A stretch of 40,873 nucleotides of DNA, from the NCBI GenBank assembly GCA_017480565.1, contig JAFVAL010000066.1:1-40873 (forward strand). The letters are read 5' to 3'. Positions 1 to 40,873 of the stretch are shown in pieces. The DNA is from Lachnospiraceae bacterium (GTDB taxonomy: Bacteria > Bacillota > Clostridia > Lachnospirales > Lachnospiraceae). Each line of letters opens with the position of its first letter. The first letter of the stretch is position 1. Under the pieces are notes generated by a model, which saw only the letters and a program-made list of their open reading frames with translations, searched no databases and was not told the origin of the DNA. The position numbers and the translations under genes are program-made.

Positions 1-1814
1 GCAAATATGCGTGGGATGAAAATTACCGCGACACCGCAAGAGTCAACACCCACAAGACCGGTACCGCGCCTTGTAAGACCGCCTGTCCGGCGCATGTATC
101 GATTCAGGGTTACTTAAAGATGGCCAAAGAAGGCCGCTACGAGGAAGCACTCGCTTTGATCAAGCGTGAGAATCCGTTCCCTGCGATCTGCGGACGTGTC
201 TGCAACAAGCGTTGTGAAGATGCCTGTACCAGAGGCACCATCGATGCGCCTGTCGCAATCGACGATGTCAAGAAGTTCTTGGCAGAGCGTGACCTGCACG
301 CCGAGACCAGATACATCCCGAAGAAGCTCATCAACAAGGTAAATGGTACCTGGGATCAGAAGATCGCAATCATCGGTGCAGGCCCTGCCGGACTTTCCGC
401 TGCCTACTATCTCGCAACCCTCGGCTACAAGCCGACTGTATTTGAGAAAAATGCGAAGCCGGGCGGCATGATGACCTATGGAATTCCTTTCTTCAAGCTG
501 GAGAAAGACGTCATCGATGCATAAATCGACGTCATCCGTGAGCTTGGCGTAGAGATCAAGTGCGGCGTTGAGGTTGGCAAGGATGTCACAATCGCTGAGC
601 TCAAATAGCAGGGATATCAGGCATTTTACATTGCAATCGGCTGCCAGGGCGGCAGACTTCCGGGCGTTCCGGGCGACACCGCAGAAGGCACTGAGATCGC
701 AGTGAAGTTCCTTGAGAAAGCCCTTGCAGACACCGCCAAAGACTTAAGTGGTGAAGTCGTTGTCATCGGCGGCGGCAATGTCGCGATCGACTGCGCAAGA
801 ACCGCTGGCAGAAAGGGCGCAGATCACGTCTCCATGTATTGCCTGGAGTCCCGTGAGACCATGCCTGCCTCTGTCCAGGAGATCGAGGAAGCCGAGGAAG
901 AGGATGTCAAGATCTGTGCTGGCTGGGGTCCGAAGGAGATTCTGACAAATGAATCCGGCAAGGTTTGCGGCGTCGTCTTAAAGCGTTGCCTCTCCACGAT
1001 CGATCCGGAAACCGGACGCTTCTCCCCGAAGTACGACGAGGATGACACCATCACCGTTCCGGCTGATAAAGTGGTCTTCGCCATCGGCCAGGCCATCGAG
1101 TGGGGCAAGCTCCTTGAAGGAACCGCAGTCACCTTCCATCACGGCAACTATCCGGTGGCAGATCCTTTCACCTACCAGACCGCAGATCCTTGCATCTTCG
1201 TCGGCGGTGATGTCTTTACCGGACCGAAGTTCGTCATCGATGCGATCGGTCAGGGCCATGAGGCAGCAGAATCTCTGCGCAGATTCGTCTCAGCCAACAG
1301 CGTTTCTCTGACCATCGCAAGAGACCGTCGTTACTTCAAGTCCTTAGACAAGGACAACATTGCAATCGACTCTTACGATACCGCACAGAGACAGGTGCCT
1401 CCGGTAGACGAGACCATCGATTACAAGCATGAGTTTAAGGACAACCGCCTGATCTTCACTGAGGAACAGGTTAAGGCAGAAACCTCCCGTTGCCTCGGCT
1501 GTGGCGCAAGCATCGTAGATCAGAACAAATGTATCGGCTGCGGTCTTTGCACCACCCGCTGCGAATTCGACGCGATCCATCTGCACCGTGATCATCCGGA
1601 AGCATCCGATATGAGACGCGCCGAAGACAAGGTCGGAGGCCTCCTCTCCTACGCGATTCCGAGAGCGTTCAACATCATCAAGAACAGCGGCTCGGAAGAA
1701 GCCAAGATGATGCGCCAGAAGCGCAAAGAGTATAATGCAGCAACGAAGGAATTCCACAAGACGCATCCTCACACCGGAAATGCAGTCGATATCAATGAAC
1801 TGATGAAGGATTGA
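1..1814 (+). pseudogene. Ferredoxin/FAD NAD(P)-dependent oxidoreductase (GltD/DPYD-N-like), 5' end outside window, two in-frame stops
   Basis: The frame is open from the left edge and reads as an electron-transfer flavoprotein of the glutamate synthase small-subunit/dihydropyrimidine dehydrogenase N-domain family. Visible in order: the Cys-rich 4Fe-4S segment (APCKTACPAH, then CGRVCNKRCEDAC), an FAD Rossmann motif GAGPAGLSAAYY, an NAD(P) motif GGGNVAIDCAR, the FAD-closing segment GGDVFTGPKFVIDAIGQG and a C-terminal ferredoxin domain (CLGCGASIVDQNKCIGCGLC). The whole resembles the intact gene at 5904-8726, including the residues before the first motif, so the N-terminal part should lie left of the window. 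Two stops break the frame: TAA at 522-524, where the paralogue has Glu, and TAG at 606-608, in a stretch otherwise conserved. There is no frameshift; both sides stay in frame for hundreds of codons. It is either a very young pseudogene or a sequence error. The in vivo electron acceptor is unknown. Confidence 0.85.
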
Positions 1815-1842
1815 TGAACAAAAGGATGTCATAAGAATGTTG

Positions 1843-1873
1843 AAAGCCAGGTCAATTGTTGGCCTGGCTTTTT
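1843..1873 (+). terminator. Rho-independent terminator of the left-edge oxidoreductase gene
   Basis: AAAGCCAGG (1843-1851) pairs perfectly with CCTGGCTTT (1863-1871) around an 11-nt loop, and the right arm runs into a T-tract. It lies about 30 nt after the TGA at 1812-1814. Confidence 0.85.
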
Positions 1874-1928
1874 ATATATCATGAAAGATTAATTCTTAAA
1901 AGTTTATGCTGAAGTATATTCTTATACG

Positions 1929-1957
1929 TTGACGTCGAACACATGTTCTGATATAAT
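1929..1957 (+). promoter_or_regulatory. SigA-type promoter of the 27-codon gene (putative type I toxin mRNA)
   Basis: The -35 box is TTGACG (1929-1934), followed by a 17-nt spacer and a perfect TATAAT (1952-1957). Transcription should start near 1964, at the beginning of a small stem-loop GCTC-GCAA-GAGC (1964-1975) with a GNRA-type tetraloop, a feature that would protect the 5' end. This is one of the strongest promoters in the window, although the gene it serves encodes only 27 residues. Confidence 0.8.
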
Positions 1958-1976
1958 TAAAATGCTCGCAAGAGCA

Positions 1977-2007
1977 GGGAGCACTGCTAAAGCGCAGGCG
2001 GTTGGCC
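1977..2007 (+). repeat. Left (5') arm of a long-range RNA stem enclosing the small ORF
   Basis: Pairs with 2150-2174. Bases 1977-1987 pair with 2174-2164 and bases 1994-2007 pair with 2163-2150, giving 25 pairs. Only a 6-nt bulge (1988-1993) sits on the left side. The three departures from Watson-Crick (1978/2173, 1997/2160, 2004/2153) are all G on the left facing U on the right. They remain paired in RNA, which points to selection for RNA structure rather than a DNA palindrome. Confidence 0.8.
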
Positions 2008-2030
2008 ATCACATCCGAAAGGAGGTGATC
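2008..2030 (+). promoter_or_regulatory. Shine-Dalgarno-sequestering hairpin with full-length anti-16S match
   Basis: GAAAGGAGGTGATC (2017-2030) is complementary over 14 nt to the conserved 3' end of bacterial 16S rRNA, far more than an ordinary ribosome binding site. The same bases form a hairpin: ATCAC (2008-2012) with GTGAT (2025-2029), one A/G mismatch, then TCC (2014-2016) with GGA (2021-2023), capped by a GAAA tetraloop. The helix starts directly after base 2007, the last paired base of the long-range stem, so the two could stack. The fold would bury the ribosome binding site, as in known type I toxin mRNAs. Confidence 0.75.
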
Positions 2031-2032
2031 GC

Positions 2033-2116
2033 ATGCCTATTACTTTAACATTTCATGTGTTTGGGTTAACCATCACAGTTACAGTAAAAAGCAACAGCCG
2101 CCACTCGGGGAAGTGA
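2033..2116 (+). CDS. 27-residue peptide, putative type I toxin-like small protein
   Basis: ATG at 2033 lies 2 nt after the exceptionally long Shine-Dalgarno match; TGA at 2114-2116. The peptide begins MPITLTFHVFGLTITVTV and ends in a basic, polar tail with K, R, H and K. The core alternates Thr with Ile/Val/Leu/Phe, so it reads more like an amphipathic beta-strand than the alpha-helical membrane toxins of the TxpA, BsrG or Fst types. I do not recognise the family. The toxin call rests on context: strong promoter, folded leader with hidden ribosome binding site, 5'-3' pairing of the mRNA, and a convergent antisense RNA from a perfect promoter covering the last codons. Alternatives are a small regulatory RNA with an incidental peptide, or a signalling or antimicrobial peptide. 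Confidence 0.65.
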   Translation: MPITLTFHVFGLTITVTVKSNSRHSGK

Positions 2117-2124
2117 CGGTTGTT
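2086..2124 (-). terminator. Intrinsic terminator of the antisense RNA, overlapping the 3' end of the small ORF
   Basis: AACAGCCG (2093-2100) pairs with CGGTTGTT (2117-2124), and CACT (2102-2105) with AGTG (2112-2115), around a 6-nt loop. Read on the minus strand the hairpin is followed by CTTTTT (2091-2086), a proper U-tract. On the plus strand it is followed only by TAATAAAA, so it stops the antisense RNA better than the sense mRNA. The last codons and stop of the 27-codon gene form the stem and loop. Confidence 0.75.
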
Positions 2125-2149
2125 TAATAAAAAACCATTATTAACTCGA

Positions 2150-2174
2150 GGCTAACCGCTTGCGCAGTGCTCTC
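2150..2174 (+). repeat. Right (3') arm of the long-range RNA stem
   Basis: Partner of 1977-2007, with 25 of 25 bases paired including three G-U pairs. It lies downstream of the stop codon and at the start of the antisense transcript, so it serves both RNAs. The sense mRNA must extend at least to 2174 for the pairing to exist; I see no clear sense-strand terminator, only a T6 run at 2197-2202. Confidence 0.75.
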
Positions 2175-2184
2175 TACAAATATT

Positions 2185-2213
2185 ATTATACAAGCCTTTT
2201 TTGGTTTTGTCAA
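2185..2213 (-). promoter_or_regulatory. Perfect-consensus SigA promoter of the antisense RNA
   Basis: On the minus strand, TTGACA (2213-2208), a 17-nt spacer (2207-2191) and TATAAT (2190-2185): a 12-of-12 match with ideal spacing. The next protein gene on that strand within reach is the small ORF in antisense, and an intrinsic terminator follows within about 100 nt. The promoter can therefore only make a short RNA. Confidence 0.85.
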
Positions 2214-2216
2214 ATA

Positions 2217-2370
2217 TTACTGCCGATCGACTATCTTGTAATCTGCAGCAGCTTTCTTATCAAGCTGAGAAGCAAAATCTGCGATCAGTTCTGTCATAGA
2301 AACAAAGCTTGGACGAAGATCCATATACTGCTCATGATATCTCTGAGAGGAAACGGTCGAAAAACATTCG
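2217..2370 (-). other. Possible decayed coding remnant downstream of the zinc-ribbon gene
   Basis: Between the antisense promoter and the stop of the zinc-ribbon gene, the minus strand reads as protein-like sequence in two frames. One frame gives KAMRMFFDRFLSE, and after a one-base shift near 2353 another gives RYHEQYMDLRPSFVSMTEL and on to a TAA at 2217-2219. No start codon with a ribosome binding site is evident. I cannot name the parent family. It may be the relic of a gene displaced from the slot between the small-RNA locus and the zinc-ribbon gene, or chance. Confidence 0.25.
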
Positions 2371-2404
2371 CATGGCCTTCCCGATCTCGCTCAAAAGAAA
2401 ATGA

Positions 2405-3223
2405 TTATTCCGCTACCTGATAATAATAGCAAGAATACCCCACCAGTTCATTCGTGTCCTGATCAAAGCGAAAATCCAGCGAAACAGCCAATTTTGTTTG
2501 ATCCGAACCTTCGAATTCAAATACATAATCATAAATAGTATCGCCGAGGGCTGCTTTTGCTCCATCCGCCCATGCTTCATTCGAAATCATCCACTGATAC
2601 AGGTAAAAGTCCTCAGTCATCTCTCCTGTATAATCAGGTTCTCCGTAGAGCTTTCGAATGGATTCTGTGGTATCTCCGGGCTTCGCCCCTCTCGCAAGAA
2701 CAAATTCCTCTTCTGTTTCAATATCCAGAAAAACACCGCCGTTTAAAACTGCGATGACACCTGCATCTTCATACCTTTGTGTCGAAGGGAAATAGACTAA
2801 GAAATCGTCTTGTGCCAATTCTCCGGTATGTCCTTCCATCGCCTCAAACCGTGCTTTCAGTTTTTCCTGATATACCGCATTCCACTCTTCCTCATCCATC
2901 GTAGTGGTCTCCTCTGCCGTGGTTGTCGTCTGCATCGCTACGTTTTGATTCTTGTCATTCTTTCCGACTTTGCTCACCAAAAAAATAGCTACGGCCACAA
3001 GGCAGATGCCTAAAACAGCCCAAAGCACGGTCTGCTTCCCATTCTTTGCAGACTTCTGCTCAAGAGTCTTCCGGGATTTCTGCCAATCTTCCTCCGATCC
3101 AAAATACCTGTTCTGAGGTTTACTTGCATTGGTCTCCGGCTCTTTTCCGTTCCGCGCTGCCCCACAAGCCGGACACCTCATTGCAGAGTCACTATAGTTT
3201 GCCCCACATTTCCAACATTTCAT
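2405..3223 (-). CDS. Zinc-ribbon, single-TM protein with extracytoplasmic domain
   Basis: 272 residues. The N-terminus is a zinc ribbon (MKCWKCGANY, then MRCPACGAARNG: two CxxC knuckles), followed by a polar linker, one membrane helix (about residues 65-85, VLWAVLGICLVAVAIFLV), a Thr/Glu-rich stalk and an extracytoplasmic C-terminal domain. That domain contains GAKPGDTTESIRKLYGEPD, similar in style to small periplasmic or cell-wall modules with a G-x-T-...-YG-P-D turn. The arrangement (cytosolic zinc ribbon, helix, outer domain) is common in Clostridia and of unknown function. The ribosome binding site AGAGGAAGAAG lies upstream of the ATG. It stands alone, 160 nt after the amidophosphoribosyltransferase gene, and no clear promoter is visible. 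Confidence 0.75.
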   Translation of the reverse strand: MKCWKCGANYSDSAMRCPACGAARNGKEPETNASKPQNRYFGSEEDWQKSRKTLEQKSAKNGKQTVLWAVLGICLVAVAIFLVSKVGKNDKNQNVAMQTTTTAEETTTMDEEEWNAVYQEKLKARFEAMEGHTGELAQDDFLVYFPSTQRYEDAGVIAVLNGGVFLDIETEEEFVLARGAKPGDTTESIRKLYGEPDYTGEMTEDFYLYQWMISNEAWADGAKAALGDTIYDYVFEFEGSDQTKLAVSLDFRFDQDTNELVGYSCYYYQVAE

Positions 3224-3383
3224 AAATAATCTTCTTCCTCTTTTCTTGTTCTTATTTTTTCAATGTTTCCGGATCGATTTACTCCGGGTTGGGCAGCTCC
3301 TCCACCTCCTGTACTTTTATAGCAGGTGCTTCGATCGTCATTTGATACGTTCGTTGTCGGGCACGCCTCCGTTCCCTCTACAC

Positions 3384-4796
3384 TTATTCTTTTCCGGTCC
3401 AGCAATACGTGCAAAGTTTCTCTTCGTCCACACCAACCGCTGCGATCATATCATCCAGTCGGTTGTACTTCAAGCTCGTGAAGTTTTGCTGCACACCAAT
3501 CTCATGCACCATTCTCTGATATCTCTCACTGTCCGGGTTCGCATATTCTGCGAGAACTTCGCGCGAGACATCTCCCTCCAAAGCCTTGATGACCCTTCTG
3601 GCAAATAATTCCATCTCCGAGGTAGATCTCGAGAAGTTCACATACTTGCAGCCAAACAGAATCGGCGGGCAAGCAGGACGCACATGCACTTCCTTTGCAC
3701 CACTCTGGTATAAGAATTCAGTCGTCTCTCTCAGCTGTGTGCCGCGCACGATCGAGTCATCAATTAAAAGCAAACGCTGTCCGTCGATCAGATCGTGCAC
3801 CGGGATCAGTTTCATCCTGGCAATCATATCACGCTGGCTCTGGATCGTTGGCATAAACGATCTCGGCCAGGTCGGCGTATACTTGATAAACGGTCTGGAA
3901 AATGGAATGCCGGATTCATTTGCATAGCCGATGGCATGCGCGGTGCCGGAGTCCGGAACACCTGCCACAGCATCGATCTCAACGCGGCTTAAGCCGTCGC
4001 GCTTTGCCAACATACTGCCGCAGTGCACACGCATTTTCTCAACGGACATGCCCTCGTAACTGCTGGAGGGATAGCCGTAGTAAACCCAGAGGAAGGTGCA
4101 GATGCGCATCTTCTCTCCCGGCTTTGCCAGTGTGGTCACCGCCTCAGGCGTCATCACGACGATCTCGCCAGGACCCAGTTCCTTGTAATCCTGGTAGCCA
4201 AGGTTCAGATAGGCGAACGACTCAAAGCTTGCGCAGTAACCGTCGTCCTTCTTACCGATGACGACCGGTGTGCGACCAAACTTATCTCTCGCCAGATAGA
4301 TCCCCTTCGGTGTTAAAAGAAGCATCGTCATCGATCCTTCGATCAGATCCTGCGCATTCTTAATACCATCGACAAGATTTTCCTTCTCCACAATCAGAGA
4401 AGCAACCATCTCGGTCGGATTGATCTCTCCGGTACTCATCTCCTGGAAATGAATCCCGTGATGCTCCATGACGCGCTCGCACAAGGCTTTCATGTTCGTG
4501 ATCTTACCAACTGTGCAGATCGCAAACGTCCCGTGATGCGAACGAACGATTAAAGGCTGCGGCTCGTAATCCGAGATGCAGCCTATGCCAAGATAGCCCT
4601 CCATCTCGTGAAAATCCTTCTCGAATTTTGTACGAAACGGGCTGTTTTCAATGTTATGAATGGCGCGGTCGAATCCATTTTCCCCATAGACCGCCATACC
4701 CGCTCTGCGGGTACCAAGATGTGAATGATAATCGGTTCCGAAGAACAAATCGAACACACAGCTATTCTTCAGTGCTGCTGCAAAAAATCCACCCAT
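3384..4796 (-). CDS. Divergent amidophosphoribosyltransferase (PurF-like)
   Basis: 470 residues. PurF family: Ntn-type glutamine amidotransferase plus PRPP-binding phosphoribosyltransferase, the first step of purine synthesis. The PRPP loop LLLIDDSIVRGTQ and the upstream GVPDSGTAHAIGYA are well kept. A Cys at position 13 (NSCVF) aligns with the catalytic N-terminal Cys exposed by propeptide removal, although the usual C-G-V-F-G-I is altered to C-V-F-D-L. Cys residues at the positions of the four 4Fe-4S ligands of Bacillus-type PurF are present (RICTF, LFGCKY, CTYC). The N-terminal domain is clearly divergent from classical PurF, so it may be a second paralogue with changed regulation. It is not in a pur operon here. 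Confidence 0.8.
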   Translation of the reverse strand: MGGFFAAALKNSCVFDLFFGTDYHSHLGTRRAGMAVYGENGFDRAIHNIENSPFRTKFEKDFHEMEGYLGIGCISDYEPQPLIVRSHHGTFAICTVGKITNMKALCERVMEHHGIHFQEMSTGEINPTEMVASLIVEKENLVDGIKNAQDLIEGSMTMLLLTPKGIYLARDKFGRTPVVIGKKDDGYCASFESFAYLNLGYQDYKELGPGEIVVMTPEAVTTLAKPGEKMRICTFLWVYYGYPSSSYEGMSVEKMRVHCGSMLAKRDGLSRVEIDAVAGVPDSGTAHAIGYANESGIPFSRPFIKYTPTWPRSFMPTIQSQRDMIARMKLIPVHDLIDGQRLLLIDDSIVRGTQLRETTEFLYQSGAKEVHVRPACPPILFGCKYVNFSRSTSEMELFARRVIKALEGDVSREVLAEYANPDSERYQRMVHEIGVQQNFTSLKYNRLDDMIAAVGVDEEKLCTYCWTGKE

Positions 4797-4879
4797 GGAC
4801 GTACCCCCTCGTTCTTGGTGATTTGCTTATAAATGACTCCCTAATCATAAGTCGTGTTTATGAATCACACGATACCGAC

Positions 4880-4908
4880 ATTATACATGTAAACAGGATT
4901 CTGCGCAA
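4880..4908 (-). promoter_or_regulatory. Promoter and leader hairpin of the PurF-like gene
   Basis: On the minus strand, TTGCGC (4908-4903), a 17-nt spacer and TATAAT (4885-4880). The leader of about 75 nt begins with a hairpin, TCGTGT/ACACGA (4852-4872, 6-bp stem, 9-nt loop), close to the start site, which could be an operator or a 5' stabiliser. I see no purine riboswitch core. Confidence 0.55.
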
Positions 4909-4915
4909 GAAAATG

Positions 4916-5821
4916 TTAGAAATCAGACAATTCTAATGTGGCGGAGCCGCAGGTTCGTTTTACGTCCCTTAAAAATCTTAAGAATCCTTCGGGGAGGTCT
5001 TTCTGGTCTGCCAGGGAGTTATCCCCGATCGAGATCATTTTATTTTTGCCGTGATAATCGCTGCCAGCTGTGATGTATAGATCATACTTCTTAGCAAATG
5101 CAAGCATTTCGCTGGTCAGTTTCGGTGTAAAGCCGGAATAGAACGCCTCCACGCCTTGTAAGCCAAAGCCGATGAGCCTCTTCAGTCTTGCGTCCATCTC
5201 GTCTCCAACGATGAGTTGATCACCGCTTCCGTAACAAGGGTGTGCCAGCACCGGGATACCGCCAGCGCCTAAGATTCCGGCGATCGCTTCTTCCGGCTTC
5301 ACATACAGATTTTTCGTATGCAGTTTGTTTAAGTAGTCACGAATAGCCACTTCCTTGCTCGGGACGTAGCCGTACTTGACCATCATATTCGCGATGTGAG
5401 GTTTCCCTGGATTGTCAAGTGCATAGATCGCATCCTCATCCGCCTCAGAAAACGCAAAATGAAACGCATCCCGCAAGAAATCGATCCTCTGGCGCGCTTT
5501 GTACATCCGGTAGCCGTGCCCTAAATTCACCACATCCTGGATCGACTGACCCTTAGGGTCATAACCGTAGCCTAAGATATGATATTTACCAAGCGCATCT
5601 CTACAAGAGAATTCAACGCCGCAGACAAAGACCGGATCTTCTTCCGTAAGTAGGGACAGAATCTCTTCGCAGCCCTTTGTCGCATCGTGATCACTGATCG
5701 CAAACATCTCCAGTCCTGCCTGTTTCACATGCGCAAGAATCTCCTGCGGGGTATCGGTTCCGTCGGAAACTGTCGTGTGCATATGCAAATCAATCTTTCG
5801 TGGATGAATGACTCGGCTCAT
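4916..5821 (-). CDS. PHP-domain metal-dependent phosphoesterase (TrpH/YciV-like)
   Basis: 301 residues. The four PHP metal-binding motifs are visible: HMHTTVSDG near residue 13, ISDHDA, GVEFSC, and the C-terminal pair LAHPCYG and GSDYHG. This is the single-domain PHP architecture of 3',5'-nucleotide bisphosphatase / RNase AM-like enzymes. The substrate (nucleotide bisphosphates or RNA 5' ends) is inferred from the family. It follows the large oxidoreductase gene, separated from it by a strong hairpin, and a GAGGAGAG ribosome binding site precedes the ATG. Confidence 0.8.
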   Translation of the reverse strand: MSRVIHPRKIDLHMHTTVSDGTDTPQEILAHVKQAGLEMFAISDHDATKGCEEILSLLTEEDPVFVCGVEFSCRDALGKYHILGYGYDPKGQSIQDVVNLGHGYRMYKARQRIDFLRDAFHFAFSEADEDAIYALDNPGKPHIANMMVKYGYVPSKEVAIRDYLNKLHTKNLYVKPEEAIAGILGAGGIPVLAHPCYGSGDQLIVGDEMDARLKRLIGFGLQGVEAFYSGFTPKLTSEMLAFAKKYDLYITAGSDYHGKNKMISIGDNSLADQKDLPEGFLRFLRDVKRTCGSATLELSDF

Positions 5822-5847
5822 TTTTCTCTCCTCTGGTAAATGTGGCA

Positions 5848-5876
5848 GGAGCGTTGTTTAAAAACTACAACGCTCC
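5848..5876 (-). terminator. Strong hairpin between the oxidoreductase and PHP genes
   Basis: GGAGCGTTGT (5848-5857) pairs perfectly with ACAACGCTCC (5867-5876) around a 9-nt loop. Neither side has a real T-tract, so it may be a weak terminator, an RNA 3'-end stabiliser, or an attenuator between the two genes. Confidence 0.5.
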
Positions 5877-5903
5877 CATGTTTACCCTTGTTACAAATGT
5901 GAT

Positions 5904-8726
5904 TTACTTCTTGACTTTGTTCACCAGAATTTTGCCGCCACGCTTAATCACGTATGGCGCAATCGCTTTGAACTTCTCTTCTGCCTGATACATCGTGCTG
6001 GCTTCCGGGAAGTCTCTGGTCAGATGAATCGCGTCAAATTCACAGCGTGTGGTACACAGGCCGCAGCCGACGCAGCGGTTCGTATCCACGACGGATGCAC
6101 CGCAGCCTAAGCATCTCTTTGCCTCAGTCTTGACCTGCTCTTCTGTGAGAGTCAGTCTCAGATCGCGGAAGGTCTCGGTCGCAACACCGGCCTTCTTGCC
6201 AGGGATCTGTCTCTTCGCGTTATCAAAACATTCCGGATCAAGTAAAATGTTTTCCTTATCGAGCTCTTTGAACTTGCGCAGGTCTCTTGCCAGGGTCAAG
6301 GAGTTGCCCGGATGGACGAAACGGTTGATCGAAACCATGCCCTCACGTCCTGCTGCAATCGCATCGATCGCAAACTTCGGTCCGGAATAAACGTCGCCGC
6401 CGACAAAGATATCAGGCTCTGCGGTCTGATAGGTGATCGGATCTGCCTTTGCGGTACCGTTGCGGTTTAACTCCACCTTGCTTCCGGCAAGCAGATTGCC
6501 CCACTCGATAGACTGACCGATGGAGAGAAGCACGTTCTTACAAGGGATCGTGATGGTATCTTCCTCGTCATACTGCGGGTTGAAACGATGGTCTGCATCA
6601 AAGACAGAGGTACATCTCTTAAATACCACGCCGCAGACCTTACCGTCCTCTACAAGGACTTCTTTCGGACCCCAGCCGTTCATGACAGAGATGTTCTCTT
6701 CCTTCGCCTCTTCGACCTCATCCGGCGCAGCAGGCATCTCTTTTTCACTCTCCAAGCAAAGCATCGTGACCTTGCCATCCGTCACACGAACCGCGGTTCT
6801 TGCCACGTCCACTGCGACGTTGCCGCCGCCGACTACGACGACATCCCCCTGCAGTCTCAGGGAGTTGTCGAGATTGACCTTGCGCAGGAATTCCACGCCG
6901 GTCTGTACATTTGCAGCATCTTCCCCAGGAACACCGGTCTTTCTGCCGCCCTGGGCACCGATTGCCACATAAAATGCCTTAAATCCTTCCGCACGCAGTT
7001 CATCCAGCGTGATATCCTTGCCGACTTCCACGCCGCACTTGATCTCCACGCCCATCTGACGCATGACTTCAATCTCAGCTTCCACAATCTCCTTCTCCAG
7101 ACGGAAGGTTGGAATGCCGTTGATTAACATGCCGCCCGGCACCTTTTCTTTCTCAAAAACAGTAACCGGATAGCCTTCTTTTCTCAGATAATAGGCTGCG
7201 GAAAGGCCTGCAGGGCCTGCACCGATCACGGCAACCTTCTCGGTAAAGAAGCCGCCGTCACCCTTTTCGCAGATCGGGACATAACGCTTCTCTGCATTCA
7301 GTTCCTGTGCCGCGATAAACTTTTTGATCTCGTCGATCGCCAGCGGCTGATCGATTGTGCCTCTCGTGCAGGCATCCTCGCAGCGACGGTTACAGACCGC
7401 ACCGCAGACTGCAGGGAACGGATTGTCCTGCTTGATCAGCTTGAGCGCATCCAGATATCTCCCCTCGGAGGCCATCTTGATGTAGCCCTGGATTGCCAGA
7501 TGCGCCGGACATGCGGTCTTACAAGGCGCAGTACCAGTCTCGTAGACATTGATCTTCGCATCGTCGCGGTAGTTGTAGTTCCACTTCGTTGCCGGCCAGT
7601 TCGCCGCGTTCGGAAGCTCGGTCTTTGGATAAATGATCGGGCCGTCCTTCGTGCAGAGCTTCTGACCAAGCTTTGCAGCGCCGACAGGACATACCTCCAC
7701 ACACTTGCCGCAAGCCACACATTTTTCTTTCTCTACATGCGCGCGGTAAGCGGACGCGGACATGTTCGGTGTGTTATAAAGCTGCGAGGTGCGCAGTGCG
7801 TTACAGACACCAGGCGCACAGTTACAGATCGCAACGATCTTGCCGGGGCCGTCGATATTCGTGATCTGGTGCACATAGCCGTGGCGCTCAGCTCTCTCTA
7901 AGATCTCGAGCGCTTCCTGCTTGGTGATGTAACGGCCAATGCCGCGATCGTCCATGTACTCCGCCAGATCGCCCATCGCCATACAGTACTCACCGAGGAT
8001 CTCACCGGAGCCCTCGCCGCGCATCGTCTGCTGCTTACGGCAGGTGCAAAGACCGACACCGTACTTACCGTCATACTGATCTAACCATTTGGAAATGTGC
8101 TCGACCGAGACAGATTCATTGCAGGCTTCGATCGCCTTTTCCACCGGAATGACATGCATACCGATGCCCGCGCCTCCCGGAGGCACCATCTGCGTGATCC
8201 CACCAAGCGGCAGCTGCGTCATCAGATTAAAGAAGGTGGCAAGCTCCGGAAACTCATCCGTCAGTCTGTCATTCATCATCATGAACTCTGCAGAACCAGG
8301 CACGAAAATCGGAAGATTATAGAACTTCTCACCGATCATCGCAGGCTCTCTGGTCATCTCAATCAGACCGATCCAGCACAGACGGTCAATCATCTTCTGC
8401 GTCTCTTCGAGCGACATGTTGTTCATCTTTGCAAGCTGCGCCGGGCTGTAAGGAACTCTCGTCTTCTTAAAACTTAAGAGGAACTTGATCTCTTCTTTGG
8501 TACAGATCATATCCAGCGCCCAATACTCAGGGTCACGGTTATTGATCTTTCCCGTAAACTTTTTGACATACCGGTCGGTGATCAGGGTTGCAAGCTTTAA
8601 CACCAGCTTCTCTTTCTCCTTATCCGGTGCGACATAATTCGGATCCTGCCAATAATCTCTCTCATTGATCATCGGATCTCCGACTTTCCAGTTGTAATAC
8701 GGATTGCCGGGCTTGTTTTCTGCCAT
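5904..8726 (-). CDS. Ferredoxin/FAD NAD(P)-dependent oxidoreductase, GltD/DPYD-N-like fusion
   Basis: 940 residues. An N-terminal helical region of about 310 residues with extra Cys clusters (GLCTCRKQQ, ICNCAPGVCN) leads into a ferredoxin motif CVACGKCVEVCP. Then come the Fe-S-binding segment APCKTACPAH...CGAVCNRRCEDAC typical of GltD and dihydropyrimidine dehydrogenase, FAD motif GAGPAGLSAAYYL, NAD(P) motif GGGNVAVDVAR, FAD-binding GGDVYSGPKFAIDAIAAG, and a last ferredoxin domain with CLGCG...CVGCGLCTTRC. It should move electrons between NAD(P)H and a ferredoxin-type or unknown partner in the cytosol. It is a full-length paralogue of the broken gene at 1-1814. A good promoter precedes it and it is probably monocistronic. 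Confidence 0.85.
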   Translation of the reverse strand: MAENKPGNPYYNWKVGDPMINERDYWQDPNYVAPDKEKEKLVLKLATLITDRYVKKFTGKINNRDPEYWALDMICTKEEIKFLLSFKKTRVPYSPAQLAKMNNMSLEETQKMIDRLCWIGLIEMTREPAMIGEKFYNLPIFVPGSAEFMMMNDRLTDEFPELATFFNLMTQLPLGGITQMVPPGGAGIGMHVIPVEKAIEACNESVSVEHISKWLDQYDGKYGVGLCTCRKQQTMRGEGSGEILGEYCMAMGDLAEYMDDRGIGRYITKQEALEILERAERHGYVHQITNIDGPGKIVAICNCAPGVCNALRTSQLYNTPNMSASAYRAHVEKEKCVACGKCVEVCPVGAAKLGQKLCTKDGPIIYPKTELPNAANWPATKWNYNYRDDAKINVYETGTAPCKTACPAHLAIQGYIKMASEGRYLDALKLIKQDNPFPAVCGAVCNRRCEDACTRGTIDQPLAIDEIKKFIAAQELNAEKRYVPICEKGDGGFFTEKVAVIGAGPAGLSAAYYLRKEGYPVTVFEKEKVPGGMLINGIPTFRLEKEIVEAEIEVMRQMGVEIKCGVEVGKDITLDELRAEGFKAFYVAIGAQGGRKTGVPGEDAANVQTGVEFLRKVNLDNSLRLQGDVVVVGGGNVAVDVARTAVRVTDGKVTMLCLESEKEMPAAPDEVEEAKEENISVMNGWGPKEVLVEDGKVCGVVFKRCTSVFDADHRFNPQYDEEDTITIPCKNVLLSIGQSIEWGNLLAGSKVELNRNGTAKADPITYQTAEPDIFVGGDVYSGPKFAIDAIAAGREGMVSINRFVHPGNSLTLARDLRKFKELDKENILLDPECFDNAKRQIPGKKAGVATETFRDLRLTLTEEQVKTEAKRCLGCGASVVDTNRCVGCGLCTTRCEFDAIHLTRDFPEASTMYQAEEKFKAIAPYVIKRGGKILVNKVKK

Positions 8727-8791
8727 ACTCTTCTTCCTTTCTCACAAATAGGCGCACTTGCCCCTTTTTCACGTTAAAACTATCACAAATG

Positions 8792-8820
8792 ATTATAACT
8801 TGTATGGAAGGCTTTCGCAA
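8792..8820 (-). promoter_or_regulatory. Promoter of the 940-residue oxidoreductase gene
   Basis: On the minus strand, TTGCGA (8820-8815), a 17-nt spacer and TATAAT (8797-8792), about 65 nt ahead of the ATG. A GAAAGGAAG ribosome binding site follows. Confidence 0.65.
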
Positions 8821-8851
8821 CATCATTTCATCCTGAAAATCGAACAGAAAC

Positions 8852-8900
8852 AAAAAACACCATGGAGTTGTATTCATAATGAAGTGCTCCAAGGTGTTTT
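8852..8900 (-). terminator. Terminator of the first lipoprotein gene
   Basis: A 14-bp stem with one mismatch (8854-8867 with 8887-8900) is followed on the minus strand by T6. The plus-strand side also ends in TTTTCTT, so it could work in both directions. Confidence 0.85.
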
Positions 8901-8945
8901 CTTATCTCATTTAAATCGCTAAATATGTTCGGCGCTGCTTTTATC

Positions 8946-10061
8946 TTATGGGTTCAGTTGGCCGATGTTTTTGGGGATTTGATCGCCTTCGTAAAAGTAC
9001 AATATCACCGCATTCCAATCATCCCATGATTCTGCGTAACTGCTGTAGGTATAGTGTTTCTCCAAAGCACCGCGATTGTTGTAGACGTTACTGGACTCAA
9101 GAATGGTATAAATGATCTCATTGTCCGTAGGATCTTCCTGCTCCTGGTATGTCTGGATGATATTTCCGCTTTCATCCCGCAGATAAAAATGGGTGGTAGT
9201 ATAGTCGGGAAATTCGTCGATTCTGCGGCTGTTGTGCCCTTTTTCGTCATATTCCCAGGTGTATCTGAAATTGAACAAACCCCCCTGATACCGTTCTTCC
9301 CCGATAAGCCGTCCTTGATCATCATAAGTCCAGGTCGTTACAAAAGAATCCGTTTCCTTGACAATATGGCCAGCATCGTCATAGTCGATTTCCTCATAGA
9401 GCGTGGACGTTCCATTGTTGTCGTTCGCAACGATATCAAGATGCAGACCGTCGGAGCTGTATTCAAAGCTAAAATAACCGGGGTTGGCGGCGTTGTGATA
9501 GATGATCTGGCTGATACGGCCCTGTTCGTCATAGATCAGTTCATGCTCGGCGCCGCCGTTCTTGACGTAATGATAGACCTCGTTGCCTTGGTCATCCTTC
9601 AAGGAAATATACTTTGAATCATTTGATTTGATGTAAATCAGCTTTTCTTGGGAATTATAGCGGGATTCCTCCGTTACGTTTCCATAGCCGTCGCAGTCTC
9701 TGGTGACGACGGTTTTTCCGTCCTCGTCGTAGCTATACTCCGTTGCGATCCCCTGATACGGATCGTTCTTCTCTACAAGAAGGTCTCCCTCATAGCGATA
9801 GGTAATCCAACTGGTGATACTCCCACTCTTCAATGTGATTTCGGCGCACAGTTTCGGTTTCGATGCTTCCTGCTGTTTTGCAACGTTTGCATCAGTTTTA
9901 GAGTCTTTTTCCGTTTCAGTGTCTGTCTTGCTGGTTTTACCTTCTGCATCTGTCTGCGTTTCAGACTGGGTGTCTGACGAAACGGTCTTTCCGTTACAGC
10001 CAGCGAGCATCAGACACACGGTCATAAGAACACAGAGGGAAAGAAGCTTTGTATGTTTCAT
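8946..10061 (-). CDS. YD-repeat lipoprotein
   Basis: 371 residues. Signal peptide with lipobox LAGC (about residues 19-22), then a Thr/Asp/Lys-rich linker, then a chain of YD/RHS-like repeats. Examples are EYSYDEDGKTVVTRDCDGYG, ELIYDEQGRISQIIYH, TWTYDDQGRLIGEERY and TWEYDEKGHNSRRIDE. Such repeats build beta-structured shells or fibres on the cell surface; no toxin or protease domain is attached, so it is not a full RHS toxin. It should sit on the outer face of the membrane. It lies downstream of two further lipoprotein genes and a sensor/regulator operon on the same strand. The ligand is unknown. Confidence 0.75.
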   Translation of the reverse strand: MKHTKLLSLCVLMTVCLMLAGCNGKTVSSDTQSETQTDAEGKTSKTDTETEKDSKTDANVAKQQEASKPKLCAEITLKSGSITSWITYRYEGDLLVEKNDPYQGIATEYSYDEDGKTVVTRDCDGYGNVTEESRYNSQEKLIYIKSNDSKYISLKDDQGNEVYHYVKNGGAEHELIYDEQGRISQIIYHNAANPGYFSFEYSSDGLHLDIVANDNNGTSTLYEEIDYDDAGHIVKETDSFVTTWTYDDQGRLIGEERYQGGLFNFRYTWEYDEKGHNSRRIDEFPDYTTTHFYLRDESGNIIQTYQEQEDPTDNEIIYTILESSNVYNNRGALEKHYTYSSYAESWDDWNAVILYFYEGDQIPKNIGQLNP

Positions 10062-10131
10062 AGATATTTACCTCATAATAACAAGTGTCTTTTGTACAAG
10101 AATGGATAGTGTGCTGTCGTTGCCCACAGAA

Positions 10132-10150
10132 TAGCCTTTGAAAAAGGCTA
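10132..10150 (-). terminator. Hairpin after the RCC1-like lipoprotein gene
   Basis: TAGCCTTT (10132-10139) pairs with AAAGGCTA (10143-10150) around a 3-nt loop just after the stop codon. The following tract on the minus strand (TTCTGT) is poor in T, so termination may be partial. Confidence 0.5.
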
Positions 10151-10159
10151 AGGTCCTTC

Positions 10160-11191
10160 TTAGTTCATCTGGGATAGATCCGCCTCCCCATGCTCATCAG
10201 CGCCTATCACGATAACCGTTCCGTCGTTTTTCAGGAACACTGAATGAAGATCCCCTGCGCTGATCGCCACGATATCCCGCAATGCTTCCACATCACATTG
10301 GCCTTTGGTATTCATGCCGACGGCAACAACAGTCCCATCAGATTTCAGGCCAAGTGTATTCCAGCCTCCTGCAGAGATGGCAACGATATCAGTCCAATCC
10401 TTAACCTTGCACTGTCCATCAGAGTTCATCCCTACTGCTACGACAGTACCGTCAGAACGTAGTCCTACTGTGTGATCGCACCCCGCAGAGACTGCCACAA
10501 TATCTGTCCAGTCATCCAGATTGCGCTGTCCGAAATTATTGCTTCCTGCGGATACCACCGTTCCATCGGCCTTTAGTCCGACTGTATGGGCATTTCCAGC
10601 AGAAATAGCAATAATGTCATGCCAGCCACCGACCTCTAACATCTCTGCCCCCTGGTGACCGATCGCGATAACCGTCCCGTCTGATTTTAGCCCCAATGTG
10701 GTTTTGTACCCAGCTGAAATTGCTCGGATATCCTTCCATTCGGAGACCTCACACTGATGAAACATGTTTCCTCCTGCAGCGACCACAGTGCCATCGCTGC
10801 GAAGGCCAACGATATGATCGCCTCCAGCGTCAATGGCGATCATATTGCTCCAGTCAGATACATCGCATTGCCCGGCATCGTTTGCTCCCGTTGCTGAGAC
10901 AGTGCCATCTCTATGTAGAGCAGCTGTGAAGAAATCCCCTGCACATACTTGGATGTTTCTGGAATCAGCTGCAAGTGAGACAGCATTAGGAGTATCCGCA
11001 TCTTCCGTCGTGGCCTCAGTGGAACTGTTCATGGCCGACTCCGATTCCGACTCTGCAGCGATAACCTCCGAGCCCTTCTCGGTCTGTTCAGACATTGTTT
11101 CCTCTCGGCCTGTTTCCTTGCTGCATGCCGATAGAGACAGACACAGAACAATCATCAAGAGTAGAGCAATCGTAGATCTTATGTTTTTCAT
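10160..11191 (-). CDS. RCC1/BLIP-II-like seven-repeat beta-propeller lipoprotein
   Basis: 343 residues from the ATG at 11191, chosen because GGAG lies 6 nt upstream and a clean signal peptide follows (MKNIRSTIALLL...LSLSAC lipobox); an in-frame ATG at 11227 is less likely. After a Glu/Ser/Thr linker come seven repeats of about 38 residues with the pattern DIVAISAGxxHTVGLxSDGTVVAVGxN and xGQCxVxDW, enough for one complete seven-bladed propeller. Such RCC1-type propellers mediate protein binding. The linker contains GREETMSEQTEKGS, nearly the same as in the neighbouring lipoprotein at 11234. Probably co-transcribed with that gene. Confidence 0.8.
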   Translation of the reverse strand: MKNIRSTIALLLMIVLCLSLSACSKETGREETMSEQTEKGSEVIAAESESESAMNSSTEATTEDADTPNAVSLAADSRNIQVCAGDFFTAALHRDGTVSATGANDAGQCDVSDWSNMIAIDAGGDHIVGLRSDGTVVAAGGNMFHQCEVSEWKDIRAISAGYKTTLGLKSDGTVIAIGHQGAEMLEVGGWHDIIAISAGNAHTVGLKADGTVVSAGSNNFGQRNLDDWTDIVAVSAGCDHTVGLRSDGTVVAVGMNSDGQCKVKDWTDIVAISAGGWNTLGLKSDGTVVAVGMNTKGQCDVEALRDIVAISAGDLHSVFLKNDGTVIVIGADEHGEADLSQMN

Positions 11192-11233
11192 GAATTTCTC
11201 CATATTCTTATACATTCCTTTCAACATCGTCCG

Positions 11234-11959
11234 TTATTCCATCTCAATTAATGTATATTCATACTCGGTAACATAATGAACACTTCCATCTTCATAATAA
11301 TCCTCAACAATAACAACATTTCCGTTGTCATCTCGGATGCAGGTTTTTCCGTCTTCAGCAGCATCCAGCAGACTCGTATTTGTGAGCCTGAGCTGCTGCT
11401 CCTTGGGTGTGTATTTCTCACCGTCCATGACCTTATCTCCGGAATCATTCAAAACCGTCAGCCAGCCATCTTCGTCATATTGATAGAAATAAGATCGCTT
11501 CAATGTAGCATTAGCACTGACTTGCTTAGATGTAGGCTGTTCATAAACGTCTCTTCGAATCACATACCCCTGGTCGTCATAGGAATATTCAAAATACTGA
11601 TTGCAAGTATCATTTTCACTGAACTGCAGTAGTCGAAAAAGCCTCCCGTCCTCGTCGTACTGATAACGATAATCCTTGATAAATCTGCGCTCCCCATTTC
11701 TGCCATTCTCCACGGAATATTCGCGTGTTGGTCTCCATGTTCCAATATCCGAAGGCCCCATTGTCACCGTGGTAACTTCGGAACTCAGTGCCGTCGTCTC
11801 TTCAGGATCTGCCTCTTGTTCCGTCGTGGATATCACTGAGCCCTTCTCGGTCTGTTCAGGCGTCGTTTCCTCCCGTCCTGCACTCTTTACGCAGGAACAC
11901 AAGCAAATGCACAGAGTCAAAATAAGCACGAAGATCATCAAGTTTTTTATCTCTTTCAT
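11234..11959 (-). CDS. YD-repeat-like lipoprotein sharing its leader with the RCC1-like neighbour
   Basis: 241 residues from the ATG at 11959, preceded by AGGAAGGA; an adjacent ATG at 11962 and a TTG at 11965 are alternatives. Signal peptide MKEIKNLMIFVLILTL with lipobox LCSC, then GREETTPEQTEKGS and a Thr/Glu linker, then an outer domain. That domain has several YD-like units: YQYDEDGRLFRLLQF, FEYSYDDQGYVIRRD and FYQYDEDGWLTVLND. It is related to the lipoprotein at 8946 but shorter. First gene after the long terminator of the signalling operon; likely an operon with the RCC1-like gene. Confidence 0.75.
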   Translation of the reverse strand: MKEIKNLMIFVLILTLCICLCSCVKSAGREETTPEQTEKGSVISTTEQEADPEETTALSSEVTTVTMGPSDIGTWRPTREYSVENGRNGERRFIKDYRYQYDEDGRLFRLLQFSENDTCNQYFEYSYDDQGYVIRRDVYEQPTSKQVSANATLKRSYFYQYDEDGWLTVLNDSGDKVMDGEKYTPKEQQLRLTNTSLLDAAEDGKTCIRDDNGNVVIVEDYYEDGSVHYVTEYEYTLIEME

Positions 11960-11991
11960 CATCAATCCTTCCTTAAGAAATAATAGTTCAT

Positions 11992-12000
11992 GTTATTATA
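11992..12000 (-). promoter_or_regulatory. Extended -10 promoter of the lipoprotein pair
   Basis: On the minus strand, TATAAT (12000-11995) is preceded directly by TGA, making an extended -10 (TGnTATAAT). No good -35 box is visible because the upstream bases form the terminator hairpin of the signalling operon. Confidence 0.45.
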
Positions 12001-12004
12001 TCAA

Positions 12005-12072
12005 AAACAAAAAGAGATCCGCCCCACACAAAAGGATAGTCTTTTTTGTGTAGGGCGGATCTCTTTTTGTTT
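12005..12072 (-). terminator. Very long terminator hairpin of the signalling operon
   Basis: 12005-12024 pairs perfectly with 12053-12072 (20 bp). After one C/A mismatch, ACACAAAA (12026-12033) pairs with TTTTGTGT (12044-12051), making 28 pairs around a 10-nt loop. The stop codon of the response regulator (12071-12073) overlaps the stem base. A-rich and T-rich flanks allow activity in both directions. It is unusually long for an intrinsic terminator and could be processed as double-stranded RNA. Confidence 0.8.
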
Positions 12073-12694
12073 AAAATTTCGGCAAGATCAGCCTCTTCTC
12101 CACGACCTCCGCCACCAACTGTATCGTATTGTGGAAGCCTGTTTTTTGCAAGATGTTCTTCACGTGATATTTGACCGTATTGGCTGACATGAACAGGGTC
12201 TCGCCAATTTCTTCATACCGTTTTCCAGCTGCCAAGGCGCGGATCACATCCAGCTCGCGATCCGTGAACTCTCCACTGTTTGCCAGACCGATTTTTACCT
12301 CTGGAGTCCCCTCAGGCCAGACGAAATCTCCTCGTACGGTTCGGTCGCAGATCTCCTCCAGTGAGATTTCCCCATGTTCCTTATACCAAAAACTGTCACA
12401 ACCGCTTTCCCGGGCTTTTCGCAGGAAGGAATGTTCCGGCATGGAGGTCATGATGATGATTTTGATCCGTGGGTAGTGGCTCTTGATCCTTGCAGCGGCA
12501 ATCAGACCAGATTCATTATCAGCGGTGCAAATATCCATCAGAATCAGATCGATATTGTTTCGCATACAGGCAATTTCCGCATTTGCCGCGTTCTCAATGG
12601 AAGTGATGACCTGATAGTCTGGCAAGGCCGCCAGCTGCCGTTCGAAAGACTCCCTCGAAACGCGCGAGTCTTCTACAATTAGTACGTTTATCAT
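12071..12694 (-). CDS. NarL/FixJ-type response regulator
   Basis: 207 residues. The N-terminal receiver domain has the acidic pair in LIVEDSRVSR, a phospho-acceptor Asp in LILMDICTADNESG, the conserved Thr/Ser in IIIMTSMPEHS and the Lys in WYKEHG. The C-terminal LuxR-type helix-turn-helix reads FTDRELDVIRALAAGKRYEEIGE and SANTVKYHVKNILQKTG. It should be phosphorylated by the kinase encoded immediately upstream (3-nt gap, AAAGGAG ribosome binding site) and bind DNA as a dimer. The adjacent lipoprotein genes are plausible targets, which is inference from position only. Confidence 0.9.
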   Translation of the reverse strand: MINVLIVEDSRVSRESFERQLAALPDYQVITSIENAANAEIACMRNNIDLILMDICTADNESGLIAAARIKSHYPRIKIIIMTSMPEHSFLRKARESGCDSFWYKEHGEISLEEICDRTVRGDFVWPEGTPEVKIGLANSGEFTDRELDVIRALAAGKRYEEIGETLFMSANTVKYHVKNILQKTGFHNTIQLVAEVVEKRLILPKF

Positions 12695-12697
12695 AGG

Positions 12698-13690
12698 CTA
12701 CTCCTTTGGAATAGAAAGTACCATCACGACGCCATCATCCGTTCTGATCTCCATCGTGCCTCCCTCACACTCGATCCGTTGCCGAAGCGAACTGAGCCCG
12801 ACACCCTCCCGCAGTGGAAGTACAGGCGTTTTGTTCCCATTGCTCGAAATCTTAGCATGATACATGTCTCCAAGTTCCTGAAGCTCGATCGTCAACACAT
12901 CTGCGGCAGCATGTCGCACGGCATTGGTCAGTGCCTCACGGATCGCTGCATATAAGAGCATCAGCGCTTTGCGTTCATTGGGTTGTTTGCCATGGAATTC
13001 CACCCGGCAGCCGACCATCCCAGCTACCCGGACCAGTTCTTCCTCTGGCAGAGTCGTTTTCTCGTGAGAGGAGTTCGCGGCGTTTTCCATATCAAAGATC
13101 ACATTTTCCCAGCCACGATACAATGCGTCCGCTTGTTGTTCAGAGATTTCACCTGCCAGCTCGTTCCGCGTTAGCAAAAGCATTTGACCAATATCGTCAT
13201 GGATCTGCATTTTTGCCTGCAACAGTTCTTTCTTCAGATTGTTCTGAACAATGCTTTGCAGAAGCTCCCGCTGCCGCCTGTGGAGTTCAGCGACGTTACG
13301 ATTGTTTTCCTCTAATTGCTTTGCATACTGATAGAGTTCTGTCACATCTGAAGCTTCCATCTGCAGGACCTCCGTTTCGTCAAGAGTTCTAGACTGTCGC
13401 CGGAACTGCCATACAGTTCCATCCGGTAGAGGAAGCAGCAGATGGTCTTCTCTTGCAATGCTGTCACAAATGACCATGTCAGTGCTCGCCAGATGTTGCA
13501 ACTCTTCCCACATCGTCAAAGCGTTCACGATCGTGTGGCCCGTCAGTCGATGACAAATCTTGTTCATGCTCTGGTTTACTAAGATTGGCCTGCCATTTGT
13601 TGTAGCCATGCAGAGCCCGTCCGGGCAGCTGTCCACTGCCTGCCGAATCATACGTGCGATCCGGCGCTGTTTTCCAATCATGATTGACAT
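12698..13690 (-). CDS. Soluble sensor histidine kinase (HisKA_3 type) with PAS-like domain
   Basis: About 330 residues from the ATG at 13690 (AGGAAGG 9 nt upstream). No membrane helices. A PAS-like region (SCPDGLCMATTNGRPILVN) is followed by a coiled coil. The dimerisation/phospho-acceptor helix has His in KMQIHDDIGQM, and the HATPase domain has an N-box EALTNAVRHA and a G-box-like GVGLSSLRQRIE. These features fit the NarX/DesK-type family that pairs with NarL regulators. The gene overlaps the end of the upstream membrane-protein gene by 13 nt, which suggests translational coupling and a joint complex. Confidence 0.85.
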   Translation of the reverse strand: MSIMIGKQRRIARMIRQAVDSCPDGLCMATTNGRPILVNQSMNKICHRLTGHTIVNALTMWEELQHLASTDMVICDSIAREDHLLLPLPDGTVWQFRRQSRTLDETEVLQMEASDVTELYQYAKQLEENNRNVAELHRRQRELLQSIVQNNLKKELLQAKMQIHDDIGQMLLLTRNELAGEISEQQADALYRGWENVIFDMENAANSSHEKTTLPEEELVRVAGMVGCRVEFHGKQPNERKALMLLYAAIREALTNAVRHAAADVLTIELQELGDMYHAKISSNGNKTPVLPLREGVGLSSLRQRIECEGGTMEIRTDDGVVMVLSIPKE

Positions 13691-15327
13691 GCACAAGCAC
13701 CTTCCTCTCTCATGGTAACCCGGAAACCATCATCTGTCGTTTCCCACAAGGTGTCAAAGTCATTTGGCAGATTTTCAGAAACGGCTGCTCCGCTGACCGA
13801 GAAAACAATTGTCCGGTCAGTGACACAGGCAGAAAATGACTGTGCCGAAAAATCAATGCGCTCCAACAGGGTTTCCAGAAAATCAAAGGCAGCAATCCCG
13901 AAGCGGGTCGAAAAGTCTGAGCTGGACAACCATTCCAGTGTTCCCTCTATCCCTACTTGTCGGATCGCTGAAAGCATGTCCGCAAAGCTCATGTGGAAAT
14001 CCTCATTTTCAATATGCCCGTTTTCCTGCTCGATCAACCGCAGATTACAGCGACGTTTCATGTAGGTTCCAAGGATAATTAGCTGCCTGAGTCCTGTTTC
14101 ACGGTTTTCCAGCCGTCCCTGTGCCTGACAAATCTGCTTCACCATTTGGAGCTGAGGCTGCATCTCTCGCGAGAGAGAATCGTAGATTTGGTTCTTGGCA
14201 GTAAGACTTGCTTCTTCGTTTTTTGCGCGCAGCTCCTCACTGAGAAGCACGCCTTCCTGAGCAAGTTCCTCGGCACTTCTGTTGAGTGCTATGATCGTGT
14301 CCTGAAATAAAGAAATATCTTTCATCCAAAGAACATTAGCCTCATGAATCCGATGCATATGCAGTTCCATGCCAGCATATTCTTGGACACTCGTTTTCTC
14401 ATCCATCGTCTGCTCAGGCAGTTCTGGCGCGTTTGCAGACAGAATTCGCTCTCCATTGTCGCAAAGGATCTGCATGCCGATGGTGGACTGCTCAAAAACC
14501 GCACGATAGTCTGTATTGACTGGGACAAACCCAAGATAGATAAAAAGCTCCCAGCTCAGGATTTCAATATAGTAGATCTTCGCATACTGCTCGATTACCT
14601 CCACTGGTGCCAGAGGGGCGTTTATCCGCAGCCAATTGATGATATATGGGAGATAAAAAATCACAAGTAGGATCGGCTCTACAAAGGGAATGAGCCTCCG
14701 CAATATCGGACGATCCTTCATGAAATCATTTCGAATGTAGATTTGATACACCCGGAAACCTGCAGCGGCAAGTATAAGCACAAAGACAACATAGAATCCA
14801 ACATATGGATGATAAGTCAGATTCGGTTGCGGCTCCTCCGGAATGATATACGTAAAGAAATGGTGATAATTATCTGTCAGAAGCAAAGGGATCAAAACAA
14901 GGGAGGGGATCAAAAGGAGATATTGTTTTCTCGGAATACGAAAGCCATTTCCTTCACCAATGCACATGCAAGCATATAATCCCAAAGTCATCATGGGAAG
15001 GAGCATCGTGGCGAGAAAGAGCCCCGTGATACGCAAGGCAGGAATATTATCCGATAGGAATGTGTCCTGCACAAATCGTGTTGTGAGGCCGATGAACATA
15101 AGAAGATCTTCCACAAGAAGAAACCGCATCATGTCTCTTTGGGCTACGCGGGACCATATTGAAACGCCCCAAGCGACTAACAGAATAACGTAGCAGCCGT
15201 AGAGGATATATGTTCTGAAGGCGTCGTTAGGCAAATAGCGCAAGCTTAGCTGACGGTACAGCGAAACGGAAAACAGCAACAGAAAGGCAAGCAGATTACC
15301 CTGTAATTGATTCTTCCGACCGTTCAC
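13678..15327 (-). CDS. Seven/eight-TM membrane sensor with degenerate kinase-like tail
   Basis: 549 residues from a GTG at 15327 (GGAGGTGG 7 nt upstream). The first half is a multi-helix membrane domain of the kind found at the N-terminus of 7TM histidine kinases. The cytosolic half has a region around NSIGMQ-like EQSTIGMQILCDN, a coiled coil, and a helix pair resembling a dimerisation domain (REMQPQLQMVKQICQAQG), but I find no convincing phospho-acceptor His, N-box or G-boxes. It probably senses a ligand and passes the signal to the soluble kinase encoded by the overlapping next gene. First gene of the three-gene operon. Confidence 0.7.
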   Translation of the reverse strand: MNGRKNQLQGNLLAFLLLFSVSLYRQLSLRYLPNDAFRTYILYGCYVILLVAWGVSIWSRVAQRDMMRFLLVEDLLMFIGLTTRFVQDTFLSDNIPALRITGLFLATMLLPMMTLGLYACMCIGEGNGFRIPRKQYLLLIPSLVLIPLLLTDNYHHFFTYIIPEEPQPNLTYHPYVGFYVVFVLILAAAGFRVYQIYIRNDFMKDRPILRRLIPFVEPILLVIFYLPYIINWLRINAPLAPVEVIEQYAKIYYIEILSWELFIYLGFVPVNTDYRAVFEQSTIGMQILCDNGERILSANAPELPEQTMDEKTSVQEYAGMELHMHRIHEANVLWMKDISLFQDTIIALNRSAEELAQEGVLLSEELRAKNEEASLTAKNQIYDSLSREMQPQLQMVKQICQAQGRLENRETGLRQLIILGTYMKRRCNLRLIEQENGHIENEDFHMSFADMLSAIRQVGIEGTLEWLSSSDFSTRFGIAAFDFLETLLERIDFSAQSFSACVTDRTIVFSVSGAAVSENLPNDFDTLWETTDDGFRVTMREEGACACQS

Positions 15328-15420
15328 TGGATACCACCTCCGACAATGATATACTTCAATTATGTTTGGAGCTTCAGATCATTTTTCTTCCCCAGAATTG
15401 CGTGAAAGGACTCCCGGGTA

Positions 15421-16044
15421 TCACCCCAGAAGGCCTGTAATCAGTTCTTTGTGCGGATGATTCGGATCTGCCTCATAGATATTGATATGACTTAGATCCG
15501 CACACCGGTTTTTAAAAGCTGGGAATAAAAATCCACATTCTACTTTGCCTGCTTCGTAATCTCCTTTGGTCTCGCAGATCACGCAGATCAGAAACTCATA
15601 AACTTCCTCCCCGTCTGCGATGTAGGCGTCGTCGCTTCCCTTTTTCGGGACATCGTACGCCCCCTGGATCACATAGATGCAGTAAGGCTTTCCCTGATGG
15701 TAAAGTGCGCCAATCTGCTCGTAAAAAATGTCTAGAAACGCGTCATTTTTAAGTCCGGAGCTCTTCATTCCCATCAAAAGCCGCCACATCGTATCCTTGC
15801 CCTGCAAACCCTCCTTCGGAAATGCATGCTCTACCAGTTCTTCGTTGGTCTTTGCAAACGGAACCGTCTTAAACAAGGCCAGATTCTTCTTTCTCTCGGC
15901 CTCCGAAAGCTTGAGAAAATGGGTGTTGAACGTTCCGTCCACATACCCTTCCTCATCCATGTACGCGCCTGCGATTCTGGAAAATGACGTGCGGCTTAGA
16001 TTCATCCGCCTCGTCAGTTCCAGCATATCTTCTCGGTAAATCAA
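15421..16044 (-). CDS. DUF4317 family protein, short, possibly frameshifted at the C-terminus
   Basis: 207 residues. It matches the N-terminal half of DUF4317 proteins of Clostridia: MLELTRRMNLSRTSFSRIAGAYMD at the start, then MGMKSSGLKND, a tyrosine-rich DAYDVPKKGSDD-like stretch and CGFLFPAFKNRCADLSHI. Usual family members are roughly twice as long. The frame stops at a TGA (15421-15423) just after ITGLLG. If one G is removed from the GGGG run just before, reading continues as DTRESFHAILGKKNDLKLQT to a TAA at 15360-15362, similar in style to the family. It may be a natural short form or a frameshift. The function of the family is unknown. Confidence 0.7.
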   Translation of the reverse strand: MIYREDMLELTRRMNLSRTSFSRIAGAYMDEEGYVDGTFNTHFLKLSEAERKKNLALFKTVPFAKTNEELVEHAFPKEGLQGKDTMWRLLMGMKSSGLKNDAFLDIFYEQIGALYHQGKPYCIYVIQGAYDVPKKGSDDAYIADGEEVYEFLICVICETKGDYEAGKVECGFLFPAFKNRCADLSHINIYEADPNHPHKELITGLLG

Positions 16045-16065
16045 TTTATCTCTCCCTGCATGCCA

Positions 16066-17793
16066 TTACATTTCCTGCATGGCATGATACTTTGCATAGG
16101 TGCCGCCAAGCTTGATCAGCTCTTCATGTGTGCCGCGCTCGGTGATTCCGTGCTCATCCACCACCAGGATCTCATCCGCCCCATAGATCGTGGAAAGGCG
16201 GTGTGCGATCGTGATGGTCGTGCGATCCTTGGCGAGCTCATCTAAACTTGCCTGAATGTAGCGCTCACTCTCATTATCCAGCGCAGAAGTCGCTTCGTCT
16301 AAAATCAAGATCGGCGGGTTCTTTAAGAACACTCTGGCGATCGAGATGCGCTGCTTCTGTCCGCCGGAAAGCCTCGTGCCACGCTCGCCGACGAAGGAAT
16401 CATAGCCATCCGGCAGACTCATGACAAAATCATGGATATTGGCACGTTTTGCCGCAGCGATGATCTCCTCTTCGCTCGCATCCGGCTTGCCGTAGGCGAT
16501 ATTTTCCCGGATCGTTCCGCCGAACAGATACACATCCTGCTGCACGATGCCGATGGTCTTTCTAAGACTCTCTAACTTGATTTTGGAAATGTCCTGGCCA
16601 CCAATCAGGATGCGTCCGCCGGTCACATCGTAGAACCTCGGAAGCAGCGAGCAAATCGTCGTTTTACCACTGCCGGAAGGTCCCACCAGGGCAACTGCTT
16701 TGCCTGGCGCAATCGTAAAGGAAACATGCTCTAAGACCGATTCTTCCTTCTCGTAGAAGAAGCTCACATCCTCATAGCGAATCTCGCCTTCCGGATTCTT
16801 GATCTCCTCTGCATCCGGCGCATCCACGATCTCCGGGCTGGTCTCCACGACTTCTAAGAATCTTCGGAAGCCGGACATACCCTTTTGCAGCATCTCGGTC
16901 AGCTCAAGAAGGATGCTGATCGGACTCACAAACACACCGATGTAGAGGGCATACATCGCAAGATCCGTCGCCTGCATCTGGCCTTTTGCAATAAAATACC
17001 CGCCGCAGACAAGGGTCACAACATAAAGCATGCCTGTAAAGAACGAGTTTCCACTCTGGAACGATCCCATCGCAGCATAGTTGCGGCGCTTCGAATCTAA
17101 GAAGGCTTCATTTCCCTGGCGGAACTTCTCCTCCTCCACGTCTTCATTTGCAAAAGCCTGCACCACACGGATACCCGAGAGCGAATCCTGCAGCGTCGCA
17201 TTGATGTCGCCAATCTTACGTCTGTTATCTGCAAATGTCTCCCGCATCCGCTTCCTCTGCGATGCCGAAAAGACCACCATCACGGCCACGACCGCCAGCA
17301 AAATGAGTGCCAGCCGCCACTGGATCGTGAAGAGGAAAATGAACGAGCCCACCAGCTTGATCGTCGCGATAAAGAAGTTCTCCGGGCCGTGATGCGCCAT
17401 CTCGGAGATGTCAAATAAGTCCGAAACCAAGCGTGCCATCAGCTGTCCGGTGTTGCCCTTGTCATAATAAGAGAAGGATAATCTCTCGTACTGATCAAAG
17501 AGCTCCCGGCGCATGTCACGCTCCATCTTCGCGCCCATCACGTGGCCGAAATTGGTCACGTAATATCTGGCAAGCGTCTGCAGCAGATATGCGACAACCA
17601 GTGCCAGGCCGATAAAGGGAAGCTTCCCAAGAATCGATGCCTCATCGCGCTGGAACAAGCCGTTAACGCAGGAGCGCAGGATCTGCGGGTACAAAAGATC
17701 CACGACACTGATAAAGAGTGCGCAAAACAGATCAAAGTATAACTCCCACCGATAAGGCTTGTAGTAGCGAATAAACTTTTTATAAGTATCCAT
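16066..17793 (-). CDS. ABC exporter, fused permease-ATPase (MsbA/LmrA-like)
   Basis: 575 residues from the ATG at 17793; an upstream in-frame ATG at 17808 is possible. N-terminal six-helix ABC transmembrane domain, then the nucleotide-binding domain with Walker A GPSGSGKTT, Q-loop IVQQDVYLF, signature LSGGQKQR, Walker B ILILDEATSALD and the switch His in TIAHRLS. Acts as a homodimer or heterodimer in the membrane; a single gene favours a homodimer. The substrate cannot be read from sequence. It follows the PfkB gene by about 50 nt and precedes the DUF4317 gene. Confidence 0.85.
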   Translation of the reverse strand: MDTYKKFIRYYKPYRWELYFDLFCALFISVVDLLYPQILRSCVNGLFQRDEASILGKLPFIGLALVVAYLLQTLARYYVTNFGHVMGAKMERDMRRELFDQYERLSFSYYDKGNTGQLMARLVSDLFDISEMAHHGPENFFIATIKLVGSFIFLFTIQWRLALILLAVVAVMVVFSASQRKRMRETFADNRRKIGDINATLQDSLSGIRVVQAFANEDVEEEKFRQGNEAFLDSKRRNYAAMGSFQSGNSFFTGMLYVVTLVCGGYFIAKGQMQATDLAMYALYIGVFVSPISILLELTEMLQKGMSGFRRFLEVVETSPEIVDAPDAEEIKNPEGEIRYEDVSFFYEKEESVLEHVSFTIAPGKAVALVGPSGSGKTTICSLLPRFYDVTGGRILIGGQDISKIKLESLRKTIGIVQQDVYLFGGTIRENIAYGKPDASEEEIIAAAKRANIHDFVMSLPDGYDSFVGERGTRLSGGQKQRISIARVFLKNPPILILDEATSALDNESERYIQASLDELAKDRTTITIAHRLSTIYGADEILVVDEHGITERGTHEELIKLGGTYAKYHAMQEM

Positions 17794-17843
17794 GATTCCC
17801 CATTTCATTCATCAAATGAGCGCTCAAAGAAGCGCTCACATTC

Positions 17844-18989
17844 TTAGTCAATTTTAAGGCCTTGCTTCTTCCAGCCAGCAGCGATGCGCGCGTCCATCTC
17901 TTCAAAACTTGGCACTCCCGAGAGCGAATCGTACTCTTCCACGCACCCACAGCCGGCACCGGTCGCATACTGCAAGCACTTCTCGACCGGGTATCCCTGT
18001 AACATTGCGCTTAAGAAAGCGCCGATGGACGCATCGCCTGCACCCACGCCGGACTTCACGACGTCTGCCACGAAGCTCTCCTCGAAGAGCTCTTTGTCTG
18101 CCCAGCTCTCTGCAATCAGCTCACTGACCTGCGTTCCGGTCCGAAGCAGGACGTCTTTAGATGCGGTGCGTAGATATAAGCCCTGCAGGCCACATTTGAT
18201 CATCACGACTTTCGCGCCCCAGGAGATCAAAAGATCCGCCATCGGCTTGATGTCTTTTTCGATCGAGATGACTTCCGTCACATCTCTGCCTGCCGCGCGC
18301 TCCACCCAGGCTTCGTACTCCTTCGGATTTAACTCAAAGCAAAGCTCTGCCGCGCTCGGCACAAAGAAATCCACGTAAGGGATCACATTTTTCACGATCT
18401 GACGCCAGTTTGCCTGACCGTTTTCGGTGTCAGGATCGACGAAGACCATATCAAGAGAGGTTGCCACGCCAAGTTCCTTCACGCGCCGGTACATCTTCAC
18501 CAGCTCTTCTCCGTCGTTTAAGTAGAAGTTGCGCATAATCCCGGGATATCCGAAGTGGAATAACGCCGCGTCTTTGAGCGCATCGTAGTTGATATCCTCC
18601 GCGGTAAACGAATTGTTCGCGCCGGGAACCTGCAAGAACATCCGGTCAAGGCCTCTGGGCGCAAGCACCATCGTACACGACGTCTCTACGTCCGGATCTG
18701 TTAACAGGTAAGTATCATCACCGCCCGCTTCCAACAAAAGGCGTCTTAAGACATCCGCAAAACCGTCCGTGCCGACCTTGCCCATGAAACGAACTTCCGT
18801 TCCCATTTTCTGCATTGCAAGCCCGGTATTGGGAACCGCACCGCCAAGCGCGAGCACGAGGCCGTCCATCGTCGAAAGTTTTCCGGGATAAAAGACCTGA
18901 TCCACCCGCTCATAGGTCAAATGTTCGGGAAACTTCGGTGTGATATCCAGGCAAATCTGTCCTGCCGCCACTGCAATCTTCTTACTCAT
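17844..18989 (-). CDS. PfkB-family carbohydrate kinase
   Basis: 381 residues from the ATG at 18989 (AAAGGAGG ribosome binding site). The frame is open further upstream, but that part overlaps the sigma-like gene and is not coding. The start MSKKIAVAAGQICLDITPKF and the Gly-rich ALGGAVPNTGLAMQKMG match the ribokinase fold. The C-terminal anion-hole motif appears as SGVGAGDASIGAFLSAM, with Asp as catalytic base. The sugar or nucleoside substrate is not decidable. It overlaps the upstream gene by 8 nt (ATGAGTAA), which implies coupled translation. Confidence 0.8.
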   Translation of the reverse strand: MSKKIAVAAGQICLDITPKFPEHLTYERVDQVFYPGKLSTMDGLVLALGGAVPNTGLAMQKMGTEVRFMGKVGTDGFADVLRRLLLEAGGDDTYLLTDPDVETSCTMVLAPRGLDRMFLQVPGANNSFTAEDINYDALKDAALFHFGYPGIMRNFYLNDGEELVKMYRRVKELGVATSLDMVFVDPDTENGQANWRQIVKNVIPYVDFFVPSAAELCFELNPKEYEAWVERAAGRDVTEVISIEKDIKPMADLLISWGAKVVMIKCGLQGLYLRTASKDVLLRTGTQVSELIAESWADKELFEESFVADVVKSGVGAGDASIGAFLSAMLQGYPVEKCLQYATGAGCGCVEEYDSLSGVPSFEEMDARIAAGWKKQGLKID

Positions 18990-19746
18990 CCTCGTCCTCC
19001 TTTGAAAAAGCGCCTTCGTCCGCCGCGAGCTTATAGATCTGCTCCAGTTCTTCCGGATCCAGATCCATATAATCTGCCAGCTCGTGTTTATCCGGGGCAA
19101 ATCCAAACTCTGTCTTATATTGCTTCACGTTATCGCGCAGGGTCTCCGCGCGTTCCACACTCTTTCTGCCCACGGTTTCGTTCGCATTTTCCTCGTAAAT
19201 GTGCTGCTCCATCGCTTCCATGACTTCCGAAAGCAACACCTTTCTCCAGGATTCTGCCTCGGCAAGCGCCCGGGATAGTCCCAGCATCAGGCCGACATTG
19301 CCTTCCTGGATCAGATCCTCAAGCGTACTGCCCTGTGATGCATATAAAAGTGCGGTCTCACAGACCATCGGAAGCTGCGAATGGATGAAAGGATCTTTTG
19401 CCTTCGGATCTCCGGCTGCAAGTGCCGCAAATAACGCCTCTTCCTCTTCTTCCGTCCGTTTCGGCAGTTTCTTTAACTCCTGCAGATACATCGAAAGCAA
19501 AGGCGCATCTTTGGCGTAGATAGAAAGCTCTTTCATGAGCGAAGACTGTGATCTACTCTCCTTTGGATCATAGATCTCACGCACGCGAATCTCGTGTTCT
19601 GCTAAAAAGGCCGCGAGCGCCTGCCACTGTTCGTCAGAAAGCGAAGGCATCACCGCAGAGATCTCTTCCTTTGTCAGAACGCCCTCATGCTGCTTTGCTC
19701 GTGCAAGCAGCTGCTCAATCATTTGTCTAAACTCTTGTACTTCCAT
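18982..19746 (-). CDS. Sigma-70-like protein lacking promoter-recognition regions
   Basis: 254 residues. Recognisable parts are a region 1.1-like helical start, region 1.2 (DAPLLSMYLQELKKLPKRTEEEE), the core-binding part of region 2 (TLEDLIQEGNVGLMLGLSRAL) and a region 3-like block (APDKHELADYMDLDPEELEQIYK). Between them the aromatic melting motif and the -10 recognition helix of region 2.3-2.4 are replaced by unrelated sequence, and region 4 (-35 recognition) is absent. Such a protein might bind core RNA polymerase without choosing promoters, or have lost that role. It overlaps the PfkB gene by 8 nt and follows uppP by 24 nt. Confidence 0.7.
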   Translation of the reverse strand: MEVQEFRQMIEQLLARAKQHEGVLTKEEISAVMPSLSDEQWQALAAFLAEHEIRVREIYDPKESRSQSSLMKELSIYAKDAPLLSMYLQELKKLPKRTEEEEEALFAALAAGDPKAKDPFIHSQLPMVCETALLYASQGSTLEDLIQEGNVGLMLGLSRALAEAESWRKVLLSEVMEAMEQHIYEENANETVGRKSVERAETLRDNVKQYKTEFGFAPDKHELADYMDLDPEELEQIYKLAADEGAFSKEDEDE

Positions 19747-19770
19747 GGTTTCGTGAAATCACTCCCAAAT

Positions 19771-20610
19771 TTATTTGACAAAAAATCCGAAATACACCAG
19801 AACCAGAATGCCCAGTGCGATGCGGTAATATCCAAACACCTTGAAATCATGATTGCGGATGTAGTTCATGATCAGCTTGATGACGAACATCGAAACGATA
19901 AAGGCAACCGCCATACCGACGATCAAAACCAACACTTCTGTCACCGTGATCGGATTGCCGATAAACTTCACAATCTTTAAAAGACTCGCACCAAGCATAA
20001 CCGGCACTGCCACATAGAAGGTAAATCTTGTCGCAACCCTGCGGTTTAAGCCAAGAAGCAGACCGCCGATGATCATCATGCCGGAGCGGGATGCCCCCGG
20101 GAAGATCGCAGCAATCATCTGGAACAAGCCAAGGAGGGCTGCGTCTTTGTAGGTGATTTCGTTAATGTTGCGGATGCGAGGACGTTTACCTTTGTTCATC
20201 GTCTCCACCACGATAAACGCAATACCAAAGACGATCAGCGCGATCGCAACCCCGGTCGGATTGTAGAACCACTCATCGAACTTATCCCCGAGCGCCACAC
20301 CGATTACGCCTGCCGGAATGCAGCAGATCACAATCTTTACCCACAGATTGAAAATGTCCTTTTTGATGTAGGGCTTATTCTCCTGCATACCAAACGGCCA
20401 CAGTTTCCAGAAATACCGCACCACCACGGCTAAAATCGCGCCAAACTGGATCACGACCAGGAACAGATCCCAGAACGCCTCCGACACCTTTAACCCGATG
20501 AACTCATCCAATAAAATCATATGTCCGGTACTGCTGATGGGAAGCCACTCCGTAATGCCTTCCACGATACCGTAGACGATCGCTTTTAATATCTCAATTA
20601 ATGTTGCCAT
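19771..20610 (-). CDS. uppP: Undecaprenyl-diphosphate phosphatase UppP (BacA)
   Basis: 279 residues, the usual length. Catalytic motifs are present: GIVEGITEWLPISSTGH near the N-terminus and PGASRSGMMIIGGLLLG in the middle, with about eight membrane helices. It recycles the lipid carrier of cell-wall synthesis at the membrane and confers bacitracin tolerance when abundant. A terminator lies 60 nt upstream of its start, so it probably begins a new transcript that continues into the sigma-like and PfkB genes. Confidence 0.93.
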   Translation of the reverse strand: MATLIEILKAIVYGIVEGITEWLPISSTGHMILLDEFIGLKVSEAFWDLFLVVIQFGAILAVVVRYFWKLWPFGMQENKPYIKKDIFNLWVKIVICCIPAGVIGVALGDKFDEWFYNPTGVAIALIVFGIAFIVVETMNKGKRPRIRNINEITYKDAALLGLFQMIAAIFPGASRSGMMIIGGLLLGLNRRVATRFTFYVAVPVMLGASLLKIVKFIGNPITVTEVLVLIVGMAVAFIVSMFVIKLIMNYIRNHDFKVFGYYRIALGILVLVYFGFFVK

Positions 20611-20672
20611 ATCCCGCTTCCTTCTCTTTCTTTCTATCTGTCACGAATGGTTGAAAACCTAGGTATTATTAT

Positions 20673-20719
20673 AAAACAAGAGACCCTTTGAGGCAAGTCA
20701 TTGCCGAAAGAGTCTCTGT
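20673..20719 (-). terminator. Terminator of the polysaccharide deacetylase gene
   Basis: On the minus strand, AGAGAC-CTTT pairs with AAAG-GTCTCT with single mismatches, and GGCAA pairs with TTGCC inside. TTGTTTTAT follows. Confidence 0.8.
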
Positions 20720-20740
20720 CAATTTCTTGAAAATGTATCC

Positions 20741-21628
20741 TCAATCACCGGAGGAACCAAGATCTCGGTTAACGAAAAACTTGTAGCCGTAGGACTTGCC
20801 TGCCTCCAGTTTCTCTCCAAAGCCATATTCCGCAAGATCTGAAACGGTCACAACCTGATAGCCTTGTTCCACAAGCCACGGAATGATCGTCTCCATCGCA
20901 TCTGCCGTACTCTGCTTGGTCTCATGCATCAGGACAACCTTGCCGTCAAGACCTCCGTTTTCGGCTTCTTTCTGGATCGTATCAATCAGCTTTTGCGTAT
21001 TATCATACTTCCAGTCCAGCGTATCCACTGTCCAGATGATCAGAGGCGCTTTCACGTAGGTTTTCACATTATCATCAAACCTGCCATAAGGCGGACGATA
21101 GACCGTAATATCATGACCAAGGATCTCCTGGAAGACTGCCTGCTGATTCTCAAAATCCTTCTGCAGATCTGCAAGCGAAAGCTCTGTCAGACGCTTATGC
21201 GACATGCTGTGCGCGCCGACTTCGCAGCCAACTGCCTCTTCCCTTTGCACAAGCTCGACATGCGTCTTCATCCGATCGCCCAGATGGAAAAATGTCACCG
21301 CCGTGCCCGGATTAGCCTCGCAGACATCCACGATCTTATCGGTCCTTCCATCCGTGTATGGCCCGTCGTCAAATGTAAGCGCCACCATCCACTTATTGGG
21401 ATCGATGTTCTTTTCTTTTGCTCCTTTTGTCGTGGTCTCTTCTGTGGTCGTCTCCTCCACGATCGGATCTGTCGTCACATCCACGTCTGATTCCGTAGCT
21501 GTCTCCTTCGGCCCCTTCGTCGTGATCTCTTTCTCCGACTCCTCTAAGTTCACCTTGTGCGCGATGCAGCCACCGATCAGTGAGATCACACACACCAAGG
21601 CGACCACAACCATCCAGTTCTTTCTCAT
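20741..21628 (-). CDS. Polysaccharide deacetylase (NodB domain) lipoprotein
   Basis: 295 residues. Signal peptide with lipobox IGGC, a long Thr/Glu/Val stalk, then a NodB domain. The metal/catalytic motifs are TFDDGPYTDGRT, HSMSHKRLT (two His), RPPYGRFDD, WTVDTLDWK and a final LMHET. This is the peptidoglycan N-acetylglucosamine deacetylase type (PgdA/PdaA-like), acting on the cell wall outside the membrane. All catalytic residues look intact. Single gene with its own terminator. Confidence 0.87.
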   Translation of the reverse strand: MRKNWMVVVALVCVISLIGGCIAHKVNLEESEKEITTKGPKETATESDVDVTTDPIVEETTTEETTTKGAKEKNIDPNKWMVALTFDDGPYTDGRTDKIVDVCEANPGTAVTFFHLGDRMKTHVELVQREEAVGCEVGAHSMSHKRLTELSLADLQKDFENQQAVFQEILGHDITVYRPPYGRFDDNVKTYVKAPLIIWTVDTLDWKYDNTQKLIDTIQKEAENGGLDGKVVLMHETKQSTADAMETIIPWLVEQGYQVVTVSDLAEYGFGEKLEAGKSYGYKFFVNRDLGSSGD

Positions 21629-21697
21629 GAAAACTTCACTCTCCCCAGTTCATTTCACAAACACATATTTACTCTTATCATTCTACTCATAAAAAAA

Positions 21698-21730
21698 GAA
21701 AAGAAAAGGGAAATCTCCCTCTTCTTTCTT
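21698..21730 (-). terminator. Terminator of the short-chain dehydrogenase operon
   Basis: On the minus strand, AAGAAGAGGGA pairs with TTCCCTTTTCTT around a 3-nt loop, ending in TTTTCTTTTTTT. It lies about 40 nt after the dehydrogenase stop codon. Confidence 0.7.
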
Positions 21731-21769
21731 AAGAAATTGTATAAATTTTGTAAATTTTCTTCGTGCTTC

Positions 21770-22531
21770 CTAAAAGATGCCAAGCTTCTTTCCCTGAATC
21801 CGGTATTCCATCGGCAAAATAATCTCCCTCGGCAGAAGCTTCACCGCAAGTCTCGCTAGCTTCTCCTTCGTTCCAGGGATGATCACGCTTCTGCCGCGAA
21901 ACATCCCATAGATGGCGGCCTCCGCGCATTCACTCGCACTCATGCCGGAGAGCGGATGAGGCACTCCCGCCGCCTTGTCAAACCCGGTCGCCACGGAGCC
22001 CGGACAAAGCGTCGCCACGTGCACGGGCTTTCCCTGCTTGCGAAACTCGTAATTGACGGAGCTTGACAAATGATACAGGTACGCCTTCGTCGCCCCGTAA
22101 GCAGCCATAAGCGGTGTCTCCTGAAAGGCCGCCATACTGGCAACATTTAAGATAAAGCCATTCTCCATTGAGCCGGAAAAGAGCTTAAAAAGAAGGTGCG
22201 TAGAGAGGATGTTTAGGCGCAGCATCTCCATCTCCGCGTCCAGATCCGTCTCCAAAAACGGACCGATCACGCCGCGTCCTGCGTTATTGATGAAAACACG
22301 CACATCGCGCCCTTTACAGTATGCATGCAGCCGTCTGCAGTCCTCTTCTTTCGACAGATCACAGACAAATGCCTGCGCGCTCACATGAAACTTCTTCGCG
22401 ATGGCATAGCAAAGCTGCGAGAGTTCCTTCTCGCGCCTTGCCGCCAAGATCAGATCAAACCCCAGGCTTCCCAGGATCTTTGCCATCTCCATTCCGATGC
22501 CATCAGATGCACCGGTTACCACCGCTACCAT
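21770..22531 (-). CDS. Short-chain dehydrogenase/reductase
   Basis: 253 residues. Classical SDR: coenzyme motif TGASDGIGMEMAK, structural NNAGRG, catalytic Ser in NVASMAAF and YGATK (Tyr and Lys). The PG motif follows in LCPGSVATGF. A family of acyl- or steroid-like reductases shares this pattern; the substrate is unknown. Its ATG overlaps the stop of the preceding membrane-protein gene (TGATG), so translation is coupled. Confidence 0.82.
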   Translation of the reverse strand: MVAVVTGASDGIGMEMAKILGSLGFDLILAARREKELSQLCYAIAKKFHVSAQAFVCDLSKEEDCRRLHAYCKGRDVRVFINNAGRGVIGPFLETDLDAEMEMLRLNILSTHLLFKLFSGSMENGFILNVASMAAFQETPLMAAYGATKAYLYHLSSSVNYEFRKQGKPVHVATLCPGSVATGFDKAAGVPHPLSGMSASECAEAAIYGMFRGRSVIIPGTKEKLARLAVKLLPREIILPMEYRIQGKKLGIF

Positions 22532-23043
22532 CAGTCTTCCTTCTCCTTCGGTGCACCGATCACCGGCAAGTCCTCTGTGGGCGCACCGATGATCTGCAGC
22601 TCTTCTTCCTCATCTGTGTTCCGATACCGTGCAATCTCTGAAAGAGACATCTTCTTCGCAGGCTCTTTCTTCACGGGCTTTTCCACCTCCGCGATCGCAT
22701 CCGGGTCAAGGCCTGCGTCCTCACTCTTGATTCCGTAGACCTCATCCACAAACCGGTTGGTTTTGGTGTACCGAAGATACCCGCGGATATTTGCATACAA
22801 AAGCCAGATCCCAAAGATTGCAAACAACGCACCGATCCCATAGCCCCAGAATCTAGATTTCTCTGGGTGTTGCGCCGTATAAGAGATCAGTTGATACGCC
22901 ATAAAGCAGACATAACCACCAGAGATAATCTTGATAATATAATATCCCTGCGAGTCATATTTCTTCTTTTTTGGCGCTTCCTCAGTCTGCGCGGTCTCAT
23001 CGGACGTCGTCACTTCTACTACATTTTTCTCTTCGTCTGCCAT
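22531..23043 (-). CDS. Two-TM membrane protein of unknown function
   Basis: 170 residues. Acidic/basic N-terminal tail, two hydrophobic helices (about 37-55, IKIISGGYVCFMAYQLISY, and 67-86, YGIGALFAIFGIWLLYANI), then a long charged cytosolic tail with KKEPAKKMSLSEIARY and two IGAP repeats (IIGAPTEDLP, VIGAPKEKED). I do not recognise the family. Sandwiched between an aldo/keto reductase and a dehydrogenase, with a 9-nt gap upstream and a 1-nt overlap downstream. Confidence 0.7.
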   Translation of the reverse strand: MADEEKNVVEVTTSDETAQTEEAPKKKKYDSQGYYIIKIISGGYVCFMAYQLISYTAQHPEKSRFWGYGIGALFAIFGIWLLYANIRGYLRYTKTNRFVDEVYGIKSEDAGLDPDAIAEVEKPVKKEPAKKMSLSEIARYRNTDEEEELQIIGAPTEDLPVIGAPKEKED

Positions 23044-23052
23044 ACAAAACCC

Positions 23053-24030
23053 TTACTTTCCGTAAATGCGGTCGCACGCCGCGGTCAGATACGCATAATC
23101 CTCTGCCGGAAGCACAAAATCGCCGGCTGCGGCATTCATCACTGCCTGCTCCGGGGTTCTTGCACCGACCAGCGTCGAAGTCATCGCAGGGTTGGATAAC
23201 GACCAGGCGATTGCGACAGCCACGACAGGAACTTCATGTTTCTGTGCAATCTCTCGCATCACATTAAGCAGCGCATTGGTTCTCGGCCACTCTTCCTCCG
23301 AATAATACGGGTAGAAGGCAGCACGTACGTCACGCTTAAAGTTATCCCCGTTTCCGGTCGAGTAGACCGGGCGCTCGGTAAACTTACCACTTAAGACACC
23401 GCCCGCGATCGAACCGTACGATAACACGCCGACATTGTTCTTTATGCAATAAGGCAAAATCTCCGCCTCAATCTTACGGTTTAAGAGCGAGTATGGTGGC
23501 TGCAGACTCACGATCTCGCAGTACTGTTTTGCCTCGTCGATCAGTGCACCGTCAAAGTTCGAGACACCGAGGTAGCGGAACTTGCCCTCTTCCTGCATCT
23601 TAGCCAGCTCCTCAAACGCAGCTTCCAGGGAGTGTTCCGGGTCAGGCCAGTGCACCTGCATCAGATCGATCGTATCGACCTTCAGACGTCTTAAGGATCC
23701 TTCGATCTGCGCACGCAGCACCTCGGGTCTCCAGTCCTTATGATAGACATGTGCCTCATCCTGATAGGAGACACACTTGGTCGCAACGACAACCTGGTCA
23801 CGGTATCCCTTGATCGCCTCTGCAACCACCTCTTCTGCATGGCCGTAGCCGTAGGGCTGAGCTGTATCAATCAGGTTGATCCCCGCCTCAAGGCCTGCAC
23901 GAAGCGCCGCGATCGACTTTTGATCGTCCACCGCACCGGACCCTGCCCAGCTGTCACCGCCAATGCCCCAGGTGCCGAGCGCAACCACCGATACCTTCAG
24001 ATCACTGCTGCCCAACTTTTTATATCTCAT
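23053..24030 (-). CDS. Aldo/keto reductase
   Basis: 325 residues. The AKR catalytic tetrad is seen as Asp in LIDTAQPYGYG, Tyr in the same motif, Lys in VVATKC and His in MQVHWPD. The NADPH site includes SLSNPAMTSTLVGART near the C-terminus. YghZ/general-stress-like AKRs share this architecture. Cytosolic carbonyl reduction, substrate unknown. First gene of the three-gene unit with the two-TM protein and the dehydrogenase; GGAGAGAGG ribosome binding site. Confidence 0.85.
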   Translation of the reverse strand: MRYKKLGSSDLKVSVVALGTWGIGGDSWAGSGAVDDQKSIAALRAGLEAGINLIDTAQPYGYGHAEEVVAEAIKGYRDQVVVATKCVSYQDEAHVYHKDWRPEVLRAQIEGSLRRLKVDTIDLMQVHWPDPEHSLEAAFEELAKMQEEGKFRYLGVSNFDGALIDEAKQYCEIVSLQPPYSLLNRKIEAEILPYCIKNNVGVLSYGSIAGGVLSGKFTERPVYSTGNGDNFKRDVRAAFYPYYSEEEWPRTNALLNVMREIAQKHEVPVVAVAIAWSLSNPAMTSTLVGARTPEQAVMNAAAGDFVLPAEDYAYLTAACDRIYGK

Positions 24031-24108
24031 GACTTGTCCTCTCTCCTTTACAAATCAGTTGTCTCTTCTACAAAAAATCTTACTCTAAAACCGCCTGCTT
24101 GTCCACCG

Positions 24109-25791
24109 TCACTCGCGTAAAAGCACTGCCTTGTGTTCCGCAGCCTGCGCCTTTAATGCAATCGCGGCCTCTTTTGCACTCTCCTTGCCGAGGTCTCCTG
24201 CGATCATGCGCGTCAGTTCCTGGATCGACTCCTCCTGCGAAAGCGAACGGATCTGCACCTTCGTCTCTCCACCTGAAGCCACCTTTTCGATGAACAGGTG
24301 ACGATCCGCCATCGCCGCGATCTGCTGCAAATGTGTGATGCAGATCACCTGATGCGTTCTTGCCAGCGTATCCATCCGCTCCGCCACCTTGCGCGCAGTC
24401 ACGCCGCTGATTCCAGTATCGATCTCATCGAAGATCACGGTCGGAATCTGATCCTGCGCGGCCAAGATGGACTTAATCGCTAACATGATACGCGAAAGCT
24501 CACCGCCCGAAGCCACCGCGCCAAGCGAGCGCACCGGCTCTCCGGGGTTGGTTGAAATCAAAAACTCCAGCCGGTCACGCCCATTGACGTGACGTGCCTC
24601 TTCCTTCTCGCAGAGAATGTGGAAATCCGCCTGCATAAAATTCAAAGACATCAGCGCATCCGTGATCCTGCCTTCCAGCTCCTTCGCAGCCGCACTGCGG
24701 CGTTTGGAAAGCTTCTCTGCTTCTTTGTCATAGGCCGAAAGCAGCTCCTTTTCCTTCCTCGCGAGCTCCTCCATGTGCAGGTCATAGTTTGTATAACCGA
24801 TGAGCTTTTCACAGATCTCGTCGTAGTGCGCCATCGTCTTCTCGTATGTCCCGCCGTACTTTGCGTAAAGCCTGCGGATCTCATCAAGCCGCTTATCGAT
24901 CCGTGAAAACTCTTCCTTATCGTAGCTTAAGCTCATCTGATAGTCGCTGAGCGACCGGTTGAAATCACTTAAGATGTCCTCTGCCTGACGCAGTTCCTCA
25001 TAAAGGTCTGCCAGAGATTCATCGTATTCGGTCAGTCCGCCAAGCGTACGCAGTGCCCGTGCGATCTGATCCGCCGCGCATTCGCGGTTTTCCCCGGTCA
25101 GTCCATAGGCCTCCGCAACACCGCCCTCGATCCGGCTCATGTTATTTAACAGCCGGTAGCGCGCCTCAAGCTCTTCCTCTTCATTTTCCTTTAGCGCGGC
25201 TTCCTCGATCTCCTGTTGCTCATACTCTAAAAATGAGATCTCTCGCAGGCGTTCTTCCTGAGGAAGCGTCGCCTCCTCGCGCTCTTTTACAACCGCCTGC
25301 CACGCCTGATACGCCTGCTTTACAGCCGCCAGACTCTCTTCATTTTTCGCGTAGGCATCCACAATCTCCAGATGCTTCTCGCGGTGCAGCAAGGACTGAT
25401 GTTCATGCTGCCCGTGAATGTCGATCAGAGTCTGCGCTACCTCTTTTAGCGTCGCAACCGTGACGGTCTCGTCATTGATCTTGTTGACCGTCCGTCCTGG
25501 ATAGATCTTCCTGGAAATGATGACCTCATCGCCGCAAGGAATTGTAAGCTCTGCAAGCTTCGCCCTGGTCGCCTCATTTTCCGGCGTAAAGACTAGCTCC
25601 ACAAGCGCATATTCTGCCCCGTTTCGGATCATTTCCCGCGTCGCCTTCCCGCCAAGGCCTAAGGACGCGGCTCCGATCAAAATCGATTTGCCGGCGCCGG
25701 TTTCACCGGTTAAAATGTTAAAATGCTCTGAAAAATCTACCTCGGCTTCCCGGATAATCGCCAGATTTTTCACATGTAAATGACATAACAT
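24109..25791 (-). CDS. recN: DNA repair protein RecN
   Basis: 560 residues, the normal length. SMC-like ATPase: Walker A GETGAGKSIL near residue 30, a long coiled-coil middle, signature ASGGELSRIMLAIKSIL and Walker B TVIFDEIDTGISG, then ITHLQQIAAMADRH. It acts in double-strand break repair by tethering DNA. The gene is followed by the aldo/keto reductase gene with a 78-nt gap and preceded by the zinc-ribbon gene. Confidence 0.95.
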   Translation of the reverse strand: MLCHLHVKNLAIIREAEVDFSEHFNILTGETGAGKSILIGAASLGLGGKATREMIRNGAEYALVELVFTPENEATRAKLAELTIPCGDEVIISRKIYPGRTVNKINDETVTVATLKEVAQTLIDIHGQHEHQSLLHREKHLEIVDAYAKNEESLAAVKQAYQAWQAVVKEREEATLPQEERLREISFLEYEQQEIEEAALKENEEEELEARYRLLNNMSRIEGGVAEAYGLTGENRECAADQIARALRTLGGLTEYDESLADLYEELRQAEDILSDFNRSLSDYQMSLSYDKEEFSRIDKRLDEIRRLYAKYGGTYEKTMAHYDEICEKLIGYTNYDLHMEELARKEKELLSAYDKEAEKLSKRRSAAAKELEGRITDALMSLNFMQADFHILCEKEEARHVNGRDRLEFLISTNPGEPVRSLGAVASGGELSRIMLAIKSILAAQDQIPTVIFDEIDTGISGVTARKVAERMDTLARTHQVICITHLQQIAAMADRHLFIEKVASGGETKVQIRSLSQEESIQELTRMIAGDLGKESAKEAAIALKAQAAEHKAVLLRE

Positions 25792-25837
25792 CGCTTCTCA
25801 ATCTCTAAATGCCGCACGTATCGAGTGCGGCATTGCA

Positions 25838-26758
25838 TCAATCATATATCTCTTCCAGCGTGCGCACCATCTTGATATAGTGCTCTTCACACTGTGCCAA
25901 CTGTTTCTCTTCGATCATCGATAAGCAAGGAGAAAGATACTGCTCCCAGATGTCCGCGTAGATCTTGTCGCGGTCCGGCTGCAGATCGATCGACGCCACG
26001 ATGCGCGGCGCAAGATCATAATATTCGGCTACCAGTGCCTCGCCTTCCGGCTGAAGCAGCAGATAATCATCGCGAAACTGTCTGAATCGCATCAGCTCAT
26101 AACAGTTGTCGGGTTTGCCAAACGTATCGCACACCGCTGTCGTAATGTAGCAGATGCGACGCTTGCGAAATCCATTGATCAGGTTATGATAATCACCCTT
26201 GTAATAGATATCGCCGTTGTTGCGCTCTTTCCAGGCCGTGATGATCGCATCGGAAAACTCTTCGCTGATGTCTAAGTGCAGCTCGCGGATCATCGGGATG
26301 ATATAGACCACCTGCTGCATCTTATAATCATTCTTGCGAACCTCGCGCTTTCCTCTGGCCTTGCCTCCGTTATCGATCGCGGCCATAATCGCATCCATGA
26401 GCTTATTTGCCAGAGCAGTGAGGCGCTCATAACGGACCTCTTCCGACGCCATCCGACACGCCAGATCCACCTGCTCCACCAGGCCACGCTCCGCCTCCAT
26501 GAAAGCCTCAAACGATTCCTCATAGTCGGTCTCATTAAAGGACTTCATCAGGTCCGGATACTTTACAAACAAGTCTTCGATGTGCGAAAGCGCTTCCTCA
26601 TAGTTTTTGGAAGCCTCCGTGATGAGGGCACTCATGTCGCCGGAAATGAGGTCGTCTGCCTTCAGCGTCTTTCCGCAATACATGCAGATTCCCTTCGTAA
26701 GTCCGTCCGGAAACTCAAGCTCTCCCGCACAATACGGGCATCTTCCGCGCTTACCCAT
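25838..26758 (-). CDS. TFIIB-type zinc-ribbon protein, function unknown
   Basis: 306 residues from the ATG at 26758. A longer frame to 26803 runs inside the ftsH 3' end and is rejected. Zinc ribbon GRCPYCAGELEF...GICMYCGKTL at the N-terminus, then an alpha-helical body without known motifs, and no signal peptide or membrane helix. Its ATG overlaps the ftsH stop by 8 nt (ATGGGTAA), so production is tied to FtsH translation. This suggests a role as adaptor, substrate or partner in protein quality control, though only from position. Confidence 0.7.
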   Translation of the reverse strand: MGKRGRCPYCAGELEFPDGLTKGICMYCGKTLKADDLISGDMSALITEASKNYEEALSHIEDLFVKYPDLMKSFNETDYEESFEAFMEAERGLVEQVDLACRMASEEVRYERLTALANKLMDAIMAAIDNGGKARGKREVRKNDYKMQQVVYIIPMIRELHLDISEEFSDAIITAWKERNNGDIYYKGDYHNLINGFRKRRICYITTAVCDTFGKPDNCYELMRFRQFRDDYLLLQPEGEALVAEYYDLAPRIVASIDLQPDRDKIYADIWEQYLSPCLSMIEEKQLAQCEEHYIKMVRTLEEIYD

Positions 26759-28211
26759 CGATCTCGTCCTCCGCCTCGCTCTGCGCCTCTGCGAGTGCCT
26801 CACTTACCTCGGCACTCTCATCTACAGATTCTCCAGCCTCTGTGTTCTCACCTTGCAGCTTTGTGCGCACCTTGTGCAGGATATCCATAAACTCCTTGCC
26901 GGTGATCGTCTCCTTCTCCGTCAGATGATCCGCGATCGCCGCGAGCACATCCAGATTGCCGGAGAGCAGCTCCTTCGCCTTGTCATAGCTCTCTTTTAAC
27001 AATGCCATGACCTCATGATCGATCTCGCTCGCCGTCTCATCACCGCAGTTTAAGACCGGACGTCCGTCCAGATACCGGTTCTCGACAGACTCCAGACCCA
27101 TCAGGCCGAACTTCTCGCTCATACCGTACTGCGTGATCATCGCACGGGCGATCGATGTCGCCTGCTCAATGTCATTTGCCGCGCCGGTCGTGATCGTATG
27201 GAAGCAAAGCTCTTCCGCGGCACGGCCGCCAAATAAAGTGACGAGACGTGTCTTTAACTCGTCCTTGCTCATCAGGTACTTCTCTTCCTCCGGGACCTGC
27301 AGCACGTAACCGAGCGCACCCATCGTGCGAGGCACAATGGTAATCTTCTGCACAGGCTCCGCATCCTTCATCAGGGCGGTGATTAGTGCATGGCCGACCT
27401 CGTGATAAGCGACGATCTTCTTTTCCTCCGGGCTTAAGATGCGGTCCTTCTTCTCCTTACCGGCGATGACCACCTCCACGGACTCCAGCAAATCCTCCTG
27501 CTTGACGACCGTACGCCCGTTCTTGACTGCCAGGATGGCAGCCTCATTGACAATATTGGCCAGATCTGAGCCGACCGCACCGGACGTTGCCAGGCCGATC
27601 GCCTCCAAATCGACAGAGTCGTGCATCAGGACGTTCTTGGAATGCACTTTTAAGATGTCGACTCTGCCCTTTAAATCCGGCTTATCCACGATGATTCTGC
27701 GGTCAAACCGTCCCGGACGAAGCAGTGCCTTATCAAGCACCTCCGGCCGGTTCGTAGCTGCCAGGATCACGATACCCTTCGAGGTATCAAATCCATCCAT
27801 CTCAGAGAGCAGCTGGTTTAGTGTCTGCTCACGCTCATCGTTGCCAAACTGGCTGTCACGGCTCTTACCGATCGCATCGATCTCATCAATGAAAATGATA
27901 CAAGGCGCGTTCTGCTGTGCCTGCTTAAACAGGTCTCTGACACGCGAAGCACCGACACCGACGAACATCTCCACAAAGCCGGATCCTGACAGGGAGAAGA
28001 AAGGCACCTTTGCCTCGCCTGCGACTGCCTTCGCAAGCAATGTCTTACCGGTTCCGGGCGGTCCCACGAGGAGCGCGCCCTTCGGGCACTTTGCACCGAT
28101 GCGCAGATACTTCTCAGGCTTCTGCAGGAAGTCGATGATCTCGACAAGAGACTCCTTCGCTTCCTCCTGGCCTGCCACGTCTGCAAATGTCACACCGGTG
28201 TCCGCCAGCAT
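26751..28211 (-). CDS. ftsH: FtsH ATP-dependent zinc protease, AAA and protease part (split gene)
   Basis: 486 residues. AAA+ module with Walker [10 protein letters not shown], pore loop [14 protein letters not shown], Walker [12 protein letters not shown], second-region of homology [20 protein letters not shown], and the zinc site HEVGH with the downstream Asp. The acidic tail ends at 26751. It begins with [14 protein letters not shown], normally an internal FtsH segment. The codon just before this ATG is a TAA (28214-28212), and the membrane part lies upstream in the same frame. No ribosome binding site precedes the ATG, so separate translation would depend on restart or readthrough. See the paired entry. 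Confidence 0.88.
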
Positions 28212-28718
28212 TTACATCTTCGCGTTTGACCGTCCGACACCCATGATGCCGCCGCCCGCGCTCTGCGTAATTCTTCGGAAAATGAAATACATCGCGCCCC
28301 AGATCAGTACCAGAGGCAGAATATCAAGCAAGATAAACTGAAGCCACGCATTGCTCTCCGTGACTTCTTTGGAATAACTGACGCCCGCTGCGTTGAGCCG
28401 CTCATAGACGTCCGTGTCACCCTCCAGATAACCAGTAAAATACGTGATCTTTAACGCATTCTGCTCTTTCTTTGGCGTGATCTCGATCCGATCTGTCTTA
28501 AAGACCACCTTCTCGATCTGCTTCGCCTCGATCATCTGGTTAAACTCCGTATAAGTGATCTCCTTATACGTGCTCTTCTTAAACTGGTTTTGCATATAGC
28601 TGTAAAGCGCGAAAATGATGACCGCCGAGATCAGGCAGATCACGATCATCCGCAGGTTTTGATTGCGGTTACCGTTCTCATTTTCATTCTGGTTTTGATT
28701 TTGATTCTTATTATCCAC
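28212..28718 (-). CDS. ftsH: FtsH membrane-anchor part (split gene)
   Basis: 168 residues from a GTG at 28718 with GGAGG 6 nt upstream; the frame extends to 28793 but without a better start. Low-complexity Asn/Gln/Glu head ([20 protein letters not shown]), membrane helix [15 protein letters not shown], the FtsH extracellular domain ([21 protein letters not shown]), second helix [19 protein letters not shown], then [14 protein letters not shown] and TAA. Related FtsH proteins continue AK-x-Y/M... directly into TGVTF. So a single TAA replaces what is usually a Tyr codon, and the remaining sequence on both sides is intact. Confidence 0.85.
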
Positions 28719-28810
28719 TATAATCCTCCAACTTAGGTTTCCTATCACCATCGCCGATTGGCCCACCCATCGCCAATCCATACGTAGCTTCAATTATAGT
28801 CTAAACACAG

Positions 28811-28840
28811 AAAAAAAGAAAGAGGTCTTACTGACCTCTT
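28811..28840 (-). terminator. Terminator of the metallophosphoesterase operon
   Basis: AAGAGGTC (28820-28827) pairs perfectly with GACCTCTT (28833-28840) around a 5-nt loop. On the minus strand the hairpin runs into TTCTTTTTTT. Confidence 0.85.
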
Positions 28841-29490
28841 CCCCTAAAGAATCTATGAAATTTATGTGAAGAAGCCTCATTTGCCCCTTCCTCAACCGGC
28901 ACATCCACGAGATAGTAGCCCCAGCCGTTGACGATCTTCGTCTGTTCGTTGTAAATGTACTCTCTTTGGAATCCTCCGTACTCCTTGTGGACATGTCCAA
29001 AGAACATGTAAGAAGGCTTGAATTCGTCTAACAGATCATGAAAGCATGAAAATCCGCGGTGCGCAAGATCTTCCTGATCACCGTACCCCTTGGCAGGCGC
29101 GTGTGAGACGAAAATGTCGAGACCCCCGGCGCGCTTGATCTTCCTGCAAAGCTTCTTGACTCGCTTCTCCATCTCCGCTTCCGTGCTCATATATTTGCTC
29201 TTATCATTGTAGCGCATGCTGCCGCCAAGACCCGCAATTCGAAGGCCTTTGACTGTCAAGACCCGATCCTCCAGACAGTCACAGCCCTCCGGAGGCTTCG
29301 TTTCAAATGTCTCGTCGTGATTGCCGTGGACGTACACAAGCGGTACATTTGCCATGGTCACCAGAAATTCCAGGTAGGCCGCCTTTAAATCTCCGCAGGA
29401 AATGATGACCTCTGCGCCGCCTAACTTATCCTTGGAAAAGAAGTCCCAAAGATACGGAGACTCTGTGTCGGAAATGACCAAAACCTTCAT
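28828..29490 (-). CDS. Calcineurin-like metallophosphoesterase
   Basis: 220 residues. Metal ligands in order: SDTES (first motif, with Asp), SCGDLKA, HGNHDET, VSHAPAKG and FGHVHKEYGG. It belongs to the small YfcE/Icc-type phosphodiesterases; the substrate is unknown. The ATG overlaps the stop of the ParB-like/BMP gene by 4 nt (ATGA), so the two are coupled and may share a nucleotide- or nucleoside-related role. Confidence 0.82.
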   Translation of the reverse strand: MKVLVISDTESPYLWDFFSKDKLGGAEVIISCGDLKAAYLEFLVTMANVPLVYVHGNHDETFETKPPEGCDCLEDRVLTVKGLRIAGLGGSMRYNDKSKYMSTEAEMEKRVKKLCRKIKRAGGLDIFVSHAPAKGYGDQEDLAHRGFSCFHDLLDEFKPSYMFFGHVHKEYGGFQREYIYNEQTKIVNGWGYYLVDVPVEEGANEASSHKFHRFFRGRGQ

Positions 29491-31442
29491 GGCTTCTTCC
29501 CTTCTGCATTCACAATGCCGCTGACCGAGACTACTTTCTTGACCTCATCAAACATCTCCTGAGAGGAGACAATCTCCCCAACCACATTGTCGTTGAGCCA
29601 GTTCATCTTGATGATCTCTTCGATCGAGAGCTTCGGGCTCCCTTCTTCCTGAATTAGACCGTCCTTGCTCCGGAGTTCTCCCTCAAACGGATCTAATGAT
29701 CCATTGATGATCGCCTCACGAAGCAGCGCAATCATTTTCCGCGTCGGATACGGCAGTTTCTCAGAAATGCTCACGTCAATCACACCGGAGGAGATCCCGT
29801 ACCAGTAGTTGAGTGCTTTCTCCTTGGCACCTTTTTTCAGGGTCTGGTCACTGCCTTCCATGACGCTTCGTAAGATCAGCTCATAATACATGCCCCAGTC
29901 TGCCGTCATTCTGCCAAGCTTCTTATAATCGCCTTCCCAGTTCGTCCAGAAGACACCGTGCTCGTTCGGGATCCATTCCGGTTTTACGAGGTCATGTCCA
30001 GAGGCCACGAGGATCTCTTCCTCTGCCATCTTCTGATGCCAGTCCTGATCCTTCTTCGTCGACCAGTGCAGATAAATCTTTGCCCGCGGATCGACAAAAG
30101 AAGCTCCGATCGCGAAAGCATTGATGTTCGCGATTGTCCCGTAGATCGGATAATCCGCAAGGTAGCCGATCTTGTGATTTCTGGCAACCGAAGCCGCCAC
30201 AGCGCCCAGCAAGAACTTTGCCTCGTAGGCACGGCCGTAGTACGTCGGCACCGTCGGGTGCGATTCGTTGAGCGAACAGTTAAAGAACCGCACATTTTTA
30301 TAGTGAATCGCGCAGCGCAGGGTCTCTTCCATCTGATCTGCTGAGACCGTGAAAATGACCTTGCAGCCTTCTGCAACTGCCGTATCGATTGCACGTGCTA
30401 ATGCCTCGTCTGTGGCAAGGTTCTCATAGACTTTCGTCACAACCGCACCATCAAACGCCTTCTCTGCTGCAATTCTTCCTTCGTCGTGTGTGTGAATCCA
30501 GGCAGACTCCTTCGCATTTTTCTGATACATAAATGCAGCCCGAAGCGGCTTTTCTTTGGTATAGACAGGTCCCGGCGCGACGATGCTCTTAATCACCGAG
30601 ATCGGTGTCGTCTCACTCTGCACCTCCGCGGGGTGATCCACAACCTGGATGTTCTCATCTCTTGCTGCACTCACCATCTCGGTGCGCAGCTTTGCCACGC
30701 GTTCAGCAAGCAGCTCGTTGGAATCATATAAAATGCTATCCAGAGGATACACCGTGAGGTAAATCAAGAACGAATCTCCCGCATTGTCCACCGCCTCTTC
30801 CGGTGCCTTTGCCTTGAGCGCTTCAGTAAACCGGAAGTACGCAGCCTTCACTTTCTTCACCTCGTCATCTGACCACCGGTGATCCAGAGATTTGCCCAAA
30901 AGGTCTGCAAGCTTCGTATAGCTGCCAGGCTTGGTCAGATGCACCTGATAAAGCCTTGTGGCCTGGTAAAAGGCAAGAAAATCCTTGTATGTCTTAATCT
31001 CATCCTCCTCGGAGGAAAGATCAGGCAAGATACGCGTCACATCTGCGAGAATGCTTGGCACACCGAGATACTTAAGCACCGAGACTCTCTTATTGCCTTC
31101 CTCGACGTAGAAGTTGCCAAGATACTCATAGATTTTAACTGCGTCCCGGATTCCCTCGTGAATCTGCGCATGATAGAGATTGCTCCACTTGGATTCAAAT
31201 TCTGTAAACTCGTCAAGAATCGGCATGTAGTTGCAGGCAAATGCATTCTGCCGCCCTCTCGTTCTCGTGCCGATAATGCGTTCTGCCGGAATCTCAAATG
31301 TCCCAAGATACGCGGTCTGGACACCAGCACTCTCATCGATCAGATCCGCAAGCGAGGGAAGGTAAGGATCCTCTCCTCTTGCCTTTTTCTGGCTCATCGC
31401 CCTCTCGCCCAGCTTTTTCGCTTTCTGATACTGTTCTCCCAT
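29487..31442 (-). CDS. ParB-like N-domain fused to BMP-family binding domain, cytosolic
   Basis: 651 residues from the ATG at 31442; the frame extends to 31598 but that stretch is the 6S RNA and its terminator, so the longer start is rejected. The N-terminal third carries a ParB/Srx-like pattern (IPAERIIGTRTRGRQN, FYVEEGNKRVSVLKYLG). The C-terminal part has the periplasmic-binding fold of BMP/Med proteins (LRAAFMYQKNAKESAWIHTHDEGR, IGYLADYPIYG, IYLHWSTKKD). BMP domains usually bind nucleosides and sit outside the cell behind a lipobox, but no signal peptide is present. It is therefore an intracellular sensor of uncertain ligand. Co-transcribed with the metallophosphoesterase. Confidence 0.78.
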   Translation of the reverse strand: MGEQYQKAKKLGERAMSQKKARGEDPYLPSLADLIDESAGVQTAYLGTFEIPAERIIGTRTRGRQNAFACNYMPILDEFTEFESKWSNLYHAQIHEGIRDAVKIYEYLGNFYVEEGNKRVSVLKYLGVPSILADVTRILPDLSSEEDEIKTYKDFLAFYQATRLYQVHLTKPGSYTKLADLLGKSLDHRWSDDEVKKVKAAYFRFTEALKAKAPEEAVDNAGDSFLIYLTVYPLDSILYDSNELLAERVAKLRTEMVSAARDENIQVVDHPAEVQSETTPISVIKSIVAPGPVYTKEKPLRAAFMYQKNAKESAWIHTHDEGRIAAEKAFDGAVVTKVYENLATDEALARAIDTAVAEGCKVIFTVSADQMEETLRCAIHYKNVRFFNCSLNESHPTVPTYYGRAYEAKFLLGAVAASVARNHKIGYLADYPIYGTIANINAFAIGASFVDPRAKIYLHWSTKKDQDWHQKMAEEEILVASGHDLVKPEWIPNEHGVFWTNWEGDYKKLGRMTADWGMYYELILRSVMEGSDQTLKKGAKEKALNYWYGISSGVIDVSISEKLPYPTRKMIALLREAIINGSLDPFEGELRSKDGLIQEEGSPKLSIEEIIKMNWLNDNVVGEIVSSQEMFDEVKKVVSVSGIVNAEGKKP

Positions 31443-31470
31443 CGAATTCTTGCCCCATATCTTTCTACTG

Positions 31471-31502
31471 AAAAAAGCCGCCGTTTGCAAGCAAACGACG
31501 GC
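31471..31502 (-). terminator. Intrinsic terminator of the 6S RNA
   Basis: GCCGTCGTTTG pairs with CAAACGGCGGC (one G-T pair) around CTTG, then T6 on the minus strand. It lies between the 6S RNA and the ParB/BMP gene, so that gene needs its own promoter or leakage through this hairpin. Confidence 0.9.
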
Positions 31503-31507
31503 GTATG

Positions 31508-31709
31508 TTTGAATGCAACCCCGAGGTGCCGATTCCTGATTTTTGACGCCTAGCAAAAAAGCTAGGTGGGTGACCTCACATGTACCGCTGCCTTCCACTG
31601 AATCTAAGGAGGCCTGACATTGAATACATAAATATTGGAATCCCTTTTATGTGATGTAGGTTCAAAAACTCAGGAGTTATCGAACATCCCAGGAAACATT
31701 CATTTTCTA
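31508..31709 (-). ncRNA. ssrS: 6S RNA (SsrS)
   Basis: About 200 nt from the predicted start near 31709. It begins with GAATGTTTCCTGGGATGTTCG, read on the minus strand. It contains the Clostridia-type conserved segments GTGAGGTCACCCACCTAG, a hairpin CCTAGC-TTTTTT-GCTAGG, and GGCACCTCGGGGTTGCATTC at the 3' end. The terminal GAATG (31701-31697) pairs with CATTC (31515-31511) to close a long irregular duplex with internal bulges. 6S RNA mimics an open promoter and holds sigma-A RNA polymerase in stationary phase. Recognition is from remembered sequence features, not a covariance search. Confidence 0.82.
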
Positions 31710-31715
31710 ATGTCA

Positions 31716-31743
31716 ATTATACCATAAAGCCGCGTAGTTGCAA
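31716..31743 (-). promoter_or_regulatory. Promoter of the 6S RNA
   Basis: On the minus strand, TTGCAA (31743-31738), a 16-nt spacer and a perfect TATAAT (31721-31716), with start expected near 31709. Confidence 0.7.
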
Positions 31744-31755
31744 GCTTTTTTCGCA

Positions 31756-32016
31756 TTATTCCTGCGTATTATCTTCTGCTTCGTAAGCTTCGTCTCTGAC
31801 GGTGTCAAAAAGGATCTGCGGATCGTTCGCACTAATGGTATAAGCATTCTGCGCTTCGATCTTCTTATAATCCTTGGTAAAGAAAACCGCACAGATCGAG
31901 ATCACTGCAACACCGAGGATGCTTGCGATAATGATCTTCGCCTTCTTAGAGAGCTCTTTGGTCTTCTTTTCTCTCTTTGTATTGGAATTGCCATCAGATA
32001 ATTTCACTTTTGCCAT
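31756..32016 (-). CDS. Small single-TM membrane protein
   Basis: 86 residues. Basic cytosolic head rich in Lys (NTKREKKTKELSKKAK), one membrane helix (IIIASILGVAVISICAVFF) and an acidic outer tail (ILFDTVRDEAYEAEDNTQE). GAGGAGA precedes the ATG at good spacing. I do not recognise the family. It ends just ahead of the 6S RNA promoter. A hairpin CGGGG/CCCCG lies in its leader (about 32047-32062). Confidence 0.65.
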   Translation of the reverse strand: MAKVKLSDGNSNTKREKKTKELSKKAKIIIASILGVAVISICAVFFTKDYKKIEAQNAYTISANDPQILFDTVRDEAYEAEDNTQE

Positions 32017-32157
32017 GACTTACTTCTCCTCAATGATCTCCATTCACGGGGCCGTTCCCCGCATCTTTTTAGAGTCTACAACATCTCTGCGCTAAATTCA
32101 AGCAAAATGTGTTCGCGAGTGAAGCTTTCACGGCAAATAAATCGCATTTTCAAAGCC

Positions 32158-33033
32158 TCAGACACCCAGTGCATTCATCGCGATCTTTAAGCATCCCATG
32201 ATGCCCTGATCGTCGTTTAAGCTCGCCAGAACGATGTAGCTGTCTAAATCCGCCAGCTCCTTCGTCTGCAGGTAGTCATTTAAGATCTCCTTGACATTCT
32301 GCTTGATCAGAGGAAGCAGATGCTCCTGATGCATCACACCGCCGCCAAGAACGATTCTTCTCGGAGAAACGGTTAAGATGTAGTCCACAATGCCTTGTGC
32401 CAGATAATAAGCCTCGATCTCCCAGACAAGCGGGTTATCCGCAAGCTCTCTTGCAGGCTTGCCCCAGCGCGCTTCGATCGCAGGACCTGCCGAAAGGCCT
32501 TCCATACAGCTTAAATGGAACGGGCAATTGCACTTAAAGTCTTTATCTTTCGGGTGACGGATCATCGGCACATGACCAGCTTCCGGGTGAAGCATGCCGT
32601 GCAGAGGCTGTCCGTTAACGATAATGCCAACGCCAAGGCCGGTACCGACTGTGATATAAACCGAGTTATCCATCCCCTGTGTGCAGCCCCAGGTTGCCTC
32701 GCCAAGACAAGAACCGTTGACGTCGGACTCAATGCCCATCGGTACATCAAAGACTTCCTTGAATGCACCCATCAGGTTGTAGTTTGCCCAAGCAAGCTTC
32801 GGGGTCTTTAAGATATAGCCATAGGTCTCCGATGCCGGATTGACATCCACCGGACCAAATGCCGCAATACCAAGTGCCTCAATGCCCTTGCCGCGGAAAA
32901 AATCGATGCAGGCAGGAATGGTCTCCTCCGGTGTCTTGGTCGGGATGGATACACGCTCTAAAATCTCACCCTTTTCATTGCCGATCGCACATACCATCTT
33001 GGTTCCGCCGGTTTCTAAAGCGCCTAAAATCAT
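32158..33033 (-). CDS. ROK-family sugar kinase (fructokinase/glucokinase type)
   Basis: 291 residues from the ATG at 33033; a TTG 18 nt earlier overlaps manA and is less likely. The ATP-site Gly-rich start is LGALETGGTKMVCAIG, the catalytic-Asp segment is IESDVNGSCLGE, then TVGTGLGVGII. The ROK zinc signature follows: His in EAGHVPM, then CNCPFHLSCMEGL. The fructokinase subgroup is likely because the gene follows mannose-6-phosphate isomerase at a gap of about 14 nt, so both would feed fructose 6-phosphate. Sugar specificity is inference. Confidence 0.85.
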   Translation of the reverse strand: MILGALETGGTKMVCAIGNEKGEILERVSIPTKTPEETIPACIDFFRGKGIEALGIAAFGPVDVNPASETYGYILKTPKLAWANYNLMGAFKEVFDVPMGIESDVNGSCLGEATWGCTQGMDNSVYITVGTGLGVGIIVNGQPLHGMLHPEAGHVPMIRHPKDKDFKCNCPFHLSCMEGLSAGPAIEARWGKPARELADNPLVWEIEAYYLAQGIVDYILTVSPRRIVLGGGVMHQEHLLPLIKQNVKEILNDYLQTKELADLDSYIVLASLNDDQGIMGCLKIAMNALGV

Positions 33034-33047
33034 AGTCTCTTCCTTTC

Positions 33048-34010
33048 TCAAAGGGTCGTCAGCAAAAATGCCCCGCTGCCCTTCACTTCATACTCATTTA
33101 TTCCGGCCGGCACAAACAGCGTATCGCCCTTTTGCACCGGTAACGTTTGATGTTGACACACAACTTCCCCTGCACCTTCCGAAAATGTCAGTGCTGCAAA
33201 TGAAGTCTCATCCGTCGAAAGCCTGACCGCTCCGTCATACCGATATTCCGTCACGGTAAAGTAATCACACGAAGCCAGCTCCGTCTTCTGATACGTGCCG
33301 CAGGAAATGGTCTCGCCGCTCGGCTTTACCGATACATCTTGCTTCGTCAGCCGGATGACCTCCTTCGCCTGCTCCACGTGCAGCTGCCTTGGCTTTCCGT
33401 CCGCACCAACCCTGCCGTAATCGTAAATCCGGTACGTGATGTTGGAATTCTCCTGGATCTCCGCCATCGTGATCCCGGCACCGATCCCGTGAACCGTGCC
33501 CGCAGGCACGAAGATCACATCGCCGCGCTTTACTTTCACATGATTGACCATCGAAAGCACCGAATGATCCTCAATCCCTCTTGCAAATGCCTCCTTGGTC
33601 ACATCTTTGGCAAATCCAAAGATCACTTCCGCACCTTCCTCGGCGTCTAACACATACCAAATCTCGGTCTTGCCGGGCTCTCCTTCCACGCGAAATCCGT
33701 ACGCATCATCCGGATGCACCTGCAGGGAGAGCTCCCTTGCCGCGTCGATGATCTTAATGAGAATCGGGAACCAATCCCCACTAGCCTTACTTCCCAGCAC
33801 TTCTCTTCCTGCCGCCTCCAGGTACTCCAAAAATGTATATCCCGCGTACGTCCCGTCACGGATCACACATTCTTTCCCCGGATACGCAGAGAGTTCCCAG
33901 CTCTCCGCGATCTTTGGCAGGTCGCTTTGTTTATGATATTCCTCTTTTAGCCGCACACCGCCCCAGATCGTCTCCACGCAGTAGGCCAAAAGCCTGGTTA
34001 TTTCCTTCAT
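33048..34010 (-). CDS. manA: Mannose-6-phosphate isomerase, class I
   Basis: 320 residues, the short Bacillota form. Zinc ligands appear in LSLQVHPDDAYG (Gln and His), TEIWYVLD (Glu) and VPAGTVHGIGAG (His); the cupin fold is completed by NSNITYRIYDYGR. Interconverts mannose 6-phosphate and fructose 6-phosphate in the cytosol. The gene sits between the tandem esterases and the ROK kinase in a tightly packed run. Confidence 0.9.
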   Translation of the reverse strand: MKEITRLLAYCVETIWGGVRLKEEYHKQSDLPKIAESWELSAYPGKECVIRDGTYAGYTFLEYLEAAGREVLGSKASGDWFPILIKIIDAARELSLQVHPDDAYGFRVEGEPGKTEIWYVLDAEEGAEVIFGFAKDVTKEAFARGIEDHSVLSMVNHVKVKRGDVIFVPAGTVHGIGAGITMAEIQENSNITYRIYDYGRVGADGKPRQLHVEQAKEVIRLTKQDVSVKPSGETISCGTYQKTELASCDYFTVTEYRYDGAVRLSTDETSFAALTFSEGAGEVVCQHQTLPVQKGDTLFVPAGINEYEVKGSGAFLLTTL

Positions 34011-34038
34011 ATTGTTTCCGTAAACCCCAAATCACACC

Positions 34039-34839
34039 TTAATCGATGGCCTTCATCCACCGCAGTGCATTTTCAATGTACTTGTTCCAGAAATCCCACT
34101 CATGCGCACCTTTGTGCTCCTCATAGTGGAACGCAATCCCGCACGCTTCCATCTTCTTCTTCGCGGTCTGATTGAAGCCGTAAACAAAGTCTTCCGTCCC
34201 CACCGTAAAGAAGAAACGAGGAAGCTCCTCCCTGCGGTCTTTCACCTTTTCCATCATCAAGAGCAGATCCGCATCCCCGATCTCATCTTCGTTGAAGAAA
34301 TTGTCGGTAAACTGCAGTCCTCTGCTCTTTAACTCACCTTTGCTCGCCGCGATTCGTGCTTTTAGATCCAACACGCCGGAGAGCGAGGCAACCGCTGCAA
34401 AGTTTTCAGGCTTTGCAAGGCCCAGCCGGAACGCACCGTAACCGCCCATCGAAAGGCCTGCCGCGAAGGTATCTTCCCGCCTTGTCGAAGCGTGCGGGAA
34501 CATTTGCCTGATGAGCACCGGCAGCTCTTCCGAGACAAAGGTCCAGTAAGCTGAACCGTACGGCATGTCCTGGTAATAACTGTTTTCTGCAAATGGCATC
34601 ACAATCATCAGATTGCTTCCGCGGATCATACTTGCGACCGGCGACATCGTAAGCCAGTCCTCCGAGCAGCCAAAGCCTCCGTGGAGCAGATATAAGACTT
34701 TCATTGGCTCTTTCGGATATCTCTGGTACTCCGAAGCCTCGAACACACGCTTCTTCGGCTCTGCGGTCGGGATGATCACCTGCGTATCCGCTTCACGACC
34801 CAGCGCAGTGGAATAGATCTTATAGGTCACAAATAACAT
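34039..34839 (-). CDS. Esterase D-like alpha/beta hydrolase, second of a tandem pair
   Basis: 266 residues from the ATG at 34839, which overlaps the stop of the upstream paralogue (TGATG) and has GGAGGTG in front. Oxyanion segment YLLHGGFGCSEDW, nucleophile GLSMGGYGAFR, acid GTEDFVYG and His in HKGAHEWDFW. The family holds acetyl-xylan/tributyrin esterases and S-formylglutathione hydrolase-like enzymes. No signal peptide, so it would act inside the cell on deacylation of imported sugars or xenobiotic esters; the substrate is unknown. Confidence 0.82.
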   Translation of the reverse strand: MLFVTYKIYSTALGREADTQVIIPTAEPKKRVFEASEYQRYPKEPMKVLYLLHGGFGCSEDWLTMSPVASMIRGSNLMIVMPFAENSYYQDMPYGSAYWTFVSEELPVLIRQMFPHASTRREDTFAAGLSMGGYGAFRLGLAKPENFAAVASLSGVLDLKARIAASKGELKSRGLQFTDNFFNEDEIGDADLLLMMEKVKDRREELPRFFFTVGTEDFVYGFNQTAKKKMEACGIAFHYEEHKGAHEWDFWNKYIENALRWMKAID

Positions 34840-35651
34840 CACTGCACCTCCGTAAGCCAAGAAACCGCACTTAAAAGCGCCGGATCCCAGTAATCATAAT
34901 CGTGACCGCCCGCTGCTTCCTGCGCGGTGTAGGCGATGCCAAGCGACGATAAGACCTCCTGGGTTTTTACATGCGCCGGATATAACGGATCTTCCGTGCC
35001 GCAGCTTAAAAAGATCTCCGGGCGCACACGCTCCGAGTAAGCGAGTGCATTTGCATGGACATAAGGATCAAGATCCGATCCGGGAATCGCCGAGAAATCT
35101 TCCCCGGCCAAGGCTTCCCAGTGCATTGCACGGGTGCCCTCTTCGCCTTCAAAGACATGTAACGGAAACTCTGTCACATCGTAAGGCCCCGAAAACGCGA
35201 GGATCTTTGCAAATGTCTCCGCATACTTAAGTCCCAGCCGCAGGGCACCGAATCCGCCCATCGAAAAGCCGCCGATATAGGTCTCTTCCCTCTTGTCACT
35301 GACCGGGAACGAATCCTGGATGAAAAGAGGCAGTTCCTTCGCGATGTAGCTCTCGTAACGTCTGCCGTAAGCTGGGTCGGTATAAAAGCTGTTCTCTCCC
35401 TCCGGCATCACGACCGCGATCTGCGCATCCTTCGCATAGGATTCGATCCGCGTCTTTCTTAAGATCGTCGAAGCATCTTCTCCCATGCCGTGCAGCAGAT
35501 AAAGCACCGGAAACTTCTTGCCGGCAAAAAACGGGTGATCCTTCGCGGTTCCCAAAGCCCACTCTTTTCCGCCGGGCGTCGGGATGTAGACATGGATCTT
35601 CGTCATGCCAAGCAACGACTCCGAATAATACGTACAGGTAAGCAAAGCCAT
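34839..35651 (-). CDS. Esterase D-like alpha/beta hydrolase, first of a tandem pair
   Basis: 270 residues from the ATG at 35651 (the frame stays open to 35735, but the upstream part lies in and before the cobW-like stop). Motifs YLLHGMGEDAST, GFSMGGFGALRLG, CGTEDPLYPAH and AGGHDYDYWD provide oxyanion hole, Ser, Asp and His. Same family as the next gene, clearly by an old duplication. The two are translated in coupled fashion and may work on different acyl positions or form a heteromeric pair. Confidence 0.82.
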   Translation of the reverse strand: MALLTCTYYSESLLGMTKIHVYIPTPGGKEWALGTAKDHPFFAGKKFPVLYLLHGMGEDASTILRKTRIESYAKDAQIAVVMPEGENSFYTDPAYGRRYESYIAKELPLFIQDSFPVSDKREETYIGGFSMGGFGALRLGLKYAETFAKILAFSGPYDVTEFPLHVFEGEEGTRAMHWEALAGEDFSAIPGSDLDPYVHANALAYSERVRPEIFLSCGTEDPLYPAHVKTQEVLSSLGIAYTAQEAAGGHDYDYWDPALLSAVSWLTEVQ

Positions 35652-35697
35652 ATGGTTGTCCCCTATTCTTAGAAAGCCATTTACAGTTACTATTATT

Positions 35698-36645
35698 CTA
35701 CCCTTTAATAGTAGTAATGTCAAAGAAGGAATCAATCTTTTCGCGATTTAAATTCTCCCCAATTACAAGGAGGATCTCCTGGCCCGTTTTTGCCGGCTTG
35801 ATCTCGAACTGATCCGGCGTCGCATTGCACTCATAAAAGCCATCCTCTGCTGGCACAAAGCCCTTGATTCTGCAAATGTTTCCGCAGTCTTTTTCGGCAA
35901 AGAGCGCCTTCACTTTACCACGAAGCTCTTCTTTGCTCCAGTGCACATTCATGTAAAAGAGCGTGGTAAATTCATTCTCTCTCGCAACGGGAAGCTTGAC
36001 ATACTCTGCGGTATCATATCCGGCCTTCGTAAGCGCTTCGTAAGTCTGATCGTCAAAGGTGCGAAAGTCCTCCGTGTACACCAGGTCCAGCAAGATCTGC
36101 TTTTTACAGTGAAACTTAGAAAGTGCCTCGTTGCAAGCCGTGATCACCTCCTGAAGCCTCTCCTTTGATACCTCCTGCGTGCGGCTAAGTAACACTGCGC
36201 CGGCACACGATAGCTGTGCTGCAAGCAGGTACTGTTCCTCGACCGATAGCTGCGCAGGCAAATCCGCCGCGACAATCGCAATCACGCTGCCAATCTGGTA
36301 CCAGCGGTTTAGCGGCTCCTCCTGCAAAAGATCAAAGAATTCATCGGTGTCGTAAATCCCGGACGGCTCCATCAAAACCCGGTCGTAGCCGCTCATCCCC
36401 ATCGCGATCAGCTTCGTCTTTAACCTTCTTCTGTGACAATCATAGTCCCCGCCGATCACCATCTCAACGTCGCAGTGCTCCCCGTCAAGATCCGATAAAA
36501 GCATCCGGTCAACATTCACCGCGCCATAATCATTTTCCAAGACACCGATTTCCAGGCCTTGGCGAAGCAGATAATTTGCATACCCGCGTAGAAATGTCGT
36601 CTTTCCGGCTCCCAAAAACCCCGTGATCAAATCGATCTGAATCAT
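35698..36645 (-). CDS. COG0523/CobW-type G3E GTPase without the CxCC metal motif
   Basis: 315 residues. Walker A TGFLGAGKTTFLRGY, Walker B-like RVLMEPSGIYD, and a C-terminal CobW-C-like domain. In G3E metallochaperones a GCxCC motif normally follows the switch region. Here the place reads VIGGDYDCHRRRL, with one Cys and one His but no CxCC. The base-recognition NKxD is also altered (LLSRTQEVS). It may handle another metal, or act as a GTP switch of different type. Its ATG overlaps the dUTPase stop by 4 nt. Confidence 0.78.
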   Translation of the reverse strand: MIQIDLITGFLGAGKTTFLRGYANYLLRQGLEIGVLENDYGAVNVDRMLLSDLDGEHCDVEMVIGGDYDCHRRRLKTKLIAMGMSGYDRVLMEPSGIYDTDEFFDLLQEEPLNRWYQIGSVIAIVAADLPAQLSVEEQYLLAAQLSCAGAVLLSRTQEVSKERLQEVITACNEALSKFHCKKQILLDLVYTEDFRTFDDQTYEALTKAGYDTAEYVKLPVARENEFTTLFYMNVHWSKEELRGKVKALFAEKDCGNICRIKGFVPAEDGFYECNATPDQFEIKPAKTGQEILLVIGENLNREKIDSFFDITTIKG

Positions 36646-37163
36646 GGTTTTTCCGACCTCGTCGTGCTCCCAAATCCCCCGTTTCTCTCCGTGGTCACGT
36701 CATCATCTTCGGTCACCCCGTACTCCATGAAGATCCCCTGCATGAAGCCGGAACCGGCGGCGATGAGCACTGTCTTTCCTTCTTTGCTGTCGTTCGTGAT
36801 CTTGGAGAAAATGTGTCCTTCATTGTCCGAGTCATAATAATCACTGTCTATGATGCCGACCGTGTTATTGAGCTGAAGGCGATACTTAAAGCCGAGCCCG
36901 CTTCTCGGGTAACACTGAAGCACCCAGTCTTCTCCCATCTTCACGCGAATTCCGGTTGGAATCTTCACGGTCTGTCCCGGGGCTAACATGACATCCAAGG
37001 GGCTGAAGAAATCGTAGCCGGCCGACCCTTTGGTCGCGCGCTTTGGCAGCTTGATCTGCTCATAAATCCGAAGAATCTCTGTCTCTTCCCCGCCAAATGT
37101 CTCCTTCCAGTCCGCACAAAACCGCTCCCAGGAAACCTTCTCAAATCTTCCAGCAATTTTCAT
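36642..37163 (-). CDS. dut: dUTP diphosphatase
   Basis: 173 residues from the ATG at 37163 (AAAGGAAG 6 nt upstream); an upstream ATG at 37196 overlaps the previous gene. All five trimeric dUTPase motifs are present: KRATKGSAGYDF, PRSGLGFKY, NTVGIIDSDYY, QGIF and RNGGFGST. It removes dUTP and supplies dUMP. An unusual N-terminal extension of about 35 residues (EKVSWERFCADWKETFGG) precedes motif 1. Confidence 0.92.
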   Translation of the reverse strand: MKIAGRFEKVSWERFCADWKETFGGEETEILRIYEQIKLPKRATKGSAGYDFFSPLDVMLAPGQTVKIPTGIRVKMGEDWVLQCYPRSGLGFKYRLQLNNTVGIIDSDYYDSDNEGHIFSKITNDSKEGKTVLIAAGSGFMQGIFMEYGVTEDDDVTTERNGGFGSTTRSEKP

Positions 37164-37192
37164 ATATATCTTCCTTTCAAGGCTACATTTCA

Positions 37193-38308
37193 TCATTCTA
37201 CTTCTGTAGATCGATAGAAGGCCAACAGCAGATCCACCATTCTGCCGTAACTCTTCGTTCCATCGCTTTGCCCTTGGGCTTTTAAATAGGTCGTATTGGC
37301 CTGATCCGCCTTCTCAGCGATCTTCGTATCCCGGTATGGCTCCCAGAACGCTGCGCTCGCCGCATTGTCTGCGTTCATCTGCGCAGAATAATGCGATCTG
37401 CTCTCTACCCACAGATCATAATCCGCCGCATAGAGCTGATTGCCGGCATAACTTAAGGCAAACATCACGCCGCTGTAGCGGACAAACGGATCGTTCGAAT
37501 ACTGCGTCACCAGATACGCGATAAAGTTCGCCTCGTCTTCTCTCATAAAGCCTTGCAAATGTGCCAGCTCGTGCGCCATCACCGCAGGCTTTCTAAAATC
37601 CAAGATATGTCTATTGATGTTGGCCTCCGCAGTGTACACGCAGTAAATGCCGGTCGTCTCTGTCATCGACATGATCTCAGAAAAGAGCACTCGCTTCGGC
37701 CGCGGCACCCACTGCGACAAGACCTCGTAGTCTTTGCCGCAGGCTGTGTACGCTTCTCTGACCGCATCCGCCATTGCCCCATACGAGGCAAAGGGACTTT
37801 TCACGACGCCTTCCTCTGACTCCGCTAGTTCCGCGCGAAGCGCTCTCGCTTCATCAGCAAGCGAGACCACAACCTCAAAAAGCTCATTGGCAGAAGAATC
37901 TCGTACCACAAGTCCGGTACTCTCTGCAAATGTGTTTCTGTGATAATTTGCCCCGCAAAAGACCACGAACACAAAGTAAAACACGCTCGCGGTGCAGACA
38001 ATTATATAAAGCACTCTGCCGATCGCCTTTCCCGGGATCTGCTTCGTCCGGATCCCCTTCACCAGGCTAACAACCAGAAGCACAAGGCCCGCCGCCACGC
38101 CGATCACGATCGCAGCAATGCCAAGCTCCATCAGAGAAAATGGAATCCAACCTGTGAGCCTCCGAACCACGCCCGAAACCACCGGATAAATGCCTCTTGC
38201 AAAGTATCGCTCCGCAACTGCCGGATGATACGTTAAGTATCGGTCGATCAGATACCCTACTGGTACCAACACCGGCAGAAAATACCACCAACGAATCCTT
38301 ATTTTCAT
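37193..38308 (-). CDS. DUF3810 membrane protein with HExxH-like zinc motif
   Basis: 371 residues. Three N-terminal membrane helices within about 115 residues, then an extracytoplasmic or lumenal domain with AVMAHELAHLQGFMREDEANF: a HExxH zinc-protease-like site (HELAH) with a downstream Glu. DUF3810 proteins are common in Lachnospiraceae and have no proven activity. The ATG overlaps the MFS gene stop by 4 nt (ATGA). Confidence 0.82.
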   Translation of the reverse strand: MKIRIRWWYFLPVLVPVGYLIDRYLTYHPAVAERYFARGIYPVVSGVVRRLTGWIPFSLMELGIAAIVIGVAAGLVLLVVSLVKGIRTKQIPGKAIGRVLYIIVCTASVFYFVFVVFCGANYHRNTFAESTGLVVRDSSANELFEVVVSLADEARALRAELAESEEGVVKSPFASYGAMADAVREAYTACGKDYEVLSQWVPRPKRVLFSEIMSMTETTGIYCVYTAEANINRHILDFRKPAVMAHELAHLQGFMREDEANFIAYLVTQYSNDPFVRYSGVMFALSYAGNQLYAADYDLWVESRSHYSAQMNADNAASAAFWEPYRDTKIAEKADQANTTYLKAQGQSDGTKSYGRMVDLLLAFYRSTEVE

Positions 38309-39501
38309 TTCTTTGGCAAATGTTTACTCTCACTCACAAACCGGTAGCAGATTACGCTGTAGATAGCTGCCAGGAAGGCGAAGCCTGCCATCACAAGATA
38401 ACTCGGGCGATAGCCGCTCCAGTCGACGAGCCGCCCCATCACAACGGGGCCTAACGTCATACCGATGCCGTAGAGCGCCTGATACGCGCCCATCGCGGTA
38501 CTCTTCTTCTCCGGCGCAACCGTGCGCACCGCAATCGACATATTTAAGGTCTGAAGGATTCCATTTGCCAGGCCGGCAATCGCCTGCATCGCGATAATGA
38601 TCCAGACATATCCTGCATAAGGAACCACCGCGCAGTAGACAATCAAGCCCACAAAGGAAATGGTCAGGCAGCCCTTCTCGCCGATCCATTTCACAAACAG
38701 TCTTCCGACCAGAAGCGATGCCGCGAAGGAGGCCAAGGACTGCGCAAAGGTCACAAAAGAGAGCTCCAGGCTCGTCGCGCCGAGGTCCGAGGCGATATTC
38801 GCGGTAAAGCCGTAGACCGTCGCAAAGGAAATAAACTGCAGGCAAGCCGCGGAGATGCACGCATATAAAAGCGACTTGTTTCCAATCACCCGTACAAGCT
38901 CGGACAGCTTCGCAGGCTCCCGCTTCTTGCTCTGATCAATGTCCGTCACAAAGAAGCTTAAGATGAGACCGATCGCTGCCGCGATGACCGCAATCGTAAA
39001 GGACGAAGGCGCGCCAAAACGCGTCACGACAAGGCCTGCCATCAGGTTTGACAGCATCTTGCCGCCGTTATTGTACGCGTTGATTGAGCCGATCGCCTTG
39101 GTCGACTCCTCCGGTTTATAATAACTCGAATAAAGCAGCGGAAAGACCACCCAGGTCGCTGCGGAGGCGCCCGCTAAGAGCTTTCCGACCACCATCGCAG
39201 CGGGGAATGGGAAGAGACGCATAATCAGAGTGCTAAGCATCGAGCTTAACAGCCCCAGCGTCACGAAGATCTTCTGCCTGCCGATCTTATCCGCCGTGAT
39301 TCCAAGCGGAATCCGAAGGATCATCTGCGCCGCACCGTATGCGCCGACCGCAAATCCGATTAATGTCGCCGCCGCCCCGAGCTTTTCCATATAAGGTGTA
39401 AAGTAAGGACTATAGCTATATAAAGAAAACCAATGCAGTGCCGTAATGACCGCCAGAATCAGTTTCTTATGTTTCTCTCTCCACATGAGACACGCCCCCA
39501 T
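38305..39501 (-). CDS. MFS transporter
   Basis: 398 residues, 12 hydrophobic helices. The MFS signature between helices 2 and 3 is seen as GITADKIGRQKIF, and the mid-loop repeat as GRLFVKWIGEKG. Start choice is uncertain: ATG at 39501 is only 2-3 nt from AGGAGG; ATG at 39486 has GGGGG 8 nt ahead. Substrate unknown, drug-efflux-like or sugar-type. It heads the dense gene run down to the ROK kinase. Confidence 0.8.
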   Translation of the reverse strand: MGACLMWREKHKKLILAVITALHWFSLYSYSPYFTPYMEKLGAAATLIGFAVGAYGAAQMILRIPLGITADKIGRQKIFVTLGLLSSMLSTLIMRLFPFPAAMVVGKLLAGASAATWVVFPLLYSSYYKPEESTKAIGSINAYNNGGKMLSNLMAGLVVTRFGAPSSFTIAVIAAAIGLILSFFVTDIDQSKKREPAKLSELVRVIGNKSLLYACISAACLQFISFATVYGFTANIASDLGATSLELSFVTFAQSLASFAASLLVGRLFVKWIGEKGCLTISFVGLIVYCAVVPYAGYVWIIIAMQAIAGLANGILQTLNMSIAVRTVAPEKKSTAMGAYQALYGIGMTLGPVVMGRLVDWSGYRPSYLVMAGFAFLAAIYSVICYRFVSESKHLPKK

Positions 39502-39563
39502 TTCCTCCTGCTTTCGGATTGTTCAAAATCCAGTACAGTCCTATCTTATCATGAAATCCTCTA

Positions 39564-39600
39564 AAGTACTACATTGTTTTTTTGCTGAAAATTAGGTATA
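39564..39600 (+). promoter_or_regulatory. Promoter region of the HD-domain gene
   Basis: TTGTTT, a 17-nt spacer and TATACT, ending about 60 nt ahead of the TTG start. A hairpin GCGGC-GAA-GCCGC lies in the leader (about 39635-39647), just before the ribosome binding site. Confidence 0.5.
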
Positions 39601-39662
39601 CTAAAACCAGGAAATGAAATGGATTGAATCGCAAGCGGCGAAGCCGCGGAGAGGAGCCTACG

Positions 39663-40289
39663 TTGGATGAGACAGTTTCCCTGTTTCGATATGAAGGTGT
39701 GAAGGACGAGAACTTTCTCTGCCACTATGCATTTACGCAGACCGCCTATGAGACGGCCAAGCGCGCGCATGACGGGCAGAAGGATAAGGGTGGGCGTCCT
39801 TATTTTTATCATCCGCTCTCAGTCTGCTACATTTTGCATGGCGTCTCTGCCTATGACCCACGCCTTTTAACGGATGCCTTTTTTGAGACTCCCATCTGCC
39901 TGACAGATGAAAAGGACTGCGATCTGACATCGATCGCACTCTTACATGATGTTTTAGAGGATACGCCTATCACCGCAGAAGACTTGGCATCTCTCGGTTT
40001 TTCCGAGTTTATCATAAGTCACGTCAAAAAGCTGACCCACAAAAAGAGTCAGCGCTACGATTTATATATCAATTCTCTTAAGGAAGATACGACAGCCTGC
40101 CTGCTAAAGATCGCGGACATGCTGCACAACAGCAATCTGGCCCGCACCAAAGAGCCCACGAAGCTATTAAAGCAGTGGCGGGAACGCTACATCAGAGGCA
40201 TTCACGAGCTTTGGCCGATCCTGCAAAGCGCAGGCATCCGCCACAACATCAAGCTCCCTGAGACAGAAGAATTCCAAGACTTAAGATGA
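39663..40289 (+). CDS. HD-domain hydrolase (SpoT/MESH1-like)
   Basis: 208 residues from a TTG at 39663 with GAGAGGAG 7 nt upstream; a TTG at 39624 without a good site is less likely. The SpoT-hydrolase pattern is kept: AHDGQKDKGGRPYFYHPLSV, ALLHDVLEDTPI and LLKIADMLHNS, the metal and guanosine-tetraphosphate pocket of the HD part of Rel proteins. There is no synthetase, TGS or ACT domain, so it may be a small alarmone hydrolase or another nucleotide phosphohydrolase. It is the only intact long plus-strand gene in the window. Confidence 0.82.
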   Translation: MDETVSLFRYEGVKDENFLCHYAFTQTAYETAKRAHDGQKDKGGRPYFYHPLSVCYILHGVSAYDPRLLTDAFFETPICLTDEKDCDLTSIALLHDVLEDTPITAEDLASLGFSEFIISHVKKLTHKKSQRYDLYINSLKEDTTACLLKIADMLHNSNLARTKEPTKLLKQWRERYIRGIHELWPILQSAGIRHNIKLPETEEFQDLR

Positions 40290-40315
40290 CCGGCGCCTAA
40301 ACGCCGGTCACTTTT
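40287..40315 (+). terminator. Terminator overlapping the convergent stop codons
   Basis: TGACCGGCG (40287-40295) pairs perfectly with CGCCGGTCA (40302-40310) around a 6-nt loop, then CTTTT. The TGA of the HD gene forms the stem base, and the TAG of addA on the other strand lies in the loop (40297-40299). Confidence 0.85.
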
Positions 40316-40873
40316 ATGGTTCGGCCCATGCGAACCGAATAGATGTAGGTTGCTTTGACAGGTTTCCCCGTGATGCTTGAGAGCGCTTCTGCGTATAACT
40401 CAAGCTGCCTGTGATATTTTTCCTTTAGATACACATCTCCGCCCGGATATGGCACCTTGTCTGTCTTATAATCGACGATCACCAGGCCGTCCTTCTCCTC
40501 GAAATACGCATCGATGATACCCTGAATTAGCACCATTTCTTCGCTCGTAGCATCCGGCAAGACATCCTTAGCAGGCCTGCCCATCACAAACGGCTGCTCT
40601 TTTTTTACCGTCCCATTTGCCATGCGCTTCGCAAGAGGACTCTCTACAAACTTCCAGATCTTCTCTTCGTCCACCGCGTCAAGCTCTTCCTTTCGGATTC
40701 TTCCGCTTTCCGCTAGCTGATGTAAGGCGTCGCACAGCTCCTCTCTCGTCATCTCTGTCTTCCAGGATAACAGTTCAAAGACCCTGTGATACACCGTACC
40801 AAGCCTTGCCCCGGTAAGCAATTCCTCGCTTCGCTCATCCTCCGCAAGAAACCGCGGCAGCGGTGCCTCATAC
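40297..40873 (-). CDS. addA: AddA helicase-nuclease subunit, C-terminal part (continues beyond right edge)
   Basis: The visible 191 codons reach the right edge in frame, so the start lies outside. The part shown is the RecB-type nuclease domain: GARLGTVYHRVFELLS, then IQGIIDAYFEEKDGLVIVDYKTDKV with the catalytic Asp...Asp-Tyr-Lys motif, and YHRQLELYAEAL. This fits AddA of the AddAB double-strand break processing complex. The C-terminal four-Cys cluster typical of AddB is absent, as expected for AddA. Confidence 0.88.
   Translation of the reverse strand, partial: YEAPLPRFLAEDERSEELLTGARLGTVYHRVFELLSWKTEMTREELCDALHQLAESGRIRKEELDAVDEEKIWKFVESPLAKRMANGTVKKEQPFVMGRPAKDVLPDATSEEMVLIQGIIDAYFEEKDGLVIVDYKTDKVPYPGGDVYLKEKYHRQLELYAEALSSITGKPVKATYIYSVRMGRTIKVTGV

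What the first reader, a model, noticed from the sequence alone, without database searches (positions are those of the whole stretch)
1929..2213. Candidate new type I toxin-antitoxin locus with a 27-residue peptide
A 285-nt island carries two excellent convergent SigA promoters (TTGACG-N17-TATAAT in sense, TTGACA-N17-TATAAT in antisense), a 27-codon gene with a 14-nt anti-16S ribosome binding site, and an antisense RNA ending at an intrinsic terminator inside the gene's 3' end. That is the architecture of txpA/RatA or bsrG/SR4. The peptide (MPITLTFHVFGLTITVTV plus a basic tail) has a Thr-aliphatic alternating core that does not look like the known helical membrane toxins, and I cannot place it in any family.
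Basis: partly seen in the sequence, partly recalled or inferred. Interest (0 to 1): 0.9.

Follow-up and report, generated by a model that had tools for sequence, protein, structure and literature searches.

The report
Antisense-guarded small peptide, probable toxin
A clostridial genome carries a tiny gene for a 27-residue peptide overlapped by what looks like its own antisense RNA; the pair resembles a bacterial toxin-antidote module whose RNA part is shared with a known toxin family while the peptide itself is of a different, unnamed kind.

Summary
In detail: two strong convergent promoters, a 27-codon ORF with a long SD, and an antisense terminator in the ORF's 3' end. A second copy (93% identical peptide) lies elsewhere in the genome. 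Peptide searches brought in relatives in Lachnospiraceae, Oscillospiraceae and other genomes of the phylum and on viral contigs. In 104 distinct loci the antisense promoter (>=11/12) is kept in 95 and the antisense terminator in 101. The mRNA's 5' and 3' ends pair, with strong covariation. The terminator has a wobble that pairs only on the antisense strand (103/104). A model of these antisense RNAs also finds loci with helical peptides, one over the Pfam Hol_Tox cut-off; a model trained only on that class finds the window's antisense RNA in turn. A bridging locus has a Hol_Tox-like core with the 'NNRHP' tail. So this is most likely a type I toxin-antitoxin locus: an antitoxin/leader RNA chassis shared with holin-like toxins, carrying a different core that alternates like an amphipathic beta-hairpin and whose RHSGK tail is the translated antitoxin terminator. 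Transcription and toxicity are untested; folding does not show how translation is switched.

The parts
1929..1957 (+). sense (toxin) promoter TTGACG-N17-TATAAT
   Evidence: a sense promoter of >=10/12 in 63 of 104 relatives
1964..1975 (+). 5'-terminal hairpin GCTC-GCAA-GAGC at the inferred mRNA start
   Evidence: fold; similar short hairpins at this place in a number of relatives by eye, not counted; start site inferred from promoter spacing
1976..2007 (+). leader arm that pairs with the mRNA 3' end (2150-2175)
   Evidence: inverted repeats I2, I3; fold z=-8.45; covariation
2008..2029 (+). local hairpin with GAAA loop that holds the Shine-Dalgarno AAAGGAGGTGAT
   Evidence: SD at least 60% paired in 77 of the 101 loci with a recognised SD
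2033..2116 (+). ORF, 27 aa MPITLTFHVFGLTITVTVKSNSRHSGK, probable toxin
   Evidence: pN/pS 0.32 and 0.17 in two length classes
2081..2178 (-). antisense RNA, probable antitoxin (about 91-98 nt)
   Evidence: R2, trained on Hol_Tox-class RNAs only, 40.7 bits at these coordinates; R1 83.3 bits, but this locus is among R1's 48 training sequences
2098..2119 (-). intrinsic terminator of the antisense RNA, inside the 3' end of the ORF
   Evidence: antisense-only wobble pairing in 103 of 104 loci
2150..2175 (+). 3' UTR arm that pairs with the leader; its complement is the 5' part of the antisense RNA
2185..2213 (-). antisense promoter TTGACA-N17-TATAAT
   Evidence: >=11/12 in 95 of 104 loci

Best explanation
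It is a type I toxin-antitoxin locus. A short mRNA (about 1964 to about 2178) encodes a cationic 27-residue peptide. A roughly 91-98 nt antisense RNA starts near 2178 on the other strand and ends near 2081-2088, so it covers the last codons and the whole 3' UTR. Supported by sequence and comparison: both promoters, the antisense terminator, coding constraint, the 5'-3' pairing of the mRNA, the local SD hairpin, and relatedness of the antisense RNA and leader to loci that encode Hol_Tox-like helical peptides. Inferred: the antisense RNA binds the mRNA 3' region, the duplex is cut by RNase III, and the peptide is not made; when antisense falls or is lost the mRNA is translated and the peptide arrests growth, probably at the membrane, as an amphipathic beta-hairpin rather than a transmembrane helix. 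The 5'-3' pairing probably stabilises the full-length mRNA and keeps its 3' arm out of reach until bound or trimmed. The C-terminal RHS(A/G)K tail is the translation of the antitoxin's terminator hairpin, so the two genes share those bases.
For: Second copy in own genome with both promoters. Peptide relatives: 18 of 299 same-family genomes at E<=0.1, 13 after 5 spurious single hits are removed; 121 relatives, 79 loci kept, in genome contigs; 9 viral contigs. Architecture in 104 loci. 5'-3' complementarity higher within than between loci in 101 of 110. Covariation in 32 sequences chosen from the 104: 97.1% of cells paired, 15 of 20 pairs with changes on both sides, 0/500 shuffles as high. Antisense-only wobble in 103/104, sense-only in 9/104. 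pN<pS in 2069 of 2080 and 190 of 190 pairs. R1 finds loci with helical peptides, one of four scanned over the Hol_Tox cut-off; R2 reciprocally matches window-type antisense RNAs in 32 of 35 sources at E<=1 and 23 of 35 at E<=0.01. Bridge peptide in Anaerotruncus sp. G3. Phage tail gene beside the locus on L108.
Against: No transcript, translation or toxicity data. 31 of 104 loci show no sense promoter of at least 9/12. Predicted SD accessibility is the same (mean 0.27, 96 loci) in full-length, 3'-truncated and antisense-bound mRNA, so no translational switch is predicted. The peptide is much less hydrophobic than the helical class (best 15-residue mean 1.32 against 2.66). The peptide-based search selects for conserved core residues, which lowers pN. 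Of 6 strong antisense matches that the peptide search had not found, only one has the peptide behind an SD.
Confidence: 0.74

Rival explanations
1. The antisense RNA does control the peptide, but the peptide is not a self-toxin: it is a regulatory, signalling or membrane-modulating small protein.
For: Toxicity is untested; hydrophobicity is low; I noticed no phage gene in the window's ORF list, though its genes were not run against family libraries.
Against: Tandem copies, antisense-only and broken-peptide remnants, patchy presence and viral contigs, and a chassis shared with Hol_Tox-like peptides fit addiction modules better.
Confidence: 0.17
2. The inverted arms are the terminal repeats of a small mobile element (MITE) and the ORF and promoters are passengers.
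For: Two 16-19 nt inverted arms flank the gene.
Against: Arms covary locus by locus, unlike ends recognised by one transposase; the antisense promoter lies outside the arms at a conserved distance; the ORF shows protein-level constraint.
Confidence: 0.04
3. hok/AapA-type switch: 5'-3' pairing hides the SD and 3' trimming exposes it.
For: Long 5'-3' pairing with covariation; such pairing is described for hok and aapA mRNAs (PMC6733600, passages seen).
Against: The SD sits in a local hairpin and its predicted accessibility does not change on truncation or antisense binding.
Confidence: 0.2
4. The peptide is a diverged member of the YrzI family (PF09501).
For: Only Pfam row at E<=10, E 0.019, residues 6-19; 3 of 16 relatives match it at E<=1.
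Against: 15.5 bits against a cut-off of 23, covering 14 of 45 profile positions; 12.7 bits in the own-genome search, and the same search rings in 7 of 14 control genomes, over the cut-off in only 1.
Confidence: 0.08

Closest known systems
Hol_Tox (PF16935) holin-like toxins, here found with a cis antisense RNA
   Same: Antisense RNA plan, leader motif GCGGYT, 5'-3' pairing and SD placement recur; reciprocal RNA-model matches.
   Different: Peptide core unrelated by the searches made: helical type, richer in L/A/M, stop codon usually before the antitoxin hairpin (+17) instead of within it (+36).
txpA/RatA, bsrG/SR4, bsrE/SR5, yonT/SR6 of Bacillus subtilis
   Same: Convergent toxin mRNA and antisense overlapping at 3' ends; RNase III decay in those systems (PMC5848175, passages seen).
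   Different: No RatA or BsrG match at Rfam gathering score in the window or, at permissive threshold, in the 8 + 8 relatives scanned; BsrG rows only at E 1.4 and 3.
hok/Sok and aapA/IsoA
   Same: mRNA 5' and 3' ends pair (PMC6733600 passages).
   Different: Here the SD is predicted to be locked by a local hairpin whatever the 3' end does.
Type I TA of Clostridioides difficile (CD-RCd)
   Same: Small peptide with charged C-terminus and antisense RNA in Clostridia, several on prophages (PMC6563280, abstract and its section 3 read).
   Different: That section gives toxins of 34-59 aa with a transmembrane domain; no sequence comparison was made here.

Membership tests
type I toxin-antitoxin system | small ORF under protein-level selection | tested here: met
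   27 aa; pN/pS 0.32 (65 sequences) and 0.17 (20), shifted frames 1.25 or more; loci were found by the peptide, so the ratios are biased low
type I toxin-antitoxin system | antisense RNA gene overlapping the toxin mRNA | tested here: met
   at DNA level only: promoter and terminator conserved, strand-specific wobble
type I toxin-antitoxin system | both RNAs are transcribed | not testable with these tools
   no expression data
type I toxin-antitoxin system | peptide is toxic when overproduced and antisense RNA relieves it | not testable with these tools
   bench test needed
Hol_Tox PF16935 | peptide matches the family model | tested here: not met
   no PF16935 row for the window peptide at E<=10, nor among the 3 families listed for 16 relatives at E<=1
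Hol_Tox-class RNA chassis | antisense RNA recognised by a model of the other class, both ways | tested here: met
   R1 to helical-class loci; R2 to window 40.7 bits
txpA/RatA, bsrG/SR4 (Rfam RatA, BsrG) | Rfam match at gathering score | tested here: not met
   only 6S RNA in the window; BsrG 18.5 and 17.3 bits against 55 in 2 of 8 relatives scanned
hok / aapA type mRNA switch | 5'-3' long-range pairing | tested here: met
   covariation
hok / aapA type mRNA switch | SD released when the 3' end is trimmed | tested here: not met
   prediction only: mean accessibility 0.27 in all three states
YrzI PF09501 | score over gathering cut-off | tested here: not met
   15.5 against 23 bits

The most novel reading that the evidence does not exclude
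Type I toxin-antitoxin loci are modular: one antitoxin-and-leader RNA chassis, matched in 99 of 299 sampled species of this bacterial family, has carried at least two unrelated toxins, a transmembrane helix (Hol_Tox) and an amphipathic beta-hairpin. In the second, the toxin's tail is written in the antitoxin's terminator, so RNA antidote and peptide are forced to evolve together, and a roughly 10-nt covarying stretch at the RNA ends acts as the locus-specific recognition code.
Probability: 0.5. Interest if true: 0.85.

Novelty: new variant of a known kind. Interest (0 to 1): 0.72.

Why it matters
Type I toxins are usually found and grouped by peptide sequence. Here the RNA half is shared while the toxin core differs, which suggests finding type I systems by their antitoxin RNA (R2 matched 99 of 299 genomes at E<=1e-5) and makes toxin exchange on a fixed RNA scaffold testable. 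A beta-type toxin would be unusual, though not without precedent: a table legend in a review of type I toxins marks beta-sheet as well as helix (PMC8309996, legends and passages seen). Named strains carry loci (Evtepia gabavorous KLE1738, Oscillibacter valericigenes An860, Flavonifractor sp. An306, Anaerotruncus sp. G3), so strand-specific RNA-seq can check the idea directly.

Tried and rejected
Spurious peptide hits set aside after reading their context: L016 and L019 (long ORFs, FtsB/DivIC-like by recall), L017, L018, L020. Four weak hits (L123-L126, E 0.0016-0.009) were not examined. Rfam at permissive threshold gave only rows below gathering score at the locus, the best SpF66 at E 0.02 in one relative. 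YrzI was considered and not adopted. PHROGs: no family at E<=10. NCBIfam: none over cut-off for the window peptide or four helical-class peptides. Paper searches: peptide strings (0 papers), type I TA with Lachnospiraceae and antisense (0 papers), with Clostridia, YrzI, Rae1/S1025, Hol_Tox or Hol-Tox (the name itself had no occurrence in the rows listed), holin-like toxin with Lachnospiraceae, long-distance interaction. None of the titles and abstract openings listed describes this peptide or the shared chassis; the listings were capped and the library lacks most subscription papers. Window peptide in plasmids: one weak hit; in phages: two unannotated faecal records. A helical-class peptide: no match at E<=0.01 in either. 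The SPbeta record I asked for is not held under that accession, so no direct comparison with bsrG or yonT was made. My first idea, a hok-like SD switch, was not supported by folding. Notebook errors: the entry says 34/35 sources and 8 of 63 unfetched weak hits; recount gives 32/35 and 9 of 64, used here.

Full report
Observation. Sense promoter 1929-1957 and antisense promoter 2213-2185 score 11 and 12 of 12. The ORF 2033-2116 encodes MPITLTFHVFGLTITVTVKSNSRHSGK behind a long Shine-Dalgarno. The antisense terminator lies at 2119-2098 on the minus strand. In addition, leader 1976-2007 is complementary to 2150-2175. The folded sense RNA 1964-2178 closes its ends on each other, -92.2 kcal/mol against a shuffled mean of -55.7 (z -8.45). 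The antisense RNA alone folds only modestly better than shuffles (z -2.2).

Relatives. The own genome holds one more copy at G000:C69:13993-14073, 93% identical, with both promoters (sense 10/12, antisense 12/12). In 299 same-family genomes 18 had a match at E<=0.1, in 27 places; I set 5 places, each the only one in its genome, aside as spurious after reading them, leaving 13 genomes. A profile of 16 peptides (A1) gave 10 of 392 genomes in the order sample at E<=0.01, four of them only with weak, unexamined hits; 121 relatives in genome contigs, of which 79 loci were kept; and 9 viral contigs. Record titles name Lachnospiraceae, Oscillospiraceae, Ruminococcaceae, Evtepia, Oscillibacter, Flavonifractor, Anaerotruncus and Blautia among others, many of them MAGs. 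A wider profile (A4) gave 2 of 341 genomes in the class sample (the own genome and one remnant) and 5 of 338 in the phylum sample (own genome and four others) at E<=1e-4, so the family is patchy. Three loci from the phylum sample carry the same antisense plan (R1 35.2, 44.7 and 37.0 bits for L214, L215, L216), as does a faecal phage record (L213, 86.6 bits).

Conserved architecture. A regular expression over 128 loci gave 118 distinct ORFs; 2 at contig edges and near-duplicates left 110. I dropped 6 more before the next count (two unrelated ORFs, L040:2676 and L052:3673, and four frame-altered or leaderless copies, L035:3848, L099:3315, L036:3249, L015:1504), leaving 104. Dropping such copies raises the figures. 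In the 104: antisense promoter >=9/12 in 102, >=11 in 95, perfect in 65; sense promoter >=9 in 73, >=10 in 63, so 31 show none; antisense terminator in 101; at least 12 predicted 5'-3' pairs in 98; SD mostly paired in 77 of the 101 with a recognised SD. Random placements in the same loci give 3.3% (sense >=9), 0.7% (>=10), 0.12% (antisense >=11; n = 1683) and 38 of 890 (terminator).

Coding. Over codons 2-18 or 2-16, pN/pS is 0.32 (65 sequences of 27 aa) and 0.17 (20 of 25 aa), with pN<pS in 2069 of 2080 and 190 of 190 pairs; out-of-frame readings give ratios of 1.25 or more. The loci were found through the peptide, which favours conserved residues, so the ratios are biased low. The RNA-based search does not remove this bias. 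With R1 in 299 genomes, 26 places score 60 bits or more, but 15 of them were in R1's own training alignment. Of the 26, 18 carry the peptide core behind an SD (one, G252:C39b, with an altered tail), 1 is frame-broken (G053:C5), 3 have the core without SD (G081:C35, G081:C27, G267:C29), and 4 have no such peptide (G022:C52 keeps only its 3' part; G083:C26, G083:C48b, G249:C14). Of the 6 places that the peptide search had not reported, 1 has the intact peptide (G225:C13), 1 the core without SD and 4 none, which fits toxin loss but is a small sample.

RNA structure. Leader and 3' arm are more complementary within a locus than between loci in 101 of 110 (Wilcoxon p 7e-18). On 32 aligned sequences that I chose from the 104, 97.1% of cells of the 20 long-range pairs are standard pairs, 15 pairs have changes on both sides, 79 cells are double changes, and no shuffle of 500 reaches any of these; sliding the partner by 1-3 columns drops pairing to 35-53%. 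RNAalifold finds the same helices unprompted. Nine of the ten outer pairs have double changes, six of the ten inner ones. The antisense RNA's 5' part resembles the leader arm in sequence, so leader and antisense would compete for the 3' arm. In the antisense terminator, positions that pair only on the antisense strand (C.A on sense, G.U on antisense) occur in 103 of 104 loci, against wobbles that pair only on the sense strand in 9 of 104. Much of this is probably one inherited position, but it shows on which strand the hairpin is kept.

A shared chassis. R1, built from 48 antisense RNAs, matches 59 of 299 family genomes at E<=0.01, in 90 places. I examined 55 of the 64 places below 60 bits (9 were not fetched); none of these is in the training set. 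By my rule 39 of the 55 have a short SD-preceded ORF at the right place; in 34 of these the stop codon ends exactly 17 nt inside the match, in one 18 nt. One of the 39 (L172) is a frame-altered window-type copy; most others are helical peptides such as MYVTYSDLIQIGIFICALVGLCYTIFKGKRK. Of four representatives scanned in Pfam, one (from L151) passes the Hol_Tox cut-off (25.5 against 23.3), one is just below (21.5), one far below (10.4) and one has no Hol_Tox row. Sixteen of 55 had no ORF by my rule; some show one by eye (L146, L154), others (L175, L180, L190) look like chance terminators. In 34 helical-class loci the 5'-3' complementarity is again locus-specific (30 of 34, p 1e-6) and 31 of 34 fold with at least 14 such pairs, while promoters score lower (antisense >=10/12 in 18, sense in 10 of 34). 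A leader motif outside R1, GCGGYT, is in 86 of 104 window-type and 30 of 33 helical-class leaders, against about 3.5% of shuffles. The reverse test: R2, built from 32 helical-class antisense RNAs only, matches the window at 2081-2178 (-) with 40.7 bits, E 3.6e-4, and window-type antisense RNAs in 32 of 35 sources at E<=1, 23 of 35 at E<=0.01; L025, L027 and L083 were missed. R2 matches 99 of 299 family genomes at E<=1e-5 (toxin classes not separated). E-values of both models are rough by the tool's own statement.

Bridges. In the own genome R2 finds a third locus, C46:28721-28816 (44.1 bits, E 0.001; not reported by R1 at E<=1), with a helical-looking peptide MSIQDILSLIQLLLDVFVFGYVICKDINKRRNDRP whose tail runs into the hairpin. 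In Anaerotruncus sp. G3, about 2.7 kb from a window-type locus on the same contig, the ORF MVTYVELFQFCLVILGVVALVLDATKRNNRHPSQVLRLFP joins a Hol_Tox-like core (by eye; not scanned) to the NNRHP tail seen in window-type peptides. In helical-class loci the stop usually precedes the hairpin (+17); in window-type loci the frame continues into it (+36 in the window and in L029). So the RHS(A/G)K tail is best read as the translated antitoxin terminator.

The peptide. No family above cut-off in Pfam or NCBIfam and none at all in PHROGs. In 56 distinct 27-residue peptides positions alternate: hydrophobic at 3, 5, 7, 9, a break at 10-11 (mostly F-G), hydrophobic again at 12, 14, 16, 18, with mainly T, T, H at 4, 6, 8 and T, T, R/T at 13, 15, 17. 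In 86 of 86 distinct peptides the beta-strand moment exceeds the helical one in both halves, against 49% and 44% for shuffled residues; the search pattern contributes to this. Mean net charge is +4.5; peak hydrophobicity 1.32 against 2.66 for the helical class.

Mechanism. Antisense RNAs SR4, SR5 and SR6 of Bacillus overlap toxin mRNA 3' ends and act through RNase III, which RatA also needs; SR4 in addition closes the ribosome site (PMC5848175, passages seen). The same kind of decay is my leading inference here. A hok/aapA-like release of the SD by 3' trimming (PMC6733600, passages seen) is not supported: the SD stays in its local hairpin in full-length, trimmed and antisense-bound predictions, mean accessibility 0.27 in each over 96 loci. 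How translation starts at all is therefore open.

Context. Viral contig L108 has a phage minor tail protein and a Clp-type protease near the locus and antisense-like repeats behind it. Of the other proteins checked, one from L114 has LysM and one from L116 a portal match just below cut-off. Around the window locus the ORF list reads to me like ordinary chromosomal genes (names by recall, not searched).

Verdict. A type I toxin-antitoxin locus by anatomy and comparison, with a toxin core that no library searched here names, on an RNA chassis shared with Hol_Tox-like loci. Novelty: new variant of a known kind. Transcription, toxicity and peptide fold remain to be shown.

Noticed in passing
window 1-1814 (+): A glutamate-synthase-small-subunit-like (GltD-like, name recalled) reading frame is interrupted by TAA at 522-524 and TAG at 606-608; a longer uninterrupted ORF of 940 aa with similar sequence by eye lies at 5904-8726 (-). 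Decay or assembly error not resolved.
   Followed up: no
window 31514-31698 (-): 6S RNA, 55 bits against a gathering score of 46.4.
   Followed up: no
L007:1645-1745 (-) and L108:5190-5362 (-): Antisense-like copies without an intact peptide directly behind a complete locus: possible orphan antitoxins.
   Followed up: partly
L029:3602-5482: Array of five antisense matches, four with a peptide ORF, in Lachnospiraceae bacterium UBA3287.
   Followed up: partly
own genome G000:C46:28721-28816 (-) (L211): Third locus of the same RNA plan, with a helical-looking 35-aa peptide.
   Followed up: partly
L063:3617-3713 (-), Evtepia gabavorous: Second antisense match (35.6 bits) with another short hydrophobic ORF, MGNFLWKFFVCLVFAAYILSIKAC; may be a further toxin type on the chassis.
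   Followed up: no
G1172 (phylum sample): Six peptide matches in one genome of another family, several at distinct contigs: local expansion.
   Followed up: no
L153:304-373 (-): Pistol ribozyme, 68.8 bits, about 1.1 kb from a helical-class locus.
   Followed up: no
L003:2775-2866 (-), upstream of the second copy: Weak match to both RNA models (20.9 and 22.1 bits), perhaps an ordinary terminator or a remnant.
   Followed up: no
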